44,029 bases of DNA from a virus. Below the pieces are notes generated by a model. The model was not told where the DNA came from. It did not search any database and saw nothing but the letters and a program-made list of their open reading frames with translations. The translations under genes were made by a program, and so were the position numbers. This document shows, in pieces, positions 1-44,029 of this stretch. The number at the start of each line of letters is the position of its first letter. The stretch's first letter is position 1. The DNA lies in the IMG/VR virus record IMGVR_UViG_3300046804_004121, positions 1 to 44,029 of that record, one strand, 5' to 3'.

Positions 1-2
1 AC

Positions 3-485
3 CCAGGTAGTGATCAGTTCTTTGACATTACAGAAAAATCATTTGAAGGCAAGTGGAAGGTAATTGTTTACTATCCAAAGGACTTTACATTTGTTTGTCC
101 TACCGAGATCGTTGCTTACGACAAATTGGCAGGTGATTTCAAAGACCGTGATGCAGTATTGCTCACAGGTTCAACAGACAATGAGTTCTGTAAACTAGCA
201 TGGCAGAAGGCACATCCAGATCTTGCTAAGATCACTCATGTTCAGTTCGCTGATACACAGCGTGGTGACCTAAGTCTTATTAACCAGCTTGGTGTATTCT
301 ATGCTCCAGCAGGTGCCGCACTTCGCGCAACATTCATTGTTGACCCAGAAAGTGTTATTCAACACGTTACTGTCAATAACTTGAACGTTGGCCGTAGCCC
401 AGAAGAAACTCTGCGTATTCTTGACGCATTGCAAACTGGTGAACTATGTGCATGTAACCGTGCTGTAGGCGGCGAGACTCTATAA
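3..485 (+). CDS. ahpC: AhpC-type peroxiredoxin (5' end outside window)
   Basis: The reading frame is open from base 3, so the gene begins upstream of the window; about 160 residues are present of the roughly 187 usual for AhpC. The peroxidatic cysteine lies in FTFVCPTE near the start of the visible part, and the resolving cysteine is in the C-terminal LCACNR segment. Members of this family are thiol peroxidases that reduce hydrogen and alkyl peroxides in the cytosol. The gene overlaps the next one by one base (TAATG), and an AhpD-like gene follows three genes later, which supports a peroxide-reducing pair. Identification is by motif and order of conserved blocks; electron donor is unknown. 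Confidence 0.93.
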   Translation, partial: PGSDQFFDITEKSFEGKWKVIVYYPKDFTFVCPTEIVAYDKLAGDFKDRDAVLLTGSTDNEFCKLAWQKAHPDLAKITHVQFADTQRGDLSLINQLGVFYAPAGAALRATFIVDPESVIQHVTVNNLNVGRSPEETLRILDALQTGELCACNRAVGGETL

Positions 486-895
486 TGTTAGACTGCCTAA
501 TACTAGGAGATAGTATCGCGGTAGGTACCGCCAATGTTCGTAAAGAATGTGTTAGTTACAGCATTGGCGGTTACAATACCTTGCAATGGAATAAAAAGTT
601 TGCTGATAAAGATCTAACTGCCGGAACTGTTATTATTAGTTTAGGCACAAACGATCATGCAGGCGTACATACATTTAAAGAACTCAGTGCTATGCGATCT
701 CGTGTTACAGCAAGTCGTGTGTATTGGATTCTACCACCTTGCAACGAAAAATTTTGCAAACCCAATGTAAACGACAATGTAGAAATCATTGCGCGAAGTC
801 GCGGAGATTTTATTATTAAGACAGACCGATTACAAAAAGATGCTATCCATCCTAGTTGGGCAGGATATAAAGAATTAGCGGAGAAAACACAATAA
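485..895 (+). CDS. SGNH/GDSL-family hydrolase
   Basis: A 136-residue protein begins MLDCLILGDSIAVG, giving the block I GDS motif with the candidate nucleophile serine. GTND around residue 55 matches block III, and DAIHPSWAGY near the C terminus supplies the block V Asp-x-x-His pair. This set is typical of SGNH hydrolases, which act on esters such as acyl or acetyl groups of lipids and polysaccharides. It is short for the family and has no signal peptide, so it probably acts in the cytosol. Its start overlaps the ahpC stop and its stop overlaps the next start (TAATG both times), so it is translationally coupled in this operon. The substrate cannot be read from sequence. Confidence 0.8.
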   Translation: MLDCLILGDSIAVGTANVRKECVSYSIGGYNTLQWNKKFADKDLTAGTVIISLGTNDHAGVHTFKELSAMRSRVTASRVYWILPPCNEKFCKPNVNDNVEIIARSRGDFIIKTDRLQKDAIHPSWAGYKELAEKTQ

Positions 896-1548
896 TGTTA
901 GAAACTATCTGCGAAACACTGGTAGAAGCATACCGTCGTAATTGGATTACTAGTCGCGATGGTAATGTTAGCATACGCCACCACGATCGCGATCACTTTT
1001 ACATCACGCCTAGTGGTGTGCGTAAGCAGACCATGCAGCCGGATCAGTTTAAGAAAATTAAAATAACTCGGTACATACCTAGTGGGTTAGGAACTGCTAA
1101 TTATACTCATAGTTGGGAAGAAATGTCCTATACTGATATAAGCAGTAACTTAAAACCTAGCGGTGAATTACCTTTACATTTTGGCCTGCAAAAGGAAATG
1201 GGGCAACATCGTGAAGATGTTCGCGTAGTTGTACATTTACACCCTACTTATTGCGTAGCCGCTATGCATGCCGGTATTGAGTTAGGTGCAATAGCCAAAG
1301 AATTTCCCGAACTTAGCCGTTATACAAAGGTTGCAAATAATGTACCAGATGTACCGCCTATTAGTCAGGAACTTGCAGATCGTTGCCATGAAAATTTATG
1401 GTTACGAAAAGATGGCACTATTAGTTTTGATATTGTTGGGATTAAAGGGCATGGTGTTGTAGCTATCGATACTAGCCCATGGCGTGCATTTGAGCATATA
1501 GAACGTCTTGAACATATTTGTAAAATTGTATTAGCATCAAGGAGGTAA
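895..1548 (+). CDS. class II aldolase/adducin family protein
   Basis: A 217-residue protein with the aldolase II fold: N-terminal RDGNVSIR and ITPSGV segments, then SGELPLHFG, and the metal-binding VVHLHPT with two histidines near residue 118. A later KGHGVVAID segment gives a further likely metal ligand. Family members include fuculose-phosphate aldolase, ribulose-5-phosphate epimerase and methylthioribulose-1-phosphate dehydratase (MtnB); MtnB-like is plausible but not proven. It sits between the SGNH hydrolase and AhpD genes with a one-base overlap upstream and one base of spacing downstream, so it belongs to the same transcript. Confidence 0.8.
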   Translation: MLETICETLVEAYRRNWITSRDGNVSIRHHDRDHFYITPSGVRKQTMQPDQFKKIKITRYIPSGLGTANYTHSWEEMSYTDISSNLKPSGELPLHFGLQKEMGQHREDVRVVVHLHPTYCVAAMHAGIELGAIAKEFPELSRYTKVANNVPDVPPISQELADRCHENLWLRKDGTISFDIVGIKGHGVVAIDTSPWRAFEHIERLEHICKIVLASRR

Positions 1549-1549
1549 T

Positions 1550-2056
1550 ATGGCTTTTATTGATTCAATTAAAGAAGCTCTACCAGAGTACGCAAAAGAC
1601 ACTAAGTTAAACTTGGACTCTGTCCTAGAGCGTAGCACATTAGAAAAAGATGTTGCCTACGGTTGTGCTGTGGCCGCACTCGCCGCTACCGGCAACGGAA
1701 AGGTACTTGCTGTTATGTTGGCAGATGCACCTGTACATGCCAACTCAGCAATGACTGCTGCCAGCATCATGGCACAAAACAATATATGGTATCCATACGT
1801 TGAAATGACAGACGATCCACAGCTAAAAGGTCTGCCAGCACAGTTACGCATGAATGCTATTCTGCATCACGGCGGAACTACAAAGGCAAACTTTGAAGCA
1901 TTCAGTTTGGCTGCTAGCATTGTGGGCAAATGCCATTTCTGTGTTAAGGCACACTACGACACACTCAAGAAGGAAGGCTACACAGTAGAACAACTTCGCG
2001 ATATTGGACGTATTGCCGCAGTAATGAATAGTGTTGCTAAAGTTTTGAATAGTTAA
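1550..2056 (+). CDS. ahpD: AhpD-like alkylhydroperoxidase (carboxymuconolactone decarboxylase family)
   Basis: A 168-residue protein with the redox CXXC in CHFCVKAH near residue 128, followed by a helix rich in conserved hydrophobic residues, as in AhpD. AhpD relays electrons to AhpC and has weak peroxidase activity of its own. The start is set by a strong AAGGAGG ribosome site seven to eight bases upstream of the ATG. Its occurrence three genes after an AhpC-type peroxiredoxin supports a functional pair. No terminator separates the two. Alternative members of this superfamily carry the same motif, so the exact partner is inferred. Confidence 0.87.
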   Translation: MAFIDSIKEALPEYAKDTKLNLDSVLERSTLEKDVAYGCAVAALAATGNGKVLAVMLADAPVHANSAMTAASIMAQNNIWYPYVEMTDDPQLKGLPAQLRMNAILHHGGTTKANFEAFSLAASIVGKCHFCVKAHYDTLKKEGYTVEQLRDIGRIAAVMNSVAKVLNS

Positions 2057-2071
2057 TACACGTAGTATCGT

Positions 2072-2079
2072 CATAAATA
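2072..2079 (+). promoter_or_regulatory. T4-like late promoter element CATAAATA
   Basis: CATAAATA ends 18 bases before the ATG of the nitroreductase gene. The same NATAAATA box lies 16 to 19 bases before five other gene starts in this window, and it matches the known T4 late promoter sequence TATAAATA. Confidence 0.55.
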
Positions 2080-2097
2080 ACTAAAAGGAGCACTTTT

Positions 2098-2751
2098 ATG
2101 TTCGATACTACACCTCATGATTTTATTACTAAATCAATAATTAAAAGCCAACATTGCCAACGTAATTGGGATTTAAGTAGAGAAATTCCTGAGGACGACT
2201 TAAAAGTGTTAATTACTGCTGCTACAGAATGTCCTAGCAAACAAAATGTAGCTTATTATAAAGCTCATTTTATAACTAACAGAGAACTTATAGAACAGAT
2301 CCATGATAACACTGATGGGTTTATTATTAACGCAAAACAAGATACCACAACTAATACTCAAACATTAGCAAACTTATTAGTAGTTTTAGAAAACTATTCA
2401 AATTTTGACGAGCTAACTAAGTATCGAAATGCAGAAATATCGGCTATAAAAAGAAACTCAGAAAATCTAGCAGCTAGAGCAACTATAAATAGAGACAGAG
2501 ATATGGCAGTTGGGGTTGCAGCCGGCTATTTAAATTTAACAGCTAGCCTATTAGGTTATGCTACTGGATGCTGTGCTTGTTTTGATTCTACAAAAATAAA
2601 AGAAATTCTTAGTTTAGAATCAGATCCTGTATTATTAATGGGTATTGGTTATAAAAATCCACTTTTACCTAGAAGAGTTCATCATTTAGATCATACGTAT
2701 ACATTCCCAACTAAAAGTAAACAGACAATACCATATTCTATTATTAAATGA
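2098..2751 (+). CDS. nitroreductase-family flavoprotein
   Basis: A 217-residue protein with the nitroreductase layout: QRNWDL near residue 23 and the segment ATECPSKQNVAYY near residue 42, where FMN phosphate is usually bound. A glycine-rich mid-section GVAAGYLNLTASLLGYATG follows, as in the family's dimer helix. Members use FMN and NAD(P)H to reduce nitro groups, quinones or other electrophiles. The start follows an AAAAGGAGC ribosome site. It overlaps the next gene by four bases (ATGA). The substrate is unknown; placement beside the peroxide genes suggests redox defence, which is inference. Confidence 0.8.
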   Translation: MFDTTPHDFITKSIIKSQHCQRNWDLSREIPEDDLKVLITAATECPSKQNVAYYKAHFITNRELIEQIHDNTDGFIINAKQDTTTNTQTLANLLVVLENYSNFDELTKYRNAEISAIKRNSENLAARATINRDRDMAVGVAAGYLNLTASLLGYATGCCACFDSTKIKEILSLESDPVLLMGIGYKNPLLPRRVHHLDHTYTFPTKSKQTIPYSIIK

Positions 2752-3233
2752 TCAAAGTTATTGATACTATCAATATACAAGAAATATTAAATTCTTATTA
2801 TGCGATAGAAAAATCAGTTGTATGGACTGATTACGGATATTCAGGTAAACAAGTAGGTCTTCAATATCGAAAAGATGAAGATCCTTGGACTAGTGCAGTT
2901 GGCAGATCCAAAGGCGACGAGTTATCATTTGATATCCTAAATGACTTTTTTATAAACAGTGTATTTGAAAAAATCATAAATCAATACAATCTCAAAAGAA
3001 CTAGGCTGATGTGGTTAGGAGCAAAATGTTGTTATAGTATGCATCGAGATTATACACCTCGTGTACACATACCTTTAGTAACTAATCCTCAATGTCTATT
3101 TGTTTTTAAACATGGAGAAATTGAATATTTAGAATCCGGCAATGTTTATTGGGTTGATACTAGAAAAGACCATTCGGCAATGAACGGATCTAATGATTGG
3201 CGTCTACATCTTGTTGGTGCAGTAGAAAGTTAA
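2748..3233 (+). CDS. 2-oxoglutarate/Fe(II)-oxygenase-like protein (HxD...H type)
   Basis: A 161-residue protein with MHRDYTPRVHIPLVT in the middle and DHSAMNGSNDWRLHLV near the end. The His-x-Asp, later His and following Arg are the arrangement of Fe(II)/2-oxoglutarate oxygenases of the aspartyl/asparaginyl beta-hydroxylase or cupin type. It is one of eight proteins in this window with this signature and little other similarity. The ATG overlaps the nitroreductase stop (ATGA), so both are co-translated. A strong hairpin follows the stop. The substrate is unknown. Confidence 0.65.
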   Translation: MIKVIDTINIQEILNSYYAIEKSVVWTDYGYSGKQVGLQYRKDEDPWTSAVGRSKGDELSFDILNDFFINSVFEKIINQYNLKRTRLMWLGAKCCYSMHRDYTPRVHIPLVTNPQCLFVFKHGEIEYLESGNVYWVDTRKDHSAMNGSNDWRLHLVGAVES

Positions 3234-3239
3234 CATTTT

Positions 3240-3268
3240 TCAAAATGTGGCAAAAAAGCCACATTTTA
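3240..3268 (+). terminator. hairpin terminator after first operon
   Basis: AAAATGTGGC and GCCACATTTT form a ten-base-pair stem around a short A-rich loop directly after the stop at 3233. The flanking A and T runs would let it work in both directions. Confidence 0.75.
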
Positions 3269-3277
3269 AAGGTGTTC

Positions 3278-3306
3278 TTGACAAGAGATATAAATACTCA
3301 TATAAT
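3278..3306 (+). promoter_or_regulatory. sigma70-type promoter (perfect -35 and -10)
   Basis: TTGACA at 3278-3283, 17-base spacer, TATAAT at 3301-3306. The predicted start falls at the first bases of the small stem-closed RNA at 3310. The spacer also contains TATAAATA at 3289-3296, a T4-like late box. Confidence 0.85.
3289..3296 (+). promoter_or_regulatory. possible late promoter box TATAAATA
   Basis: An exact match to the T4 late promoter box lies inside the spacer of the sigma70 promoter at 3278-3306. Whether it works is unknown; a start from it would lie just upstream of the sigma70 start. Confidence 0.35.
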
Positions 3307-3309
3307 AGA

Positions 3310-3370
3310 GGCTAGATGTTAAACACAGCAGGCAACGATTTGTTGTAAAAATACAACAAATAAGATAGCC
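3310..3370 (+). ncRNA. small stem-closed RNA, possible divergent Y-like element
   Basis: GGCTA at 3310-3314 pairs with TAGCC at 3366-3370. Inside lie ACACAGCAGGCAA and a nine-base-pair hairpin ATTTGTTGT/ACAACAAAT. A perfect sigma70 promoter would start transcription at or within a few bases of 3310. The layout of terminal helix, ACAGCA box and variable hairpin resembles the six NACAGCAA elements elsewhere in the window, but the box is not identical and is set further from the helix. Confidence 0.4.
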
Positions 3371-3378
3371 AAAAGTGG

Positions 3379-3407
3379 TTGACGTTTAGAATGAAAGAAC
3401 ATATAAT
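3379..3407 (+). promoter_or_regulatory. sigma70-type promoter
   Basis: TTGACG at 3379-3384, 17-base spacer, TATAAT at 3402-3407. It would drive the small ORF at 3465 and the RNA region beyond. Confidence 0.8.
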
Positions 3408-3464
3408 AGAAGCATACGTTGTAAAAACGTGTGTAACAAATTTTTAGGAAACAAGAGAAAGCAA

Positions 3465-3599
3465 ATGAAAAACGTAGCGATACATTATTGTTTTGATAGA
3501 AGCGCCAAACAGGCAGGCTTTATGCCCACCTCTTGGTTACTGTCAAGTAATGATCGTACACCAGAGATTTGCCAGGGGTCCCGGAGGACCGTAGTGTAA
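3465..3599 (+). CDS. small 44-residue protein or leader peptide
   Basis: A 44-codon frame begins MKNVAIHYCFDRSAK about 58 bases after a good sigma70 -10 box. The upstream AGAGAAAG is only a weak ribosome site. No family is recognised. Its last third contains GGGGTCC (3575-3581), which can pair with GGACCCC just before the terminator at 3625, so translation of this frame could affect whether the terminator forms. It may therefore be a leader peptide rather than a functional protein. Confidence 0.45.
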   Translation: MKNVAIHYCFDRSAKQAGFMPTSWLLSSNDRTPEICQGSRRTVV

Positions 3600-3624
3600 T
3601 AGTACACATACAACACTCCAAGGA

Positions 3625-3654
3625 CCCCAGGACTAAACACCCTGGGGTTTTTTG
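3625..3654 (+). terminator. intrinsic terminator with possible anti-terminator
   Basis: CCCCAGG (3625-3631) and CCTGGGG (3641-3647) form a stem followed by TTTTTT. The left arm can instead pair within GGACCCC (3622-3628) with GGGGTCC at 3575-3581, so two exclusive structures are possible. Confidence 0.75.
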
Positions 3655-3669
3655 TTGCTCAAAGGAATT

Positions 3670-3831
3670 ATGACAGAAACAGATACGAAAACAAAGAGAC
3701 AGGCAGAGTTTATGCGACAGCATACACTAACACCTGAAGATACTAAAAAGTTGATTCAGGACAAGTTAGCTCGTGCTCGTGTATACCACGATGCCTGGAG
3801 GAAGCGAGAGGCTCTATTAAAGAGTCGTTAA
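3670..3831 (+). CDS. small basic unknown protein, 53 residues
   Basis: A 53-residue frame starting MTETDTKTKRQAEFMRQ follows an AAAGGAA ribosome site. The protein is highly charged and probably helical, with a C-terminal stretch DAWRKREALLKSR. No family is recognised. It lies just past the terminator at 3625-3654, so its expression probably depends on read-through. Confidence 0.65.
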   Translation: MTETDTKTKRQAEFMRQHTLTPEDTKKLIQDKLARARVYHDAWRKREALLKSR

Positions 3832-4040
3832 TATCGCACAGTGTGAATATACAGGAAACGAGGTCCTGGCTCTGCACTTAAAACATGGAGCGAACGGGCG
3901 GCCTATCGGATGGAGTTCTTCTTGTAGAACAAAAAATGGTAGCGTATTAAAGAGCATTGGTATCAGTGCTTTTTAATACACACATTCTCTTTCTGCTCCT
4001 GACGCAGTCAAAACCGCATAGCGGAGAGTGTGTTACAAAA
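3832..4040 (+). ncRNA. structured non-coding region before tRNA array
   Basis: No gene is seen in this stretch. A 13-base-pair hairpin joins 3944-3956 (GTATTAAAGAGCA) to 3967-3979 with one G-T pair. Smaller hairpins include GTTCT/AGAAC near 3914-3930, GCTC/GAGC upstream and CAGGA/TCCTG near 3853. The dense pairing suggests a structured RNA or processing region of the tRNA precursor. I do not recognise a known RNA family. Confidence 0.4.
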
Positions 4041-4043
4041 CAT

Positions 4044-4132
4044 GGATCGTATTCCCTACGGCGGACTGTAAATCCGTTGCCTTAATATGTAGGGTGGCTG
4101 GCGATTAGGTTCGATTCCTTTACGGTCCACCA
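4044..4132 (+). tRNA. tRNA-Tyr(GTA)-like, abnormal D arm
   Basis: Acceptor GGATCGT/ACGGTCC, encoded CCA and the anticodon arm GCGGA-CTGTAAA-TCCGT fit tRNA-Tyr. Only ten bases separate acceptor and anticodon stems, so a normal D arm is missing, and the T stem is weak. CCCTAC (4054-4059) can pair with GTAGGG (4089-4094) around the anticodon arm. It may be degenerate or a tRNA-like RNA. Confidence 0.5.
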
Positions 4133-4137
4133 ATTAT

Positions 4138-4212
4138 GCTCGGTTCGACTATCGGTTAGGTCGCTAGACTTTCAATCTGGAAAGACGGGTTCGACTCCCG
4201 TACCGAGTACCA
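4138..4212 (+). tRNA. tRNA-Glu(TTC)
   Basis: Acceptor GCTCGGT/ACCGAGT, anticodon loop CTTTCAA, T loop TTCGACT and encoded CCA. Confidence 0.93.
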
Positions 4213-4216
4213 ATAA

Positions 4217-4291
4217 GGTCTCAAGGTGTTCATGGACGCATACTGGCTTGTCACGCCAGAGGACGGGGATCGTTACCCCGTGGGACCGCCA
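4217..4291 (+). tRNA. tRNA-Asp(GTC), copy 1
   Basis: Acceptor GGTCTCA/TGGGACC, anticodon arm CTGGC-TTGTCAC-GCCAG, discriminator G as expected for Asp, encoded CCA. A second Asp tRNA of different sequence lies at 4605. Confidence 0.9.
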
Positions 4292-4299
4292 ATTTCTAT

Positions 4300-4378
4300 T
4301 CCGCAGAATCCGAGCAAGGTGCATGGACTTGACTGTTAATCAATGGTTAGCTGGGTTCGATTCCCAGATGCGGAGCCA
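4300..4378 (+). tRNA. tRNA-Asn(GTT), copy 1
   Basis: Acceptor TCCGCAG/ATGCGGA with one mismatch, anticodon loop CTGTTAA, T arm CTGGG-TTCGATT-CCCAG, discriminator G, encoded CCA. A second Asn tRNA lies at 15872. Confidence 0.88.
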
Positions 4379-4444
4379 TATTGAAGCATATTCTATTAGG
4401 GCAGAATTGTTCAGCGGTTTAGAGCCGTGAGTATGTTTCAATAT

Positions 4445-4519
4445 GGGGGCAGTAGTGGGCTACGGCGTTGCCTTGCAAGCATCGTGTCTAGAAGGGTTCG
4501 ATTCCCTCGGCTTCCACCA
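4445..4519 (+). tRNA. tRNA-Ala(TGC), copy 1
   Basis: Acceptor GGGGGCA/GGCTTCC with G-T pairs and one terminal mismatch, anticodon loop CTTGCAA, T arm around TTCGATT, encoded CCA. A second, more regular Ala(TGC) tRNA lies at 16340. Confidence 0.8.
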
Positions 4520-4524
4520 ATTAC

Positions 4525-4599
4525 GCTCTGTAAGCATTGCTGGCGATGCAGGCGCCTTGTAAGCGTCAGAATGGGGTTCGATTCCTCAACGGAGCACCA
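4525..4599 (+). tRNA. tRNA-Thr(TGT), copy 1
   Basis: Acceptor GCTCTGT/ACGGAGC, anticodon arm GGCGC-CTTGTAA-GCGTC, encoded CCA. Confidence 0.9.
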
Positions 4600-4604
4600 A
4601 ACAT

Positions 4605-4680
4605 GCCGTGGTAGTTCTCTGGGCAGAGCACCGGATTGTCTATCCGATTTAGGCGGGTTCGATTCCCGTCCACGGCGCCA
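4605..4680 (+). tRNA. tRNA-Asp(GTC), copy 2
   Basis: Acceptor GCCGTGG/CCACGGC, anticodon loop TTGTCTA, discriminator G, encoded CCA. Confidence 0.9.
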
Positions 4681-4686
4681 AACAAA

Positions 4687-4765
4687 CTGGGTGTATTGTC
4701 AGCCTGGCCAGACGGCTCGCCTTGGAAGTGAGAGGACGCAGGTTCGAATCCTGCCACCCAGACCA
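4687..4765 (+). tRNA. tRNA-Pro(TGG), copy 1
   Basis: Acceptor CTGGGTG/CACCCAG, anticodon arm CTCGC-CTTGGAA-GTGAG, T arm GCAGG-TTCGAAT-CCTGC, encoded CCA. The CCA is followed at once by a NACAGCAA element. Confidence 0.9.
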
Positions 4766-4766
4766 G

Positions 4767-4836
4767 TTTAAGGATAGTAACAGCAAAAATTGTATACATT
4801 AGACTTCTAATCTAAACCGTAAAAATTCTATCCTGA
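4767..4836 (+). ncRNA. NACAGCAA stem-closed RNA, element 1 (Y-like)
   Basis: AGGATAG (4771-4777) pairs with CTATCCT (4828-4834). The left strand is followed directly by TAACAGCAA, and the interior holds a hairpin TTAGA-CTTCTAA-TCTAA. It begins at the CCA end of tRNA-Pro with the junction CCAGTTTAAGGAT, shared with elements 2 and 3. The constant closing helix with a variable interior resembles Y RNAs; binding to the Ro60-like protein at 19273 is inference. Confidence 0.6.
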
Positions 4837-4840
4837 TAGG

Positions 4841-4869
4841 TTGACAACTACCTTAAAAGGTTGTAAACT
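4841..4869 (+). promoter_or_regulatory. sigma70-type promoter
   Basis: TTGACA at 4841-4846, 17-base spacer, TAAACT at 4864-4869 (four of six -10 matches). It would drive the two Lys tRNAs and following RNAs. Confidence 0.6.
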
Positions 4870-4978
4870 ACAAAAACTTTAACAAAGGACAATGACATGA
4901 AACGAGGTAAACTCTAGTGTCATCCTAGTACTCCGTATGGTCTAGGGTGGCACGTAAAAGAAAACATAGTACGAACAC
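4870..4978 (+). other. leader region before tRNA-Lys, no gene
   Basis: This stretch holds a hairpin ATGACA/TGTCAT (4892-4897 with 4918-4923) and CCTAG/TCTAGG pairing. A six-codon frame, ATG at 4897 to TAG at 4917, is too short to call. I see no tRNA or protein gene. Confidence 0.4.
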
Positions 4979-5053
4979 CCTTGCTAAACTTTGCTGGCGA
5001 AGTACCCGGCTCTTACCCGGGAAAACACAGTTCGATTCTGTGAGCAAGGACCA
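4979..5053 (+). tRNA. tRNA-Lys(CTT)
   Basis: Acceptor CCTTGCT/AGCAAGG, anticodon arm CCCGG-CTCTTAC-CCGGG, T arm CACAG-TTCGATT-CTGTG, encoded CCA. Confidence 0.92.
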
Positions 5054-5057
5054 CTAC

Positions 5058-5133
5058 GGGAGTATAGCTCAGTCGGTAGAGCAGTAGACTTTTAATCTAT
5101 TGGTCCGGGGTTCGAATCCCCGTGCTCCTACCA
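5058..5133 (+). tRNA. tRNA-Lys(TTT)
   Basis: Acceptor GGGAGTA/TGCTCCT, D arm GCTC...GAGC, anticodon loop CTTTTAA, encoded CCA. Confidence 0.94.
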
Positions 5134-5134
5134 T

Positions 5135-5328
5135 AAGAATGATAATTGAATGTAGATGCTGAGAAATCCATTGTGGGCACACAATGAGAAAAGGTACAGC
5201 GAGTCTTGTACGTGAAAGAAGACCCTAAGTATCAGCTAGAACTACGTACCCCTATTCCAGCCGGCCTTGCATAAGAAGGGACGAATTGGAGCCGAATAGA
5301 TGGGGCGGCTCGTTCAGTTATCATCCTT
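5135..5328 (+). ncRNA. structured RNA closed by a 14-base helix
   Basis: Bases 5135-5148 pair with 5315-5328 over 14 positions with one mismatch. The interior holds hairpins CATTGTG/CACAATG near 5172, GTACA/TGTAC near 5195 and GAGCCG/CGGCTC near 5290. It fills the space between tRNA-Lys(TTT) and tRNA-Met exactly and contains no protein frame. It lacks the NACAGCAA box and fits no RNA family I can name. Confidence 0.55.
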
Positions 5329-5330
5329 AT

Positions 5331-5408
5331 GGTGATGTAGTATAATTGGTGTGTACGCTTCCCTCATAAGGAAGAATGGTGCTGGTTCGATTCCAGCCAT
5401 CACCACCA
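5331..5408 (+). tRNA. tRNA-Met(CAT), probably elongator
   Basis: Acceptor GGTGATG/CATCACC fully paired, anticodon arm CTTCC-CTCATAA-GGAAG, encoded CCA. Full pairing at the end of the acceptor distinguishes it from the initiator at 18489. A tRNA-Ile with modified CAU anticodon cannot be excluded. Confidence 0.88.
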
Positions 5409-5414
5409 AACAAT

Positions 5415-5488
5415 GTATCTCTAGTGTAATGGCAGCATTACAGTCTCCAAAACTGTCGGTCGGGGTTCGAGTCCCTGGAGGTACGCCA
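5415..5488 (+). tRNA. tRNA-Trp(CCA)
   Basis: Acceptor GTATCTC/GAGGTAC, anticodon arm ACAGT-CTCCAAA-ACTGT, discriminator G, encoded CCA. Confidence 0.92.
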
Positions 5489-5493
5489 ATTTT

Positions 5494-5568
5494 GCCTGAA
5501 TAGCTCAGCGGTAGAGCAGCGTCTTGATAAGGCGTTGGCCCCTGGTTCGATCCCAGGTTCAGGCACCA
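5494..5568 (+). tRNA. tRNA-Ile(GAT)
   Basis: Acceptor GCCTGAA/TTCAGGC, D arm GCTC...GAGC, anticodon loop TTGATAA, T arm CCTGG-TTCGATC-CCAGG, encoded CCA. It is followed directly by RNA element 2. Confidence 0.92.
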
Positions 5569-5569
5569 G

Positions 5570-5633
5570 TTTAAGGATGCTAACAGCAACTTTTATTTTT
5601 TATTGTCAAAAAAAGAAAAAATGCATCCTGTTA
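5570..5633 (+). ncRNA. NACAGCAA stem-closed RNA, element 2 (Y-like)
   Basis: AGGATGC (5574-5580) pairs with GCATCCT (5623-5629), TAACAGCAA follows the left strand, and the interior is an A/T hairpin. The junction after the tRNA-Ile CCA is the same as in element 1. The helix bases differ from element 1 (GC instead of AG at its inner end) yet remain paired, a compensatory change that supports a real structure. Confidence 0.6.
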
Positions 5634-5640
5634 TTTTTGT

Positions 5641-5718
5641 TGGGGTATAGCTTAGTCTGGCCTAAAGCAACGGTCTTTGAAATCGTGATCACTGGTTCGA
5701 ATCCAGTTACCTCTGCCA
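5641..5718 (+). tRNA. tRNA-Gln(TTG)
   Basis: 5' TGGGGTA as in other bacterial tRNA-Gln, anticodon loop CTTTGAA, T arm ACTGG-TTCGAAT-CCAGT, discriminator G, encoded CCA. The first acceptor pair is T-T. Confidence 0.88.
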
Positions 5719-5723
5719 ACTAT

Positions 5724-5799
5724 GGTGACTATAGTGTAGTGGCCTGCACACTTGTCTGTGAAACAGGTAGTACCGGATCGATACCGGTTAGTCACCCCA
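5724..5799 (+). tRNA. tRNA-His(GTG)
   Basis: An encoded G at -1 faces C73, the hallmark of tRNA-His; acceptor GTGACTA/TAGTCAC, anticodon loop CTGTGAA, encoded CCA. Confidence 0.93.
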
Positions 5800-5805
5800 A
5801 TCATT

Positions 5806-5881
5806 GCCGCTTTAGCTGATGTGGTCATAGCACCGGTTTGAAGCACCGAGGAACGTGGTTCGATCCCACGAGGCGGCACCA
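5806..5881 (+). tRNA. tRNA-Phe(GAA)
   Basis: Acceptor GCCGCTT/AGGCGGC, anticodon loop TTGAAGC with four paired stem positions, T arm CGTGG-TTCGATC-CCACG, encoded CCA. Confidence 0.88.
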
Positions 5882-5886
5882 TATAT

Positions 5887-5963
5887 ACCTCCGTAACTCA
5901 GTGGAATAGAGTACCAGGCTACGAACTTGGGAGTCGGGCGTTCGAGTCGCTCCGGAGGTGCCA
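5887..5963 (+). tRNA. tRNA-Arg(ACG)
   Basis: Acceptor ACCTCCG/CGGAGGT, anticodon arm CCAGG-CTACGAA-CTTGG, discriminator G, encoded CCA. The A34 would need deamination to inosine by host TadA to read all three CGU/C/A codons. Confidence 0.9.
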
Positions 5964-6012
5964 AACAGACCCCGCCTTGCAGGTTGTGCGTTATCAACCT
6001 AGCACCAATTTC

Positions 6013-6087
6013 GGATGTTTAGCACAGCGGTAGTGCAACAGCTCGACACGCTGTAGGTCAGTGGTTCGATCCCACTAACATCCACCA
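6013..6087 (+). tRNA. tRNA-Val(GAC)
   Basis: Acceptor GGATGTT/AACATCC, anticodon arm ACAGC-TCGACAC-GCTGT, encoded CCA. RNA element 3 follows directly. Confidence 0.92.
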
Positions 6088-6088
6088 G

Positions 6089-6208
6089 TTTAGGGATACT
6101 CACAGCAAATCTATCCAAACGATAGGTAGTTGGTTCGATTCCAACTTTTTCCGCTAGGGAAAAATAGCTCATTAGGTAGAGCATTCGTCAAGAATAGTAT
6201 CCCGTTTT
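6089..6208 (+). ncRNA. NACAGCAA stem-closed RNA, element 3, with permuted tRNA module (YrlA-like)
   Basis: GGGATACT (6093-6100) pairs with AGTATCCC (6196-6203), followed on the left by CACAGCAA. Inside, in order, are a hairpin CTATC/GATAG, a T arm GTTGG-TTCGATT-CCAAC, an acceptor-like helix TTTTTCC/GGAAAAA capped by a five-base loop (6153-6157), and a D arm GCTC-ATTAGGTA-GAGC. This is a tRNA body opened at the anticodon and closed at the acceptor, the design known for the tRNA-mimic module of bacterial YrlA Y RNAs. It directly follows tRNA-Val with the shared junction sequence. It could instead be a permuted tRNA gene, but no sensible anticodon loop can be built across the opening. Confidence 0.65.
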
Positions 6209-6212
6209 ATAT

Positions 6213-6290
6213 GCCCTTCTAGCCCAATTGGTATGAGGCGTCTCTCTCAAAAGGAGAATCGTGTCGGTTCGAATCCGACGAAGGGTACCA
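6213..6290 (+). tRNA. tRNA-Leu(CAA), short variable loop
   Basis: Acceptor GCCCTTC/GAAGGGT, anticodon arm TCTCT-CTCAAAA-GGAGA, T arm GTCGG-TTCGAAT-CCGAC, encoded CCA. The variable loop is only five bases, unlike usual class II Leu tRNAs. Confidence 0.82.
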
Positions 6291-6295
6291 ACAAT

Positions 6296-6373
6296 GCGGT
6301 GGTAGTGCAATAGGTAGGAGACAACAGACTTAAAATCTGTACAGTGCGGGTTCGAATCCCGCCCACCGTACCA
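6296..6373 (+). tRNA. tRNA-Leu(TAA), short variable loop
   Basis: Acceptor GCGGTGG/CCACCGT, anticodon arm ACAGA-CTTAAAA-TCTGT, T arm GCGGG-TTCGAAT-CCCGC, encoded CCA; variable loop of five bases. Confidence 0.85.
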
Positions 6374-6374
6374 T

Positions 6375-6451
6375 ACTCCTGTGGTGCAATTGGTAGACAC
6401 GCTAGCTTGAGGTGCTAGATGTTGTAGGTTCGAATCCTATCAGGAGTACCA
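6375..6451 (+). tRNA. tRNA-Leu(GAG), short variable loop
   Basis: Acceptor ACTCCTG/CAGGAGT, a D region typical of Leu tRNAs (AATTGGTAGAC), anticodon arm CTAGC-TTGAGGT-GCTAG, encoded CCA; variable loop of five bases. The 3' end of the minus-strand gene at 6415-6984 overlaps it. Confidence 0.87.
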
Positions 6452-6984
6452 AGATAGTCTTTAAAAATTTCTTTAGCATCTTGCATACTGATAGTTTTAT
6501 TTGTTTCTTTACTTTTTAGTGTAAGGCTGACTGCATATCTAATTTCAGTATTAACAACGACATTATGCGGAATACCAACCTGTGCTAGACTGCAACCATT
6601 GAGGTTCTGTCTATGTATTTCTTCTACTTCATTGGGTTCGTATTGTATATACGCTGTTTTAATTGCAGTTAGTTTTGTAGTATACTTTACTGATTTTGGT
6701 TTATACCATACCATGGCACTATCTAGTTCATTGAAGACAAAATTTAATTTGACAAAATCTAGATTGGGTGTGCTGCTATCAGAATGAATTGGAGTAATTT
6801 GCCCTGGTAGGGTTCTAAATATCGGCACAAATGTTACCTTAAGATTTAACAGATCTAGTATTTTAACTAGGTCGGAATTTAAATTTCTTACATCTGTTTG
6901 GCTATGATAAACATTTATACTGCGAAAATCAAAGCCATCAACTAACGGTCTAGGTAAATCTAAATGACAGCAGTATGGATTCAT
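6415..6984 (-). CDS. 2-oxoglutarate/Fe(II)-oxygenase-like protein
   Basis: A 189-residue protein starting MNPYCCHLDLPRP. PIHSDSS near residue 70 gives the His-x-Asp pair and GIPHNVVVNTEIRYAVSL near residue 145 the distal His and Arg, as in Fe(II)/2-oxoglutarate oxygenases. The longer frame upstream only reads antisense through tRNA-Arg, so the ATG at 6984 was chosen. The last ten or so codons run antisense through tRNA-Leu(GAG), an unusual overlap. It is the last gene of a minus-strand run starting at 9706, with a tRNA inserted between it and its upstream neighbour. Substrate unknown. Confidence 0.62.
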   Translation of the reverse strand: MNPYCCHLDLPRPLVDGFDFRSINVYHSQTDVRNLNSDLVKILDLLNLKVTFVPIFRTLPGQITPIHSDSSTPNLDFVKLNFVFNELDSAMVWYKPKSVKYTTKLTAIKTAYIQYEPNEVEEIHRQNLNGCSLAQVGIPHNVVVNTEIRYAVSLTLKSKETNKTISMQDAKEIFKDYLGTPDRIRTYNI

Positions 6985-6994
6985 AAAAATATTT

Positions 6995-7067
6995 ACCTCT
7001 GCCAATGGAATGGGAGCAGGTCTTCTAAACCAGCTATCTGAGGGTTCGAATCCTTCCAGAGGTACCA
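6995..7067 (+). tRNA. tRNA-Arg(TCT)
   Basis: Acceptor ACCTCTG/CAGAGGT, anticodon loop CTTCTAA, T arm GAGGG-TTCGAAT-CCTTC, encoded CCA. It lies antisense between two minus-strand genes, alone and away from the main array. Confidence 0.86.
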
Positions 7068-7069
7068 AA

Positions 7070-7537
7070 TTATTCGTAAACTAATTTATTATACCATCTA
7101 ATAGAGTCTGGATGAAACAGGTCAGTCATGTTTTCGTAATTGAGCCTTAACTCTGAATTATTTTGATTAACCCATATAAAACAAAACATTGCAATACTTC
7201 TTTCGTTCCAGTTAAAAGCACTTTCAGCAGTGTCAAATCTGTACATATCATTATTTAGAAATTCATCCATGATTAACTTTTTAGATGATACTACAGGTAT
7301 ACTTTCTAAAGATGTAGCACCAAATACTACTACTGGTAATTTGTCTTCAGACGACAATAACGAAAGTGCCGCTTCTTTAAGCTGTTGGCTTTTAGGAAAT
7401 ACTCCATCAGCAGTTACAACAATAGTGTCAGTCCAATGAGGATATATTTTATCTAAAAAAGTTTGTGCTGATTTTTCAGAGCGTAATATTGTAATAGAAT
7501 TAAATTGAACGCTTTCCGAGTGCCATTTGTACTTCAT
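7070..7537 (-). CDS. unknown protein, 155 residues
   Basis: No family recognised. The protein begins MKYKWHSESVQFNSI and has a central TIVVTADGVFPKSQQL and PVVVFGATSLESIPVV, two short hydrophobic strands that suggest an alpha/beta fold. It overlaps the 3' end of the asparagine-synthetase-like gene by 38 bases, so the two are co-transcribed and perhaps functionally linked. No signal peptide or membrane segment is apparent. Confidence 0.7.
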   Translation of the reverse strand: MKYKWHSESVQFNSITILRSEKSAQTFLDKIYPHWTDTIVVTADGVFPKSQQLKEAALSLLSSEDKLPVVVFGATSLESIPVVSSKKLIMDEFLNNDMYRFDTAESAFNWNERSIAMFCFIWVNQNNSELRLNYENMTDLFHPDSIRWYNKLVYE

Positions 7538-8972
7538 TGTATATTCCTTTTATACTTTCAAATTTAGTGTCATTGCCTATGATTCCAACACCAGTTTTGG
7601 TCCAGTTCCACGGCCAGTCTACCATATAGTCTTTAACTAATGTATAACTTAGACTTCGACTTTTGCCGCCTGCGCCCAACTTGTAATTTCCAGGAATACG
7701 CCAGACATAATCAAATAGAAAACCATCGGCATAAGGATGGGCGAATTGTAAATCAAAAAATTGATTGTAATTGTATACCCTGTGACTAGCTTTGTAAAAA
7801 TATTGCATTAATTCAATCTTGTTAACGAGATCATCGGTCTCGATCTTATTCCAAGTTTCAATAAACCAATTTTTGACAGAGTCGTATGCATCTCTCACAG
7901 ACGGTAACAAAAAAATAGACGAAAAAGAATTATCTTTAGCAACAAAGTTAAATCTGCTACAATCGCAATTTAAAAAAAGATTGGCAATTTCTTCAACATC
8001 ACAATTTGGGTTCTGAATTATAAATTTTAAAAGAACTTTGCCAAATCGAGAACCAAAAATCTGATCGCCTACTTCGCCAGTAAAGATAATTTTTTTAGAA
8101 TGGTTTAATTGTCTTATTGCTTGATATTTTAATAAAATATGTGGCTCTCTCCAAAATGCTGAGTAAGTTCTGTGATATGCAGACTTATAGCCGATGTCAT
8201 CGATTTGTAAAATTTTTTGCGGATTAAATTCTTCAACATCTAACCATTCTACAAAAATATCATAATGGTTTGCAATTTTTTGAATATACGGAGCTTCGCT
8301 TTGATATTCTCGTTGGCCTTTTAAACTAATAAAAGAACATTGCTGTTCAATTCCCAATTTTCTTAAATAGCCAAAAATTGTATTGCTGTCAGTTCCACTA
8401 CTTAGGAGTAAACCAAATGGTTGTTGTGTATTTTCTTTGATGTAATTTTCAATTATACTTGACAGTTCTTCCAATTCAAAATTGCCAGTTGGTCTATAGT
8501 AAATGTTATTGTATTGAACTATTTTTGTAGTACCGTCAGGTGTTTTTTCTAAATAACATCCGGCTGGAATTTTTTTAATTTCTTTTTGAATTGTTTGATC
8601 GCCAACTGAACCTCCCCAAAATAATTGAGTTTGTCTCAAAATATTTTCATTAACTGTTAACGGAAGTTCTTTTTTGCGTATAGCTTCTTGAATATTTAAA
8701 AAAATATGATCGCAAAAATGTTCACTGTAGAACATTTGATAATTTGGTAAATGATCAACAGCAACTACTATCCTATTGTTATCATGAAAATAAAATGCAA
8801 AGTTGCCTTTGATATTGTTTGGAAATTTACCGTCACGTAAGATTTCTAATATAAATTGATGGTCAAGATTAGTTTTACCTTTTAGGTAGAATTTATATTC
8901 TCCAGTGCTATAATCTCGAAATTGAGGATAGCTATTTAAAAATTGCACGGTTGAATCTCCACATCGACCCAA
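7500..8972 (-). CDS. asparagine synthetase-like protein (PP-loop amidotransferase family)
   Basis: A protein of up to 490 residues. Residues 56-75 (GNFAFYFHDNNRIVVAVDH) match the N-terminal glutaminase-like domain of AsnB, but the frame has no Cys at position 2, so ammonia release from glutamine is doubtful. The ATP pyrophosphatase motif LLSSGTDSN is at residues 189-197 and FTGEVGDQIFG follows around residue 300, as in asparagine synthetase. Family members activate a carboxylate with ATP for amide bond formation. The start is uncertain: ATG at 8972 overlaps the upstream gene by 37 bases, and a GTG at 8948 would shorten the overlap. Its neighbours are oxygenase-like proteins, which hints at modification of a peptide or metabolite. 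Confidence 0.8.
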   Translation of the reverse strand: MGRCGDSTVQFLNSYPQFRDYSTGEYKFYLKGKTNLDHQFILEILRDGKFPNNIKGNFAFYFHDNNRIVVAVDHLPNYQMFYSEHFCDHIFLNIQEAIRKKELPLTVNENILRQTQLFWGGSVGDQTIQKEIKKIPAGCYLEKTPDGTTKIVQYNNIYYRPTGNFELEELSSIIENYIKENTQQPFGLLLSSGTDSNTIFGYLRKLGIEQQCSFISLKGQREYQSEAPYIQKIANHYDIFVEWLDVEEFNPQKILQIDDIGYKSAYHRTYSAFWREPHILLKYQAIRQLNHSKKIIFTGEVGDQIFGSRFGKVLLKFIIQNPNCDVEEIANLFLNCDCSRFNFVAKDNSFSSIFLLPSVRDAYDSVKNWFIETWNKIETDDLVNKIELMQYFYKASHRVYNYNQFFDLQFAHPYADGFLFDYVWRIPGNYKLGAGGKSRSLSYTLVKDYMVDWPWNWTKTGVGIIGNDTKFESIKGIYNEVQMALGKRSI

Positions 8973-9706
8973 GGCTCAGCTGCTAAAGCATCAAAGTCTA
9001 AAATACCGTCTAAGAATATAACACCACGTTTGTGATTTACACTTTTTGCTCCGTGTTTAATATCTACTTCGTTGATAGCAAAAAGTTTATTTGACGTGTT
9101 ATAGTTATAACAAATACGATCTATTTCAATTATAGGTGATCCGTTATTTCCTTCTAGTTCTGTTAAGGGAAATTTTAAAGTTAGATATTTGTTTAATTCT
9201 TGATGATTATTATTAATAGAAATATTAATATTCTTAGCCGGCCCGGGTGCAAAAAATTCATCTCTATAGTAGTTGTTTACTACTTTATCTGTATGAAGTG
9301 GGATCTCCGATCCTTGTTTTTGTACTAGTATTAAAACCCTGTTAAATTTTTTATATAGGTGTTGTATTTGATTTACGTATTTTTTTACAGTGTTGGTTAT
9401 TGGAGTGTCAACCCATTCCCATTCAAGTGATGGATCTAAACGACAAACCCAATTTAACCAATTAAGATTTATATTTTTATCTTTACTTACTTTATCTATA
9501 CTATCTTTGGTCAGTCGAGTTATTTGTATGCGACCAAAGTAATCTGTTTGATCGTAGGTATCTCGATCATCATCCCATACTTGTACTTGTCCCGACCAAC
9601 TGTTAGAATATTCATAAGCATAATTTAAAATTTCAACTTGATCTTTAAATGCAATTGTGTATGGCAAATTGAAAAGGATTGGATTTGATTTATTTTTTAA
9701 ACTCAT
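8936..9706 (-). CDS. 2-oxoglutarate/Fe(II)-oxygenase-like protein
   Basis: A 256-residue protein starting MSLKNKSNPILF. IPLHTDKVVNN near residue 135 supplies His-x-Asp, and HGAKSVNHKRGVIFLDG near the C terminus the distal His and Arg. The internal ATG at 9706 was preferred over 9754 because an AATAAATA late box lies 16 bases upstream of it, matching the spacing at other genes. It overlaps the asparagine-synthetase-like gene and heads the minus-strand operon. The substrate is unknown. Confidence 0.62.
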   Translation of the reverse strand: MSLKNKSNPILFNLPYTIAFKDQVEILNYAYEYSNSWSGQVQVWDDDRDTYDQTDYFGRIQITRLTKDSIDKVSKDKNINLNWLNWVCRLDPSLEWEWVDTPITNTVKKYVNQIQHLYKKFNRVLILVQKQGSEIPLHTDKVVNNYYRDEFFAPGPAKNINISINNNHQELNKYLTLKFPLTELEGNNGSPIIEIDRICYNYNTSNKLFAINEVDIKHGAKSVNHKRGVIFLDGILDFDALAAEPWVDVEIQPCNF

Positions 9707-9722
9707 GTTTTCACTCTGGGTG

Positions 9723-9730
9723 TATTTATT
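9723..9730 (-). promoter_or_regulatory. T4-like late promoter element AATAAATA (minus strand)
   Basis: AATAAATA on the minus strand lies 16 bases before the ATG at 9706 and supports that start. Confidence 0.5.
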
Positions 9731-9768
9731 AGAATTAAATACGTACAGAACCATAAACGGAGATAACA

Positions 9769-10686
9769 GTGTTTAGAAAATTTTTAATTATATTAGTAAG
9801 CGTAATGTCATTTTCTGCCTATGCAGAAACTACTAAAATTTTTGGTGTATGGGGATTTACTCCAGGTAGCACACAAGGATCCTATATACGAGCAATTCTT
9901 GAAGAGTCAAACAAAGTTCAAAAAAAATATGAATTTGTATTTGATCACCGGCCAGGTGCTGGAAGTACTATTGCAGCAAAGAGTGTATTGGAAAGAAAAA
10001 ACGCCTTGTTGGCTAATAGTGCAGCACATTTTGTAAGACCTTATCTGTATCCAGAGACAGCGTGGAAAGTTAATGATTTTAAACCCGTAATGCTCATGGG
10101 CATGAATCCTGCTGCCCTTGTGACTAACGGAAAAAGTTTAGATGATTTAGTAAAGCAACCAAAAATTACATTAGCAACATCCGGCACAGGCAGTAGCACA
10201 CATTTAATGGCTGAAGTATTTGCTAAAGAGATTAAGTTAAAAAATCCAACTGCTGACATTGCTATGGTGCATTTTAAAGATACAAACGAAGCCTTTGTAA
10301 GTGTAATGGGCGGTCATACTGATGCAACATTTGAATTTCTAGGTGATGCTAAAGCCAAAGCAACTCCAACAACACGATTAGTTGGTCTTACTGGTAATCG
10401 TGTGTTAGAAGGTATCCCAACTTTAAGAAGTTTAGGATATCAAGAACTTGCAGGAGTTCAAGGTATATTCGCCTGGTATGCACCATCAGATATGCCAAAT
10501 GAACAAGTATTAGAATTTCAAAAAATATTTTTAGAAGCAGAAAAGTCTGAAAGTGTGCAACGTCTTTATCGTTTAGATTTTGCTAGTAGAGATAATGATG
10601 TTCATAAAGGTGATAACTTAAATACTTGGTACAGAGAAACCTTAAGACGTTTTAGAATTTATACACAGGGAATAACTGTAAACTGA
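9769..10686 (+). CDS. Bug/TctC-family periplasmic solute-binding protein
   Basis: A 305-residue protein with a clear signal peptide (FRKFLIILVSVMSFSAYA, cleavage likely after AYA). FVFDHRPGAGSTIAAKSV near residue 60 and LATSGTGSSTHLMAE near residue 145 are hallmark segments of the tripartite-tricarboxylate-transporter receptor (Bug) family, which binds carboxylates or amino acids in the periplasm. No TctA/TctB membrane partners are nearby. The start is a GTG after GGAG. The family is greatly expanded in Burkholderiales, so this is probably a captured host gene, though with AT-rich phage-like codons. Cargo unknown. Confidence 0.88.
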   Translation: MFRKFLIILVSVMSFSAYAETTKIFGVWGFTPGSTQGSYIRAILEESNKVQKKYEFVFDHRPGAGSTIAAKSVLERKNALLANSAAHFVRPYLYPETAWKVNDFKPVMLMGMNPAALVTNGKSLDDLVKQPKITLATSGTGSSTHLMAEVFAKEIKLKNPTADIAMVHFKDTNEAFVSVMGGHTDATFEFLGDAKAKATPTTRLVGLTGNRVLEGIPTLRSLGYQELAGVQGIFAWYAPSDMPNEQVLEFQKIFLEAEKSESVQRLYRLDFASRDNDVHKGDNLNTWYRETLRRFRIYTQGITVN

Positions 10687-10694
10687 CTCCTATA

Positions 10695-11453
10695 ATGGAA
10701 AAAATATTTGAGTTAACATACCCGACTGCTAGATTTAACAGACATTTGCTACTGCTTTCTTTTATAGTTTTTCTATTCATTGGAACTTTAGATCAATGGT
10801 TAATTGCATTAAGCGTTTATCTGTTTAAAGGTTTGCTAGGTACGGCGGTTATCCATAGAGGGCTCACCCATAAAGCATTTAAAATGCATAAATGGGTTGA
10901 GTATCCTTTGGCTGCAATCAGTCTGGCAGGAACAAGTGCATCGGTTATTGGTTGGGTAGCTATACACAGAGAACATCATCGATACTCTGATTTAGAAAAA
11001 GACCCACATAGTCCAAATCATATGCCTCGATATAATGTACAATTTATGGTTTTTAAGAAACCAGTCAATTCATTATATGCAGCGGACTTACTTAAAATAA
11101 AATTTTACAGAGACTTACACCAGTATCATTGGCTATTAACTATTGTACCTATAGTAATACTATATTTTATTGATCCGTTGGCGCCTTTATACGCCTGGCT
11201 AGTTCCAAATTTTATTCAAAGCCAGGCTGGCACTACTGTGAATCATTTAAATCATAGTAAATTTGGTTATAGAAATTTCAATACAAAGGATCAAAGTTAT
11301 AATAACTGGATCACTGGTATAGTATGTTTAGGAGAAGGTTGGCACAACAATCATCATAACGACCCAGGTAATGCAAACTTTGGAGTTAAGTGGTGGGAGT
11401 TTGATTTAGGATACCAATTTACTAAGTTAATTTCAAAACGAAGTAGTGAGTAA
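10695..11453 (+). CDS. membrane fatty acid desaturase, copy 1
   Basis: A 252-residue membrane protein with the three di-iron histidine boxes of acyl desaturases: HRGLTH (54-59), HREHH (91-95) and HNNHH (217-221), plus EKDPHSP after box two as in delta-9 desaturases. Hydrophobic stretches flank the boxes. Such enzymes insert a double bond into acyl-CoA or lipid acyl chains using oxygen. It follows the Bug gene by eight bases and overlaps the convergent sulfotransferase gene by 21 bases. Two further desaturases (13590, 23025) are in the window. Confidence 0.92.
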   Translation: MEKIFELTYPTARFNRHLLLLSFIVFLFIGTLDQWLIALSVYLFKGLLGTAVIHRGLTHKAFKMHKWVEYPLAAISLAGTSASVIGWVAIHREHHRYSDLEKDPHSPNHMPRYNVQFMVFKKPVNSLYAADLLKIKFYRDLHQYHWLLTIVPIVILYFIDPLAPLYAWLVPNFIQSQAGTTVNHLNHSKFGYRNFNTKDQSYNNWITGIVCLGEGWHNNHHNDPGNANFGVKWWEFDLGYQFTKLISKRSSE

Positions 11454-12032
11454 TCTATTTTTAAAAGATTCAACTATTTGATCGTAGTTAATTGGTTTAG
11501 GTGTTTGATAAAATCCTGTTTGCCCCAAATCTAAATCTTCGTAATAAAGATCTAAATCAAATTTTAAATCTATTGTATCAATCATTTTATTAGATCTTTT
11601 AATTTGATAAATGACGTAATCAATATTTTTAACATCATCGTGGGGAATGGTATCTTTTAAATCTAGATTATTAGGATCTAGGTAATGATAAGTATTATTC
11701 CTATACAATGCTATGTATAGACTAACCATTTGATCTAATGTACTTTTTCGTCTAATTCTCACCTTAGATGTTTTATCTGATAACAAAAAATTTTTTACAT
11801 TTGTTTCGTAAAGATCTAATGAATGAACATGAATTTTTACAATATAGCTTTTTGATTGTTCAATACCGTCATAGAACTCTTTAAAACCTTTAAGGTGAAA
11901 AAAATCAGGTTCGGGGTAATAATTGACTTTAACATTATTAAAATATTTTTGAAAGTACACTCCTAGCGCAGTACTGCCAGTTCTAGGAGTAGATAAAATC
12001 AATAACGGCAATTTTAACTTAGCATTAATCAT
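11433..12032 (-). CDS. sulfotransferase-family protein
   Basis: A 199-residue protein with LLILSTPRTGSTALG near the N terminus, the 5'-phosphosulfate-binding loop of PAPS-dependent sulfotransferases. VRIRRKSTLDQMVSLYIA near residue 90 fits the 3'-phosphate-binding segment, and LYYEDLD follows later. The length is short for the family but similar to bacterial Stf0-like members. It would transfer sulfate from PAPS to a hydroxyl or amine; acceptor unknown. Its start lies back to back with the oxygenase-like gene at 12058. Confidence 0.78.
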   Translation of the reverse strand: MINAKLKLPLLILSTPRTGSTALGVYFQKYFNNVKVNYYPEPDFFHLKGFKEFYDGIEQSKSYIVKIHVHSLDLYETNVKNFLLSDKTSKVRIRRKSTLDQMVSLYIALYRNNTYHYLDPNNLDLKDTIPHDDVKNIDYVIYQIKRSNKMIDTIDLKFDLDLYYEDLDLGQTGFYQTPKPINYDQIVESFKNRLLTTSF

Positions 12033-12057
12033 ATAGATATTTAATCATATTCAAATC

Positions 12058-12651
12058 GTGCCAATAAATATTGACATGAAAAACATATTGTTTTGTCCAA
12101 TTGATTTGCCCAAATGCCCTGTAATTCCAAAAGTAGATACAACAAACGATTTTCTTTGGTGGCGGTTTGGTAGACTAACAACTACTCCTGACTTTCAATA
12201 TCAACGAACAGATTGGTTGCCGGAAATAAAAGAAACATACCCCGATCTTATAAATTGGTTTAAGCTCTTTCCTATAAAAAGTATTGTCGGAGTAAAATTA
12301 AACTTTCAATATAAAACTGTAGAACCACATATAGATTTTATTCATCCTAAGTTGGATGAAAAACTTTGGCAACACAACAATGATAATGAGCCGTGCGGAT
12401 ATAGAATTTTACTAAAAGGCACTAGAAAAAACAAGATGTATGTAGTTGATGGAGAAGAAAAAATATATTGTACCCTACCGGAGGAAACTGATGTATATGT
12501 ATTAGGCCATACTACTGCTCTGCATGGAGTAGATTTAGATTATTCACGATTAACAATCTATACACATTTTGAAGTTGATGAGGATCTTCATCAAAAATTA
12601 ATCATGCAAAGTATTGACAAATATAATCAATACGTTGTTTACAAGAAATAA
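12058..12651 (+). CDS. 2-oxoglutarate/Fe(II)-oxygenase-like protein
   Basis: A protein of about 197 residues. VEPHIDFIHPK near residue 86 gives His-x-Asp, GYRILLKGTRKN follows, and GHTTALHGVDLDYSRLTIY near residue 160 gives the distal His and Arg. The start is either GTG at 12058 or ATG at 12076; no clear ribosome site is seen. It reads towards tRNA-Thr seven bases downstream. Fold assignment rests on motif order; substrate unknown. Confidence 0.6.
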   Translation: MPINIDMKNILFCPIDLPKCPVIPKVDTTNDFLWWRFGRLTTTPDFQYQRTDWLPEIKETYPDLINWFKLFPIKSIVGVKLNFQYKTVEPHIDFIHPKLDEKLWQHNNDNEPCGYRILLKGTRKNKMYVVDGEEKIYCTLPEETDVYVLGHTTALHGVDLDYSRLTIYTHFEVDEDLHQKLIMQSIDKYNQYVVYKK

Positions 12652-12657
12652 AATTTT

Positions 12658-12731
12658 GCTCCTATAGGTAAGTGGCATACCAGCACTTTGGTAAAGTGCA
12701 ATCACAAGTTCAATTCTTGTTAGGAGCACCA
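12658..12731 (+). tRNA. tRNA-Thr(GGT)
   Basis: Acceptor GCTCCTA/TAGGAGC, anticodon arm GCACT-TTGGTAA-AGTGC, T arm ACAAG-TTCAATT-CTTGT, encoded CCA. Confidence 0.92.
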
Positions 12732-12738
12732 AAACTTA

Positions 12739-12767
12739 TTGACATTTAATTACTTAGACTGTATACT
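12739..12767 (+). promoter_or_regulatory. sigma70-type promoter
   Basis: TTGACA at 12739-12744, 17-base spacer, TATACT at 12762-12767. It would start the RNA at 12774 and the second tRNA array. Confidence 0.82.
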
Positions 12768-12773
12768 AGACAC

Positions 12774-12949
12774 TTAGTTAGTAAACGTTCTTTAAAAAAT
12801 TTAATTTAGTAGTAGCATAGCTCGCGGGCCAATGTACACGGCCAACCTTGTTCAAAGCGGAGTCCTATGATACTAGTAACTGCTCTGTCCTAGACAGGCA
12901 ACAATAGGTAGCAAGAGAATAGTAAACTGTGCTACTACTAAATTGAATT
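12774..12949 (+). ncRNA. structured RNA closed by a perfect 15-base-pair helix
   Basis: Bases 12803-12817 pair perfectly with 12930-12944, and the helix extends by about three weaker pairs. The interior holds CTGTC/GACAG and GGCC/GGCC pairings. It lies between a strong promoter and tRNA-Ser and has no protein frame. It may be an RNase III-type processing helix or a separate small RNA. No known family recognised. Confidence 0.55.
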
Positions 12950-13041
12950 GGAAGCGTGGCAGAGCCCGGGTTATTGCAGCAGTCTTGAAAACTGCCGATC
13001 GTTTGCGCGGTCCGTGAGTTCGAATCTCACCGCTTCCACCA
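12950..13041 (+). tRNA. tRNA-Ser(TGA)
   Basis: Acceptor GGAAGCG/CGCTTCC, anticodon arm GCAGT-CTTGAAA-ACTGC, long class II variable arm, encoded CCA. Confidence 0.94.
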
Positions 13042-13046
13042 GAATT

Positions 13047-13146
13047 GCCTCTGTAGCTTAATTGGTAAAGACGCGAGCTTATACCTCGCCAAAGCACCGG
13101 CCAGATAAGCCGGCGTGTGCAGGTTCGAGTCCTGCCAGAGGCACCA
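13047..13146 (+). tRNA. tRNA with UAU anticodon (Ile) and long variable arm
   Basis: Acceptor GCCTCTG/CAGAGGC, anticodon arm GCGAG-CTTATAC-CTCGC, T arm GCAGG-TTCGAGT-CCTGC, encoded CCA. The variable region is 29 bases with a strong CCGGC/GCCGG helix, which is class II architecture and abnormal for isoleucine tRNA. Its charging identity is therefore uncertain. Confidence 0.85.
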
Positions 13147-13164
13147 AATTAACCAAGGAAAAAC

Positions 13165-13392
13165 ATGAACTATAAAGTTTCAAGTAGAGGTCCCCAAATA
13201 GACACAGATCTGTGTGTTGAAAATATCGGCAACAGATTTGATCTAGTGCTAGTAGCTGCTATTCGATCTAGAGAGCTTGCTAGACAGCATCGAAATAGCG
13301 GCCGTTCTGATCAAATCAATGCACCAGTAACTGCATTGCTTGAAATTCAAAATGGCAAAATTGGCGTTGACTATAAGAAAAGAGTTAAGTAA
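13165..13392 (+). CDS. rpoZ: RNA polymerase omega subunit
   Basis: A 75-residue protein whose centre VENIGNRFDLVLVAAIRSRE matches the omega signature (bacterial omega has EKIGNRFDLVLVAARRAR), followed by APVTALLEIQNGKIG in place of the conserved TTVIALREIEEG. Omega binds the beta-prime subunit, helps assemble RNA polymerase and takes part in ppGpp binding. The protein is slightly shorter than E. coli omega (91 residues) and lacks the C-terminal tail. An AAGGA ribosome site precedes the ATG. It lies alone between tRNA-Ile and tRNA-Cys, so it is probably made early with the RNA transcript. A phage omega could bias host polymerase towards phage promoters; that is inference. Confidence 0.9.
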   Translation: MNYKVSSRGPQIDTDLCVENIGNRFDLVLVAAIRSRELARQHRNSGRSDQINAPVTALLEIQNGKIGVDYKKRVK

Positions 13393-13397
13393 AATAT

Positions 13398-13475
13398 GCA
13401 CAGGTGGCAGAGAGGCCCAATGCACCGGATTGCAAATCCGTAAAACCGCCGGTTCGACTCCGGCCCTGTGCTCCA
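13398..13475 (+). tRNA. tRNA-Cys(GCA)
   Basis: Acceptor GCACAGG/CCTGTGC, anticodon loop TTGCAAA, T arm GCCGG-TTCGACT-CCGGC, discriminator T typical of Cys, encoded CCA. Confidence 0.93.
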
Positions 13476-13492
13476 TAAGATAAGTAAAATAT

Positions 13493-13569
13493 GCCCCGGT
13501 GACGGAATTGGTATACGTGTTGGTCTTAGAAGCCAAATTTTAGGAGTTCGAGTCTCCTCTGGGGCACCA
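13493..13569 (+). tRNA. tRNA-Leu(TAG), short variable loop
   Basis: Acceptor GCCCCGG/CTGGGGC, anticodon arm TTGGT-CTTAGAA-GCCAA, T arm AGGAG-TTCGAGT-CTCCT, encoded CCA; variable loop of five bases. Confidence 0.87.
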
Positions 13570-13589
13570 ATATTTTAAGGTATCATAAA

Positions 13590-14344
13590 TTGATTACAGA
13601 CAAATTTACATTTCATCAAAAGTTGATGGCTATGTTATCTATTCACTTTATGCTGTTCTTTTATGCAATGTTTATGCATTGGAGTTGGTCATTTTTGCTA
13701 ATAGCTTGGTTACTTGGTAAATTAATTGGTTATCTCGGTAACGAAATAGGTATGCATAGACTATGGAGTCATAAGAGTTTCCAAACTGTAAGATGGAAAG
13801 AATGTCTATTACATTTATGTGCAGTTCCATTGTTAGCAGGATCTAGTATAGCCTATGCTGGTATTCATAGACAGCATCATGCATTTAGTGATACAGAAAA
13901 AGATCCTCACCAAACTAATTCAGCATTAAAGACGTTGTTTTATTTTAGAAATAAAGATGTAAATATTTCGCCTAAGTTAGTTTCAGATCTTATCAAATGC
14001 CCTTTGCATAAATGGTTACATGTAAATTACTTTAAAATTAATTTTGTTTTTCTTATTGTTTGTTTATTAATTTTAGGACCTGTGTATACAGGATGGTTCG
14101 TCAGCTCTGTCATTACTTACAATTTTATTGTAATAGGTCTTGTAAATATTTACGGACATAGACCAGCATACGGCAAAAGGAATTTTGATACTAATGATAG
14201 AAGTACAAATAATTTTTGGTTACAGGCATTAACATGGAACCATGGACTGCACAATAATCATCATAAGTATCCAGCAAGTTATAGAATGAATGTTAATCCA
14301 AAGGAATTTGATTTTCCAGGTTGGATAATTGAAAAGTTTTTTAA

Positions 14345-14354
<10 letters not shown>
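13590..14354 (+). CDS. membrane fatty acid desaturase, copy 2
   Basis: A 254-residue membrane protein with histidine boxes HRLWSH (near residue 53), HRQHH (near 90) and HNNHH (near 225), and the DTEKDPHQ segment after box two. Several hydrophobic stretches surround them. The likely start is a TTG at 13590 with AAGG upstream; a later ATG is possible. The stop codon lies inside tRNA-Gly(GCC), which begins ten bases before the gene ends. Same reaction class as copies 1 and 3 but clearly diverged from them. Confidence 0.9.
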
Positions 14355-14420
<66 letters not shown>

Positions 14421-14426
14421 TATAAT

Positions 14427-14501
14427 CCGTCCTTAGTTCAATGGATAGAATACCGTGCTTCGAACTCGGGGGTGGAGGTTCGATTCCTTCAGGACGGGCC
14501 A
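14427..14501 (+). tRNA. tRNA-Arg(TCG)
   Basis: Acceptor CCGTCCT/AGGACGG, anticodon loop CTTCGAA, T arm GGAGG-TTCGATT-CCTTC, discriminator G, encoded CCA. Confidence 0.88.
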
Positions 14502-14503
14502 AT

Positions 14504-14578
14504 GCCGCTGTAGTTCAATGGATAGAACAAGTTCCTCCTAAGAATTAGATGTAGGTTCGATTCCTACCAGGGGCGCCA
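14504..14578 (+). tRNA. tRNA-Arg(CCT)
   Basis: Anticodon arm AGTTC-CTCCTAA-GAATT, T arm GTAGG-TTCGATT-CCTAC, acceptor GCCGCTG/CAGGGGC with one G-G mismatch, encoded CCA. Confidence 0.86.
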
Positions 14579-14585
14579 TTATTGC

Positions 14586-14614
14586 TTGACAACCGTCCAC
14601 GATAAGTATATAAT
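14586..14614 (+). promoter_or_regulatory. sigma70-type promoter (perfect)
   Basis: TTGACA at 14586-14591, 17-base spacer, TATAAT at 14609-14614. The predicted start is the first base of the tRNA-like RNA at 14621. Confidence 0.88.
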
Positions 14615-14620
14615 AGTAAT

Positions 14621-14719
14621 GCGATCGTGAGCAAATAGGCAAAGCTCCCACCCTTTGGGTCGGGGACGGGGTACTGCAATATGCAACCTTTGTAGGTTCG
14701 AAGCCTACCGATCGCACCA
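14621..14719 (+). tRNA. tRNA-like RNA without a clear anticodon arm
   Basis: Perfect acceptor GCGATCG/CGATCGC, D arm GAGC/GCTC, T arm GTAGG-TTCGAAG-CCTAC and encoded CCA. Where the anticodon arm should be there is CCCACCC-TTT-GGGTCGGG, a stable hairpin with a three-base loop, then a second hairpin in the variable region. The only decodable reading (loop TTGGGTC, GGG for Pro) needs an imperfect stem and a U at position 37. Transcription would begin at its first base. It may be a tRNA mimic rather than a decoding tRNA. Confidence 0.6.
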
Positions 14720-14725
14720 GTTTCC

Positions 14726-14817
14726 GGAAGGATGCCCGAGAGGCCTAAGGGAGCGGTTTGCTAAACCGTCGATTCACGAAAGTGGGTCCGTGGGTTCGAA
14801 TCCCACTCCTTCCACCA
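14726..14817 (+). tRNA. tRNA-Ser(GCT)
   Basis: Acceptor GGAAGGA/TCCTTCC, anticodon arm GCGGT-TTGCTAA-ACCGT, long class II variable arm, encoded CCA. Confidence 0.94.
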
Positions 14818-14834
14818 AATATTGTAAAAATAAT

Positions 14835-15878
14835 ATGCCAATTGAATGTATTAACCTAGCACTATCAAATCGCTGTAATGCAAAATGTATTTGGTGTCCT
14901 ACTTCGAGAGGTACTAAGCATAATTTTGACATGCCGTTTGATACAGTACGTAAGATTATTGACGAGGCAGCTGATCCAGAATTTCCCTGGCAGATCAAAA
15001 TGATTCATCTAAGTGAAAATGGAGAAGCACTTTATCATCCAGAATTTTTAGATATTGTTAGATACATTAAATCTAAATTACCTAACACTGCAATTAACTT
15101 GTTAAGTAATTTTGGTCTAATGAAAGCTAAGATAGCTGAGGCATTGCTCAAAGAAAAACTACTTAGTTCTGTGCAGGTAAACATTGACGGGCATGATGCT
15201 AAGTCTTATAAGGCTGTTAAAGGAATAGGCTATGCAGGTGTTATTAAAAACTTAAAAAAGTTTTTAGAACTACGTGAAAAATACGATCCCAATTTTGATT
15301 TTAGTATAAATGTAATGCCTGCATTTGAATATGCAGTATCAGTAAATGCTTTCTTAAATCACAAACCGGATCAAATGAAAAAAAAGGTCCCCTACAGTTC
15401 ATTTGAAGATACTGTAGCTAGCCTTAAGGACATTGTTCCGGCTAACGTTCCATTTAGACATAGTAAATCTGGACTCTGGGCTGAACGCAGTTTAATTACT
15501 AGTGGTCGAGCTAGAATTAATGTAGATCAAAGTAAACTAGATTGTCCTCTTTTTGATCGTGTACAAAAAGAAATATTTATTGCTCCAAACGGGGATTGGT
15601 ATCCTTGTTGCTACGACGACAATAACGATATTGTATTAGGTAATGTAACCACTTCGTCTATGCTGGAAATACACAACTCAGACACTAGAAAAGAATTTAT
15701 AGAAAAACTCAGAGCACGAATGTACGAAGAAATTGGTTATCCTTGTAATACTGTAGCTTGTTGCCAGTCGATAAGTATACAGAAAGATAATTATAAAAAT
15801 TTTACAAAGGATTATCAAATCGGAGATCACATTTCTATTGTAAAGAATAAATTAATACATATTAAAGCTATTCCCTGA
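14835..15878 (+). CDS. radical SAM protein with SPASM-like C-terminal cysteines
   Basis: A 347-residue protein starting MPIECINLALSNRCNAKC. The CNAKCIWC motif (residues 14-21, CX3CX2C) binds the radical SAM iron-sulfur cluster. C-terminal segments GDWYPCCYDD and NTVACCQS carry cysteines in the manner of SPASM/Twitch auxiliary clusters. Such enzymes mature peptides, modify tRNA or act on small molecules. The frame is open further upstream but only through tRNA-Ser, so the ATG at 14835 was used. Its TGA lies inside tRNA-Asn. Target unknown; the tRNA array is a suggestive but unproven context. Confidence 0.87.
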   Translation: MPIECINLALSNRCNAKCIWCPTSRGTKHNFDMPFDTVRKIIDEAADPEFPWQIKMIHLSENGEALYHPEFLDIVRYIKSKLPNTAINLLSNFGLMKAKIAEALLKEKLLSSVQVNIDGHDAKSYKAVKGIGYAGVIKNLKKFLELREKYDPNFDFSINVMPAFEYAVSVNAFLNHKPDQMKKKVPYSSFEDTVASLKDIVPANVPFRHSKSGLWAERSLITSGRARINVDQSKLDCPLFDRVQKEIFIAPNGDWYPCCYDDNNDIVLGNVTTSSMLEIHNSDTRKEFIEKLRARMYEEIGYPCNTVACCQSISIQKDNYKNFTKDYQIGDHISIVKNKLIHIKAIP

Positions 15879-15947
15879 TAGCTCAGTTGGTAGAGCGCCG
15901 GACTGTTAATCCGTCGGTCCCTGGTTCGAGCCCAGGTCGGGGAGCCA
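15872..15947 (+). tRNA. tRNA-Asn(GTT), copy 2
   Basis: Acceptor TCCCTGA/TCGGGGA, D arm GCTC...GAGC, anticodon loop CTGTTAA, discriminator G, encoded CCA. Its first seven bases overlap the end of the radical SAM gene. Confidence 0.93.
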
Positions 15948-15964
15948 AACATTAAGAGGTTATT

Positions 15965-16090
15965 ATGGCAGCAAAAGGTCAACAAGAACGTAAACGTGTT
16001 AAGAAGAATACTTGCCAAAATGGCAGTAAGACTAGCACTTTAAATAAGAGTCGAAAAGGTAGTAAACCTTACAGAGGACAAGGTAGATAA
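15965..16090 (+). CDS. small very basic protein, 41 residues
   Basis: A 41-residue frame starting MAAKGQQERKRVKKN follows an AGAGG ribosome site and ends one base before the next gene. It is rich in Lys, Arg, Gln and Ser with a single Cys, and has no hydrophobic core, as in nucleic-acid-binding tails. No family recognised. The tight spacing to the next gene supports real translation. Confidence 0.6.
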   Translation: MAAKGQQERKRVKKNTCQNGSKTSTLNKSRKGSKPYRGQGR

Positions 16091-16091
16091 A

Positions 16092-16334
16092 ATGTCTACT
16101 TTAGATCCTAGGGTTTTAGACGATGCATTAGCAGAAGACGAGGCTTTTGAATTTATAAGAAAGAAAAATATGAGTCCAAGTACAGAACAAATGAAACAAG
16201 GCACCTGCGGGTGCGGTCGTAGCCCAACAGGCAACTGCTGTGGCTGGCATGCATTAACTGAAGAACAATATCAGCAACGTAAAGAACAGTACGAAACTGG
16301 CCGTGTTGATCTTCAAGGACGTGAAGTAAAATAA
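16092..16334 (+). CDS. small cysteine-rich protein, 80 residues
   Basis: An 80-residue protein with an acidic helical N terminus and the cluster GTCGCGRSPTGNCCGWHAL in the middle, followed by LTEEQYQQRKEQYE. The cysteines and histidine could bind zinc or an iron-sulfur cluster. I recall similar CGCGRSP...GWHAL segments in small uncharacterised bacterial and phage proteins but cannot name the family with certainty. It begins one base after the preceding small gene and lies between two tRNAs. Confidence 0.72.
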   Translation: MSTLDPRVLDDALAEDEAFEFIRKKNMSPSTEQMKQGTCGCGRSPTGNCCGWHALTEEQYQQRKEQYETGRVDLQGREVK

Positions 16335-16339
16335 TTTTT

Positions 16340-16415
16340 GGGGGTATAGCTCAGCTGGGAGAGCAGTAGCTTTGCAAGCTAAAGGTCATCGGTTCGATCC
16401 CGTTTACCTCCACCA
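16340..16415 (+). tRNA. tRNA-Ala(TGC), copy 2
   Basis: Acceptor GGGGGTA/TACCTCC, D arm GCTC...GAGC, anticodon loop TTTGCAA, encoded CCA. Confidence 0.92.
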
Positions 16416-16421
16416 TATATT

Positions 16422-17150
16422 ATGATAAAATTTGAAAATATTTTATATACACCGTTGGATACGAAACCCATTCCTAGTTTTGATATAGATAAATTATATC
16501 AATGGCTCGATCACAGTCATAAAGATCAAGAACGATGGAGGAAGCGTATTAGTAAACTGACTTCGGAATCTTCTGGAGTAGTTTCAAATTATCCTTGGAA
16601 TATAAGTATTGCATATTTTAACATGACCGGAAAAGGTCCAGGATGGCTAAACAATTTTGATTTAGATTTTCCAAATTTAACAGAATATTTTTTAACCTGT
16701 TTTAACATTCCTATTGACAGTGTTGGTTCAATAATTATGTTACCCATGAAAACTGATGCACTAGGTCCTGGATTTTATCACCAGGATCATGATTGGTATG
16801 GTTTACGTTTATATTTAGAATTTGAAGATTCAAAAAATAATTCGTTGATGATTAGACCAACTAAGGAACCTTATTTAAAACAAGAAATGATACAAACTCC
16901 GATAGACGAGAGTTTGTTACAAAAAAAAGAAATTCGAGCTAAAATTTTAAGTAATCGTTACGCATGGTACATTAACAATGTAAGAGCATGTCATTCTACT
17001 CATGTTGACGTTCCAGGAAGTCGTCGTCTTGCTGTAATCTATACCAGTAGATTTACAAACCACGATGATGTATTTCCTATAGTTAAAGATTTAGTATTAA
17101 GATCAGTAGATAAATTTCCCGAATATGTTGTAGAATGGCAACCAGAATAG
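16422..17150 (+). CDS. 2-oxoglutarate/Fe(II)-oxygenase-like protein
   Basis: A 242-residue protein. GFYHQDHDWYGLRLYLEF near residue 118 gives His-x-Asp on a predicted strand, and VRACHSTHVDVPGSRRLAVIY near residue 190 gives the distal His and Arg. The spacing fits a double-stranded beta-helix oxygenase. It starts six bases after tRNA-Ala with no evident ribosome site and ends at a sigma70 promoter. Substrate unknown. Confidence 0.62.
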   Translation: MIKFENILYTPLDTKPIPSFDIDKLYQWLDHSHKDQERWRKRISKLTSESSGVVSNYPWNISIAYFNMTGKGPGWLNNFDLDFPNLTEYFLTCFNIPIDSVGSIIMLPMKTDALGPGFYHQDHDWYGLRLYLEFEDSKNNSLMIRPTKEPYLKQEMIQTPIDESLLQKKEIRAKILSNRYAWYINNVRACHSTHVDVPGSRRLAVIYTSRFTNHDDVFPIVKDLVLRSVDKFPEYVVEWQPE

Positions 17151-17179
17151 TTGACCGCTAAATAAAAAGAACATATAAT
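17151..17179 (+). promoter_or_regulatory. sigma70-type promoter
   Basis: TTGACC at 17151-17156, 17-base spacer, TATAAT at 17174-17179, driving tRNA-Thr and the structured RNA that follows. Confidence 0.82.
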
Positions 17180-17197
17180 AGATACAGTTAGAAATTA

Positions 17198-17272
17198 GCC
17201 GGATTAGCTCAGTGGTAGAGCAACCGCCTTGTAAGCGGTAGGTCGTCAGTTCAATCCCGACATCCGGCACCA
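17198..17272 (+). tRNA. tRNA-Thr(TGT), copy 2
   Basis: Acceptor GCCGGAT/ATCCGGC, D arm GCTC...GAGC, anticodon loop CTTGTAA, encoded CCA. The T loop is TTCAATC with one stem mismatch. Confidence 0.9.
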
Positions 17273-17576
17273 GATAACCCGGCATCCCGTAGCCGTGAGT
17301 AAACGGGGGCTTATTGTTCTTGCCATACTGAACACGGCGCATTGGATCTGCCGCAAGGCCCGCTTATATGGGCGACTTGAGAAATCACAAAGGCAGGGAC
17401 GCTAACCTGTCTAAAAGGAAAAGTACGTAGACGGAGTAGACAGCCCAGTCTAAGGGCTCCTGTGGTGGGAGTTGCTTAGACACTTTTATTAAGCACATTT
17501 GACCTAACTATAAGTTGGGTGGTAAGGACAGCACACCGCCGTAGTGAAAAGTGACAGGTGTGCTTAATAAAAGTAT
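17273..17576 (+). ncRNA. large structured RNA between tRNAs
   Basis: A 304-base stretch without a protein frame. ACTTTTATTAAGCACA (17482-17497) pairs perfectly over 16 bases with 17559-17574, around an interior of about 60 bases. Upstream lie CCCGT/ACGGG, CCCGC/GGGCG, GTCTA/TAGAC, GCCC/GGGC and CTCC/GGAG hairpins. It fills the space from the CCA of tRNA-Thr to three bases before tRNA-Gly. I cannot assign it to a known RNA family; it lacks the NACAGCAA box. Confidence 0.55.
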
Positions 17577-17654
17577 GCGGGTAGACAGGACAAGGGGCGT
17601 CCAGCAGCCTTCCAAGCTGAAGATCGCGGAGTTCGACTCTCCCTACCCGCTCCA
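17577..17654 (+). tRNA. tRNA-Gly(TCC)
   Basis: Acceptor GCGGGTA/TACCCGC, anticodon arm CAGC-CTTCCAA-GCTG, discriminator T, encoded CCA. Confidence 0.9.
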
Positions 17655-17663
17655 AAATTTATT

Positions 17664-17739
17664 GCCTGGTTAACTCAGTTGGTAGAGTTCCGTCTTTACA
17701 CGGCGGCTGTCGGCGGTTCGAACCCGTCACCAGGTACCA
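17664..17739 (+). tRNA. tRNA-Val(TAC)
   Basis: Acceptor GCCTGGT/ACCAGGT, anticodon arm CCGTC-TTTACAC-GGCGG, encoded CCA. Confidence 0.91.
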
Positions 17740-17745
17740 GTTATT

Positions 17746-17822
<77 letters not shown>

Positions 17823-17837
17823 CATTAGGAGTACAGT

Positions 17838-17990
17838 ATGCCAATGTATGAAACAACAGTACGCACACCACAAGGTGACGAAAAGAAAAGAGTCTATGCA
17901 GATACACCGCAAGAAGCTAAAAAACTTTTCGAGCAGCTTTACGGTGGTCCAAGGGCAGTACCTTATATCCCTCATGTTATACCAAGTTGA
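17838..17990 (+). CDS. small unknown protein, 50 residues
   Basis: A 50-residue frame starting MPMYETTVRTPQGDEKKR with a good TAGGAG ribosome site. It contains TPQEAKKLFEQLYGG, probably a helix, and ends in PYIPHVIPS. No family recognised. Its last 17 bases overlap the start of the next gene, which suggests coupling. Confidence 0.7.
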   Translation: MPMYETTVRTPQGDEKKRVYADTPQEAKKLFEQLYGGPRAVPYIPHVIPS

Positions 17991-18501
17991 GCTTCATCAA
18001 AGTATTTTTAAGTTTGTTAAATTTATTGATTTAGATAAACTTAAATTTGAGAATAAACATACATGGGTATCTAAAAAGATTGAAGATGTTCTTACCTACG
18101 ACGGTATAAAATGGTTTCAATCAAAAGAAATATACCTTTGTCCAAATGCGCTTATATTTAGAATTGATGCAGGTCATGAAGGGGCCGTGCATGATGACGG
18201 TATAGAATATGCTATCAATTTTGTCCTTAAGGGTAGCGGAACAATGGAATGGATTGATGTTATAGAAGGAACAAAAGTTGAAGAGCATTATAAAGGTCTT
18301 AACTATACATCATTTAATACTTTACAAAACTTTAAAGTTAAAGACTCGTGGAGTGGAAACATAGCGTTAGTTAGAGTAAATTATCCGCATAGAGTAGTAA
18401 CTACAGACAATGAAAGATATTGTCTAAGTATTAGAGCAACTTTGCCAAAAACATTTGACGAAGTTGCTGAAAAACTATATAATATAGACGCAGAGTGTTA
18501 G
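17974..18501 (+). CDS. 2-oxoglutarate/Fe(II)-oxygenase-like protein
   Basis: A 175-residue protein starting MLYQVELHQSIFKF. GAVHDDGIEYAINFVLKG near residue 70 gives His-x-Asp, GTMEWIDV follows, and YPHRVVTTDNERYCLSIR near residue 137 gives distal His and Arg. The upstream frame only reads through a tRNA, so this ATG was taken; its ribosome site is poor and coupling to the small gene upstream is likely. The stop lies inside tRNA-fMet. Confidence 0.6.
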   Translation: MLYQVELHQSIFKFVKFIDLDKLKFENKHTWVSKKIEDVLTYDGIKWFQSKEIYLCPNALIFRIDAGHEGAVHDDGIEYAINFVLKGSGTMEWIDVIEGTKVEEHYKGLNYTSFNTLQNFKVKDSWSGNIALVRVNYPHRVVTTDNERYCLSIRATLPKTFDEVAEKLYNIDAEC

Positions 18502-18564
18502 AAGCGGTATCTGGCCAGGCTCATAACCTGGAGGTCGGGGGTTCGATTCCCTCCTCTGCAACCA
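18489..18564 (+). tRNA. initiator tRNA-fMet(CAT)
   Basis: Acceptor CGCAGAG/CTCTGCA leaves a C1-A72 mismatch, the hallmark of bacterial initiator tRNA; anticodon arm CCAGG-CTCATAA-CCTGG, encoded CCA. The three G-C pairs next to the loop of canonical initiators are reduced to two plus A-T. It overlaps the upstream gene by 13 bases. Confidence 0.9.
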
Positions 18565-18579
18565 ATAAAGGAGAACGTG

Positions 18580-18777
18580 ATGCTAAAACAAAAAGCAAAA
18601 CCCGTTCGACTTCGAAACGTGTTCAATAATCAAGAAGTAATTTGCGACGATTTGAGCAACGTTCGGACTATCGACGGGCAGGACTTCGTCGAAGTCCATT
18701 TTGAAAACCAGTCAAGGAAATTTTGGCTTAACCGAGCACCTTTAGAAAAGGTAAAAGAAAAGTCCAAAAAGAGTTGA
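18580..18777 (+). CDS. small unknown basic protein, 65 residues
   Basis: A 65-residue protein starting MLKQKAKPVRLRNVFNNQE after an AAGGAG ribosome site seven bases upstream; a GTG one codon earlier is possible. It has alternating hydrophobic residues (FVEVHFENQSRKFWLN) that suggest a small beta barrel, and a Lys-rich tail. No family recognised. It follows tRNA-fMet directly and its stop overlaps the -35 box of the next promoter. Confidence 0.75.
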   Translation: MLKQKAKPVRLRNVFNNQEVICDDLSNVRTIDGQDFVEVHFENQSRKFWLNRAPLEKVKEKSKKS

Positions 18778-18802
18778 CTATACGATAGAAATATCGTACA
18801 AT
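18774..18802 (+). promoter_or_regulatory. sigma70-type promoter of the Y-like RNA/Ro60 locus
   Basis: TTGACT at 18774-18779, 17-base spacer, TACAAT at 18797-18802. Transcription would start about ten bases before RNA element 4 and run through elements 5 and 6 into the Ro60-like gene. Confidence 0.8.
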
Positions 18803-18818
18803 AGATGTATTGTAAGAT

Positions 18819-18936
18819 TTTAGGTTAGTTACAGCAAACTTCACGGTTAATAGCCGTATCTGATGGACCGGGGTAACCCAGTCGAGCATGTTCGCTCTAA
18901 CATGTTAAAAATAATAGGGCACCAACTAACCTGTTG
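18819..18936 (+). ncRNA. NACAGCAA stem-closed RNA, element 4 (Y-like)
   Basis: AGGTTAGTT (18822-18830) pairs with AACTAACCT (18924-18932). TTACAGCAA overlaps the end of the left strand. The interior holds ACGG/CCGT, GGG-GTAA-CCC and AGCATGTT/AACATGTT hairpins. It is the first of three tandem elements upstream of the Ro60-like gene and starts close to the predicted transcription start. Confidence 0.65.
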
Positions 18937-18938
18937 AT

Positions 18939-19198
18939 TTCTAGGATAGATACAGCAACCTTATACTATAACTACTGCACTTAATGTAGTAGACGGTGGC
19001 CCGCAAGGCTAGGAACACTGGAGGGGAAACTCTGTGAAGGTGCCCTATCTGTAGCAATACAGACGCTAACGGAACTAACGACTAGGGAAAGACCTATATG
19101 TTCATGTGCAGAACTCACATGATAGGCTTGGGGGACTGAACCGATATACTGGGGATGGGGCCAAGCAGAAAATAAAAACCGTTCCGGCTATCCTGTTA
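18939..19198 (+). ncRNA. NACAGCAA stem-closed RNA, element 5 (Y-like, long)
   Basis: AGGATAG (18943-18949) pairs with CTATCCT (19188-19194), followed on the left by ATACAGCAA. The closing helix is identical to element 1, but the interior is about 240 bases long and richly paired. It includes ACTAC/GTAGT and a long hairpin CCTAT...CATGTG/CACATG...ATAGG. A constant end with a large variable module is the pattern expected for Y RNAs. Interior function unknown. Confidence 0.65.
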
Positions 19199-19200
19199 AA

Positions 19201-19260
19201 CATAGAATGTTAACAGCAATTTTAAATTTCAAAGCATAACTGAAACAAAATACATTCTGA
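19201..19260 (+). ncRNA. NACAGCAA stem-closed RNA, element 6, abutting the Ro60-like start
   Basis: AGAATGT (19204-19210) pairs with ACATTCT (19252-19258), followed on the left by TAACAGCAA. The interior is a simple hairpin TTTCA/TGAAA. The element ends right at the AAGGAG ribosome site of the Ro60-like gene, so protein binding here could block translation. Confidence 0.65.
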
Positions 19261-19272
19261 AAGGAGACACAC

Positions 19273-20682
19273 ATGAACGCATTTGTTCAAGCAGTTCAAA
19301 ATCAAGAAGCCCGTACTGCCAATGGCATGAAGGCTCGAAAGTCTACAGCCAAGGCTACTGTAGATCTGTTCTACTCTATCGGTGCAAGCCGTGGTAAGAA
19401 CATCACCGCAGAATTCACTGCCGCATACGTTGAAAACGCGGATGTGGCACTACGCATCGCACAATGGGCACGTGATGTCCGTGGTGGTGCCGGTGAACGT
19501 CAGCTTTTCCGTGACATCCTTGTTCACTTGGAAAAGCGTGACCCTGATGCCGCTTTGGCTCTTCTAAAGAAGATTCCCGAAGTGGGTCGTTGGGATGACA
19601 TTTTTGTCTTCTCTACTCCTGCTCTAAAGAGCGCCGCATACACTATGTTGGGTGATGCGCTACGTGCAGGAAACGGTCTTGCCGCAAAGTGGACTCCACG
19701 TAAGGGTAAGATCGCCGCCGAAGTTCGTGCCTTCTATGGCATGAGCCCTAAGCAATACCGTAAGAGCCTTGTTGCTCTTACCAAGGTTGTTGAAACACAA
19801 ATGTGTGCCAACGACTGGGATAACATCAACTTTAGTCATGTTCCTTCTGTGGCTGCTCGCAACTACAAGAAGGCATTCAACCGTCACACACCTGCATTTG
19901 CAGAGTATGTGGCTAAGTTGGTCAAGGGGGATAAGACTGTTAAGGTTAACGCCGATGCAATCTACCCACATGACGTACTAAAGGGCATCGCACATGCCTA
20001 CAAGGACTTTGACAAGACCGAAAAGGATCATGTCAAGGCACAGTGGGACGCTCTGCCAAACTACGTTGGGGATGCTAGCATCCTTCCTATCGTCGACGTT
20101 AGCGGGTCTATGACTTGCCCTGTTGGTGGTAACGGTGCAACTCGTTGCATTGACGTAGCAGTTGGTCTAGGTTTGTACCTAGCAGATAAGAACAAGGGCG
20201 TGTTCAAGGACACATTCTTAACCTTCTCTGATAAGCCTGAACTTGTGACCCTAAAGGGTGACATCCTTCAGAAGCTCGACCAAATGGTTAAGAGCCACTG
20301 GGAAATGAGCACTAACCTGCATGCCGCTATGAACAAGATTCTTAGCGTTGCGGTTAAGGGCAATGTCCCAACTAGCGACATGCCAAAGATGTTGCTGATC
20401 TTGTCAGACATGCAGTTCAACCAATGCGCTCGTTTCGACGACAGCGCAATGGAAATGATCGAACGCAAGTTTGCTGAAGCGGGTTACACCGTTCCACAAG
20501 TTGTGTTTTGGAACTTGAACAGTAGCGGAAACGTTCCTGTCAAGGCTGACAAGTCGGGTGCGGCTTTGGTTAGTGGATTTAGTCCAAGTATCATGAAGGC
20601 TCTGCTTTCAGCTGATTTGGATCAGTTCACTCCAGAAGGTATCATGATGAAGACTGTAATGGTTCCTCGTTATGATCTGTAA
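19273..20682 (+). CDS. Ro60/TROVE-like (DUF2828-like) ring protein with vWA domain
   Basis: A 469-residue protein. Residues 1-265 are alpha-helical and repeat-like, with RDVRGGAGERQLFRDIL (68-84) and KKIPEVGRWDDIF (99-111), segments I associate with DUF2828/TROVE-type proteins. Residues 270-469 form a von Willebrand A domain with the metal site DVSGS (275-279), STN near 347 and LILSDMQ near 384. HEAT-like repeats joined to vWA are the architecture of Ro60, which binds misfolded RNAs in its ring and Y RNAs on its outer face. A strong AAGGAG site and codons enriched in AAG, AAC and GGT suggest high expression, unlike the AT-rich neighbours. Three stem-closed RNAs directly upstream are candidate partners. 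Exact family (TROVE or DUF2828) needs a profile search. Confidence 0.8.
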   Translation: MNAFVQAVQNQEARTANGMKARKSTAKATVDLFYSIGASRGKNITAEFTAAYVENADVALRIAQWARDVRGGAGERQLFRDILVHLEKRDPDAALALLKKIPEVGRWDDIFVFSTPALKSAAYTMLGDALRAGNGLAAKWTPRKGKIAAEVRAFYGMSPKQYRKSLVALTKVVETQMCANDWDNINFSHVPSVAARNYKKAFNRHTPAFAEYVAKLVKGDKTVKVNADAIYPHDVLKGIAHAYKDFDKTEKDHVKAQWDALPNYVGDASILPIVDVSGSMTCPVGGNGATRCIDVAVGLGLYLADKNKGVFKDTFLTFSDKPELVTLKGDILQKLDQMVKSHWEMSTNLHAAMNKILSVAVKGNVPTSDMPKMLLILSDMQFNQCARFDDSAMEMIERKFAEAGYTVPQVVFWNLNSSGNVPVKADKSGAALVSGFSPSIMKALLSADLDQFTPEGIMMKTVMVPRYDL

Positions 20683-20710
20683 ACTGTTGTAGAAATACAA
20701 CACAGTTTGA

Positions 20711-20736
20711 ATAGGGCCGTTGGGCCCTATTTTTTT
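20711..20736 (+). terminator. intrinsic terminator after Ro60-like gene
   Basis: ATAGGGCC and GGGCCCTAT form the stem, followed by seven T. A weaker hairpin (AACTGTTGT/ACAACACAGTT) precedes it. Confidence 0.9.
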
Positions 20737-20739
20737 AGG

Positions 20740-20768
20740 TTGACTAAACCAAAATAAGATTGTATAAT
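20740..20768 (+). promoter_or_regulatory. sigma70-type promoter
   Basis: TTGACT at 20740-20745, 17-base spacer, TATAAT at 20763-20768, then AAGGAG and the ATG at 20787. Confidence 0.85.
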
Positions 20769-20786
20769 TATAATAAGGAGAACGAG

Positions 20787-21254
20787 ATGCCGTGGATTGA
20801 AAACGTAGCCGCAGATGATATTCCAAAAAGATTTCATCACGAAGCCGGTGAGAATAGTATGCTGATCAGCATTGTTGATCCAGCAAGCTGGCGTCCTACT
20901 CCTGCACACAAGTTCAAAGAGATTCATAACTTTGAATTTTTAGATGTAGAAGAAAAGGATGAAGTTCTAGATGAAGAAATGCGGTGCAGCCATGAGCAGG
21001 CCGCAGAACTTGTTCGATTGCTACAGCATGCCTTGGATCACAGAATGAACGTTGTTGTTCATTGCTTTGCAGGTATATGCCGTTCGGGTGCAGTCTGCGA
21101 AGTGGGTGTAATGATGGGATTTGAAGACACTGGACGATTTCGTAGTCCTAACCTGTTAGTCAAACATCGTATGATGAAGGCACTAGGTTGGACATACGAC
21201 GAAAACGAAAAGCCAAACATTGAAGATTGGCGTACATTTAGGATCGATAAGTAA
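20787..21254 (+). CDS. protein tyrosine/dual-specificity phosphatase-like protein
   Basis: A 155-residue protein with VVVHCFAGICRSGAV near residue 92, the HCX5R signature of cysteine phosphatases (nucleophile Cys, phosphate-binding Arg). The size is that of a small dual-specificity phosphatase. It could act on phosphoproteins, RNA 5' ends or inositol-type substrates; the sequence does not decide. An AAGGAG site sets the start at 20787. It overlaps the next ATG by one base. Confidence 0.82.
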   Translation: MPWIENVAADDIPKRFHHEAGENSMLISIVDPASWRPTPAHKFKEIHNFEFLDVEEKDEVLDEEMRCSHEQAAELVRLLQHALDHRMNVVVHCFAGICRSGAVCEVGVMMGFEDTGRFRSPNLLVKHRMMKALGWTYDENEKPNIEDWRTFRIDK

Positions 21255-21802
21255 TGTACTTTCAAAAACTAAGAAACAAATTTTATTTTAAAGACATATC
21301 TATCAAAGATGAAATTGTGTATTACGGATTTAAGTCAGGAGACAAGGTTTTTGGTTTAAAATACTCCCAAGTTGAATCTTATAATAGAGATTTAATTTTG
21401 AGTGTAATACCCGAAAGGTATCAAGACTCGTGCTTAATTATGGCTATGGAGGTAAATTCTTATGTTCCTCCACATACCGACAGTAAAATAAAAACTACTA
21501 TTAACTTTTATATTACACCGGATGAATGTCAAACCAATTTTTATAGCAAAATACCTAATATAGTAGCGTCAGAAACTAAAACGATTAATCAAACTAATGG
21601 TTCAATGTTTAATTTAAAGGATTTAAATTTAGAAAATTCTTTTGTTGCTACTCCGGGCGATGCATATATTTTAAATGTTACACATCCTCATGCAGTAAAA
21701 CCAAAAAATTTAAACGTATATCGTCTTGCATTATGTTTACAATTTACAGAATACTCGTATGATCAAGTATTAGATATGCTTAAAGAAACAAACAACTTAT
21801 AA
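21254..21802 (+). CDS. 2-oxoglutarate/Fe(II)-oxygenase-like protein
   Basis: A 182-residue protein with YVPPHTDSKIKTTINFYI near residue 75 (His-x-Asp) and THPHAVKPKNLNVYRLALCLQF near residue 140 (distal His and Arg), the cupin-type oxygenase arrangement. It overlaps the phosphatase stop (TAATG) and is followed by an AAGGAGG site for the next gene, so all three are in one operon. Substrate unknown. Confidence 0.65.
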   Translation: MYFQKLRNKFYFKDISIKDEIVYYGFKSGDKVFGLKYSQVESYNRDLILSVIPERYQDSCLIMAMEVNSYVPPHTDSKIKTTINFYITPDECQTNFYSKIPNIVASETKTINQTNGSMFNLKDLNLENSFVATPGDAYILNVTHPHAVKPKNLNVYRLALCLQFTEYSYDQVLDMLKETNNL

Positions 21803-21812
21803 GGAGGGAACT

Positions 21813-22418
21813 ATGCCTAGCGTATTTTTAGTTAGCGACACGCACTTTGGTCACGCAGGTGTGTGCCGCTTCACACGTAACGACGGTGTTACAAAGTTGC
21901 GCCCGTGGACTGATCCAGACGAAATGGATGAGGCTATGGTCAAGGCTTGGAACGAAAGAGTCAAACCTACAGATAAAGTTTACCATTTAGGTGACGTTGT
22001 TATTAACCGTAAGGCTATGAAGACGTTGGCTCGCTTGAATGGTGACAAGGTCTTGATCCGTGGTAACCACGACATCTTCCGTGACGATGAGTATAGACAG
22101 TACTTTAGAGAATTGCGAGCATACCACGTTATGAACGGAATGATCTTAAGCCACATTCCTGTACACAGCGATAGCTTAGGTCGTTTTGGTGTTAACATCC
22201 ATGGACACTTACACGCAAATCGTGTTAAGCGGGCTCGTGGCGTTGATGCTCGCACAGGAGAAATCTTGTACAGCGACGAAAACGATGTTCGTTACCACTG
22301 CGTCTGCGTAGAGCAGACACCGAACTTTGCGCCTATCTTGTTTGAAGATGTTATCAAGAACATTGAAGCAGAAGGTGGCAAAGTTGGTTTTCAAAACGGC
22401 AACGGCCCCACAATGTAA
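21813..22418 (+). CDS. calcineurin-like metallophosphoesterase
   Basis: A 201-residue protein with the full metal-binding set: SDTHFGH near the N terminus, HLGDVV near residue 55, IRGNHD near residue 80, SHIPVH near residue 112 and HGHLH near residue 132. These enzymes hydrolyse phosphodiesters or phosphomonoesters, including nucleotides and RNA ends. Start set by AAGGAGGG. A second, unrelated metallophosphoesterase lies at 34824. Confidence 0.92.
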   Translation: MPSVFLVSDTHFGHAGVCRFTRNDGVTKLRPWTDPDEMDEAMVKAWNERVKPTDKVYHLGDVVINRKAMKTLARLNGDKVLIRGNHDIFRDDEYRQYFRELRAYHVMNGMILSHIPVHSDSLGRFGVNIHGHLHANRVKRARGVDARTGEILYSDENDVRYHCVCVEQTPNFAPILFEDVIKNIEAEGGKVGFQNGNGPTM

Positions 22419-22521
22419 GGAAAAGAATGTCTTATCGTGAATATTATTGGAAACAAATGATTAGGACCGGTAAGGCGTTCTTTGTCTATTCTAAGGGTTT
22501 TATTTTGAATAGGAAAGTATA

Positions 22522-22986
22522 ATGCCAAAGTGTTATCAACTAATTGGAGTTCCAGGCAGTGGAAAAAGTACCTGGTACAGTAATCAAGATTGGGCCCTTG
22601 CTTGTGCTTACATTAGCACAGACAAGTGGGTAGAAATTTATGCTAAAGAAGTAGGAAGCACTTACAGCAAAGTTTTTACAGATTTTATGCCTACTGCGGT
22701 TAACTGTATGGTTAAAGAAGTTGAACTAGCCCGAAGCATGAGCAGAGATATCATCTGGGATCAAACTTCAACTACAGTAAAAAGTCGTGCTAAAAAGTTT
22801 GCCATGTTGCCTAATTATGAGCATATTGCTGTAGTGTTTAATACTCCCGAGCATACAGAACTTATGTGTCGATTGATGAATCGGCCTGGCAAGGAAATTC
22901 CTGATCATGTTATTGCCAGCATGATCGCCAGTTGGGAGAATCCAACTCTAGAAGAAGGATTTAAAGAGATATGGTATGCTAGTTAA
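22522..22986 (+). CDS. P-loop kinase, polynucleotide kinase-like
   Basis: A 154-residue protein with GVPGSGKSTW at the N terminus (Walker A), YISTDKWV near residue 32 and IWDQTSTTVKSRAKK near residue 75. This layout resembles the kinase domain of T4 polynucleotide kinase and related small P-loop kinases. Together with the Ro60-like protein, a phosphatase and a phosphoesterase it could belong to an RNA end-processing set, but that is inference. It may equally act on a small metabolite. Confidence 0.78.
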   Translation: MPKCYQLIGVPGSGKSTWYSNQDWALACAYISTDKWVEIYAKEVGSTYSKVFTDFMPTAVNCMVKEVELARSMSRDIIWDQTSTTVKSRAKKFAMLPNYEHIAVVFNTPEHTELMCRLMNRPGKEIPDHVIASMIASWENPTLEEGFKEIWYAS

Positions 22987-23011
22987 TAAAATGTGTATAT
23001 AATTATAGGCG

Positions 23012-23019
23012 AATAAATA
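23012..23019 (+). promoter_or_regulatory. possible late promoter element AATAAATA
   Basis: The box ends only five bases before the desaturase ATG at 23025, closer than at other genes, so a start here would leave almost no leader. Confidence 0.3.
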
Positions 23020-23024
23020 CTTTT

Positions 23025-23798
23025 ATGAAAAACTTCGGAAGACATTTTTGGCTAGTTATTTTACCATTCCATATTATTGGTTTAATTGGACTCTACTATG
23101 TATGGGAACACATTGTAGCATTAATGTTATTTTGGTTGTTTATTGGTGTTATTGGAAACGGTGTAGCAGCTCATAGATATTTTAGTCATGGGCAATTTGA
23201 AACTTATACACCAATTAAATGGATTTTAGGTTTTTTAGCTACATTAGGTGGTATTGGTCCAATTACTCATTGGAAAATTCAGCACACACTTCACCATGCC
23301 AGAGCCGATACCGATAAAGATCCTCACAGCCCTGTTTATCATAGTGCGTTTCATACTATGTATGGCTGGACTTTTATCCACGGAGACACACAATATCAAA
23401 AAGAATATTTTAAAGAACGTTTTGTAAAAAAGTTAATGATAAGAATGTTAAGAGATGATTTCTTTAGATTCTTCCATCATTACTATTATCAAATAATATT
23501 TGGATTTTGTGCGCTATTGATCTTAGTTGATCCAATTTACCTAACTTTATATTGTCTTGCATACTGTATTGATTTTCTCAAACTAGGATTAATCAATTAT
23601 GTGTGTCACAGATATGGGTATAGAAATCACGATACTAACGATAAAAGCACTAACAACGTTTGGTTAGGCTGGCTTGGTTTAGGGTTTGGGTGGCATAACA
23701 ATCACCATGCAAGTCCTAAAAAATTGATATTAAGCGAACGCTGGTGGGAACTAGATATAGAAGGTTTGATAGGTAAAGCGTTATCTAGAAAATTTTGA
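23025..23798 (+). CDS. membrane fatty acid desaturase, copy 3
   Basis: A 257-residue membrane protein with histidine boxes HRYFSH (near residue 48), HTLHH (near 87) and HNNHH (near 227) and the segment DTDKDPHSP. Hydrophobic segments at residues 8-45 and 150-180 fit a desaturase topology. No ribosome site is visible. It converges on the UbiB-like gene with an 18-base overlap. It is closer in layout to copy 1 than to copy 2. Confidence 0.92.
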   Translation: MKNFGRHFWLVILPFHIIGLIGLYYVWEHIVALMLFWLFIGVIGNGVAAHRYFSHGQFETYTPIKWILGFLATLGGIGPITHWKIQHTLHHARADTDKDPHSPVYHSAFHTMYGWTFIHGDTQYQKEYFKERFVKKLMIRMLRDDFFRFFHHYYYQIIFGFCALLILVDPIYLTLYCLAYCIDFLKLGLINYVCHRYGYRNHDTNDKSTNNVWLGWLGLGFGWHNNHHASPKKLILSERWWELDIEGLIGKALSRKF

Positions 23799-25031
23799 AA
23801 AGTGTTTTACAATAATTGGAATTAAAGATTTTATCACATCATTTGACGGTGCTAACGATTTAGAAAATCCGTCCACTGCAACTAAAGTTTTTATGAAAAG
23901 TATCATGTGGGCAGGGATATTTACATCGTAGACATTTAAAACATCGAGTAACTTAGATAGTATTCCTGCAATATCTAATTCTTTTGCAGATTTAACATTT
24001 AGTGTTAAAATCATTTTTTCTAAATCTGTTTCAATTCCTTCTAGATTAGAATCAGTCCAGCCGGATGATTTTATTAAATCTTTTATTGAACTATATTTTT
24101 TATTATAGATCATTACTAATAATCGAAGAATAGTTTCTCGGTCTTGTTTATTAATTTCTCCCATTATACCAAAGTCTAAATATATTCTCTTTCCCGAGTC
24201 ATCTATCCATACATTGCCCGGGTGCGGATCAGCATGATAAAATCCATAATAGAATGATTGAACAATAAAAGCCTCTAGACCCTGATTGAGCATTTTGACA
24301 ATATCTATATTCTTATTAATTAAATCTTGTTTTTGATCAATAGGGGTTCCATACATTCTTTCTAAAATTAATACATTTTTAGATGAATAAAAAACTTTTG
24401 GGATTTTAATAAAATCAAATTTTTGCATTTGTCTAGTAAATCTCTCAATGTTGTTTTTTTCAACATTAAGGTCTAGTTCTTTTTTAATACTCTGATGCAG
24501 TTCATTTATTATAACTGGTAATTTAACTTTTCTTAAACTTTTAATTAAATTTAATAATTCAGATGATTTTTTTAAAAATTTAAAATCTTCATCTATTATA
24601 TGATCAATATTAGGTTTAATTATTTTAATAGCAACTTCTGTGCCGTCATGTAATGTAGCAAAATATACTTGTGCAACACTGCCTACTGCTGCTGGATCAT
24701 TATCTATTTGTTTAAATTCTAAAGGTATAGACTCTATTAAGGGTTTAATTTGTTTGTAGTCAACAGGACTAACATTATCCTGAAGTAGTTTTAATTCATT
24801 GATAATTGAAGGGCCAAAGACATCTTGTCTAGTTGACATAAGCTGGCCTAGCTTAATAAAAACAGGTCCGCCTTCTTCTAGAGCTTTTCTAATTCTAAAA
24901 GGAAGGGGACCTGTAACTGGAGTAATTTTAAAAACAGATCTAAATAGTCCTAAATTTTTTAATATTTGATTTGGAATTAAATGTTCTAAACGATACTTAA
25001 GAAGTATCCTAAAATACTCAAGTACTCTCAA
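23781..25031 (-). CDS. ABC1/UbiB-family atypical kinase
   Basis: A 416-residue protein with PVFIKLGQLMSTR near residue 55 (the KxGQ motif special to the family), AAVGSVAQVYFA near residue 115 (Ala-rich loop), HADPHPGN near residue 265 and YLDFGIMGE near residue 280. UbiB/ABC1 proteins are ATPases or kinases associated with ubiquinone and lipid metabolism at membranes. The C terminus has a hydrophobic segment that may anchor it. It starts directly after the stop of the gene upstream on the minus strand. Its presence near desaturases suggests a membrane-lipid role. Confidence 0.9.
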   Translation of the reverse strand: MRVLEYFRILLKYRLEHLIPNQILKNLGLFRSVFKITPVTGPLPFRIRKALEEGGPVFIKLGQLMSTRQDVFGPSIINELKLLQDNVSPVDYKQIKPLIESIPLEFKQIDNDPAAVGSVAQVYFATLHDGTEVAIKIIKPNIDHIIDEDFKFLKKSSELLNLIKSLRKVKLPVIINELHQSIKKELDLNVEKNNIERFTRQMQKFDFIKIPKVFYSSKNVLILERMYGTPIDQKQDLINKNIDIVKMLNQGLEAFIVQSFYYGFYHADPHPGNVWIDDSGKRIYLDFGIMGEINKQDRETILRLLVMIYNKKYSSIKDLIKSSGWTDSNLEGIETDLEKMILTLNVKSAKELDIAGILSKLLDVLNVYDVNIPAHMILFIKTLVAVDGFSKSLAPSNDVIKSLIPIIVKHFSKFSR

Positions 25032-25421
25032 TTAATCCCCCGATAGAATTTGTTCTGGAGTTACACGATTATAACCTCGATATCCATCAACTATATATTT
25101 TTCATCAGACCAATCCTGATCTTCAGTTTCCGGCTGTTCAGTAGTTACCGTAATGTTCCGATCATCTGCCCATTGCTTACCTTCAGCTAAGGCATCCTTA
25201 AGTTCAGGCTGATGTTCTGCACGCCAGCTTTCCCAAGAAGCTTTGTCTTGGTAGGTAGTATAAATTAGACCAACGCATCTATCAATACTTCTATAGAATG
25301 AAATATCAATTATTCTTTGATCTTTAACTGCGTTTTTATTGCCATAGGGAAACGAAGTAAAAAATTCATATAACGGATCACCGTCTACTTTTTTAAACAC
25401 ACGTCTTGTGGTCCAAACCAT
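25032..25421 (-). CDS. unknown protein, 129 residues
   Basis: No family recognised. The protein starts MVWTTRRVFKKVDGDPLYEF and contains RCVGLIYTTYQDKASWESWR, similar in feel to small ferredoxin-fold monooxygenase-like domains, and a charged C-terminal tail. Its stop is adjacent to the UbiB-like start, so the two are one operon. Confidence 0.65.
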   Translation of the reverse strand: MVWTTRRVFKKVDGDPLYEFFTSFPYGNKNAVKDQRIIDISFYRSIDRCVGLIYTTYQDKASWESWRAEHQPELKDALAEGKQWADDRNITVTTEQPETEDQDWSDEKYIVDGYRGYNRVTPEQILSGD

Positions 25422-25497
25422 AATATATCTCCAAAAATTTTGTTGTTATTTTTAACTATTGTAAATAACTGTGCTTATATTTATTTCTAAAAAAAAG

Positions 25498-26103
25498 ATG
25501 GCTATCTACTACAGAAAATTAACCCCAAACGATAAAGATCAATTGATCGAATTATTTGAAAGCAATCCAACTGTCTACACAAAATTTACCGATAAAGATT
25601 TTCAAGAAAAATTTAAGAATATTCTTGCCAACGAGCTGTTAAATCCTCTTTGTTTTTTTCCTAGTATTTTTGTAAACGATAAACTGTACGTTACAATTTA
25701 CTTAAAAGAATCGCCTGAAGCTCCTAGCTGGATATGGGCACATCATATGCATCGAACTGCATCATTCACTACATTTGTACAACCCGAGTTTATTGATGCA
25801 GCTATGGAATTAGATACAGCAATTTACGATGAAATGGCTATTAAGAGAAAGTTAAATCGTTTTTACTTTGTTTTTCCTGTAGATGAAAAAACATCTACTA
25901 GAAGTATTGGATCCGTAGATAGAATTTATACCTTTATGAAAAAAGTTAGAAATTACGACTCAAATTTCTCTAAGTATGAAATATATACCGATTGCATAGT
26001 TGAAAAAAATACAATGCCAAGATACAATTATCAAAAAAAACTGATAGGCGATAGAACATGGCCATTTGATTTGGCCGTTAGGATTGGAATGTTAAAAGGC
26101 TAA
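25498..26103 (+). CDS. unknown protein, possibly GNAT-fold
   Basis: A 201-residue protein starting MAIYYRKLTPNDKDQLIELF, an opening typical of GNAT acetyltransferases, with strand-like KLYVTIYLKES and RFYFVFPVDE segments. The glycine-rich acetyl-CoA loop is not clearly present, so the assignment is weak. It converges on the gene at 26092 with a 12-base overlap. A longer start (GTG at 25471) is less likely. Confidence 0.6.
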   Translation: MAIYYRKLTPNDKDQLIELFESNPTVYTKFTDKDFQEKFKNILANELLNPLCFFPSIFVNDKLYVTIYLKESPEAPSWIWAHHMHRTASFTTFVQPEFIDAAMELDTAIYDEMAIKRKLNRFYFVFPVDEKTSTRSIGSVDRIYTFMKKVRNYDSNFSKYEIYTDCIVEKNTMPRYNYQKKLIGDRTWPFDLAVRIGMLKG

Positions 26104-26427
26104 GGGCTCAAATGATTCGCCGGTCTCGCCGTCGATAATTACTAATTTAATGTCATGTCTAAGACATTCTAGTTCAAATCTATTCCAAAACATTTTTCTT
26201 AATGGATGCTTTGATGCATTATCGTAGCATTCTTTAGATTCCCAAGTGGTAGTAATTTCCCATCGTGTGTCATCAAATACATCATCAGTTGCGCTTATAA
26301 AGCCCGGTGATGACACATTATACGATTTAGCTAACTGTTGAAACGTCTTACCTTGTGTAGTAACTATCCTAAACCGTTTCATTTTAGGCTCACCTTCGCA
26401 TATTAATTTAAATTGTCTTGTGTACAT
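26092..26427 (-). CDS. small protein, possible dimeric alpha/beta-barrel domain
   Basis: A 111-residue protein with RWEITTTWESKECYDNASKHP in the middle, a pattern typical of small ABM/NIPSNAP-like domains (strand, then aromatic and charged helix). It resembles the next gene (26515) in length and in layout, but identity is low. A late box TATAAATA lies 18 bases before the ATG, with GGAGG between. Function unknown. Confidence 0.65.
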   Translation of the reverse strand: MYTRQFKLICEGEPKMKRFRIVTTQGKTFQQLAKSYNVSSPGFISATDDVFDDTRWEITTTWESKECYDNASKHPLRKMFWNRFELECLRHDIKLVIIDGETGESFEPLAF

Positions 26428-26445
26428 TCGCTACCTCCGTTAGTC

Positions 26446-26453
26446 TATTTATA
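26446..26453 (-). promoter_or_regulatory. T4-like late promoter element TATAAATA (minus strand)
   Basis: An exact late box on the minus strand, 18 bases before the ATG at 26427 and upstream of a GGAGG site. Confidence 0.65.
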
Positions 26454-26514
26454 GGTCCTAATTTGATCGATCAAAATTTTTAATAAATTAAATATTTTAA
26501 ATTAGGAGAATTGT

Positions 26515-26850
26515 ATGTGGTCAATTAGAGTTGTATTAGAGATTCCGGGATCAACGGATCCTGTTCCATTAAGAAATTTTGGAGATTCTATTTTTATGAA
26601 TCCGATATACACTGATGTAATCTTAGGTATTAAAGAACGTCAAGGCTTCGTTAGGAAAACTAGCACCATTGTTGAAAAAGTCGATAGATGTTATGCTATA
26701 TCAGATGTGGTATTTGATACAAAAGAAAACTTTGATCTTTACTATGATGATCAATCTGTAAAAAACATGTGGGAGTATTTTATAATGTTCGCCAATGAAA
26801 ACGGAATATCAACAACATTAGAAATTGTAGAAACTAATTTAGATATCTAA
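26515..26850 (+). CDS. small protein, likely diverged paralogue of the 26092 gene
   Basis: A 111-residue protein starting MWSIRVVLEIPGSTDPV with CYAISDVVFDTKENFDLYYDD in the middle. The size, strand-helix pattern and divergent position opposite the 26092 gene suggest duplication. A TAGGAGA site precedes the ATG. It converges on the oxygenase-like gene with a 12-base overlap. Function unknown. Confidence 0.65.
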   Translation: MWSIRVVLEIPGSTDPVPLRNFGDSIFMNPIYTDVILGIKERQGFVRKTSTIVEKVDRCYAISDVVFDTKENFDLYYDDQSVKNMWEYFIMFANENGISTTLEIVETNLDI

Positions 26851-27651
26851 AGTATAATTAATACTATTTTTATACTTTTCTATACTTCTGTCTATTAGGG
26901 GTTCTAGCTTTAATGGATCTAAAGTACCGTCAATGCAAATTAGATGCTTTCTTTTACCAAGAAAATTGCTACCGTGTATTTGAGATCCATTACTCCAGGT
27001 AAATGAATTAGTATCTAATCCCTTAAGGTCAATAAAATGAGCATCTCCAAATTCAACATCTGCAACATATAAAGTTGGCTGAGGATTCTCGTCGTTTAAC
27101 ATTACTCTAAATTCAGTAGGACAATCCCAGAAGAATGTTTGATCTCTGTGAGGATATACAGCTTTTACACTCTCCCATATTTTAGCATGTTGTATTTCGT
27201 AAAACGGCATGTATTCGTGTAACTGTTCAATTATTTTTTTGAACATTGGATGCGTTAGATACTTACGGGCAAAAATGCCGTTCTCATCTGTTTCAAAAGT
27301 ATCTGGATTTTTAGTAAAAAAATGAATACCTTTAAATTGCGGCTTATAATAATTGCTATACTTTCCCAGAGGATGTGTTTCGGCAGTCCATGGTTCGGCA
27401 GTACATGGTCTTGTTCGAACTACATCAATTGATTCATTGGCCCAAAACTCTAAAAATTCATCCCAATCATCAAATTTAATTTTTGGAATATCTAAAGGTA
27501 ACCATCTAATTGACCTGTACTTTACTCCTAATTCTTTCATTTTTGAAAGATATTTAGGAGGCATTTTACTCTCGTCATGATTAACACGGTCGTTATCAGT
27601 GATTGTTTTTCTTATTGAATTAATTAAGTTTTGATTGATGCCTGGTGTCAT
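26839..27651 (-). CDS. 2-oxoglutarate/Fe(II)-oxygenase-like protein
   Basis: A 270-residue protein. VYPHRDQTFFWDCPTEFRVML near residue 165 gives His-x-Asp, TLYVADVEFGD follows, and SQIHGSNFLGKRKHLICIDG near residue 225 gives the distal His and Arg. It is one of the longest members of this set. An AATAAATA late box lies 18 bases before the ATG. It follows the ketoacyl-ACP synthase gene on the same strand and may use an acyl or amino acid substrate. Confidence 0.65.
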   Translation of the reverse strand: MTPGINQNLINSIRKTITDNDRVNHDESKMPPKYLSKMKELGVKYRSIRWLPLDIPKIKFDDWDEFLEFWANESIDVVRTRPCTAEPWTAETHPLGKYSNYYKPQFKGIHFFTKNPDTFETDENGIFARKYLTHPMFKKIIEQLHEYMPFYEIQHAKIWESVKAVYPHRDQTFFWDCPTEFRVMLNDENPQPTLYVADVEFGDAHFIDLKGLDTNSFTWSNGSQIHGSNFLGKRKHLICIDGTLDPLKLEPLIDRSIEKYKNSINYTLDI

Positions 27652-27669
27652 TTTGTCGCCCCCAATAGA

Positions 27670-27677
27670 TATTTATT
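27670..27677 (-). promoter_or_regulatory. T4-like late promoter element AATAAATA (minus strand)
   Basis: The box lies 18 bases before the ATG at 27651 on the minus strand and overlaps the last codons of the synthase gene. Confidence 0.5.
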
Positions 27678-28851
27678 GATCTAAATTTTCAAATATTGCA
27701 ATACTAGTTCGCCCACCAAAACCAAAACTTGCTTTGATAAATTTATTAGAATTTAAACTTACTTCTTTTGTTATAATTCTTGGATCATCTGAAAGTGGGT
27801 CGTCTAAATTAAAATTCCCCCACAGCTTTTTATTTTTAACAGCTTCTAATCCGTAGGCAGATTCAATAAGGCCACATGCACTCATAGTATGGCCAATATA
27901 TCCTTTGAAACTAACAATAGGAGTATCTACATTCTCAAACGATTTTTGAAATACATCAACTTCTATATCGTCACCGATTGGGGTGCTAGTAGCATGAGCA
28001 TTAAAAAACGCCATATCTTTAGAATTGAGCCCAGACATAGTGTATGCTTTGTTGATAAGGCTAATTTGATTTTCGCAACTTTTATCATGTGCTGTCATAC
28101 TAGTGACCTTAGCCCCACTTGTAACAGCTCTTATTTTAGCTTTAGGAGTTAAATTTTTCTTAACAAGTGTTTCTTCATCGCAGATAAGCCAAAGCGACCC
28201 ACCTTCGCCTTGTAGGAACCCATCCCTTGATTTATCAAAAGGTTTACAAGTGCCCCCTTCAAACGTAGAAATTGCACTAGTACACTGCCAATAGTATTGC
28301 ATACTAGGATAGACAGTCATATCTACATTTCCTACTAGTGCCATTTGACACTGTCCAGTCTCTATCAACATAGTAGCGTAATGTAAGTTAAACATACTGC
28401 TCGAACAGGCAGCATTTAAACTTGTGTTAATGCCTTCAAGTTTTAATTTGCTAGAAATAAAAGCAGCCATAAGATCATGGTTTCCCATGAAAAGTTTTGT
28501 AGGACTAAACCGTCTTTGCTTTGCATCAAATGCAGCTTCAAAATCTTTCTTAAAATGAGTTCCAGGGGCAAATGATCCGAAGACAACTGCGGTATCTTTA
28601 TCTAAAATTTCAACAGGATATTTTTTTGTAATAGTGTCTACAAGATCTAACAACAACCTGTAAGAATTATAATTGTTATCTACGTAATCCATATGAAACC
28701 CTTTAGTACACAACACCTGTTCGTACTGCGTTGGATCATATCTAATAGCAGAAGTAGGACCTTTAGTATTTGGCAAATTTAAGTAATTTTCACTTACAGA
28801 ATCGCCCATGCAATCTTTAACTGCATATTCTAAAACGTAGATATCTTTCAT
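27673..28851 (-). CDS. beta-ketoacyl-ACP synthase (FabF/KAS type)
   Basis: A 392-residue protein starting MKDIYVLEYAVKDCM. The active-site cysteine is in LNAACSSSMFNLHYAT, and the two catalytic histidines are in NAHATSTPIGDD and GYIGHTMSACGLIE, the Cys-His-His triad of elongating condensing enzymes. It would extend an acyl chain on ACP with malonyl-ACP. The ATG lies one base after the ACP stop; the longer frame reads only through the ACP gene. With ACP, FabZ and AcpS beside it, this is a phage-encoded acyl module. Residues around the triad look complete, so activity is expected. Confidence 0.93.
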   Translation of the reverse strand: MKDIYVLEYAVKDCMGDSVSENYLNLPNTKGPTSAIRYDPTQYEQVLCTKGFHMDYVDNNYNSYRLLLDLVDTITKKYPVEILDKDTAVVFGSFAPGTHFKKDFEAAFDAKQRRFSPTKLFMGNHDLMAAFISSKLKLEGINTSLNAACSSSMFNLHYATMLIETGQCQMALVGNVDMTVYPSMQYYWQCTSAISTFEGGTCKPFDKSRDGFLQGEGGSLWLICDEETLVKKNLTPKAKIRAVTSGAKVTSMTAHDKSCENQISLINKAYTMSGLNSKDMAFFNAHATSTPIGDDIEVDVFQKSFENVDTPIVSFKGYIGHTMSACGLIESAYGLEAVKNKKLWGNFNLDDPLSDDPRIITKEVSLNSNKFIKASFGFGGRTSIAIFENLDQ

Positions 28852-28852
28852 A

Positions 28853-29218
28853 TTATTTTTTTTGCTTAGGTGGTTCTTGGGCGTCAACAATATAGCCAAT
28901 TAGATCTTCCCAACGAAGTAAAGTTGCAATTTCTTTATCGTCGATTACAACTCCAAATTCTTCTTCAATTTGAATTACTAACTCAAGAATATCAATACTG
29001 TCAACTTCGTAATTCTTTTTAAGTTCTTCCAAGTCTGCTGGATCTAATTCTGCTATTTCGTTTTTGACTGACTCGTCGCCAACTAGTTTTAGATCTTTTA
29101 AAGATAGATCGGGGTCAAGCGGATATTCAAGATTCATCTTGAAATAAGCATTGATCATATCGATGAACTTTCGTTCAACTTCTTCTTTATTTCTAGGTTT
29201 CCATTCAATGTCACTCAT
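28853..29218 (-). CDS. acyl carrier protein with N-terminal extension
   Basis: A 121-residue protein whose C-terminal part YEVDSIDILELVIQIEEEF carries the DSI motif; the serine receives phosphopantetheine from AcpS. Bacterial ACP is about 78 residues, so the first 40 or so residues are an extension of unknown role. The gene lies between FabZ and the ketoacyl-ACP synthase with gaps of nine and one bases. The acidic helix after DSI fits the interaction surface of ACPs. Confidence 0.92.
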   Translation of the reverse strand: MSDIEWKPRNKEEVERKFIDMINAYFKMNLEYPLDPDLSLKDLKLVGDESVKNEIAELDPADLEELKKNYEVDSIDILELVIQIEEEFGVVIDDKEIATLLRWEDLIGYIVDAQEPPKQKK

Positions 29219-29227
29219 ATTATCTCC

Positions 29228-29692
29228 TTAAGGGCCATACACTGCTTTTAATTTAGCTTCTGCTACAATAAATTTATCAACTGAAATGTTGCTTTCAAAT
29301 TCAAATAAATTCCTTGCCTGACGAGTTAATTTTGATTTTATAATAAGTTGATCGCCCGGCGTTACAACTTTTTTAAATCTTACCTCATCAGCAGAACTAA
29401 ACAAGATGCCAGTTCCTCGTGACGAGTATTTTAAAAAATCAGCCATATCCATATGTTTTTCGCAGAACCTAGTAGCTAAAATTGCGCTGGCCTGGGCCAT
29501 AGCTTCAACCATCATTACTCCAGGCATTATAGGATTGTCTGGAAAATGACCTTGAGCATAAGGTTCGTTAAAACTAAAATTCTTTAGTGCAACAATTTTT
29601 TCTTCATTTACTTCTAGAACCCGATCAATCATAACAAACGGGTATCTGTGAGGTAAAATGTTTAATATTTCTTTTATATTTAATTGATCCAT
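29228..29692 (-). CDS. fabZ: 3-hydroxyacyl-ACP dehydratase FabZ-like
   Basis: A 154-residue hot-dog-fold protein with LPHRYPFVMIDRV near the N terminus and the catalytic block GHFPDNPIMPGVMMVEAMAQ near residue 48. FabZ removes water from 3-hydroxyacyl-ACP in fatty acid synthesis. It lies one base after the PP-loop gene and nine bases before ACP. No FabG or FabI reductase is seen in the window, so host enzymes would be needed to complete the cycle, or only dehydration is used. Confidence 0.94.
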   Translation of the reverse strand: MDQLNIKEILNILPHRYPFVMIDRVLEVNEEKIVALKNFSFNEPYAQGHFPDNPIMPGVMMVEAMAQASAILATRFCEKHMDMADFLKYSSRGTGILFSSADEVRFKKVVTPGDQLIIKSKLTRQARNLFEFESNISVDKFIVAEAKLKAVYGP

Positions 29693-29693
29693 A

Positions 29694-30575
29694 TTATGTA
29701 CAAATTTCTTTAACTAGTTGACTGTATTCTTTTTTCCAAACACCGTCCCATTGTTTTCCAATTTTTTCTAATTCAAAAAAACTTTCATGCTGTTTAATTG
29801 GGCTGTTTTCAATTTGTTCCAACCCATGATATTTTGGTCTTTGTTCTAAATTAAAATTACTGTGTCGATTGTAGATTAACCATTTACTAGAATGAGATCC
29901 TAGTTTACCATTTACTAGATTATTTGATAAGTCATTCATCCTTGGATCTTCCAAAAATGTTTTAAACATTTGCGGCGTATATCGATTAAAATGAACGACA
30001 CCATTTATTTTGTTTTTTTCATAAAAGTTTGTTAATGCATATTCAAATTCGTATATGCAGATGTTCCATTTACCTGTTTTTTGATCAAGTGCCAAATGTG
30101 GTTCTCCGTCACCGCAAATAACTGTTCCGTCTAACTTACTAATTGCAAATGCAGTAGTAGTGTAATGGGGAATAGATGATTCTGTTAACAAGGCTAATTC
30201 TAACATTTTCCCACTATAAACAAAGTTTTCATAGTCAATATCTACAACCACTGGTTCTAAATTATGTTTTGTACAAAATTTAAAAGCATGGTCAATGTCG
30301 TGACTATTATAGCTGGGATTTAATTTAACTACAACCGGTTTGATGTTTATTTTTTGATCAATAAATGCACTTAGGGCGTACTCACTGTCGACACCACCGC
30401 TGTACATAAGATACAGTTGACCTTGTTTTTTGGATTCAACCAGTTGAACAGCTTTACGTGTTTCTTGATAATAGTTTTCAGACGTCGTTGGCAACCTGTC
30501 TATTTCAACATTAAAATTGGCGCCGTTACCGGAACGACGAATATAGTTTTGGTATACTAACTCCAACGCAACCAC
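29694..30575 (-). CDS. PP-loop ATP pyrophosphatase (asparagine synthetase-like, no glutaminase domain)
   Basis: A 293-residue protein with the ATP pyrophosphatase motif LMYSGGVDSEYAL (57-69) and a later VICGDGEPHLALD. This matches the synthetase half of AsnB-type enzymes without the N-terminal glutaminase. Such domains adenylate a carboxylate, amide or base. It is the first gene of the acyl operon (FabZ, ACP, KAS), so it may activate a substrate for loading or amide formation; that is inference. A TGTAAATA box lies 19 bases upstream of the ATG. Confidence 0.8.
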   Translation of the reverse strand: MVALELVYQNYIRRSGNGANFNVEIDRLPTTSENYYQETRKAVQLVESKKQGQLYLMYSGGVDSEYALSAFIDQKINIKPVVVKLNPSYNSHDIDHAFKFCTKHNLEPVVVDIDYENFVYSGKMLELALLTESSIPHYTTTAFAISKLDGTVICGDGEPHLALDQKTGKWNICIYEFEYALTNFYEKNKINGVVHFNRYTPQMFKTFLEDPRMNDLSNNLVNGKLGSHSSKWLIYNRHSNFNLEQRPKYHGLEQIENSPIKQHESFFELEKIGKQWDGVWKKEYSQLVKEICT

Positions 30576-30594
30576 CGTAAATTTTTATCTAGTG

Positions 30595-30602
30595 TATTTA
30601 CA
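30595..30602 (-). promoter_or_regulatory. late-promoter-like element TGTAAATA (minus strand)
   Basis: A one-base variant of the TATAAATA box, 19 bases before the ATG of the acyl operon's first gene. Confidence 0.4.
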
Positions 30603-30628
30603 ACGTTAAATATCGCACAGGTTAAAAT

Positions 30629-31171
30629 ATGAATACTATAACATGGAAGCCCGGAACTAGGTTAGATCTTGATCATCTTTTTGACGAACTTCGTCAGAAG
30701 CACTACGAAGATCAATCACATAGGCTATGGAAAAATTATCATAGAGATGCATTCAAAAATGTTTTAGCATTGACTATTTGCTTTGACGATGAAGGTACAC
30801 CAGAAATGTGCTCAAGCATTCTAGAAAGAGACTGCTGGCCAAAGGGTGCTTTTCGTGTGCTTAATCGTTTATGGAAATGTAATAATAAAATTCTCTATCC
30901 TCGAGTAATGAGTCCAAGTTGGGGGTTATCTGCCCAAAGTCAGTTTAAATGGATGCAAGAGAATGTACAATATAAACTCTGTTTCATCAGCAGACAATCC
31001 GTAAAATGGAAAAAATTTACGCAAGAAGAATTTGCAAGACAGTTTAATATACACTGGAAGACTGACAATTACCAATATCTAACATGTCCGAACGAACAAG
31101 ATGAAAGCTGCTGGCAATCAATTCTTTATCTCGGAAATGATGATCTGTTAACCAATTGGAGAAGACGATGA
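30629..31171 (+). CDS. unknown protein, 180 residues
   Basis: No family recognised. It starts MNTITWKPGTRLDLDHLFDE and has LALTICFDDEGTPEMCSSI near residue 48 and RDCWPKGAFRVLNRLWKCN near residue 68, with conserved-looking Trp and Cys residues. The opening strand layout could be GNAT-like. Its stop overlaps the AcpS start (ATGA), so it may be functionally tied to the acyl module. Confidence 0.7.
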   Translation: MNTITWKPGTRLDLDHLFDELRQKHYEDQSHRLWKNYHRDAFKNVLALTICFDDEGTPEMCSSILERDCWPKGAFRVLNRLWKCNNKILYPRVMSPSWGLSAQSQFKWMQENVQYKLCFISRQSVKWKKFTQEEFARQFNIHWKTDNYQYLTCPNEQDESCWQSILYLGNDDLLTNWRRR

Positions 31172-31533
31172 TTTCTGGAATAGGTGTTGACCTAGTATCC
31201 ATTGACCGATTTAGAAATATGACTATATCCCAACGTGAGAAAATGGCAGAAAGAATACTTGATTCTGCAGAATTTCTAATGTATAATAGTGCAAAGGATA
31301 AGTCTAAAGAACTAGCCAAATATTGGGCAGTAAAAGAAGCTGTATCGAAAAGTTTTGGTACAGGAATCCGTGATGCTGTTGTTTGGAAAAATATTATCTT
31401 AACTAATAACAAGTTAGGCAAGCCGTTGATTAACTTTCGAAACGAATTGTCTAATTACGAAAATAAATGCCAGGTTAGCATCAGCCACGAAGGAAGTATG
31501 CTAATTGCCTATGCCATATTGACCAATGACTAA
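31168..31533 (+). CDS. acpS: holo-ACP synthase AcpS
   Basis: A 121-residue protein starting MISGIGVDLVSIDRF, the first conserved AcpS motif with the metal-binding Asp, followed by KYWAVKEAVSKSFGTGI near residue 55, the second motif. AcpS moves phosphopantetheine from CoA to the serine of ACP. Length matches the family (about 126). The start overlaps the upstream stop (ATGA). It would activate the phage ACP at 28853, which is encoded nearby on the other strand. Confidence 0.94.
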   Translation: MISGIGVDLVSIDRFRNMTISQREKMAERILDSAEFLMYNSAKDKSKELAKYWAVKEAVSKSFGTGIRDAVVWKNIILTNNKLGKPLINFRNELSNYENKCQVSISHEGSMLIAYAILTND

Positions 31534-32077
31534 GATATCAAAAAGCCCGGAACGAAATACCTTCCAAAAAGAAGGATACCTCAAACGTCAATCTGAAAAA
31601 GGTAAAACCCCCGAGAATGATAAAGATACTTTAGACATGCTCGAGTATTATCTAGATCATGACGCAAGAACAGCAGAAAGAGAAGCAGATCCAGAATGGC
31701 AAAAAGATAATCTCGAATGGGACTTGCGTACTACCGATTGGATATTAGAAAAAGTTAGAAGCAACGATTCCTATGCTCAAAATTTATATGCCGCAATGTG
31801 TAACAACGAGTTTACCAAACGTGAAATGTGGCCTATACTAAAAGAGCAAAAATGGAGTTGCAGTTGGCGCTATGCTGGAGGTATAATTGCTGATATGCAA
31901 CAAAAAGGCGACTATATAGATTGGTACTGTTCGGGCATAAGAGATGTAAGCCACGACGAGGAAGAAAACAAATGTTGGGATGGACGTGGCTATGTTTCCG
32001 AAAGTGTGGTCACTGAAGAAATTGAAAACGATCTATATAAGTTAGGTTGGTTAGTTATAAAGGATAATGATGACTAG
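31526..32077 (+). CDS. unknown phage protein, 183 residues
   Basis: A charged protein starting MTKISKSPERNTFQKEGY, with WSCSWRYAGGIIADMQQKGDY near residue 112 and CWDGRGYVSESVVTEEIEND near the end. I associate the latter pattern with conserved uncharacterised proteins of T4-like marine phages, but cannot name a function. It overlaps the AcpS stop by eight bases and the cupin start by 11. Confidence 0.72.
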   Translation: MTKISKSPERNTFQKEGYLKRQSEKGKTPENDKDTLDMLEYYLDHDARTAEREADPEWQKDNLEWDLRTTDWILEKVRSNDSYAQNLYAAMCNNEFTKREMWPILKEQKWSCSWRYAGGIIADMQQKGDYIDWYCSGIRDVSHDEEENKCWDGRGYVSESVVTEEIENDLYKLGWLVIKDNDD

Positions 32078-32486
32078 ACAAGAAGGGTTTGTTAAAAAGG
32101 GTTGGGGCTATGAGTTAATCTGGGCTACTAACGACAAGTACTGCGGTAAAATTCTGTGCTTTGAAAAACCAGGAGCACGATTCAGTATGCACTTCCACAA
32201 GGAAAAAGAAGAAACGTGGTTTGTTAATGCAGGGTCTTTTAGACTGTATTTTATAGACACTAAGACAGCTGAACTTAAAGAGCGTATTCTTAAAGAAGGT
32301 GATGTATGGCATAATCCTCCGCTACAACCTCATCAATTAGAAGCATTGGCTCCAAACAGTATGTTGTTTGAAGTTAGTACACCAGACAGCGTAGAAGATA
32401 ACTATAGAATAGCCCCAGGTGATTCACAGGCACCTGCAGAAGAAATATCCCAACCGGAGCAAGAAAATGGAACGAATGATCTTTAA
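32067..32486 (+). CDS. cupin-domain protein (sugar-phosphate isomerase-like)
   Basis: A 139-residue protein with ARFSMHFHKEKEETWFVNAG near residue 35, the first cupin motif (two His and Glu as metal ligands), and GDVWHNPPLQPHQLEAL near residue 77, the second. It resembles the single-domain cupin of type II mannose-6-phosphate isomerases. The C-terminal 30 residues are acidic and probably disordered. Two adjacent ATGs at 32067 and 32070 are both possible starts. Confidence 0.82.
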   Translation: MMTRQEGFVKKGWGYELIWATNDKYCGKILCFEKPGARFSMHFHKEKEETWFVNAGSFRLYFIDTKTAELKERILKEGDVWHNPPLQPHQLEALAPNSMLFEVSTPDSVEDNYRIAPGDSQAPAEEISQPEQENGTNDL

Positions 32487-32640
32487 TGCAGAGGAAATTT
32501 TTGAAGAGATTCCCGGAGATCCGGACAATGTTATATTGAAATTTCCGCCCGAACTATTAGAACAGGTAGGATGGAAGGAAGGCGACACGCTAAATATTCA
32601 ACTGGAAGAAGGGGCAATAGTTATATCAAAACATGGCTAA
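32467..32640 (+). CDS. AbrB/MazE-like DNA-binding domain protein
   Basis: A 57-residue protein whose second half FPPELLEQVGWKEGDTLNIQ and GAIVISK match the swapped-hairpin SpoVT-AbrB fold found in AbrB, MazE and phage relatives. Such proteins bind DNA as dimers and act as repressors or antitoxins. No toxin gene adjoins it. It starts within the end of the cupin gene after GGAGC and overlaps the IF-1 gene by eight bases. Confidence 0.75.
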   Translation: MERMIFNAEEIFEEIPGDPDNVILKFPPELLEQVGWKEGDTLNIQLEEGAIVISKHG

Positions 32641-32854
32641 GAATACAGAATTAATAGAACTTACAGGCAAAGTAGCAGAAGTATTACCTAACTCTACATT
32701 TAGAGTTAAAGTAGATAACATGGAACAGATTGTACTATGTTATATGGGCGGCAGACTTAAACAGAATAAGATTAAGGTTATTTTGGGTGATAAAGTAAAG
32801 ATTGAAATGAGCCCTTATGACCTTACCAAAGGTAGGATAACTTATAGGATGTAA
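32633..32854 (+). CDS. infA: translation initiation factor IF-1
   Basis: A 73-residue protein of exactly IF-1 size. It has LTGKVAEVLPNSTFRVKVDN, then MGGRLKQNKIKVILGDKVKI and SPYDLTKGRITYRM, aligning with bacterial IF-1 (VLETLPNTMFRVEL, GKMRKNYIRILTGDKV, SPYDLSKGRIVFR). IF-1 binds the A site of the 30S subunit with IF-2 and IF-3 during start selection. It overlaps the AbrB-like gene and precedes a protease-like gene by two bases. A phage IF-1 together with an initiator tRNA and a full tRNA set suggests control of host translation. Confidence 0.93.
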   Translation: MAKNTELIELTGKVAEVLPNSTFRVKVDNMEQIVLCYMGGRLKQNKIKVILGDKVKIEMSPYDLTKGRITYRM

Positions 32855-32856
32855 TA

Positions 32857-33519
32857 ATGAACTCAGTTCTTGAACATGTTAATAAAGTCTGCAGGCATGT
32901 TCGAGACACGAATCGTCAAAGTATATCCTTTAAAAAACTCATAGGTTCGATAAGGACTACATGTAGAGAACACGGGCTAGATCTTAAAATTGTCACTAAA
33001 AAAGATCGTACACTAGACCAAAGCCAATTCTATGTTAACGCATACTATGATGCAGAAGACGACTTTAATCAAGATACGGCTATAGAAATTTTTGTCTATC
33101 ATAATTTTTCAGATAAAGATTTATTTTTAACTAGTCAAATTACAGAATTTCTTATACAGATATATGATGCAACTGTACACGAGTACAGACATCAAAGACA
33201 AAGTGCTGCTAGAAAATATGAGACTTACAGCAACCATGATCAAAGTCCTTACAACGATTACCTAGCAGATCCAGACGAACTAGATGCTTACTCATTAAGT
33301 ATAGCCATCGAACTGCTACGTGCAATGAGTCGAGATCGCGCCAAACGATATTTGGCTAGAATAACTATTTTAGCCAAAATGCGACAAGGATCTAATTATG
33401 TTAGTCCAAATTTAAAAGCCTATGTTGATTATTTTGGACTTAACAATCTAACCAAAAAATTAGCCAAAAAGGTCTATAAGCACCTAGATACTCTTGACAA
33501 TAATCTAATTTTCATGTAA
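32857..33519 (+). CDS. zincin-like protein with HEYRH motif, copy 1
   Basis: A 220-residue protein with VHEYRHQRQ near residue 108, an HExxH-type zinc-binding motif, and DPDELDAYSLSIAIELL near residue 130, whose Glu or Asp could be the third ligand. It resembles the 39359 gene in layout (HEIIHARQYR then DEMGAFAFNIACDL), so the two are paralogues. A peptidase role is likely but unproven. It directly follows infA. Confidence 0.72.
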   Translation: MNSVLEHVNKVCRHVRDTNRQSISFKKLIGSIRTTCREHGLDLKIVTKKDRTLDQSQFYVNAYYDAEDDFNQDTAIEIFVYHNFSDKDLFLTSQITEFLIQIYDATVHEYRHQRQSAARKYETYSNHDQSPYNDYLADPDELDAYSLSIAIELLRAMSRDRAKRYLARITILAKMRQGSNYVSPNLKAYVDYFGLNNLTKKLAKKVYKHLDTLDNNLIFM

Positions 33520-33522
33520 AAT
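33494..33522 (+). promoter_or_regulatory. sigma70-type promoter
   Basis: TTGACA at 33494-33499, 17-base spacer, TAAAAT at 33517-33522, overlapping the end of the upstream gene. Confidence 0.75.
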
Positions 33523-33552
33523 ACACACATCACAACACAGTTAGAGAGCGTC

Positions 33553-34242
33553 ATGAGCCAAACTTTTCCTACCCGGCGTGTGCTTGAACTAGCCTGCGCG
33601 GCACAACGAACTAACAAAGAATACCTCAAAGAAAGCCAAAGCGTTTTTGACAATGAGGGCAAATTCCTTTTTCTCAAACATACTAACAAGGCGCTAGTCC
33701 GTTGGGCATTGGGTATTGATCGGGCTGGAGTTGCACAAGAGTTTGCGCCGCAAGATATCTTTATTGAAGACTGCGATAAGGAACAGGCAGACGAAATTCA
33801 AAAGTATTTCCGCCGATTGATGTTCAGTGCCATCAAAGGCGACAATGAGTTTCAAACCGAAGTCAACGCACTGCTCAACGAAGAAGAAGTTGCCGCAAAT
33901 AAAATTGGCTACATTGCCTGTTTGCCCAGCGTGTACCTTAAGGACTCAACTCGAAATGTATTTGAAAAACGTGTTCGTACACTAGACGAAGGTTATGTTG
34001 CAGATGTAGATCGCTGGATCAATGATAAAGATTGCGAAATACTACAATGCATTCGTTCAAAGAACTTTGATGCATACAATGTTGATGCTATAATTGATAA
34101 TAAATTGGTCAGTTGGTTTAGCAAGAATGAACTTAAAATTGGCCCTGCTGTTGTTATCAAAGGCAAGGTTAAAGATCATGGTCAAAATTGGTTGACCAAA
34201 AAGTCTACTACTAGACTCAATTATGTAAAGGTTGCACAATGA
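33553..34242 (+). CDS. unknown protein, 229 residues
   Basis: No family recognised. It starts MSQTFPTRRVLELACAAQR, is soluble and mostly helical in character, and has a C-terminal strand-rich part KIGPAVVIKGKVKDHGQNW that could be an OB- or SH3-like barrel. It is the first gene of a compact operon that runs to about 37551, driven by the sigma70 promoter just upstream. Its stop overlaps the next ATG (ATGA). Confidence 0.75.
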   Translation: MSQTFPTRRVLELACAAQRTNKEYLKESQSVFDNEGKFLFLKHTNKALVRWALGIDRAGVAQEFAPQDIFIEDCDKEQADEIQKYFRRLMFSAIKGDNEFQTEVNALLNEEEVAANKIGYIACLPSVYLKDSTRNVFEKRVRTLDEGYVADVDRWINDKDCEILQCIRSKNFDAYNVDAIIDNKLVSWFSKNELKIGPAVVIKGKVKDHGQNWLTKKSTTRLNYVKVAQ

Positions 34243-34682
34243 GCTATACCGAAGATGAATACGACGAGTTCGCTCGTCGAATGGAAGAAAAGTTTCCTAA
34301 ACTTTTTGGTCACGGACAGTACGGCGGATTTGCTGTAGGTGCTGGATGGTGGCCTATTCTTGAAGTATTGTGTGAAAGAATTAACTCTCATGTCGAATGG
34401 CAACAGAATCAACGTGAAAAATATAACAAGGGCTCTGGGTGTTTAGATGTAACAGTTAATCAAGTCAAAGAAAAATTTGGCGGGTTACGTTTTTACTACT
34501 CAGGCGGTGACGACACTGTAGACGGAATGGTTCGTATGGCCGAGTCGTGGGCGGCACGTACCTGTGAACAATGTGGTCAGCCTGGTAAAAGTCGAAGTGG
34601 CGGATGGATTCGTACATTATGTGATGCACACGAAGCAGAACGCCAAACAAAAATGAAAGAAAGATTTGGTAATGAATTGTAA
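34239..34682 (+). CDS. zinc-ribbon-like phage protein, 147 residues
   Basis: The N terminus MSYTEDEYDEFARRMEEKFP precedes a Trp-rich core (GAGWWPILEVLCERI), KEKFGGLRFYYSGGDD, and a C-terminal CEQCGQPGKSRSGGWIRTLCDAH whose Cys and His could bind zinc. I know this layout from uncharacterised tailed-phage proteins. Overlaps both neighbours. Confidence 0.75.
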   Translation: MSYTEDEYDEFARRMEEKFPKLFGHGQYGGFAVGAGWWPILEVLCERINSHVEWQQNQREKYNKGSGCLDVTVNQVKEKFGGLRFYYSGGDDTVDGMVRMAESWAARTCEQCGQPGKSRSGGWIRTLCDAHEAERQTKMKERFGNEL

Positions 34683-34827
34683 TATCTGCCGTAAAGAATA
34701 CAGTGTATTATGTGACTATCAGCAAGGTCGCTGTCCGCATCATCCGCCGTATATAAATCCTCACAGTATGAGATTTTTAAATTTGTTTACTGCAATTAAA
34801 AATTTCTTTATAAAGAATAAAAAATGA
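34672..34827 (+). CDS. small Cys/His-rich protein, 51 residues
   Basis: A 51-residue frame starting MNCNICRKEYSVLCDYQQ, with CNIC and CPHHPP as likely zinc ligands and a hydrophobic, basic C-terminal helix (FLNLFTAIKNFF). It overlaps the preceding gene by 11 bases and the next by four (ATGA), which supports real translation. No family recognised. Confidence 0.68.
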   Translation: MNCNICRKEYSVLCDYQQGRCPHHPPYINPHSMRFLNLFTAIKNFFIKNKK

Positions 34828-35669
34828 AAATCAAAGTCGTATCAGACCTGCATCTAGAATTTAGTGACATCAACATCAAGAACGATGAAGGTTGCGATGT
34901 CTTAATTCTCAGTGGCGACATCATGGTTGCCCAGGATCTGCACGATCATCCAGAAATGGACTATGGCATGTACAGCAATGTAAATCTTGCTGACCTTGGA
35001 CGTAGACAAGCTACTGCACTTCGCTTCCGTGACTTCTTAAAGCGTTGCAGTTTTCAATTTCCGCATGTTGTTTATGTTGCCGGCAACCATGAATTTTATC
35101 ATGGAAAGTTTGTTGGCAGTCTAATAGATCTTCGTAACGAATGCGCTAAGTATCCTAACGTCTACTTTTTAGAAAGAGATACTAAGGAAATTAACGACGT
35201 TGTTTTCATTGGCGCTACGCTGTGGACCGACTGCAACGAAGGCGATCCATTGACCCTGCATGGCTTGACTGATCTGATGAACGATTTCCGTATTATTCGT
35301 CATGACGGGCATGGGTATACCAAACTGCGTCCGGCACATATTATGGAAAGACATAGACAAACACTAGGTTACTTTAAGTCAGTGTTAACCGATCTTAAAG
35401 ACCGTAAGGTTGTAGTTGTTGGACATCACAGCCCTAGTCACCAAAGTGTGCATCCAATGTATGCTGGCGATCATATAATGAATGGCGGCTATCACAGTGA
35501 CCTAAGTGAATTTATTTTGGATCACCCACAGATCAAACTGTGGACACATGGTCACACACATCATCCGTTCGATTACATGATCGGTGAAACTCGTATTGTT
35601 TGTAACCCTCGTGGCTATGAAGGCTATGAAGAAACAGGCTGGAACCCTAATATTGTACTGGAGATTTAA
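34824..35669 (+). CDS. calcineurin-like metallophosphoesterase
   Basis: A 281-residue protein with SDLHLEF at residues 7-13, LSGDIMV near 31, VAGNHEFYH near 90, VVGHHSPS near 195 and HGHTHHPFDY near 242, the complete metal-ligand set of the family. It is longer than the 21813 enzyme and belongs to a separate subfamily common in phages. Possible substrates are nucleotides, phosphoproteins or phosphodiesters. Starts by ATGA overlap. Confidence 0.92.
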   Translation: MKIKVVSDLHLEFSDINIKNDEGCDVLILSGDIMVAQDLHDHPEMDYGMYSNVNLADLGRRQATALRFRDFLKRCSFQFPHVVYVAGNHEFYHGKFVGSLIDLRNECAKYPNVYFLERDTKEINDVVFIGATLWTDCNEGDPLTLHGLTDLMNDFRIIRHDGHGYTKLRPAHIMERHRQTLGYFKSVLTDLKDRKVVVVGHHSPSHQSVHPMYAGDHIMNGGYHSDLSEFILDHPQIKLWTHGHTHHPFDYMIGETRIVCNPRGYEGYEETGWNPNIVLEI

Positions 35670-35819
35670 ATGGAAATGAGTATTGTAGAAATGGCTAGAC
35701 GAACTGCTGACAACATGGGTCAGCTGGTAATTAAACTGGCTGAACGTGTTGAAGAATTAGAAGCAGAAAATGCAGAACTTAAACGTAAACTTGAAGCCAA
35801 CGCCGATGACCTTAAGTGA
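35670..35819 (+). CDS. small coiled-coil protein, 49 residues
   Basis: A 49-residue frame starting MEMSIVEMARRTADNM directly after the phosphoesterase stop. The sequence LAERVEELEAENAELKRKLE is a clear heptad-repeat coiled coil. No further family recognised. It overlaps the next gene by 14 bases. Confidence 0.7.
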   Translation: MEMSIVEMARRTADNMGQLVIKLAERVEELEAENAELKRKLEANADDLK

Positions 35820-36090
35820 ACAAGAGATAAAACTTTTTAAAAAATGGCTGAAGAGTCATTTGGCTTATGGTCCTGTTACGGTTGTGTTTACCAAAAAAGA
35901 TGGCACAGACCGAGAAATGAATTGTACAACTAATTCAGATCTTGTTCCAGCTGTCGAAGTAAAAGAAAGCACAGAGCCTAAACGAGAAAAGAAAACTAAC
36001 GATGAAGTTATGCCAGTCTATGACTTAGATGCTAAGGGTTGGCGTAGCTTCCGTTGGGATTCAATTAAACAAGTGAGATTTACACTATGA
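35806..36090 (+). CDS. small phage protein, DUF2693-like
   Basis: A 94-residue protein starting MTLSEQEIKLFKKWLKSH, with PVTVVFTKKDGTDREMNCT near residue 24 and MPVYDLDAKGWRSFRWDSIK at the end. The latter two segments match what I recall of DUF2693 proteins of T4-like phages. An in-frame ATG 36 bases further upstream is less likely because of the larger overlap. Function unknown. Confidence 0.75.
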   Translation: MTLSEQEIKLFKKWLKSHLAYGPVTVVFTKKDGTDREMNCTTNSDLVPAVEVKESTEPKREKKTNDEVMPVYDLDAKGWRSFRWDSIKQVRFTL

Positions 36091-36536
36091 AGATCGGACT
36101 TAGTTATAGCCGTTGCGTTAGAGACATTGTCGAAGGCAAGGTAGACATTGCAGATGTACTGATTATCATTGCTCGTACGGATTTTGATCCTAGAGATGAT
36201 AAACAATGGAAGGGCATCTGGGAAGGGTATGCTGGCGGCAGTAATCGCGGCAGCATGATCAGAATATTTGCAGGTAGTAATCCCGAATGGGGTGCTTACG
36301 GTGATGAGGATGAAGATCTATTTCGTTCAGTAAGTATTGAACTTTGGGAAAGCGGTAAGCTACACCAGCCACGTCAGTTTGGCGCACACCCTCGACGACT
36401 GCCCTACTACTGGCTTAACACTTTCCTGCCTGATGATGAATTAGATCGCAACCCTGCGGCTAAATTAGCATTTGAAAAGTTTCAAATGGTTGCAGGACTT
36501 GTAAGTTCAAAACCTTTAGAAACGGATCACCAATGA
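36087..36536 (+). CDS. unknown protein, 149 residues
   Basis: Starts MKIGLSYSRCVRDIVEGKVD with an ATGA overlap. It has DVLIIIARTDFDPRD and a long acidic and aromatic C-terminal part (WGAYGDEDEDLFRSV, PYYWLNTFLPDDE). Conserved-looking but not assigned to a family. It is coupled to both neighbours. Confidence 0.72.
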   Translation: MKIGLSYSRCVRDIVEGKVDIADVLIIIARTDFDPRDDKQWKGIWEGYAGGSNRGSMIRIFAGSNPEWGAYGDEDEDLFRSVSIELWESGKLHQPRQFGAHPRRLPYYWLNTFLPDDELDRNPAAKLAFEKFQMVAGLVSSKPLETDHQ

Positions 36537-37249
36537 TAGGCGCTATTGCTAAAGCCATGCACAAAACAACAAATTTACAAACATTAGATGAATTGTTTAA
36601 GTCTGAATACAGAGAAGATCCAATAAAGTTTGATGTAGACCCATTAGTACTCAGTGTGCGTTTGAAAAAGCTCAAAGAGACTGATCCTACTCAATGGCAT
36701 CGTTTAGAGCATCCCTCAGTCAAATCTCAATTAATGGGCGACGACTTCAACGATGCCCAATCAATCAAAGAATACTACAGTAAGAAACTGATGTGGTCTA
36801 GTCTTAAAGATTCTAAAATGAGTGCATATAGGACTCATTTAATCAGTTTGCTTTCTCAGGTTAAATCAACGTTGACTAAAAAAGAAGTGGGTATGATTGT
36901 AACATTGCCCTACTTCTACGCAGAAGATCAAATTATGGATTCAATTGCCAAAAACTATCAAGTGGTTGACTGCCCAGCAGTAAAACCAAACTTAAAAAAG
37001 CTTCAAAGAGAATTGGTTTATATTCATCAAACTACACGTTGGGTTAACAAAAAGAAATTTATTTTCTATTGGTTTGCTGACGATAACAATTTTGTGTATA
37101 ATATACAGCTAGACGAAGGCAATCTGCTTAGAAAGTTTTTCGAAGATATAGTTTTGATTCAGTCAACTACTAAATTCGAAACACATATTACCAAAGTGGA
37201 TTATCCATTTGACTACTACAAAATGTTTGACTTTAGGATGATTAAATGA
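36533..37249 (+). CDS. unknown protein, 238 residues
   Basis: Starts MIGAIAKAMHKTTNLQTLDE by ATGA overlap. The protein is helical with many Lys and charged residues and a C-terminal aromatic part (YPFDYYKMFDFRM). No motif recognised. It is co-translated with the small membrane protein that follows. Confidence 0.72.
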   Translation: MIGAIAKAMHKTTNLQTLDELFKSEYREDPIKFDVDPLVLSVRLKKLKETDPTQWHRLEHPSVKSQLMGDDFNDAQSIKEYYSKKLMWSSLKDSKMSAYRTHLISLLSQVKSTLTKKEVGMIVTLPYFYAEDQIMDSIAKNYQVVDCPAVKPNLKKLQRELVYIHQTTRWVNKKKFIFYWFADDNNFVYNIQLDEGNLLRKFFEDIVLIQSTTKFETHITKVDYPFDYYKMFDFRMIK

Positions 37250-37365
37250 GTGATATTTTTGGATATGTTGTAATTTCGTTGGCATTATTCATTGTTGCTG
37301 TTAAGATAGCAATTACTTTATCACCTAGGTTTCGACGTTGGGTGTATTCTAAAGATCGGAGTTAA
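37246..37365 (+). CDS. small single-span membrane protein, 39 residues
   Basis: A 39-residue frame starting MSDIFGYVVISLALFIVAV, a single hydrophobic membrane segment, followed by the basic tail RFRRWVYSKDRS, which would sit in the cytoplasm. It overlaps the upstream stop (ATGA) and ends three bases before the next gene. Function unknown. Confidence 0.65.
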   Translation: MSDIFGYVVISLALFIVAVKIAITLSPRFRRWVYSKDRS

Positions 37366-37368
37366 AGA

Positions 37369-37551
37369 ATGAGTGGACATGGATTTATTGCACCACAGCC
37401 TGACGAAATGTGTGAAATGTGCGGCAAGATTGACGAGTGCAGACCTTACGGTCCAAACGATGAAAACATCTGTTTTGACTGCGCCATGAAAGACGAAGAC
37501 ACTACTAAGCATAAAATGGCGGCTTATATTTTTGGTGAACAACAGAATTGA
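37369..37551 (+). CDS. small zinc-ribbon protein, 60 residues
   Basis: A 60-residue protein with DEMCEMCGKIDECR near residue 12 and NICFDCAMKDE near residue 33, a four-cysteine zinc ribbon with CxxC knuckles. It follows the small membrane protein by three bases. The stop overlaps the -35 box of the next promoter. Likely a protein or nucleic-acid adaptor; partner unknown. Confidence 0.75.
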   Translation: MSGHGFIAPQPDEMCEMCGKIDECRPYGPNDENICFDCAMKDEDTTKHKMAAYIFGEQQN

Positions 37552-37576
37552 CCTTATTGTACTCTAGTAGTAAAAT
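37548..37576 (+). promoter_or_regulatory. sigma70-type promoter
   Basis: TTGACC at 37548-37553, 17-base spacer, TAAAAT at 37571-37576, upstream of the AAA ATPase. Confidence 0.72.
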
Positions 37577-37608
37577 GTAATTTTAGTAACAAACACAGAG
37601 CGATAGCA

Positions 37609-38691
37609 ATGACTTACTTCCTTAAATCTGGTACTCGTTTCAATGTAGCAACCAAAGAAAGCATGGATCTACATGAAGCACTTCCAGCTAATACCTACAC
37701 TGTAAAATACGATAAAATGGCTGGCTGCTTTTATCTCGAAGCCATCGAAGGCTTTGAAATTAAAGGCAAAATCTATGGCGACACTAAGCGCACTGCCAAT
37801 CGTATTCTTTCTACCTTTAAAGATCGTAGTGCTTCTACTGGTATCATGCTTACTGGCGAAAAGGGTAGTGGTAAGACTCTGTTGGCTAAAATGTTAAGCC
37901 TTAACGCACAAGCAGAAGGAATTCCTACTATCGTTATCAACCAGCCCTGGTGCGGTGAAGAGTTCAATGCCTTTATTCAAATGATTGAACAGCCTACTGT
38001 AATCCTGTTTGACGAATTTGAAAAGGTCTACGATCGAGAAGATCAGGAAAAAATGTTGACTCTGCTAGACGGTGTTTACCCTAGCAAGAAACTGTTCATT
38101 ATTACCTGTAACGATAAGTGGCGAGTCAACGAGCACATGCGTAATCGTCCGGGTCGTATCTACTACATGTTGGACTACAAAGGATTGGATAACGATTTCA
38201 TTGTAGAATACTGTGAAGACAATCTTAACAACAAGACACATATTCAAACTGTCTGCAAGGTCGCTATGATGTTTAATCAGTTTAACTTTGACATGCTCAA
38301 AGCTATGGTTGAAGAAATGAACCGTTACAACGAAACACCCCAACAGGTTATGAAGATGTTGAATGCACGACCTGAATTCAGTGACGAAGCACGTTATAAA
38401 GTACTTCTTCAACCTAAAGGAATGGATATTCCAGAAGAATATATTGAAACTACAGAATGGCAGGGCAATCCTCTTACTCAGCGTATTGGGCTTGACTACA
38501 AAAAATTCAATCTAGAAGCTATTGATGAAAACGGCAACCCAGACTTTGACTGGGAAACCTGTCGCTTTGGCAACGAAGATCTTAAACAGATTGACACTAC
38601 TTCTGGTAAGTTTATCTTTATCAACGAATACGGTGATCGTATTACTCTTAGCCGTATCCGTGAACGTAGCTATCACTGGGACGCTTTTTAA
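37609..38691 (+). CDS. AAA+ ATPase
   Basis: A 360-residue protein with Walker A LTGEKGSGKTLLAK near residue 83, Walker B TVILFDEFEKVY near residue 130, a sensor-1-like IITCNDKWR near residue 162 and NRPGRIYYMLDYKGL as the arginine-finger region. The first 70 residues are a small N-terminal domain. AAA proteins of this layout remodel protein complexes; clpP follows 18 bases downstream, so it may feed substrates to that protease, though no ClpX-type IGF loop is evident. Confidence 0.88.
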   Translation: MTYFLKSGTRFNVATKESMDLHEALPANTYTVKYDKMAGCFYLEAIEGFEIKGKIYGDTKRTANRILSTFKDRSASTGIMLTGEKGSGKTLLAKMLSLNAQAEGIPTIVINQPWCGEEFNAFIQMIEQPTVILFDEFEKVYDREDQEKMLTLLDGVYPSKKLFIITCNDKWRVNEHMRNRPGRIYYMLDYKGLDNDFIVEYCEDNLNNKTHIQTVCKVAMMFNQFNFDMLKAMVEEMNRYNETPQQVMKMLNARPEFSDEARYKVLLQPKGMDIPEEYIETTEWQGNPLTQRIGLDYKKFNLEAIDENGNPDFDWETCRFGNEDLKQIDTTSGKFIFINEYGDRITLSRIRERSYHWDAF

Positions 38692-38709
38692 TTAATATAG
38701 GAAAATAAA

Positions 38710-39300
38710 ATGCCGCATTTGGTACCAATGGTTATCGAGCAAGAAGCTCGAGGAGAACGCAGTTACGACATTTACAGTCGTCTGCTTAAAGATCGCATTG
38801 TCATGCTGGATACAGCAGTAACAGAGCAATCTGCTAGTCTTATTGTAGCACAACTATTATTTTTAGAAAGCCAAGGAAATGATGACATCAACTTTTTTAT
38901 CAACAGCCCAGGCGGAGTCGTTACTGCGGGAATGGCAATATACGATACTATGCAGTTCATTAAACCCGATGTTAGCACCATTGTTATGGGCCAGGCTTGC
39001 AGTATGGGCAGTCTCCTTGCCCAAGCAGGAACTCCAGGAAAACGAAAAATCCTCCCAAACGCCCGACACATGATTCACCAGCCCTCGGGTGGTGCAGGCG
39101 GACAGGCTACAGACATGGAAATTCAAGTCAAAGAGATCCTAAAAATGAAGGAAAATTTAACTAAGATCTATGTTAAACACAATAGCAAGGGCAGAACATA
39201 TCAGCAACTTATTTTTGATATGGAACGAGATTTCTTTATGAGCGCACAAGAAGCTGTAGACTATGGTCTAGCTGACGAAATTGTAACAAAACGCCCGTAA
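38710..39300 (+). CDS. clpP: ClpP serine protease
   Basis: A 196-residue protein of usual ClpP length. The catalytic serine is Ser98 in GQACSMGS (usually GQAASMGA), the histidine is His123 in MIHQPSGG and the aspartate is Asp174 in MERDFFMS, so the triad is intact. [17 protein letters not shown] matches the oxyanion region. ClpP forms a double-ring chamber and needs an AAA unfoldase; it may pair with the ATPase immediately upstream or with host ClpX/ClpA. In phages it may also act in capsid maturation. No prodomain is evident. Confidence 0.95.
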
Positions 39301-39331
39301 TATGCGTATATAATTAACTTGTATTACGAGC

Positions 39332-39339
39332 TATAAATA
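39332..39339 (+). promoter_or_regulatory. T4-like late promoter element TATAAATA
   Basis: An exact late box, 19 bases before the ATG at 39359, with GCGGAG between. Confidence 0.65.
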
Positions 39340-39358
39340 TTTAAAAGCGGAGATATTT

Positions 39359-40093
39359 ATGGTAGTCCGTCGGAAGAGTTTTAATTGGAGCTTGTTAACT
39401 AGGGATGTTTTGTATAGTATGCTTAACAGCATACAGGGCAAAATTGTTGATAAGCGCATGAGCGTAGAAGAACTACACGAACTTATGGGCAAACAGATTA
39501 AACGCCATTTGCCCATTAAGGTTCGCCTAGATAGAGATCCTAAAAACGACAAAGGGTATGTATATGTAGGCGGAACATACTATAGTCGACCTGATCAAGA
39601 TCAATGGGGAAAGTACATTGAAATTATCTTTAGCTACAATAGTGATCAAAAATATCTAAAATTAAGCCGTCACCGCTGGGTGCGAATTTGCTGGTTATTT
39701 GCTGATACTATGCTACATGAAATCATACATGCTAGACAATATCGTAGCCGTAATTTTAAAGCAATTCCAGGATATGAAAGCACCGCATATTACGCTAGAG
39801 ATAGAAAAAAACAAGAGTATTACGGTGATCGAGATGAAATGGGTGCATTTGCCTTTAACATTGCTTGCGATCTATATGACCGATTTGGAGACGATTTTAG
39901 ATCTGCAGCCAAATATTTAGATACCAATCTTTATAGAAGACATACTAGAACTACATTTTTCAAGTATATGGAAACATTTGATCATAATCACAAACACCCA
40001 ATTATCAAACAGATTAAAAGAAAAGCAGTGGCCCAACTGCCCAACGCTTTACTAGGTAAGCCATTTCGAACAAATAACTATTTGACCTACTAG
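39359..40093 (+). CDS. zincin-like protein with HEIIH motif, copy 2
   Basis: A 244-residue protein with MLHEIIHARQYRSR near residue 119, a regular HExxH zinc motif, and YGDRDEMGAFAFNIACDLYD near residue 157 with candidate third ligands. It shares this layout with the 32857 gene and is probably its paralogue. A TATAAATA late box precedes it, while copy 1 lies in an early-type operon, which suggests different timing. A peptidase role is likely. Confidence 0.76.
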   Translation: MVVRRKSFNWSLLTRDVLYSMLNSIQGKIVDKRMSVEELHELMGKQIKRHLPIKVRLDRDPKNDKGYVYVGGTYYSRPDQDQWGKYIEIIFSYNSDQKYLKLSRHRWVRICWLFADTMLHEIIHARQYRSRNFKAIPGYESTAYYARDRKKQEYYGDRDEMGAFAFNIACDLYDRFGDDFRSAAKYLDTNLYRRHTRTTFFKYMETFDHNHKHPIIKQIKRKAVAQLPNALLGKPFRTNNYLTY

Positions 40094-40110
40094 TTGATTC
40101 ATGCTATAAT
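40082..40110 (+). promoter_or_regulatory. sigma70-type promoter
   Basis: TTGACC at 40082-40087, 17-base spacer, TATAAT at 40105-40110, then GGAG and the GTG of the ligase gene. Confidence 0.82.
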
Positions 40111-40139
40111 ACAGCATTGATTAACTAATAGGAGTTATC

Positions 40140-41456
40140 GTGAGCGATCCGTGCCAGTATGTTATTTCCGCATTGGAAACACACAATAGTCGTTTGGACA
40201 AAGAAGCAATTATTGAAGTCCAAATGAACGCTAAGAATAATGAATTTTTTGAAGGGTGCCGGCTAGCTTTGGACCCTATGATTACATTTGGTCTTAAACA
40301 AATTCCGGAGAAAAAAGATGAAGATGGCCCTGGGCTACCTTGGGATAGTTTTACTCTCGCTATTACTGGCTTTGTCACTCGCAATGTCACCGGCAATACA
40401 GCTCGCGACATGATTCAGGCAATGATGAAAAGCGCCACTAAGGCACAATGGAACGGTTGGTATCGACGTATCCTTATCAAAGATCTGCGGTGTGGTGTAA
40501 GTGAAAAGACCATTAATAAAGTAGTGGAGAAAAAACATGCAGACTATTCTATTCCAATTTTTTCTTGTCAGCTTGCTCACGATAGTGCTAATCATGAATC
40601 GAAAGTATCTGGACGCAAACTTATCGAAGTTAAGCTCGACGGCGTCCGGGTTCTTACTGTTGTTTATCCAGATGGGCGTGTTGATCAGTATAGCCGTAAC
40701 GGTAAAGAACTTGTGAACTTTCCGCACATTAAAGAACAGTTTGCCAAAGTTGCTTCTGGACTGGCAATGCCTTATGTTTTTGACGGTGAAGTTATGAGCA
40801 GTAGCTTTCAGGATTTAATGAAGCAAGTGCATCGTAAAAGCGATGTTAACGCTGGTGATGCTGTGCTTTACCTGTTTGACATTATCCCGTTAGATAACTT
40901 CCAAGAAGGTGTTTGGAAAATGTCGCAGTCAGAACGATCTGCTACACTACAAAATTGGTATGATCTTGAACAAGAAACATTAACTAACGTTCGTATTCTT
41001 GAACAAGAAGAAGTTGAACTTGACACTAACGAAGGCGAACTTCGATTTGCCGAAATTAATCGAATGGCTATTAGCAACGGCTATGAAGGCATTATGATTA
41101 AGGACCCTAATGCTCCGTATGAATGTAAAAGGTCAACTGCTTGGCTAAAGCTCAAACCGTTTATTGAAGTTTCGTTGACTGTTACGGATGTTGAAGAAGG
41201 AACAGGTCGTAATGTTGGTAAGTTGGGTGCATTAGTTTGTGAAGGTGAAGACGATGGAAAATTTATATCCGTTAATGTTGGTAGCGGTTTCACTGACAAT
41301 AATAGGGATGATTATTGGACATCTCGTGAAGAAGTGGTTGGGAAAGTCGTGGAAGTACGAGCTGACGCAGTCACTCAGAATCAAGATGGTTCTTATTCGC
41401 TACGTTTTCCGAGGTTTATCCGTTTCAGAGGCTTTAAAGATGGCGAGAAAATTTAA
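40140..41456 (+). CDS. ATP-dependent DNA ligase
   Basis: A 438-residue protein with the adenylation motif LIEVKLDGVRVL near residue 162 (KxDG, Lys takes AMP), RNGKELVNF (motif Ia), YVFDGEVMS near 217 (motif III), YEGIMIK near 316 (motif IV) and AWLKLKP near 330 (motif V). An N-terminal domain of about 150 residues precedes the catalytic core, as in T4-type ligases. It seals nicks during replication, recombination or repair. The start is GTG after GGAG. Confidence 0.94.
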   Translation: MSDPCQYVISALETHNSRLDKEAIIEVQMNAKNNEFFEGCRLALDPMITFGLKQIPEKKDEDGPGLPWDSFTLAITGFVTRNVTGNTARDMIQAMMKSATKAQWNGWYRRILIKDLRCGVSEKTINKVVEKKHADYSIPIFSCQLAHDSANHESKVSGRKLIEVKLDGVRVLTVVYPDGRVDQYSRNGKELVNFPHIKEQFAKVASGLAMPYVFDGEVMSSSFQDLMKQVHRKSDVNAGDAVLYLFDIIPLDNFQEGVWKMSQSERSATLQNWYDLEQETLTNVRILEQEEVELDTNEGELRFAEINRMAISNGYEGIMIKDPNAPYECKRSTAWLKLKPFIEVSLTVTDVEEGTGRNVGKLGALVCEGEDDGKFISVNVGSGFTDNNRDDYWTSREEVVGKVVEVRADAVTQNQDGSYSLRFPRFIRFRGFKDGEKI

Positions 41457-41691
41457 TATTAGACGTTCAATGAATAAAGACATCGTCTACGGTTCTTTGT
41501 TAGAATTGAGTCAAAATCCAAAAGTTTGGCACGAAAGTTCGGTTAGTGTTGAATACAGTCATTTAACAGATGAAGGCAAAGATGCTATAGTACATGTCAT
41601 TGAAGAAATGTTTCGGGGACTGCAAACAATACATAAAGAAGAAGTTAAAGAAGAAGCCAAAAGGCAAACATTAGAATCATTAAAATCATGA
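41440..41691 (+). CDS. unknown protein, 83 residues
   Basis: Starts MARKFNIRRSMNKDIVYGS, overlapping the ligase end by 17 bases; the frame is open further upstream but only antiparallel to the ligase frame. It is helical and charged, ending in HKEEVKEEAKRQTLESLKS. No family recognised. Overlaps the next gene by four bases. Confidence 0.68.
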   Translation: MARKFNIRRSMNKDIVYGSLLELSQNPKVWHESSVSVEYSHLTDEGKDAIVHVIEEMFRGLQTIHKEEVKEEAKRQTLESLKS

Positions 41692-41870
41692 AAATTGAAA
41701 AGGGACAGACTTGGTCTAGTATAAATCGGACAGAATTTTACGTAGATGATGTTAGAGTAGTTGACGGGGAAACTTGGGTTTATTACACCAACACATTTAC
41801 TCAACAAACCTATAGCTGTTTGGCCCCAGCTTTTGAGGCTAGGTTTTCGCCAGTGTTAAATAAAGGATAA
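41688..41870 (+). CDS. small unknown protein, 60 residues
   Basis: Starts MKIEKGQTWSSINRTEFYVD by ATGA overlap. Alternating hydrophobic residues (FYVDDVRVVDGETWVYYT) suggest a small beta barrel of the SH3 type. No family recognised. Confidence 0.7.
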   Translation: MKIEKGQTWSSINRTEFYVDDVRVVDGETWVYYTNTFTQQTYSCLAPAFEARFSPVLNKG

Positions 41871-41882
41871 GGAGGACACTTT

Positions 41883-42572
41883 ATGTTTGGAACAACTTAC
41901 ACAGGTGGCATGACATATCGTTCTGCCGCAGAAATTAATTCAGCAATGGGTCGCGTCTACGGACATATGAGCCTTGCTGTGCTAGTCAGTATGATCGTTA
42001 GCTATTTCGTTGGTACTAGTCAAGAACTGCTACAGTTTTTCTTTACTGGTATAATGAAATGGATTGTAATTTTTGCACCGCTAGTGGCTATTTTTGCATT
42101 TGCATTTGCATCAGAAAAATTTAGTAAATCTGGATTACAATTATTCTTGCATGGTTTTGCAGCCTTAATGGGTCTAAGTTTTGCCACAATCTTTGCTATC
42201 TTTACAATGGGATCAATTGTCAGCGCCTTTATGGGTGCGGCAATCCTGTTTGGTACTATGAGCTTTTACGGGTACTTTACTAAGCGTGATCTAACCAGCA
42301 TTGGGCAGTTTATGATTATCGGGTTAATCGCAATCTGTATTGCCAGTATTGTCAACATCTTTATTGGATCAACTGTTATGCAGACTGTAATCAGTGCCTT
42401 AGCAATTATTATCTTCTTGGGTTTGACTGCTTACGACACTCAAAAGATTCGTGAATTAGTCAGTTTTGACAATACAGGTCGTGAAGAAGTAATTGGTGCT
42501 CTAACACTGTACATGGATTTTATCAACTTGTTTATTAATCTTCTACAACTATTTGGTGATAAGAAGGAATAA
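41883..42572 (+). CDS. Bax inhibitor-1 family membrane protein
   Basis: A 229-residue protein with about seven hydrophobic membrane segments and the family landmarks AINSAMGRVYGHMSLAVLVS-type N terminus, MGLSFATIFAIFT in the middle and LTAYDTQKIRELV near residue 190. The C-terminal ALTLYMDFINLFINLLQL is typical of bacterial YccA/YbhL proteins. These act as membrane channels or protease modulators. Start set by AAGGAGG. A phage copy may protect or alter the host inner membrane. Confidence 0.92.
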   Translation: MFGTTYTGGMTYRSAAEINSAMGRVYGHMSLAVLVSMIVSYFVGTSQELLQFFFTGIMKWIVIFAPLVAIFAFAFASEKFSKSGLQLFLHGFAALMGLSFATIFAIFTMGSIVSAFMGAAILFGTMSFYGYFTKRDLTSIGQFMIIGLIAICIASIVNIFIGSTVMQTVISALAIIIFLGLTAYDTQKIRELVSFDNTGREEVIGALTLYMDFINLFINLLQLFGDKKE

Positions 42573-42573
42573 A

Positions 42574-43422
42574 ATGGCACAGAGAAGTAACTACTGGAGT
42601 TGTAGCGAATTCGCAGACTGGGTACGAGGCATCAAAAAAGGTGGCGCTAAGACCGGTCGCGGATGGCGTGAATGGGAAGCAGAAGGTAAACGACTGCATC
42701 CCATTCGCTATTGGATCGCAGAAGAGGCCCTAGACGCTGTCCAAAACTTCTTATGGTGGCCCGTTGATAAATTATACGATGTTAAGTACTATATTAATAA
42801 TCGCTGGGTCACTCGCACTCACTCTCTTACTGCTCATCCGCGCGACATTAAGCCAGGAAATTGGTGTGACGTTGGTAATCGTTTCCTGCCTTGCCTTTTT
42901 AATGAACTTGTTGATTTTGTTGAAGTGGAGCTTGCTTGGTGGCACATAGCATGGAGTGACAAAGATGAAAAAGCCAAATATAACGCTCCTTTCTGGGCGA
43001 CTGGATGGTTCCGCTGGCGCACGTGGCGTTGTCCACAGGCCGGGTTGGATAACCTCGAATGGCAAAGTAAACTTGTTTGGACTGAGGACGAAGTAGGTGA
43101 CGACAAAGAAAAAATTGGCAAGCCAACTTACCAAGCAGAAAAGGCCTTAGAAATCCTTGCCCTTTACAAATGGTGGACTGAAGTTTACCCCAATCGTCCC
43201 GACCCCCACGATGCGTCAGGTTGGAGTGCGTATTGCGATGCCTGTCGTGAAGAACATGGCGGAAGTTTATGGGGTAGTTTAAGAGAAACTAAAAACTCTG
43301 CACTCAAGAAACAAGGCGACAAATCTCTCAAGCTACTTCGTAAAATTGAAGCGGCTTATGAAAAAGAGGACGAAGAAATGATGATCCGTCTTATCAAAAT
43401 TCGTAACTCACTTTGGACTTAA
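42574..43422 (+). CDS. unknown Trp-rich phage protein, 282 residues
   Basis: Starts MAQRSNYWSCSEFADWVRG after GAAGGAA. It is unusually rich in Trp and charged residues (WWPVDKLYD, ELAWWHIAWSDKDEK, WFRWRTWRC) and lacks membrane segments. It has been seen, to my recollection, as a conserved uncharacterised protein of large phages, but I cannot name a family. It follows the Bax-inhibitor-like gene by one base. Confidence 0.75.
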   Translation: MAQRSNYWSCSEFADWVRGIKKGGAKTGRGWREWEAEGKRLHPIRYWIAEEALDAVQNFLWWPVDKLYDVKYYINNRWVTRTHSLTAHPRDIKPGNWCDVGNRFLPCLFNELVDFVEVELAWWHIAWSDKDEKAKYNAPFWATGWFRWRTWRCPQAGLDNLEWQSKLVWTEDEVGDDKEKIGKPTYQAEKALEILALYKWWTEVYPNRPDPHDASGWSAYCDACREEHGGSLWGSLRETKNSALKKQGDKSLKLLRKIEAAYEKEDEEMMIRLIKIRNSLWT

Positions 43423-43507
43423 TAGTTGTCAACGGAAATAAAGGCTAAGGCGTTAATATATATGTACAGAACAAAATCTGTACATTTAACCTAAAAAGGA
43501 AAATACT
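43423..43507 (+). other. intergenic leader with perfect hairpin
   Basis: ATGTACAG and CTGTACAT form an eight-base-pair hairpin around 43461-43484, followed by AAAAAGGA before the next ATG. No clear promoter is seen. Confidence 0.45.
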
Positions 43508-43711
43508 ATGAAATTAGTTGCAACTTTAATCGCTACTATGTTTGCTACAGCCGCTATGGCCCAAACCGCTGCTCCAGCGCCTGCTAAGAAGGAAGAGGCT
43601 AAGCCTGCTGCCGCTGCTCCAGCGCCTGCTAAGAAGGAAGAGGCTAAGCCAGCAGCCAAGCCTGCTGATAAAAAGGCCGAGCCTGCCAAAAGCGAGCCTG
43701 CTAAGAAGTAA
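43508..43711 (+). CDS. exported Ala/Pro/Lys-rich small protein
   Basis: A 67-residue protein with a signal peptide MKLVATLIATMFATAAMAQ and a mature part made of two copies of the repeat APAPAKKEEAKPAA, plus a Lys/Pro-rich tail. The repeat is also nearly identical in DNA, so it probably arose by recent duplication. Small proteins of this kind are common in Burkholderiales, which fits host capture. Expected location is the periplasm; function unknown. Confidence 0.78.
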   Translation: MKLVATLIATMFATAAMAQTAAPAPAKKEEAKPAAAAPAPAKKEEAKPAAKPADKKAEPAKSEPAKK

Positions 43712-43724
43712 GCCAGTTAGGGTT

Positions 43725-43916
43725 ATTGTTCTTGACCTTGAAGACAGCGAAGTTGAAGTAGAATTTGTTGAAGGTCTTCACAGAGGCTACAGTCGTCCAA
43801 AAGTTCAAGATGATAACGAAGACGATCCAGATTATGTGCCAGATCATATAAGATGGAAGTTATTCTTAGCTAGACAACTAGCTTTGATAAAGTATCGAAA
43901 AAAATGGGCTGTATAA
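43725..43916 (+). CDS. coding-like frame without a normal start, 63 residues
   Basis: The frame reads VLDLEDSEVEVEFVEG early and ends DHIRWKLFLARQLALIKYRK followed by KWAV, and looks like a real acidic-then-basic small protein. There is no ATG, GTG or TTG near its beginning; an ATT at 43725 is the only rare start. It lies in the +1 frame relative to the preceding gene, whose stop is 13 bases upstream, so a programmed +1 shift is another option. The stop lies inside the terminator hairpin. Confidence 0.45.
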   Translation: MVLDLEDSEVEVEFVEGLHRGYSRPKVQDDNEDDPDYVPDHIRWKLFLARQLALIKYRKKWAV

Positions 43917-43929
43917 GCCCATTTTTTTT
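43904..43929 (+). terminator. intrinsic terminator
   Basis: ATGGGCT and AGCCCAT form the stem around a short loop, with A residues before and eight T after, so it may work in both directions. Confidence 0.9.
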
Positions 43930-43938
43930 GGTTTGAAC

Positions 43939-43967
43939 TTGACTTTTAGATTGAAAGGCTATATAAT
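43939..43967 (+). promoter_or_regulatory. sigma70-type promoter
   Basis: TTGACT at 43939-43944, 17-base spacer, TATAAT at 43962-43967, upstream of the gene that runs off the window. Confidence 0.85.
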
Positions 43968-43999
43968 TACTTTATTGTTTAACACAACAGGAGCAGAAA

Positions 44000-44029
44000 T
44001 TGGCTACTAAACTCAAAAAAGCAAGTATT
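44000..44029 (+). CDS. start of a gene cut by the window end
   Basis: A TTG start at 44000 lies after a GGAG site and a strong promoter; ten codons are visible (MATKLKKASI if TTG is read as Met). Too short to identify. Confidence 0.55.
   Translation, partial: MATKLKKASI

What the first reader, a model, noticed from the sequence alone, without database searches (positions are those of the whole stretch)
18774..20736. Phage Ro60-like protein encoded with its own family of stem-closed RNAs
A HEAT-like plus vWA protein (DVSGS at residues 275-279), the Ro60 architecture, is preceded by three tandem RNAs on the same predicted transcript. Each is closed by a helix (AGGTTAG/CTAACCT, AGGATAG/CTATCCT, AGAATGT/ACATTCT) followed by NACAGCAA. 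Three more copies lie in the tRNA array at 4767, 5570 and 6089. Helix bases change between copies but stay paired, so the structure is conserved rather than the sequence. A constant end with a variable interior is what Y RNAs show. The metazoan-type Ro-binding sequence is not evident, so this may be a distinct Y-RNA class. The role could be RNA quality control, tRNA surveillance or capture of host RNA.
Basis: partly seen in the sequence, partly recalled or inferred. Interest (0 to 1): 0.92.

Follow-up and report, generated by a model that had tools for sequence, protein, structure and literature searches.

The report
Ro60-like phage protein's own RNA family
Many unrelated phages, and some bacteria, that carry a distant cousin of the human Ro60 RNA-binding protein also carry a matching family of small RNAs built on one plan, some of them shaped like an inside-out tRNA, and the plan looks strikingly like an RNA class described as unique to social amoebae.

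Summary
All six elements exist: a 7-9 bp closing helix, 1-2 nt, then ACAGCAA. The protein (19273-20682) is DUF2828/DUF7788, not TROVE, but its predicted fold (pLDDT 92) matches Ro60/Rsr across both domains.

The pairing is general. The same helix-plus-ACAGCAA RNAs lie beside DUF2828 genes, or in the tRNA arrays of the same genomes, in phages of Gram-negatives, Firmicutes, mycobacteria and cyanobacteria, and in chromosomes of Veillonella, Brachyspira and Clostridia. Of 234 non-redundant near-gene motifs, 181 close a helix, against 27 when partners are swapped. All helix pairs covary. In 28 Veillonellaceae genomes every strong model hit sits upstream of a DUF2828 gene or its remnant.

One window element (6093-6203) and about 40 elsewhere contain a circularly permuted tRNA, the effector module of bacterial Y RNAs; 22 of 24 pairs covary. 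The compact form resembles Dictyostelium class I RNA: eight of 16 DUF2828 phages hit that Rfam family, no control genome does.

Best reading: a Ro-Y-type RNP with its own RNA class. One copy abuts the gene's Shine-Dalgarno, suggesting autoregulation. Binding and function are inferred, not shown.

The parts
18774..18802 (+). sigma-70-like promoter TTGACT-17-TACAAT in front of the three tandem RNAs
   Evidence: 10 of 12 matches; not rarer than chance on its own
18821..18933 (+). RNA element E1: helix TAGGTTAGT/ACTAACCTG, ACAGCAA at 18831-18837, 113 nt
   Evidence: conserved upstream of the gene in relatives
18942..19195 (+). RNA element E2: helix TAGGATAG/CTATCCTG, ACAGCAA at 18952-18958, 254-nt multibranched interior
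   Evidence: covarying internal helices in 28 relatives
19203..19259 (+). RNA element E3 in the 5' UTR: helix TAGAATGT/ACATTCTG, ACAGCAA at 19213-19219; ends 13 nt before the start codon, directly before AAAGGAG
   Evidence: model R1 43.7 bits; Dicty class I RNA 20.6 bits; 70 of 72 relatives have a complete UTR element 12-16 nt before the start codon
19260..19266 (+). Shine-Dalgarno AAAGGAG directly after E3
   Evidence: sequence
19273..20682 (+). Ro60-like protein, DUF2828 + DUF7788 (vWA, MIDAS D275-S277-S279), 469 aa
20709..20732 (+). intrinsic-terminator-like hairpin after the gene
4771..4834 (+). RNA element E4 in the tRNA array, just after tRNA-Pro(TGG): helix AGGATAG/CTATCCT
   Evidence: R1 38.2 bits
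5574..5629 (+). RNA element E5 in the tRNA array, just after tRNA-Ile(GAT): helix AGGATGC/GCATCCT
   Evidence: R1 54.5 bits; Dicty class I RNA 26.4 bits, E 0.041 in a blind 4227-family scan
6093..6203 (+). RNA element E6 in the tRNA array, just after tRNA-Val(GAC): helix GGGATACT/AGTATCCC with a circularly permuted tRNA inside (YrlA-like)
   Evidence: fold z-score -5.6; YrlA RF02553 34.5 bits, full length, E 1.8e-6; covariation
6129..6145 (+). T arm of the permuted tRNA module of E6 (GTTGGTTCGATTCCAAC)
6146..6164 (+). acceptor-like stem of E6 closed by a short loop (no free 3' end)
6167..6182 (+). D arm of E6 (GCTCATTAGGTAGAGC), preceded by the TA that matches tRNA positions 8-9

Best explanation
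This is a Ro-Y-type ribonucleoprotein in which the protein is a DUF2828 Ro60-like ring and the RNAs are a distinct class. Each RNA presents a constant end (closing helix plus unpaired ACAGCAA) that the protein most likely recognises, and a variable interior. SHOWN computationally: the protein has the Ro60 fold; the RNA class exists, its helix is conserved by compensatory change, and it tracks the gene across phages and bacteria; one subclass carries a covarying circularly permuted tRNA. INFERRED: the constant end is the docking site; interiors act as gates or tethers as in bacterial Y RNAs. A tRNA-mimic interior would recruit tRNA-handling enzymes or a nuclease to the ring, or compete with tRNA-cutting host defences, so the particle surveys, repairs or degrades damaged tRNA-like RNA during infection; this fits the placement in tRNA arrays. 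The copy that abuts the Shine-Dalgarno most likely lets the protein repress its own translation when free RNA partners run short.
For: Ro fold: (seven best PDB matches all Ro60/TROVE/Rsr, E 1e-8 to 2e-6; next match 5e-3). Helix real: 181/234 versus 27.2 (21-34) with swapped partners; covariation score 0.81 versus 0.27, 8 of 8 pairs. Linked to the gene: motif copies on gene strand versus opposite strand within 500 nt upstream are 189/0 (window-like) and 61/4 (bacteria), and 84/1 within 500 nt downstream (KVP40-like); 14/16 named phages. AGAC pattern scan: 11/12 records with the full helix have DUF2828, 1/19 with a broken helix. Veillonellaceae whole genomes. tRNA mimic. UTR copy.
Against: No binding, expression or phenotype data. 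Near-gene detection is incomplete in Listeria-like (40/73) and KVP40-like (59/73) sets; distal arrays explain some cases (Serratia BF and MAG contig G123), not all. Two pattern scans (AAGGC, AAGAC) returned only chance-level matches, nearly all without DUF2828. YrlA hits at low score also arise from tandem tRNAs and ring in 9 of 14 control genomes.
Confidence: 0.78

Rival explanations
1. The elements are only cis-acting translational or processing signals of the transcript (operators or processing hairpins), not separate partner RNAs of the protein.
For: E3 ends 13 nt before the start codon with the Shine-Dalgarno between, and 70 of 72 relatives share this.
Against: Elements lie downstream of the gene in mycobacteriophage, Staphylococcus and KVP40-like loci, in tRNA arrays far from the gene (window E4-E6; Serratia BF about 200 kb away), and carry structured interiors such as a permuted tRNA.
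Confidence: 0.1
2. The RNAs belong to some other host or phage RNA-binding factor; linkage to DUF2828 reflects a shared neighbourhood (tRNA arrays of large phages).
For: Many DUF2828 phages carry tRNA arrays; one element-rich phage fragment lacks DUF2828 (L329).
Against: Veillonella chromosomes keep a single element immediately upstream of DUF2828, and family members without the gene have no strong hit. Relatives without annotated tRNAs nearby (for example Campylobacter CP30A) still keep elements directly beside the gene.
Confidence: 0.08
3. The tRNA-like elements are decoys that bind tRNA-cleaving host defences directly, and the protein only protects them from decay.
For: The module keeps T, acceptor and D arms but no anticodon arm or free CCA end; a competitive-inhibitor role was proposed for YrlA (PMC7790460).
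Against: Most elements have no tRNA-like module, and the anticodon loop, the usual target, is absent.
Confidence: 0.2
4. E6 and similar elements are tandem-tRNA or pseudo-tRNA debris that looks like YrlA by chance.
For: Several low-score YrlA hits in phage genomes are plain tandem tRNAs, and 9 of 14 control genomes ring.
Against: In ACAGCAA-closed elements the acceptor halves pair with each other across a short loop and covary (7 of 7 acceptor pairs), which unrelated neighbouring tRNAs do not; ordinary tRNAs in the window array gave no YrlA hit.
Confidence: 0.03

Closest known systems
Bacterial Ro60 (Rsr, TROVE domain) with YrlA Y RNA
   Same: Ring plus vWA fold; RNA with a closing terminal stem and a permuted-tRNA effector module; genes often adjacent. 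YrlA's basal stem binds Rsr and its tRNA-like domain binds PNPase (PMC8394870).
   Different: Protein is DUF2828/DUF7788 with no TROVE hit. The RNA end is ACAGCAA plus a short helix; window E6 scores 34.5 bits against YrlA's 69-bit gathering score. Several RNAs per genome, most without a tRNA mimic.
Dictyostelium class I RNA (Rfam RF01414)
   Same: Short 5'/3' closing stem that covaries, a conserved motif directly 3' of the 5' stem strand (Rfam consensus CCUUACAGCAA), variable interior, about 60 nt (PMC7919456); hits in 8 of 16 DUF2828 phages and 0 of 14 controls.
   Different: Sub-gathering scores (best 33.7 versus 41.5); class I RNAs are reported only in dictyostelids, with their own promoter element and a known RRM partner, Rnp1A. 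Common origin or convergence not settled.
Metazoan Y RNAs and Ro60
   Same: Constant end bound by a Ro ring, variable loop.
   Different: The metazoan Ro-binding sequence was not seen in these elements (by reading, not a dedicated test); Rfam gave no metazoan Y RNA match in the scans made.
Phage and actinobacteriophage 'Ro-like RNA binding protein' annotations
   Same: The same protein family is already annotated so in some mycobacteriophages; LeBron gp53, so annotated, is toxic when overproduced (PMC13148394).
   Different: No paper found in the held library describes the RNA partners reported here.

Membership tests
Ro60 / TROVE (PF05731) | TROVE sequence profile | tested here: not met
   no TROVE hit at E<=1; vWA_Ro60 15.4 bits against cut-off 27.7
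Ro60 / TROVE (PF05731) | helical-repeat ring plus vWA fold over the whole chain | tested here: met
   TM-score 0.47-0.65 over both domains, probability 1.00 (ring closure itself not inspected)
Ro60 / TROVE (PF05731) | MIDAS DxSxS in the vWA domain | tested here: met
   D275, S277, S279 invariant in 78 sequences
Ro60 / TROVE (PF05731) | binds Y RNA and misfolded RNA 3' ends | not testable with these tools
   needs biochemistry
DUF2828 / DUF7788 | Pfam gathering scores | tested here: met
   99.3 versus 29 bits; 168.5 versus 27.1 bits
YrlA bacterial Y RNA (RF02553) | Rfam gathering score | tested here: not met
   34.5 bits (E6) against 69; best elsewhere 40.3
YrlA bacterial Y RNA (RF02553) | tRNA-like module with T, acceptor and D arms in permuted order | tested here: met
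   E6 and 21 others, 22 of 24 pairs covary; not in E1-E5
YrlA bacterial Y RNA (RF02553) | terminal stem joining 5' and 3' ends | tested here: met
YrlA bacterial Y RNA (RF02553) | binds Ro (Rsr) and PNPase | not testable with these tools
   needs biochemistry
Dictyostelium class I RNA (RF01414) | Rfam gathering score | tested here: not met
   best 33.7 against 41.5; window E5 26.4
Dictyostelium class I RNA (RF01414) | short covarying closing stem plus conserved motif next to its 5' strand, about 60 nt | tested here: met
   compact elements; E3-E5 are 56-64 nt; E1, E2, E6 are longer
Dictyostelium class I RNA (RF01414) | dictyostelid origin, DUSE promoter, Rnp1A binding | not testable with these tools
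   no eukaryote genomes held; the window is a phage

The most novel reading that the evidence does not exclude
DUF2828 proteins and helix-plus-ACAGCAA RNAs form one widespread Ro-Y-like RNP family that spans phages, bacteria and, as the dictyostelid class I RNAs, eukaryotes. Class I RNAs, described as unique to social amoebae, would then be the Y RNAs of a DUF2828 protein, acquired or inherited from the same family.
Probability: 0.5. Interest if true: 0.95.

Novelty: new variant of a known kind. Interest (0 to 1): 0.88.

Why it matters
At least 682 phage records, including Felix O1-type, KVP40 and Listeria A511 phages, carry this protein, and I found no partner described for it. A named RNA partner class makes its function testable in laboratory phages at once. 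It separates the Ro-like ring from the TROVE sequence family, shows that the tRNA-mimic effector module of bacterial Y RNA is shared between RNAs of two different Ro-like protein families, and offers a candidate protein class and origin for the abundant, unexplained class I RNAs of Dictyostelium.

Tried and rejected
Two pattern scans of viral contigs (AAGGC... and AAGAC...) gave 82 loci of which 13 had a helix of 7 bp or more, about the 11-12 expected from two random pairs; almost none had DUF2828. I treat them as chance matches and as a warning that the bare pattern is not specific. A longer exact pattern found nothing. The broad 16-protein alignment was too diverse for a genome scan; a 5-protein one worked. 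YrlA family hits across genomes were rejected as evidence on their own: the hits outside ACAGCAA elements that I read in Stenotrophomonas, Cronobacter, Aeromonas, Campylobacter and DuncansLeg (second hit) phages are tandem tRNAs. An automatic count of permuted-tRNA modules outside elements (85) is mostly tandem tRNAs plus some elements with one-base motif variants (GCAGCAA, ACAGCTA, CCAGCAA). R1 hits at window 8748-8821 and 25806-25870 lack the AGG-type helix start and 3' G and are judged chance. A defence-system reading was checked (PADLOC): no match. Literature on whether dictyostelids encode DUF2828 and the 2011 class I binding paper could not be found in the held library; key Y RNA reviews are not held.

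Full report
WHAT WAS CHECKED. The gene at 19273-20682 encodes 469 aa matching Pfam DUF7788 (1.7e-49) and DUF2828 (3e-28), with only a sub-threshold vWA_Ro60 match and no TROVE match. PHROGs places it in an 'RNA-binding protein' family. AlphaFold2 with 78 relatives gives pLDDT 92 and pTM 0.91. Against the PDB the seven best matches are all TROVE/Ro60/Rsr structures (E 1e-8 to 2e-6, aligned over both domains); the next, vWA-only, is at 5e-3. So the fold is Ro60-like although the TROVE sequence profile is not met.

THE SIX ELEMENTS are real. The rule is: helix of 7-9 bp, 1 or 2 unpaired nt, ACAGCAA, variable interior of 32-229 nt, other helix strand, then usually G. Three lie in tandem before the gene (18821-18933, 18942-19195, 19203-19259) and three in the tRNA array (4771-4834, 5574-5629, 6093-6203), each of these three just after a tRNA.

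GENERALITY. Among 80 close viral relatives, 72 of 72 with upstream sequence have such elements directly upstream; with a strict detector 265 lie on the gene strand and 3 on the other. In 16 named, very diverse phages (loci) elements occur upstream (Listeria A511, Aeromonas LAh_9, Campylobacter CP30A, Rhizobium), downstream (mycobacteriophage DuncansLeg, Staphylococcus 6ec) or in the tRNA array (Felix O1-type finno, Enterococcus H1). In bacterial genomes they lie upstream of chromosomal genes of Veillonella and Brachyspira and in Clostridia and Acholeplasma contigs. Motif counts within 500 nt of the gene, gene strand against opposite strand: 189/0 upstream in window-like, 61/4 upstream in bacteria, 84/1 downstream in KVP40-like, 28/0 upstream in Listeria-like loci.

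THE HELIX IS NOT CHANCE. Taking all near-gene motifs without asking for a helix and removing near-duplicates leaves 234; 181 close a helix of at least 7 bp, against 27.2 (21-34) when downstream sequences are swapped between elements. Inner pairs use all four Watson-Crick types. In an alignment of 58 compact elements all 8 pairs change on both sides, covariation score 0.81 against 0.27 shuffled and at most 0.18 for slid partners (these elements were chosen for having a helix, so the swap test is the unbiased one).

THE RNA TRACKS THE GENE. A viral-contig scan with a pattern whose three inner helix bases were left free gave 31 records. Of 12 whose inner bases complete the helix, 11 carry DUF2828; of 19 that do not, 1 does. 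The exception is a phage fragment with 21 tRNAs and three elements in the stretch read, so its gene may lie outside the fragment. The model R1, run over 28 whole Veillonellaceae genomes, gives six strong hits (E<1e-3); five lie just upstream of a DUF2828 gene and the sixth upstream of a remnant of one (L148). DUF2828 occurs in those five and in one more genome, where elements, one with a one-base motif variant, are visible by eye upstream. The other 21 genomes have no strong hit; two weak ones are at E 0.004 and 0.0095. Three of the six strong-hit genomes contributed an element to the model and the others are their close kin, so this shows specificity within and between genomes more than independent discovery. 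In whole named phage genomes R1 finds elements in 14 of 16, including Milchi (four R1 hits without an exact ACAGCAA, among tRNAs about 3 kb beyond the gene) and Serratia BF, where eight elements lie in a tRNA array about 200 kb from the gene.

A tRNA MIMIC INSIDE. Element 6093-6203 folds with z-score -5.6 into closing helix, hairpin, T arm, acceptor-like stem closed by a short loop, D arm, hairpin. In a blind scan of 4227 families it matches YrlA, the bacterial Y RNA, over the full model (34.5 bits, E 1.8e-6 in 128 nt; 3.4e-5 in the 2.4-kb array, where ordinary tRNAs gave no YrlA hit). About 40 distinct elements elsewhere carry the same permuted tRNA. In 22 of them, window included, 22 of 24 pairs covary, including 7 of 7 acceptor pairs. 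YrlA hits inside elements were also found in Sinorhizobium phiN3, DuncansLeg and Serratia BF. Low-score YrlA hits elsewhere are often tandem tRNAs, and 9 of 14 control genomes ring, so I rely on enclosure and covariation rather than on the family E-value.

DICTYOSTELIUM CLASS I RNA. Blind Rfam scans matched E3 (20.6 bits), E5 (26.4 bits, E 0.041) and three Aeromonas elements (28-30 bits) to RF01414. Genome-wide, 8 of 16 DUF2828 phages have hits at E<=0.01 and none of 14 control genomes do; the hits that could be checked fall on elements, including Lak-A2 (33.7 bits, E 3e-5). All are below the gathering score of 41.5. Class I RNAs have a covarying stem joining the ends, a conserved motif next to its 5' strand, variable interiors and about 60 nt, and are reported only from dictyostelids (PMC7919456). 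I cannot tell common origin from convergence, and no eukaryote genome could be searched for the protein here.

HOW IT PROBABLY WORKS. For bacterial YrlA, the basal stem binds the Ro ring and the tRNA-like domain tethers PNPase and is modified by tRNA enzymes (PMC8394870); the tRNA-like domain has been proposed as a competitive inhibitor of an anticodon nuclease (PMC7790460). By analogy, the constant helix-ACAGCAA end docks on the DUF2828 ring and the interior gates it or recruits partners. The UTR copy, complete in 70 of 72 relatives and ending 12-16 nt before the start codon, fits feedback control of translation. These steps are inferred. LeBron gp53, annotated as the same kind of Ro-like protein, is toxic when overproduced (PMC13148394), which would make feedback useful.

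WHAT WAS KNOWN. Ro-like annotations of this protein exist. Phages with YrlA have been reported, according to PMC7765460, and TROVE proteins are known in jumbo phages (PMC7824862). No held paper that I found links DUF2828 to an RNA class, but the main Y RNA papers were not available, so priority is not certain.

LIMITS. No expression or binding data. Near-gene detection is partial in the Listeria-like (40 of 73) and KVP40-like (59 of 73) sets. Promoter and terminator matches are consensus matches only.

Noticed in passing
L087 4507-5058 (Listeria phage A511): ROOL RNA match at 87.5 bits (gathering 99.1, E 3.5e-16) about 1 kb upstream of the DUF2828 gene.
   Followed up: no
window 5135-5325: A structured-looking ~190-nt stretch between tRNAs with pairing ends (TGATAATTG / CAGTTATCA) but no ACAGCAA; possibly another ncRNA.
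   Followed up: no
window 18942-19195 and relatives (alignment A9): The 254-nt E2 interior is a conserved multibranched RNA with covarying internal helices and no Rfam match.
   Followed up: partly
window 10695-11453, 13590-14354, 23025-23798: Three fatty acid desaturase genes, plus an ABC1 kinase (23781-25031, minus strand) and an asparagine synthase (7500-8972, minus strand): unusual metabolic gene load for a phage window with 35 tRNAs.
   Followed up: no
L148 (Veillonella denticariosi): The RNA element is intact upstream of a DUF2828 gene that matches only residues 212-450, apparently a remnant.
   Followed up: no
L441 (Serratia phage BF 300500-307700): Eight elements in one tRNA array, about 200 kb from the protein gene.
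   Followed up: partly
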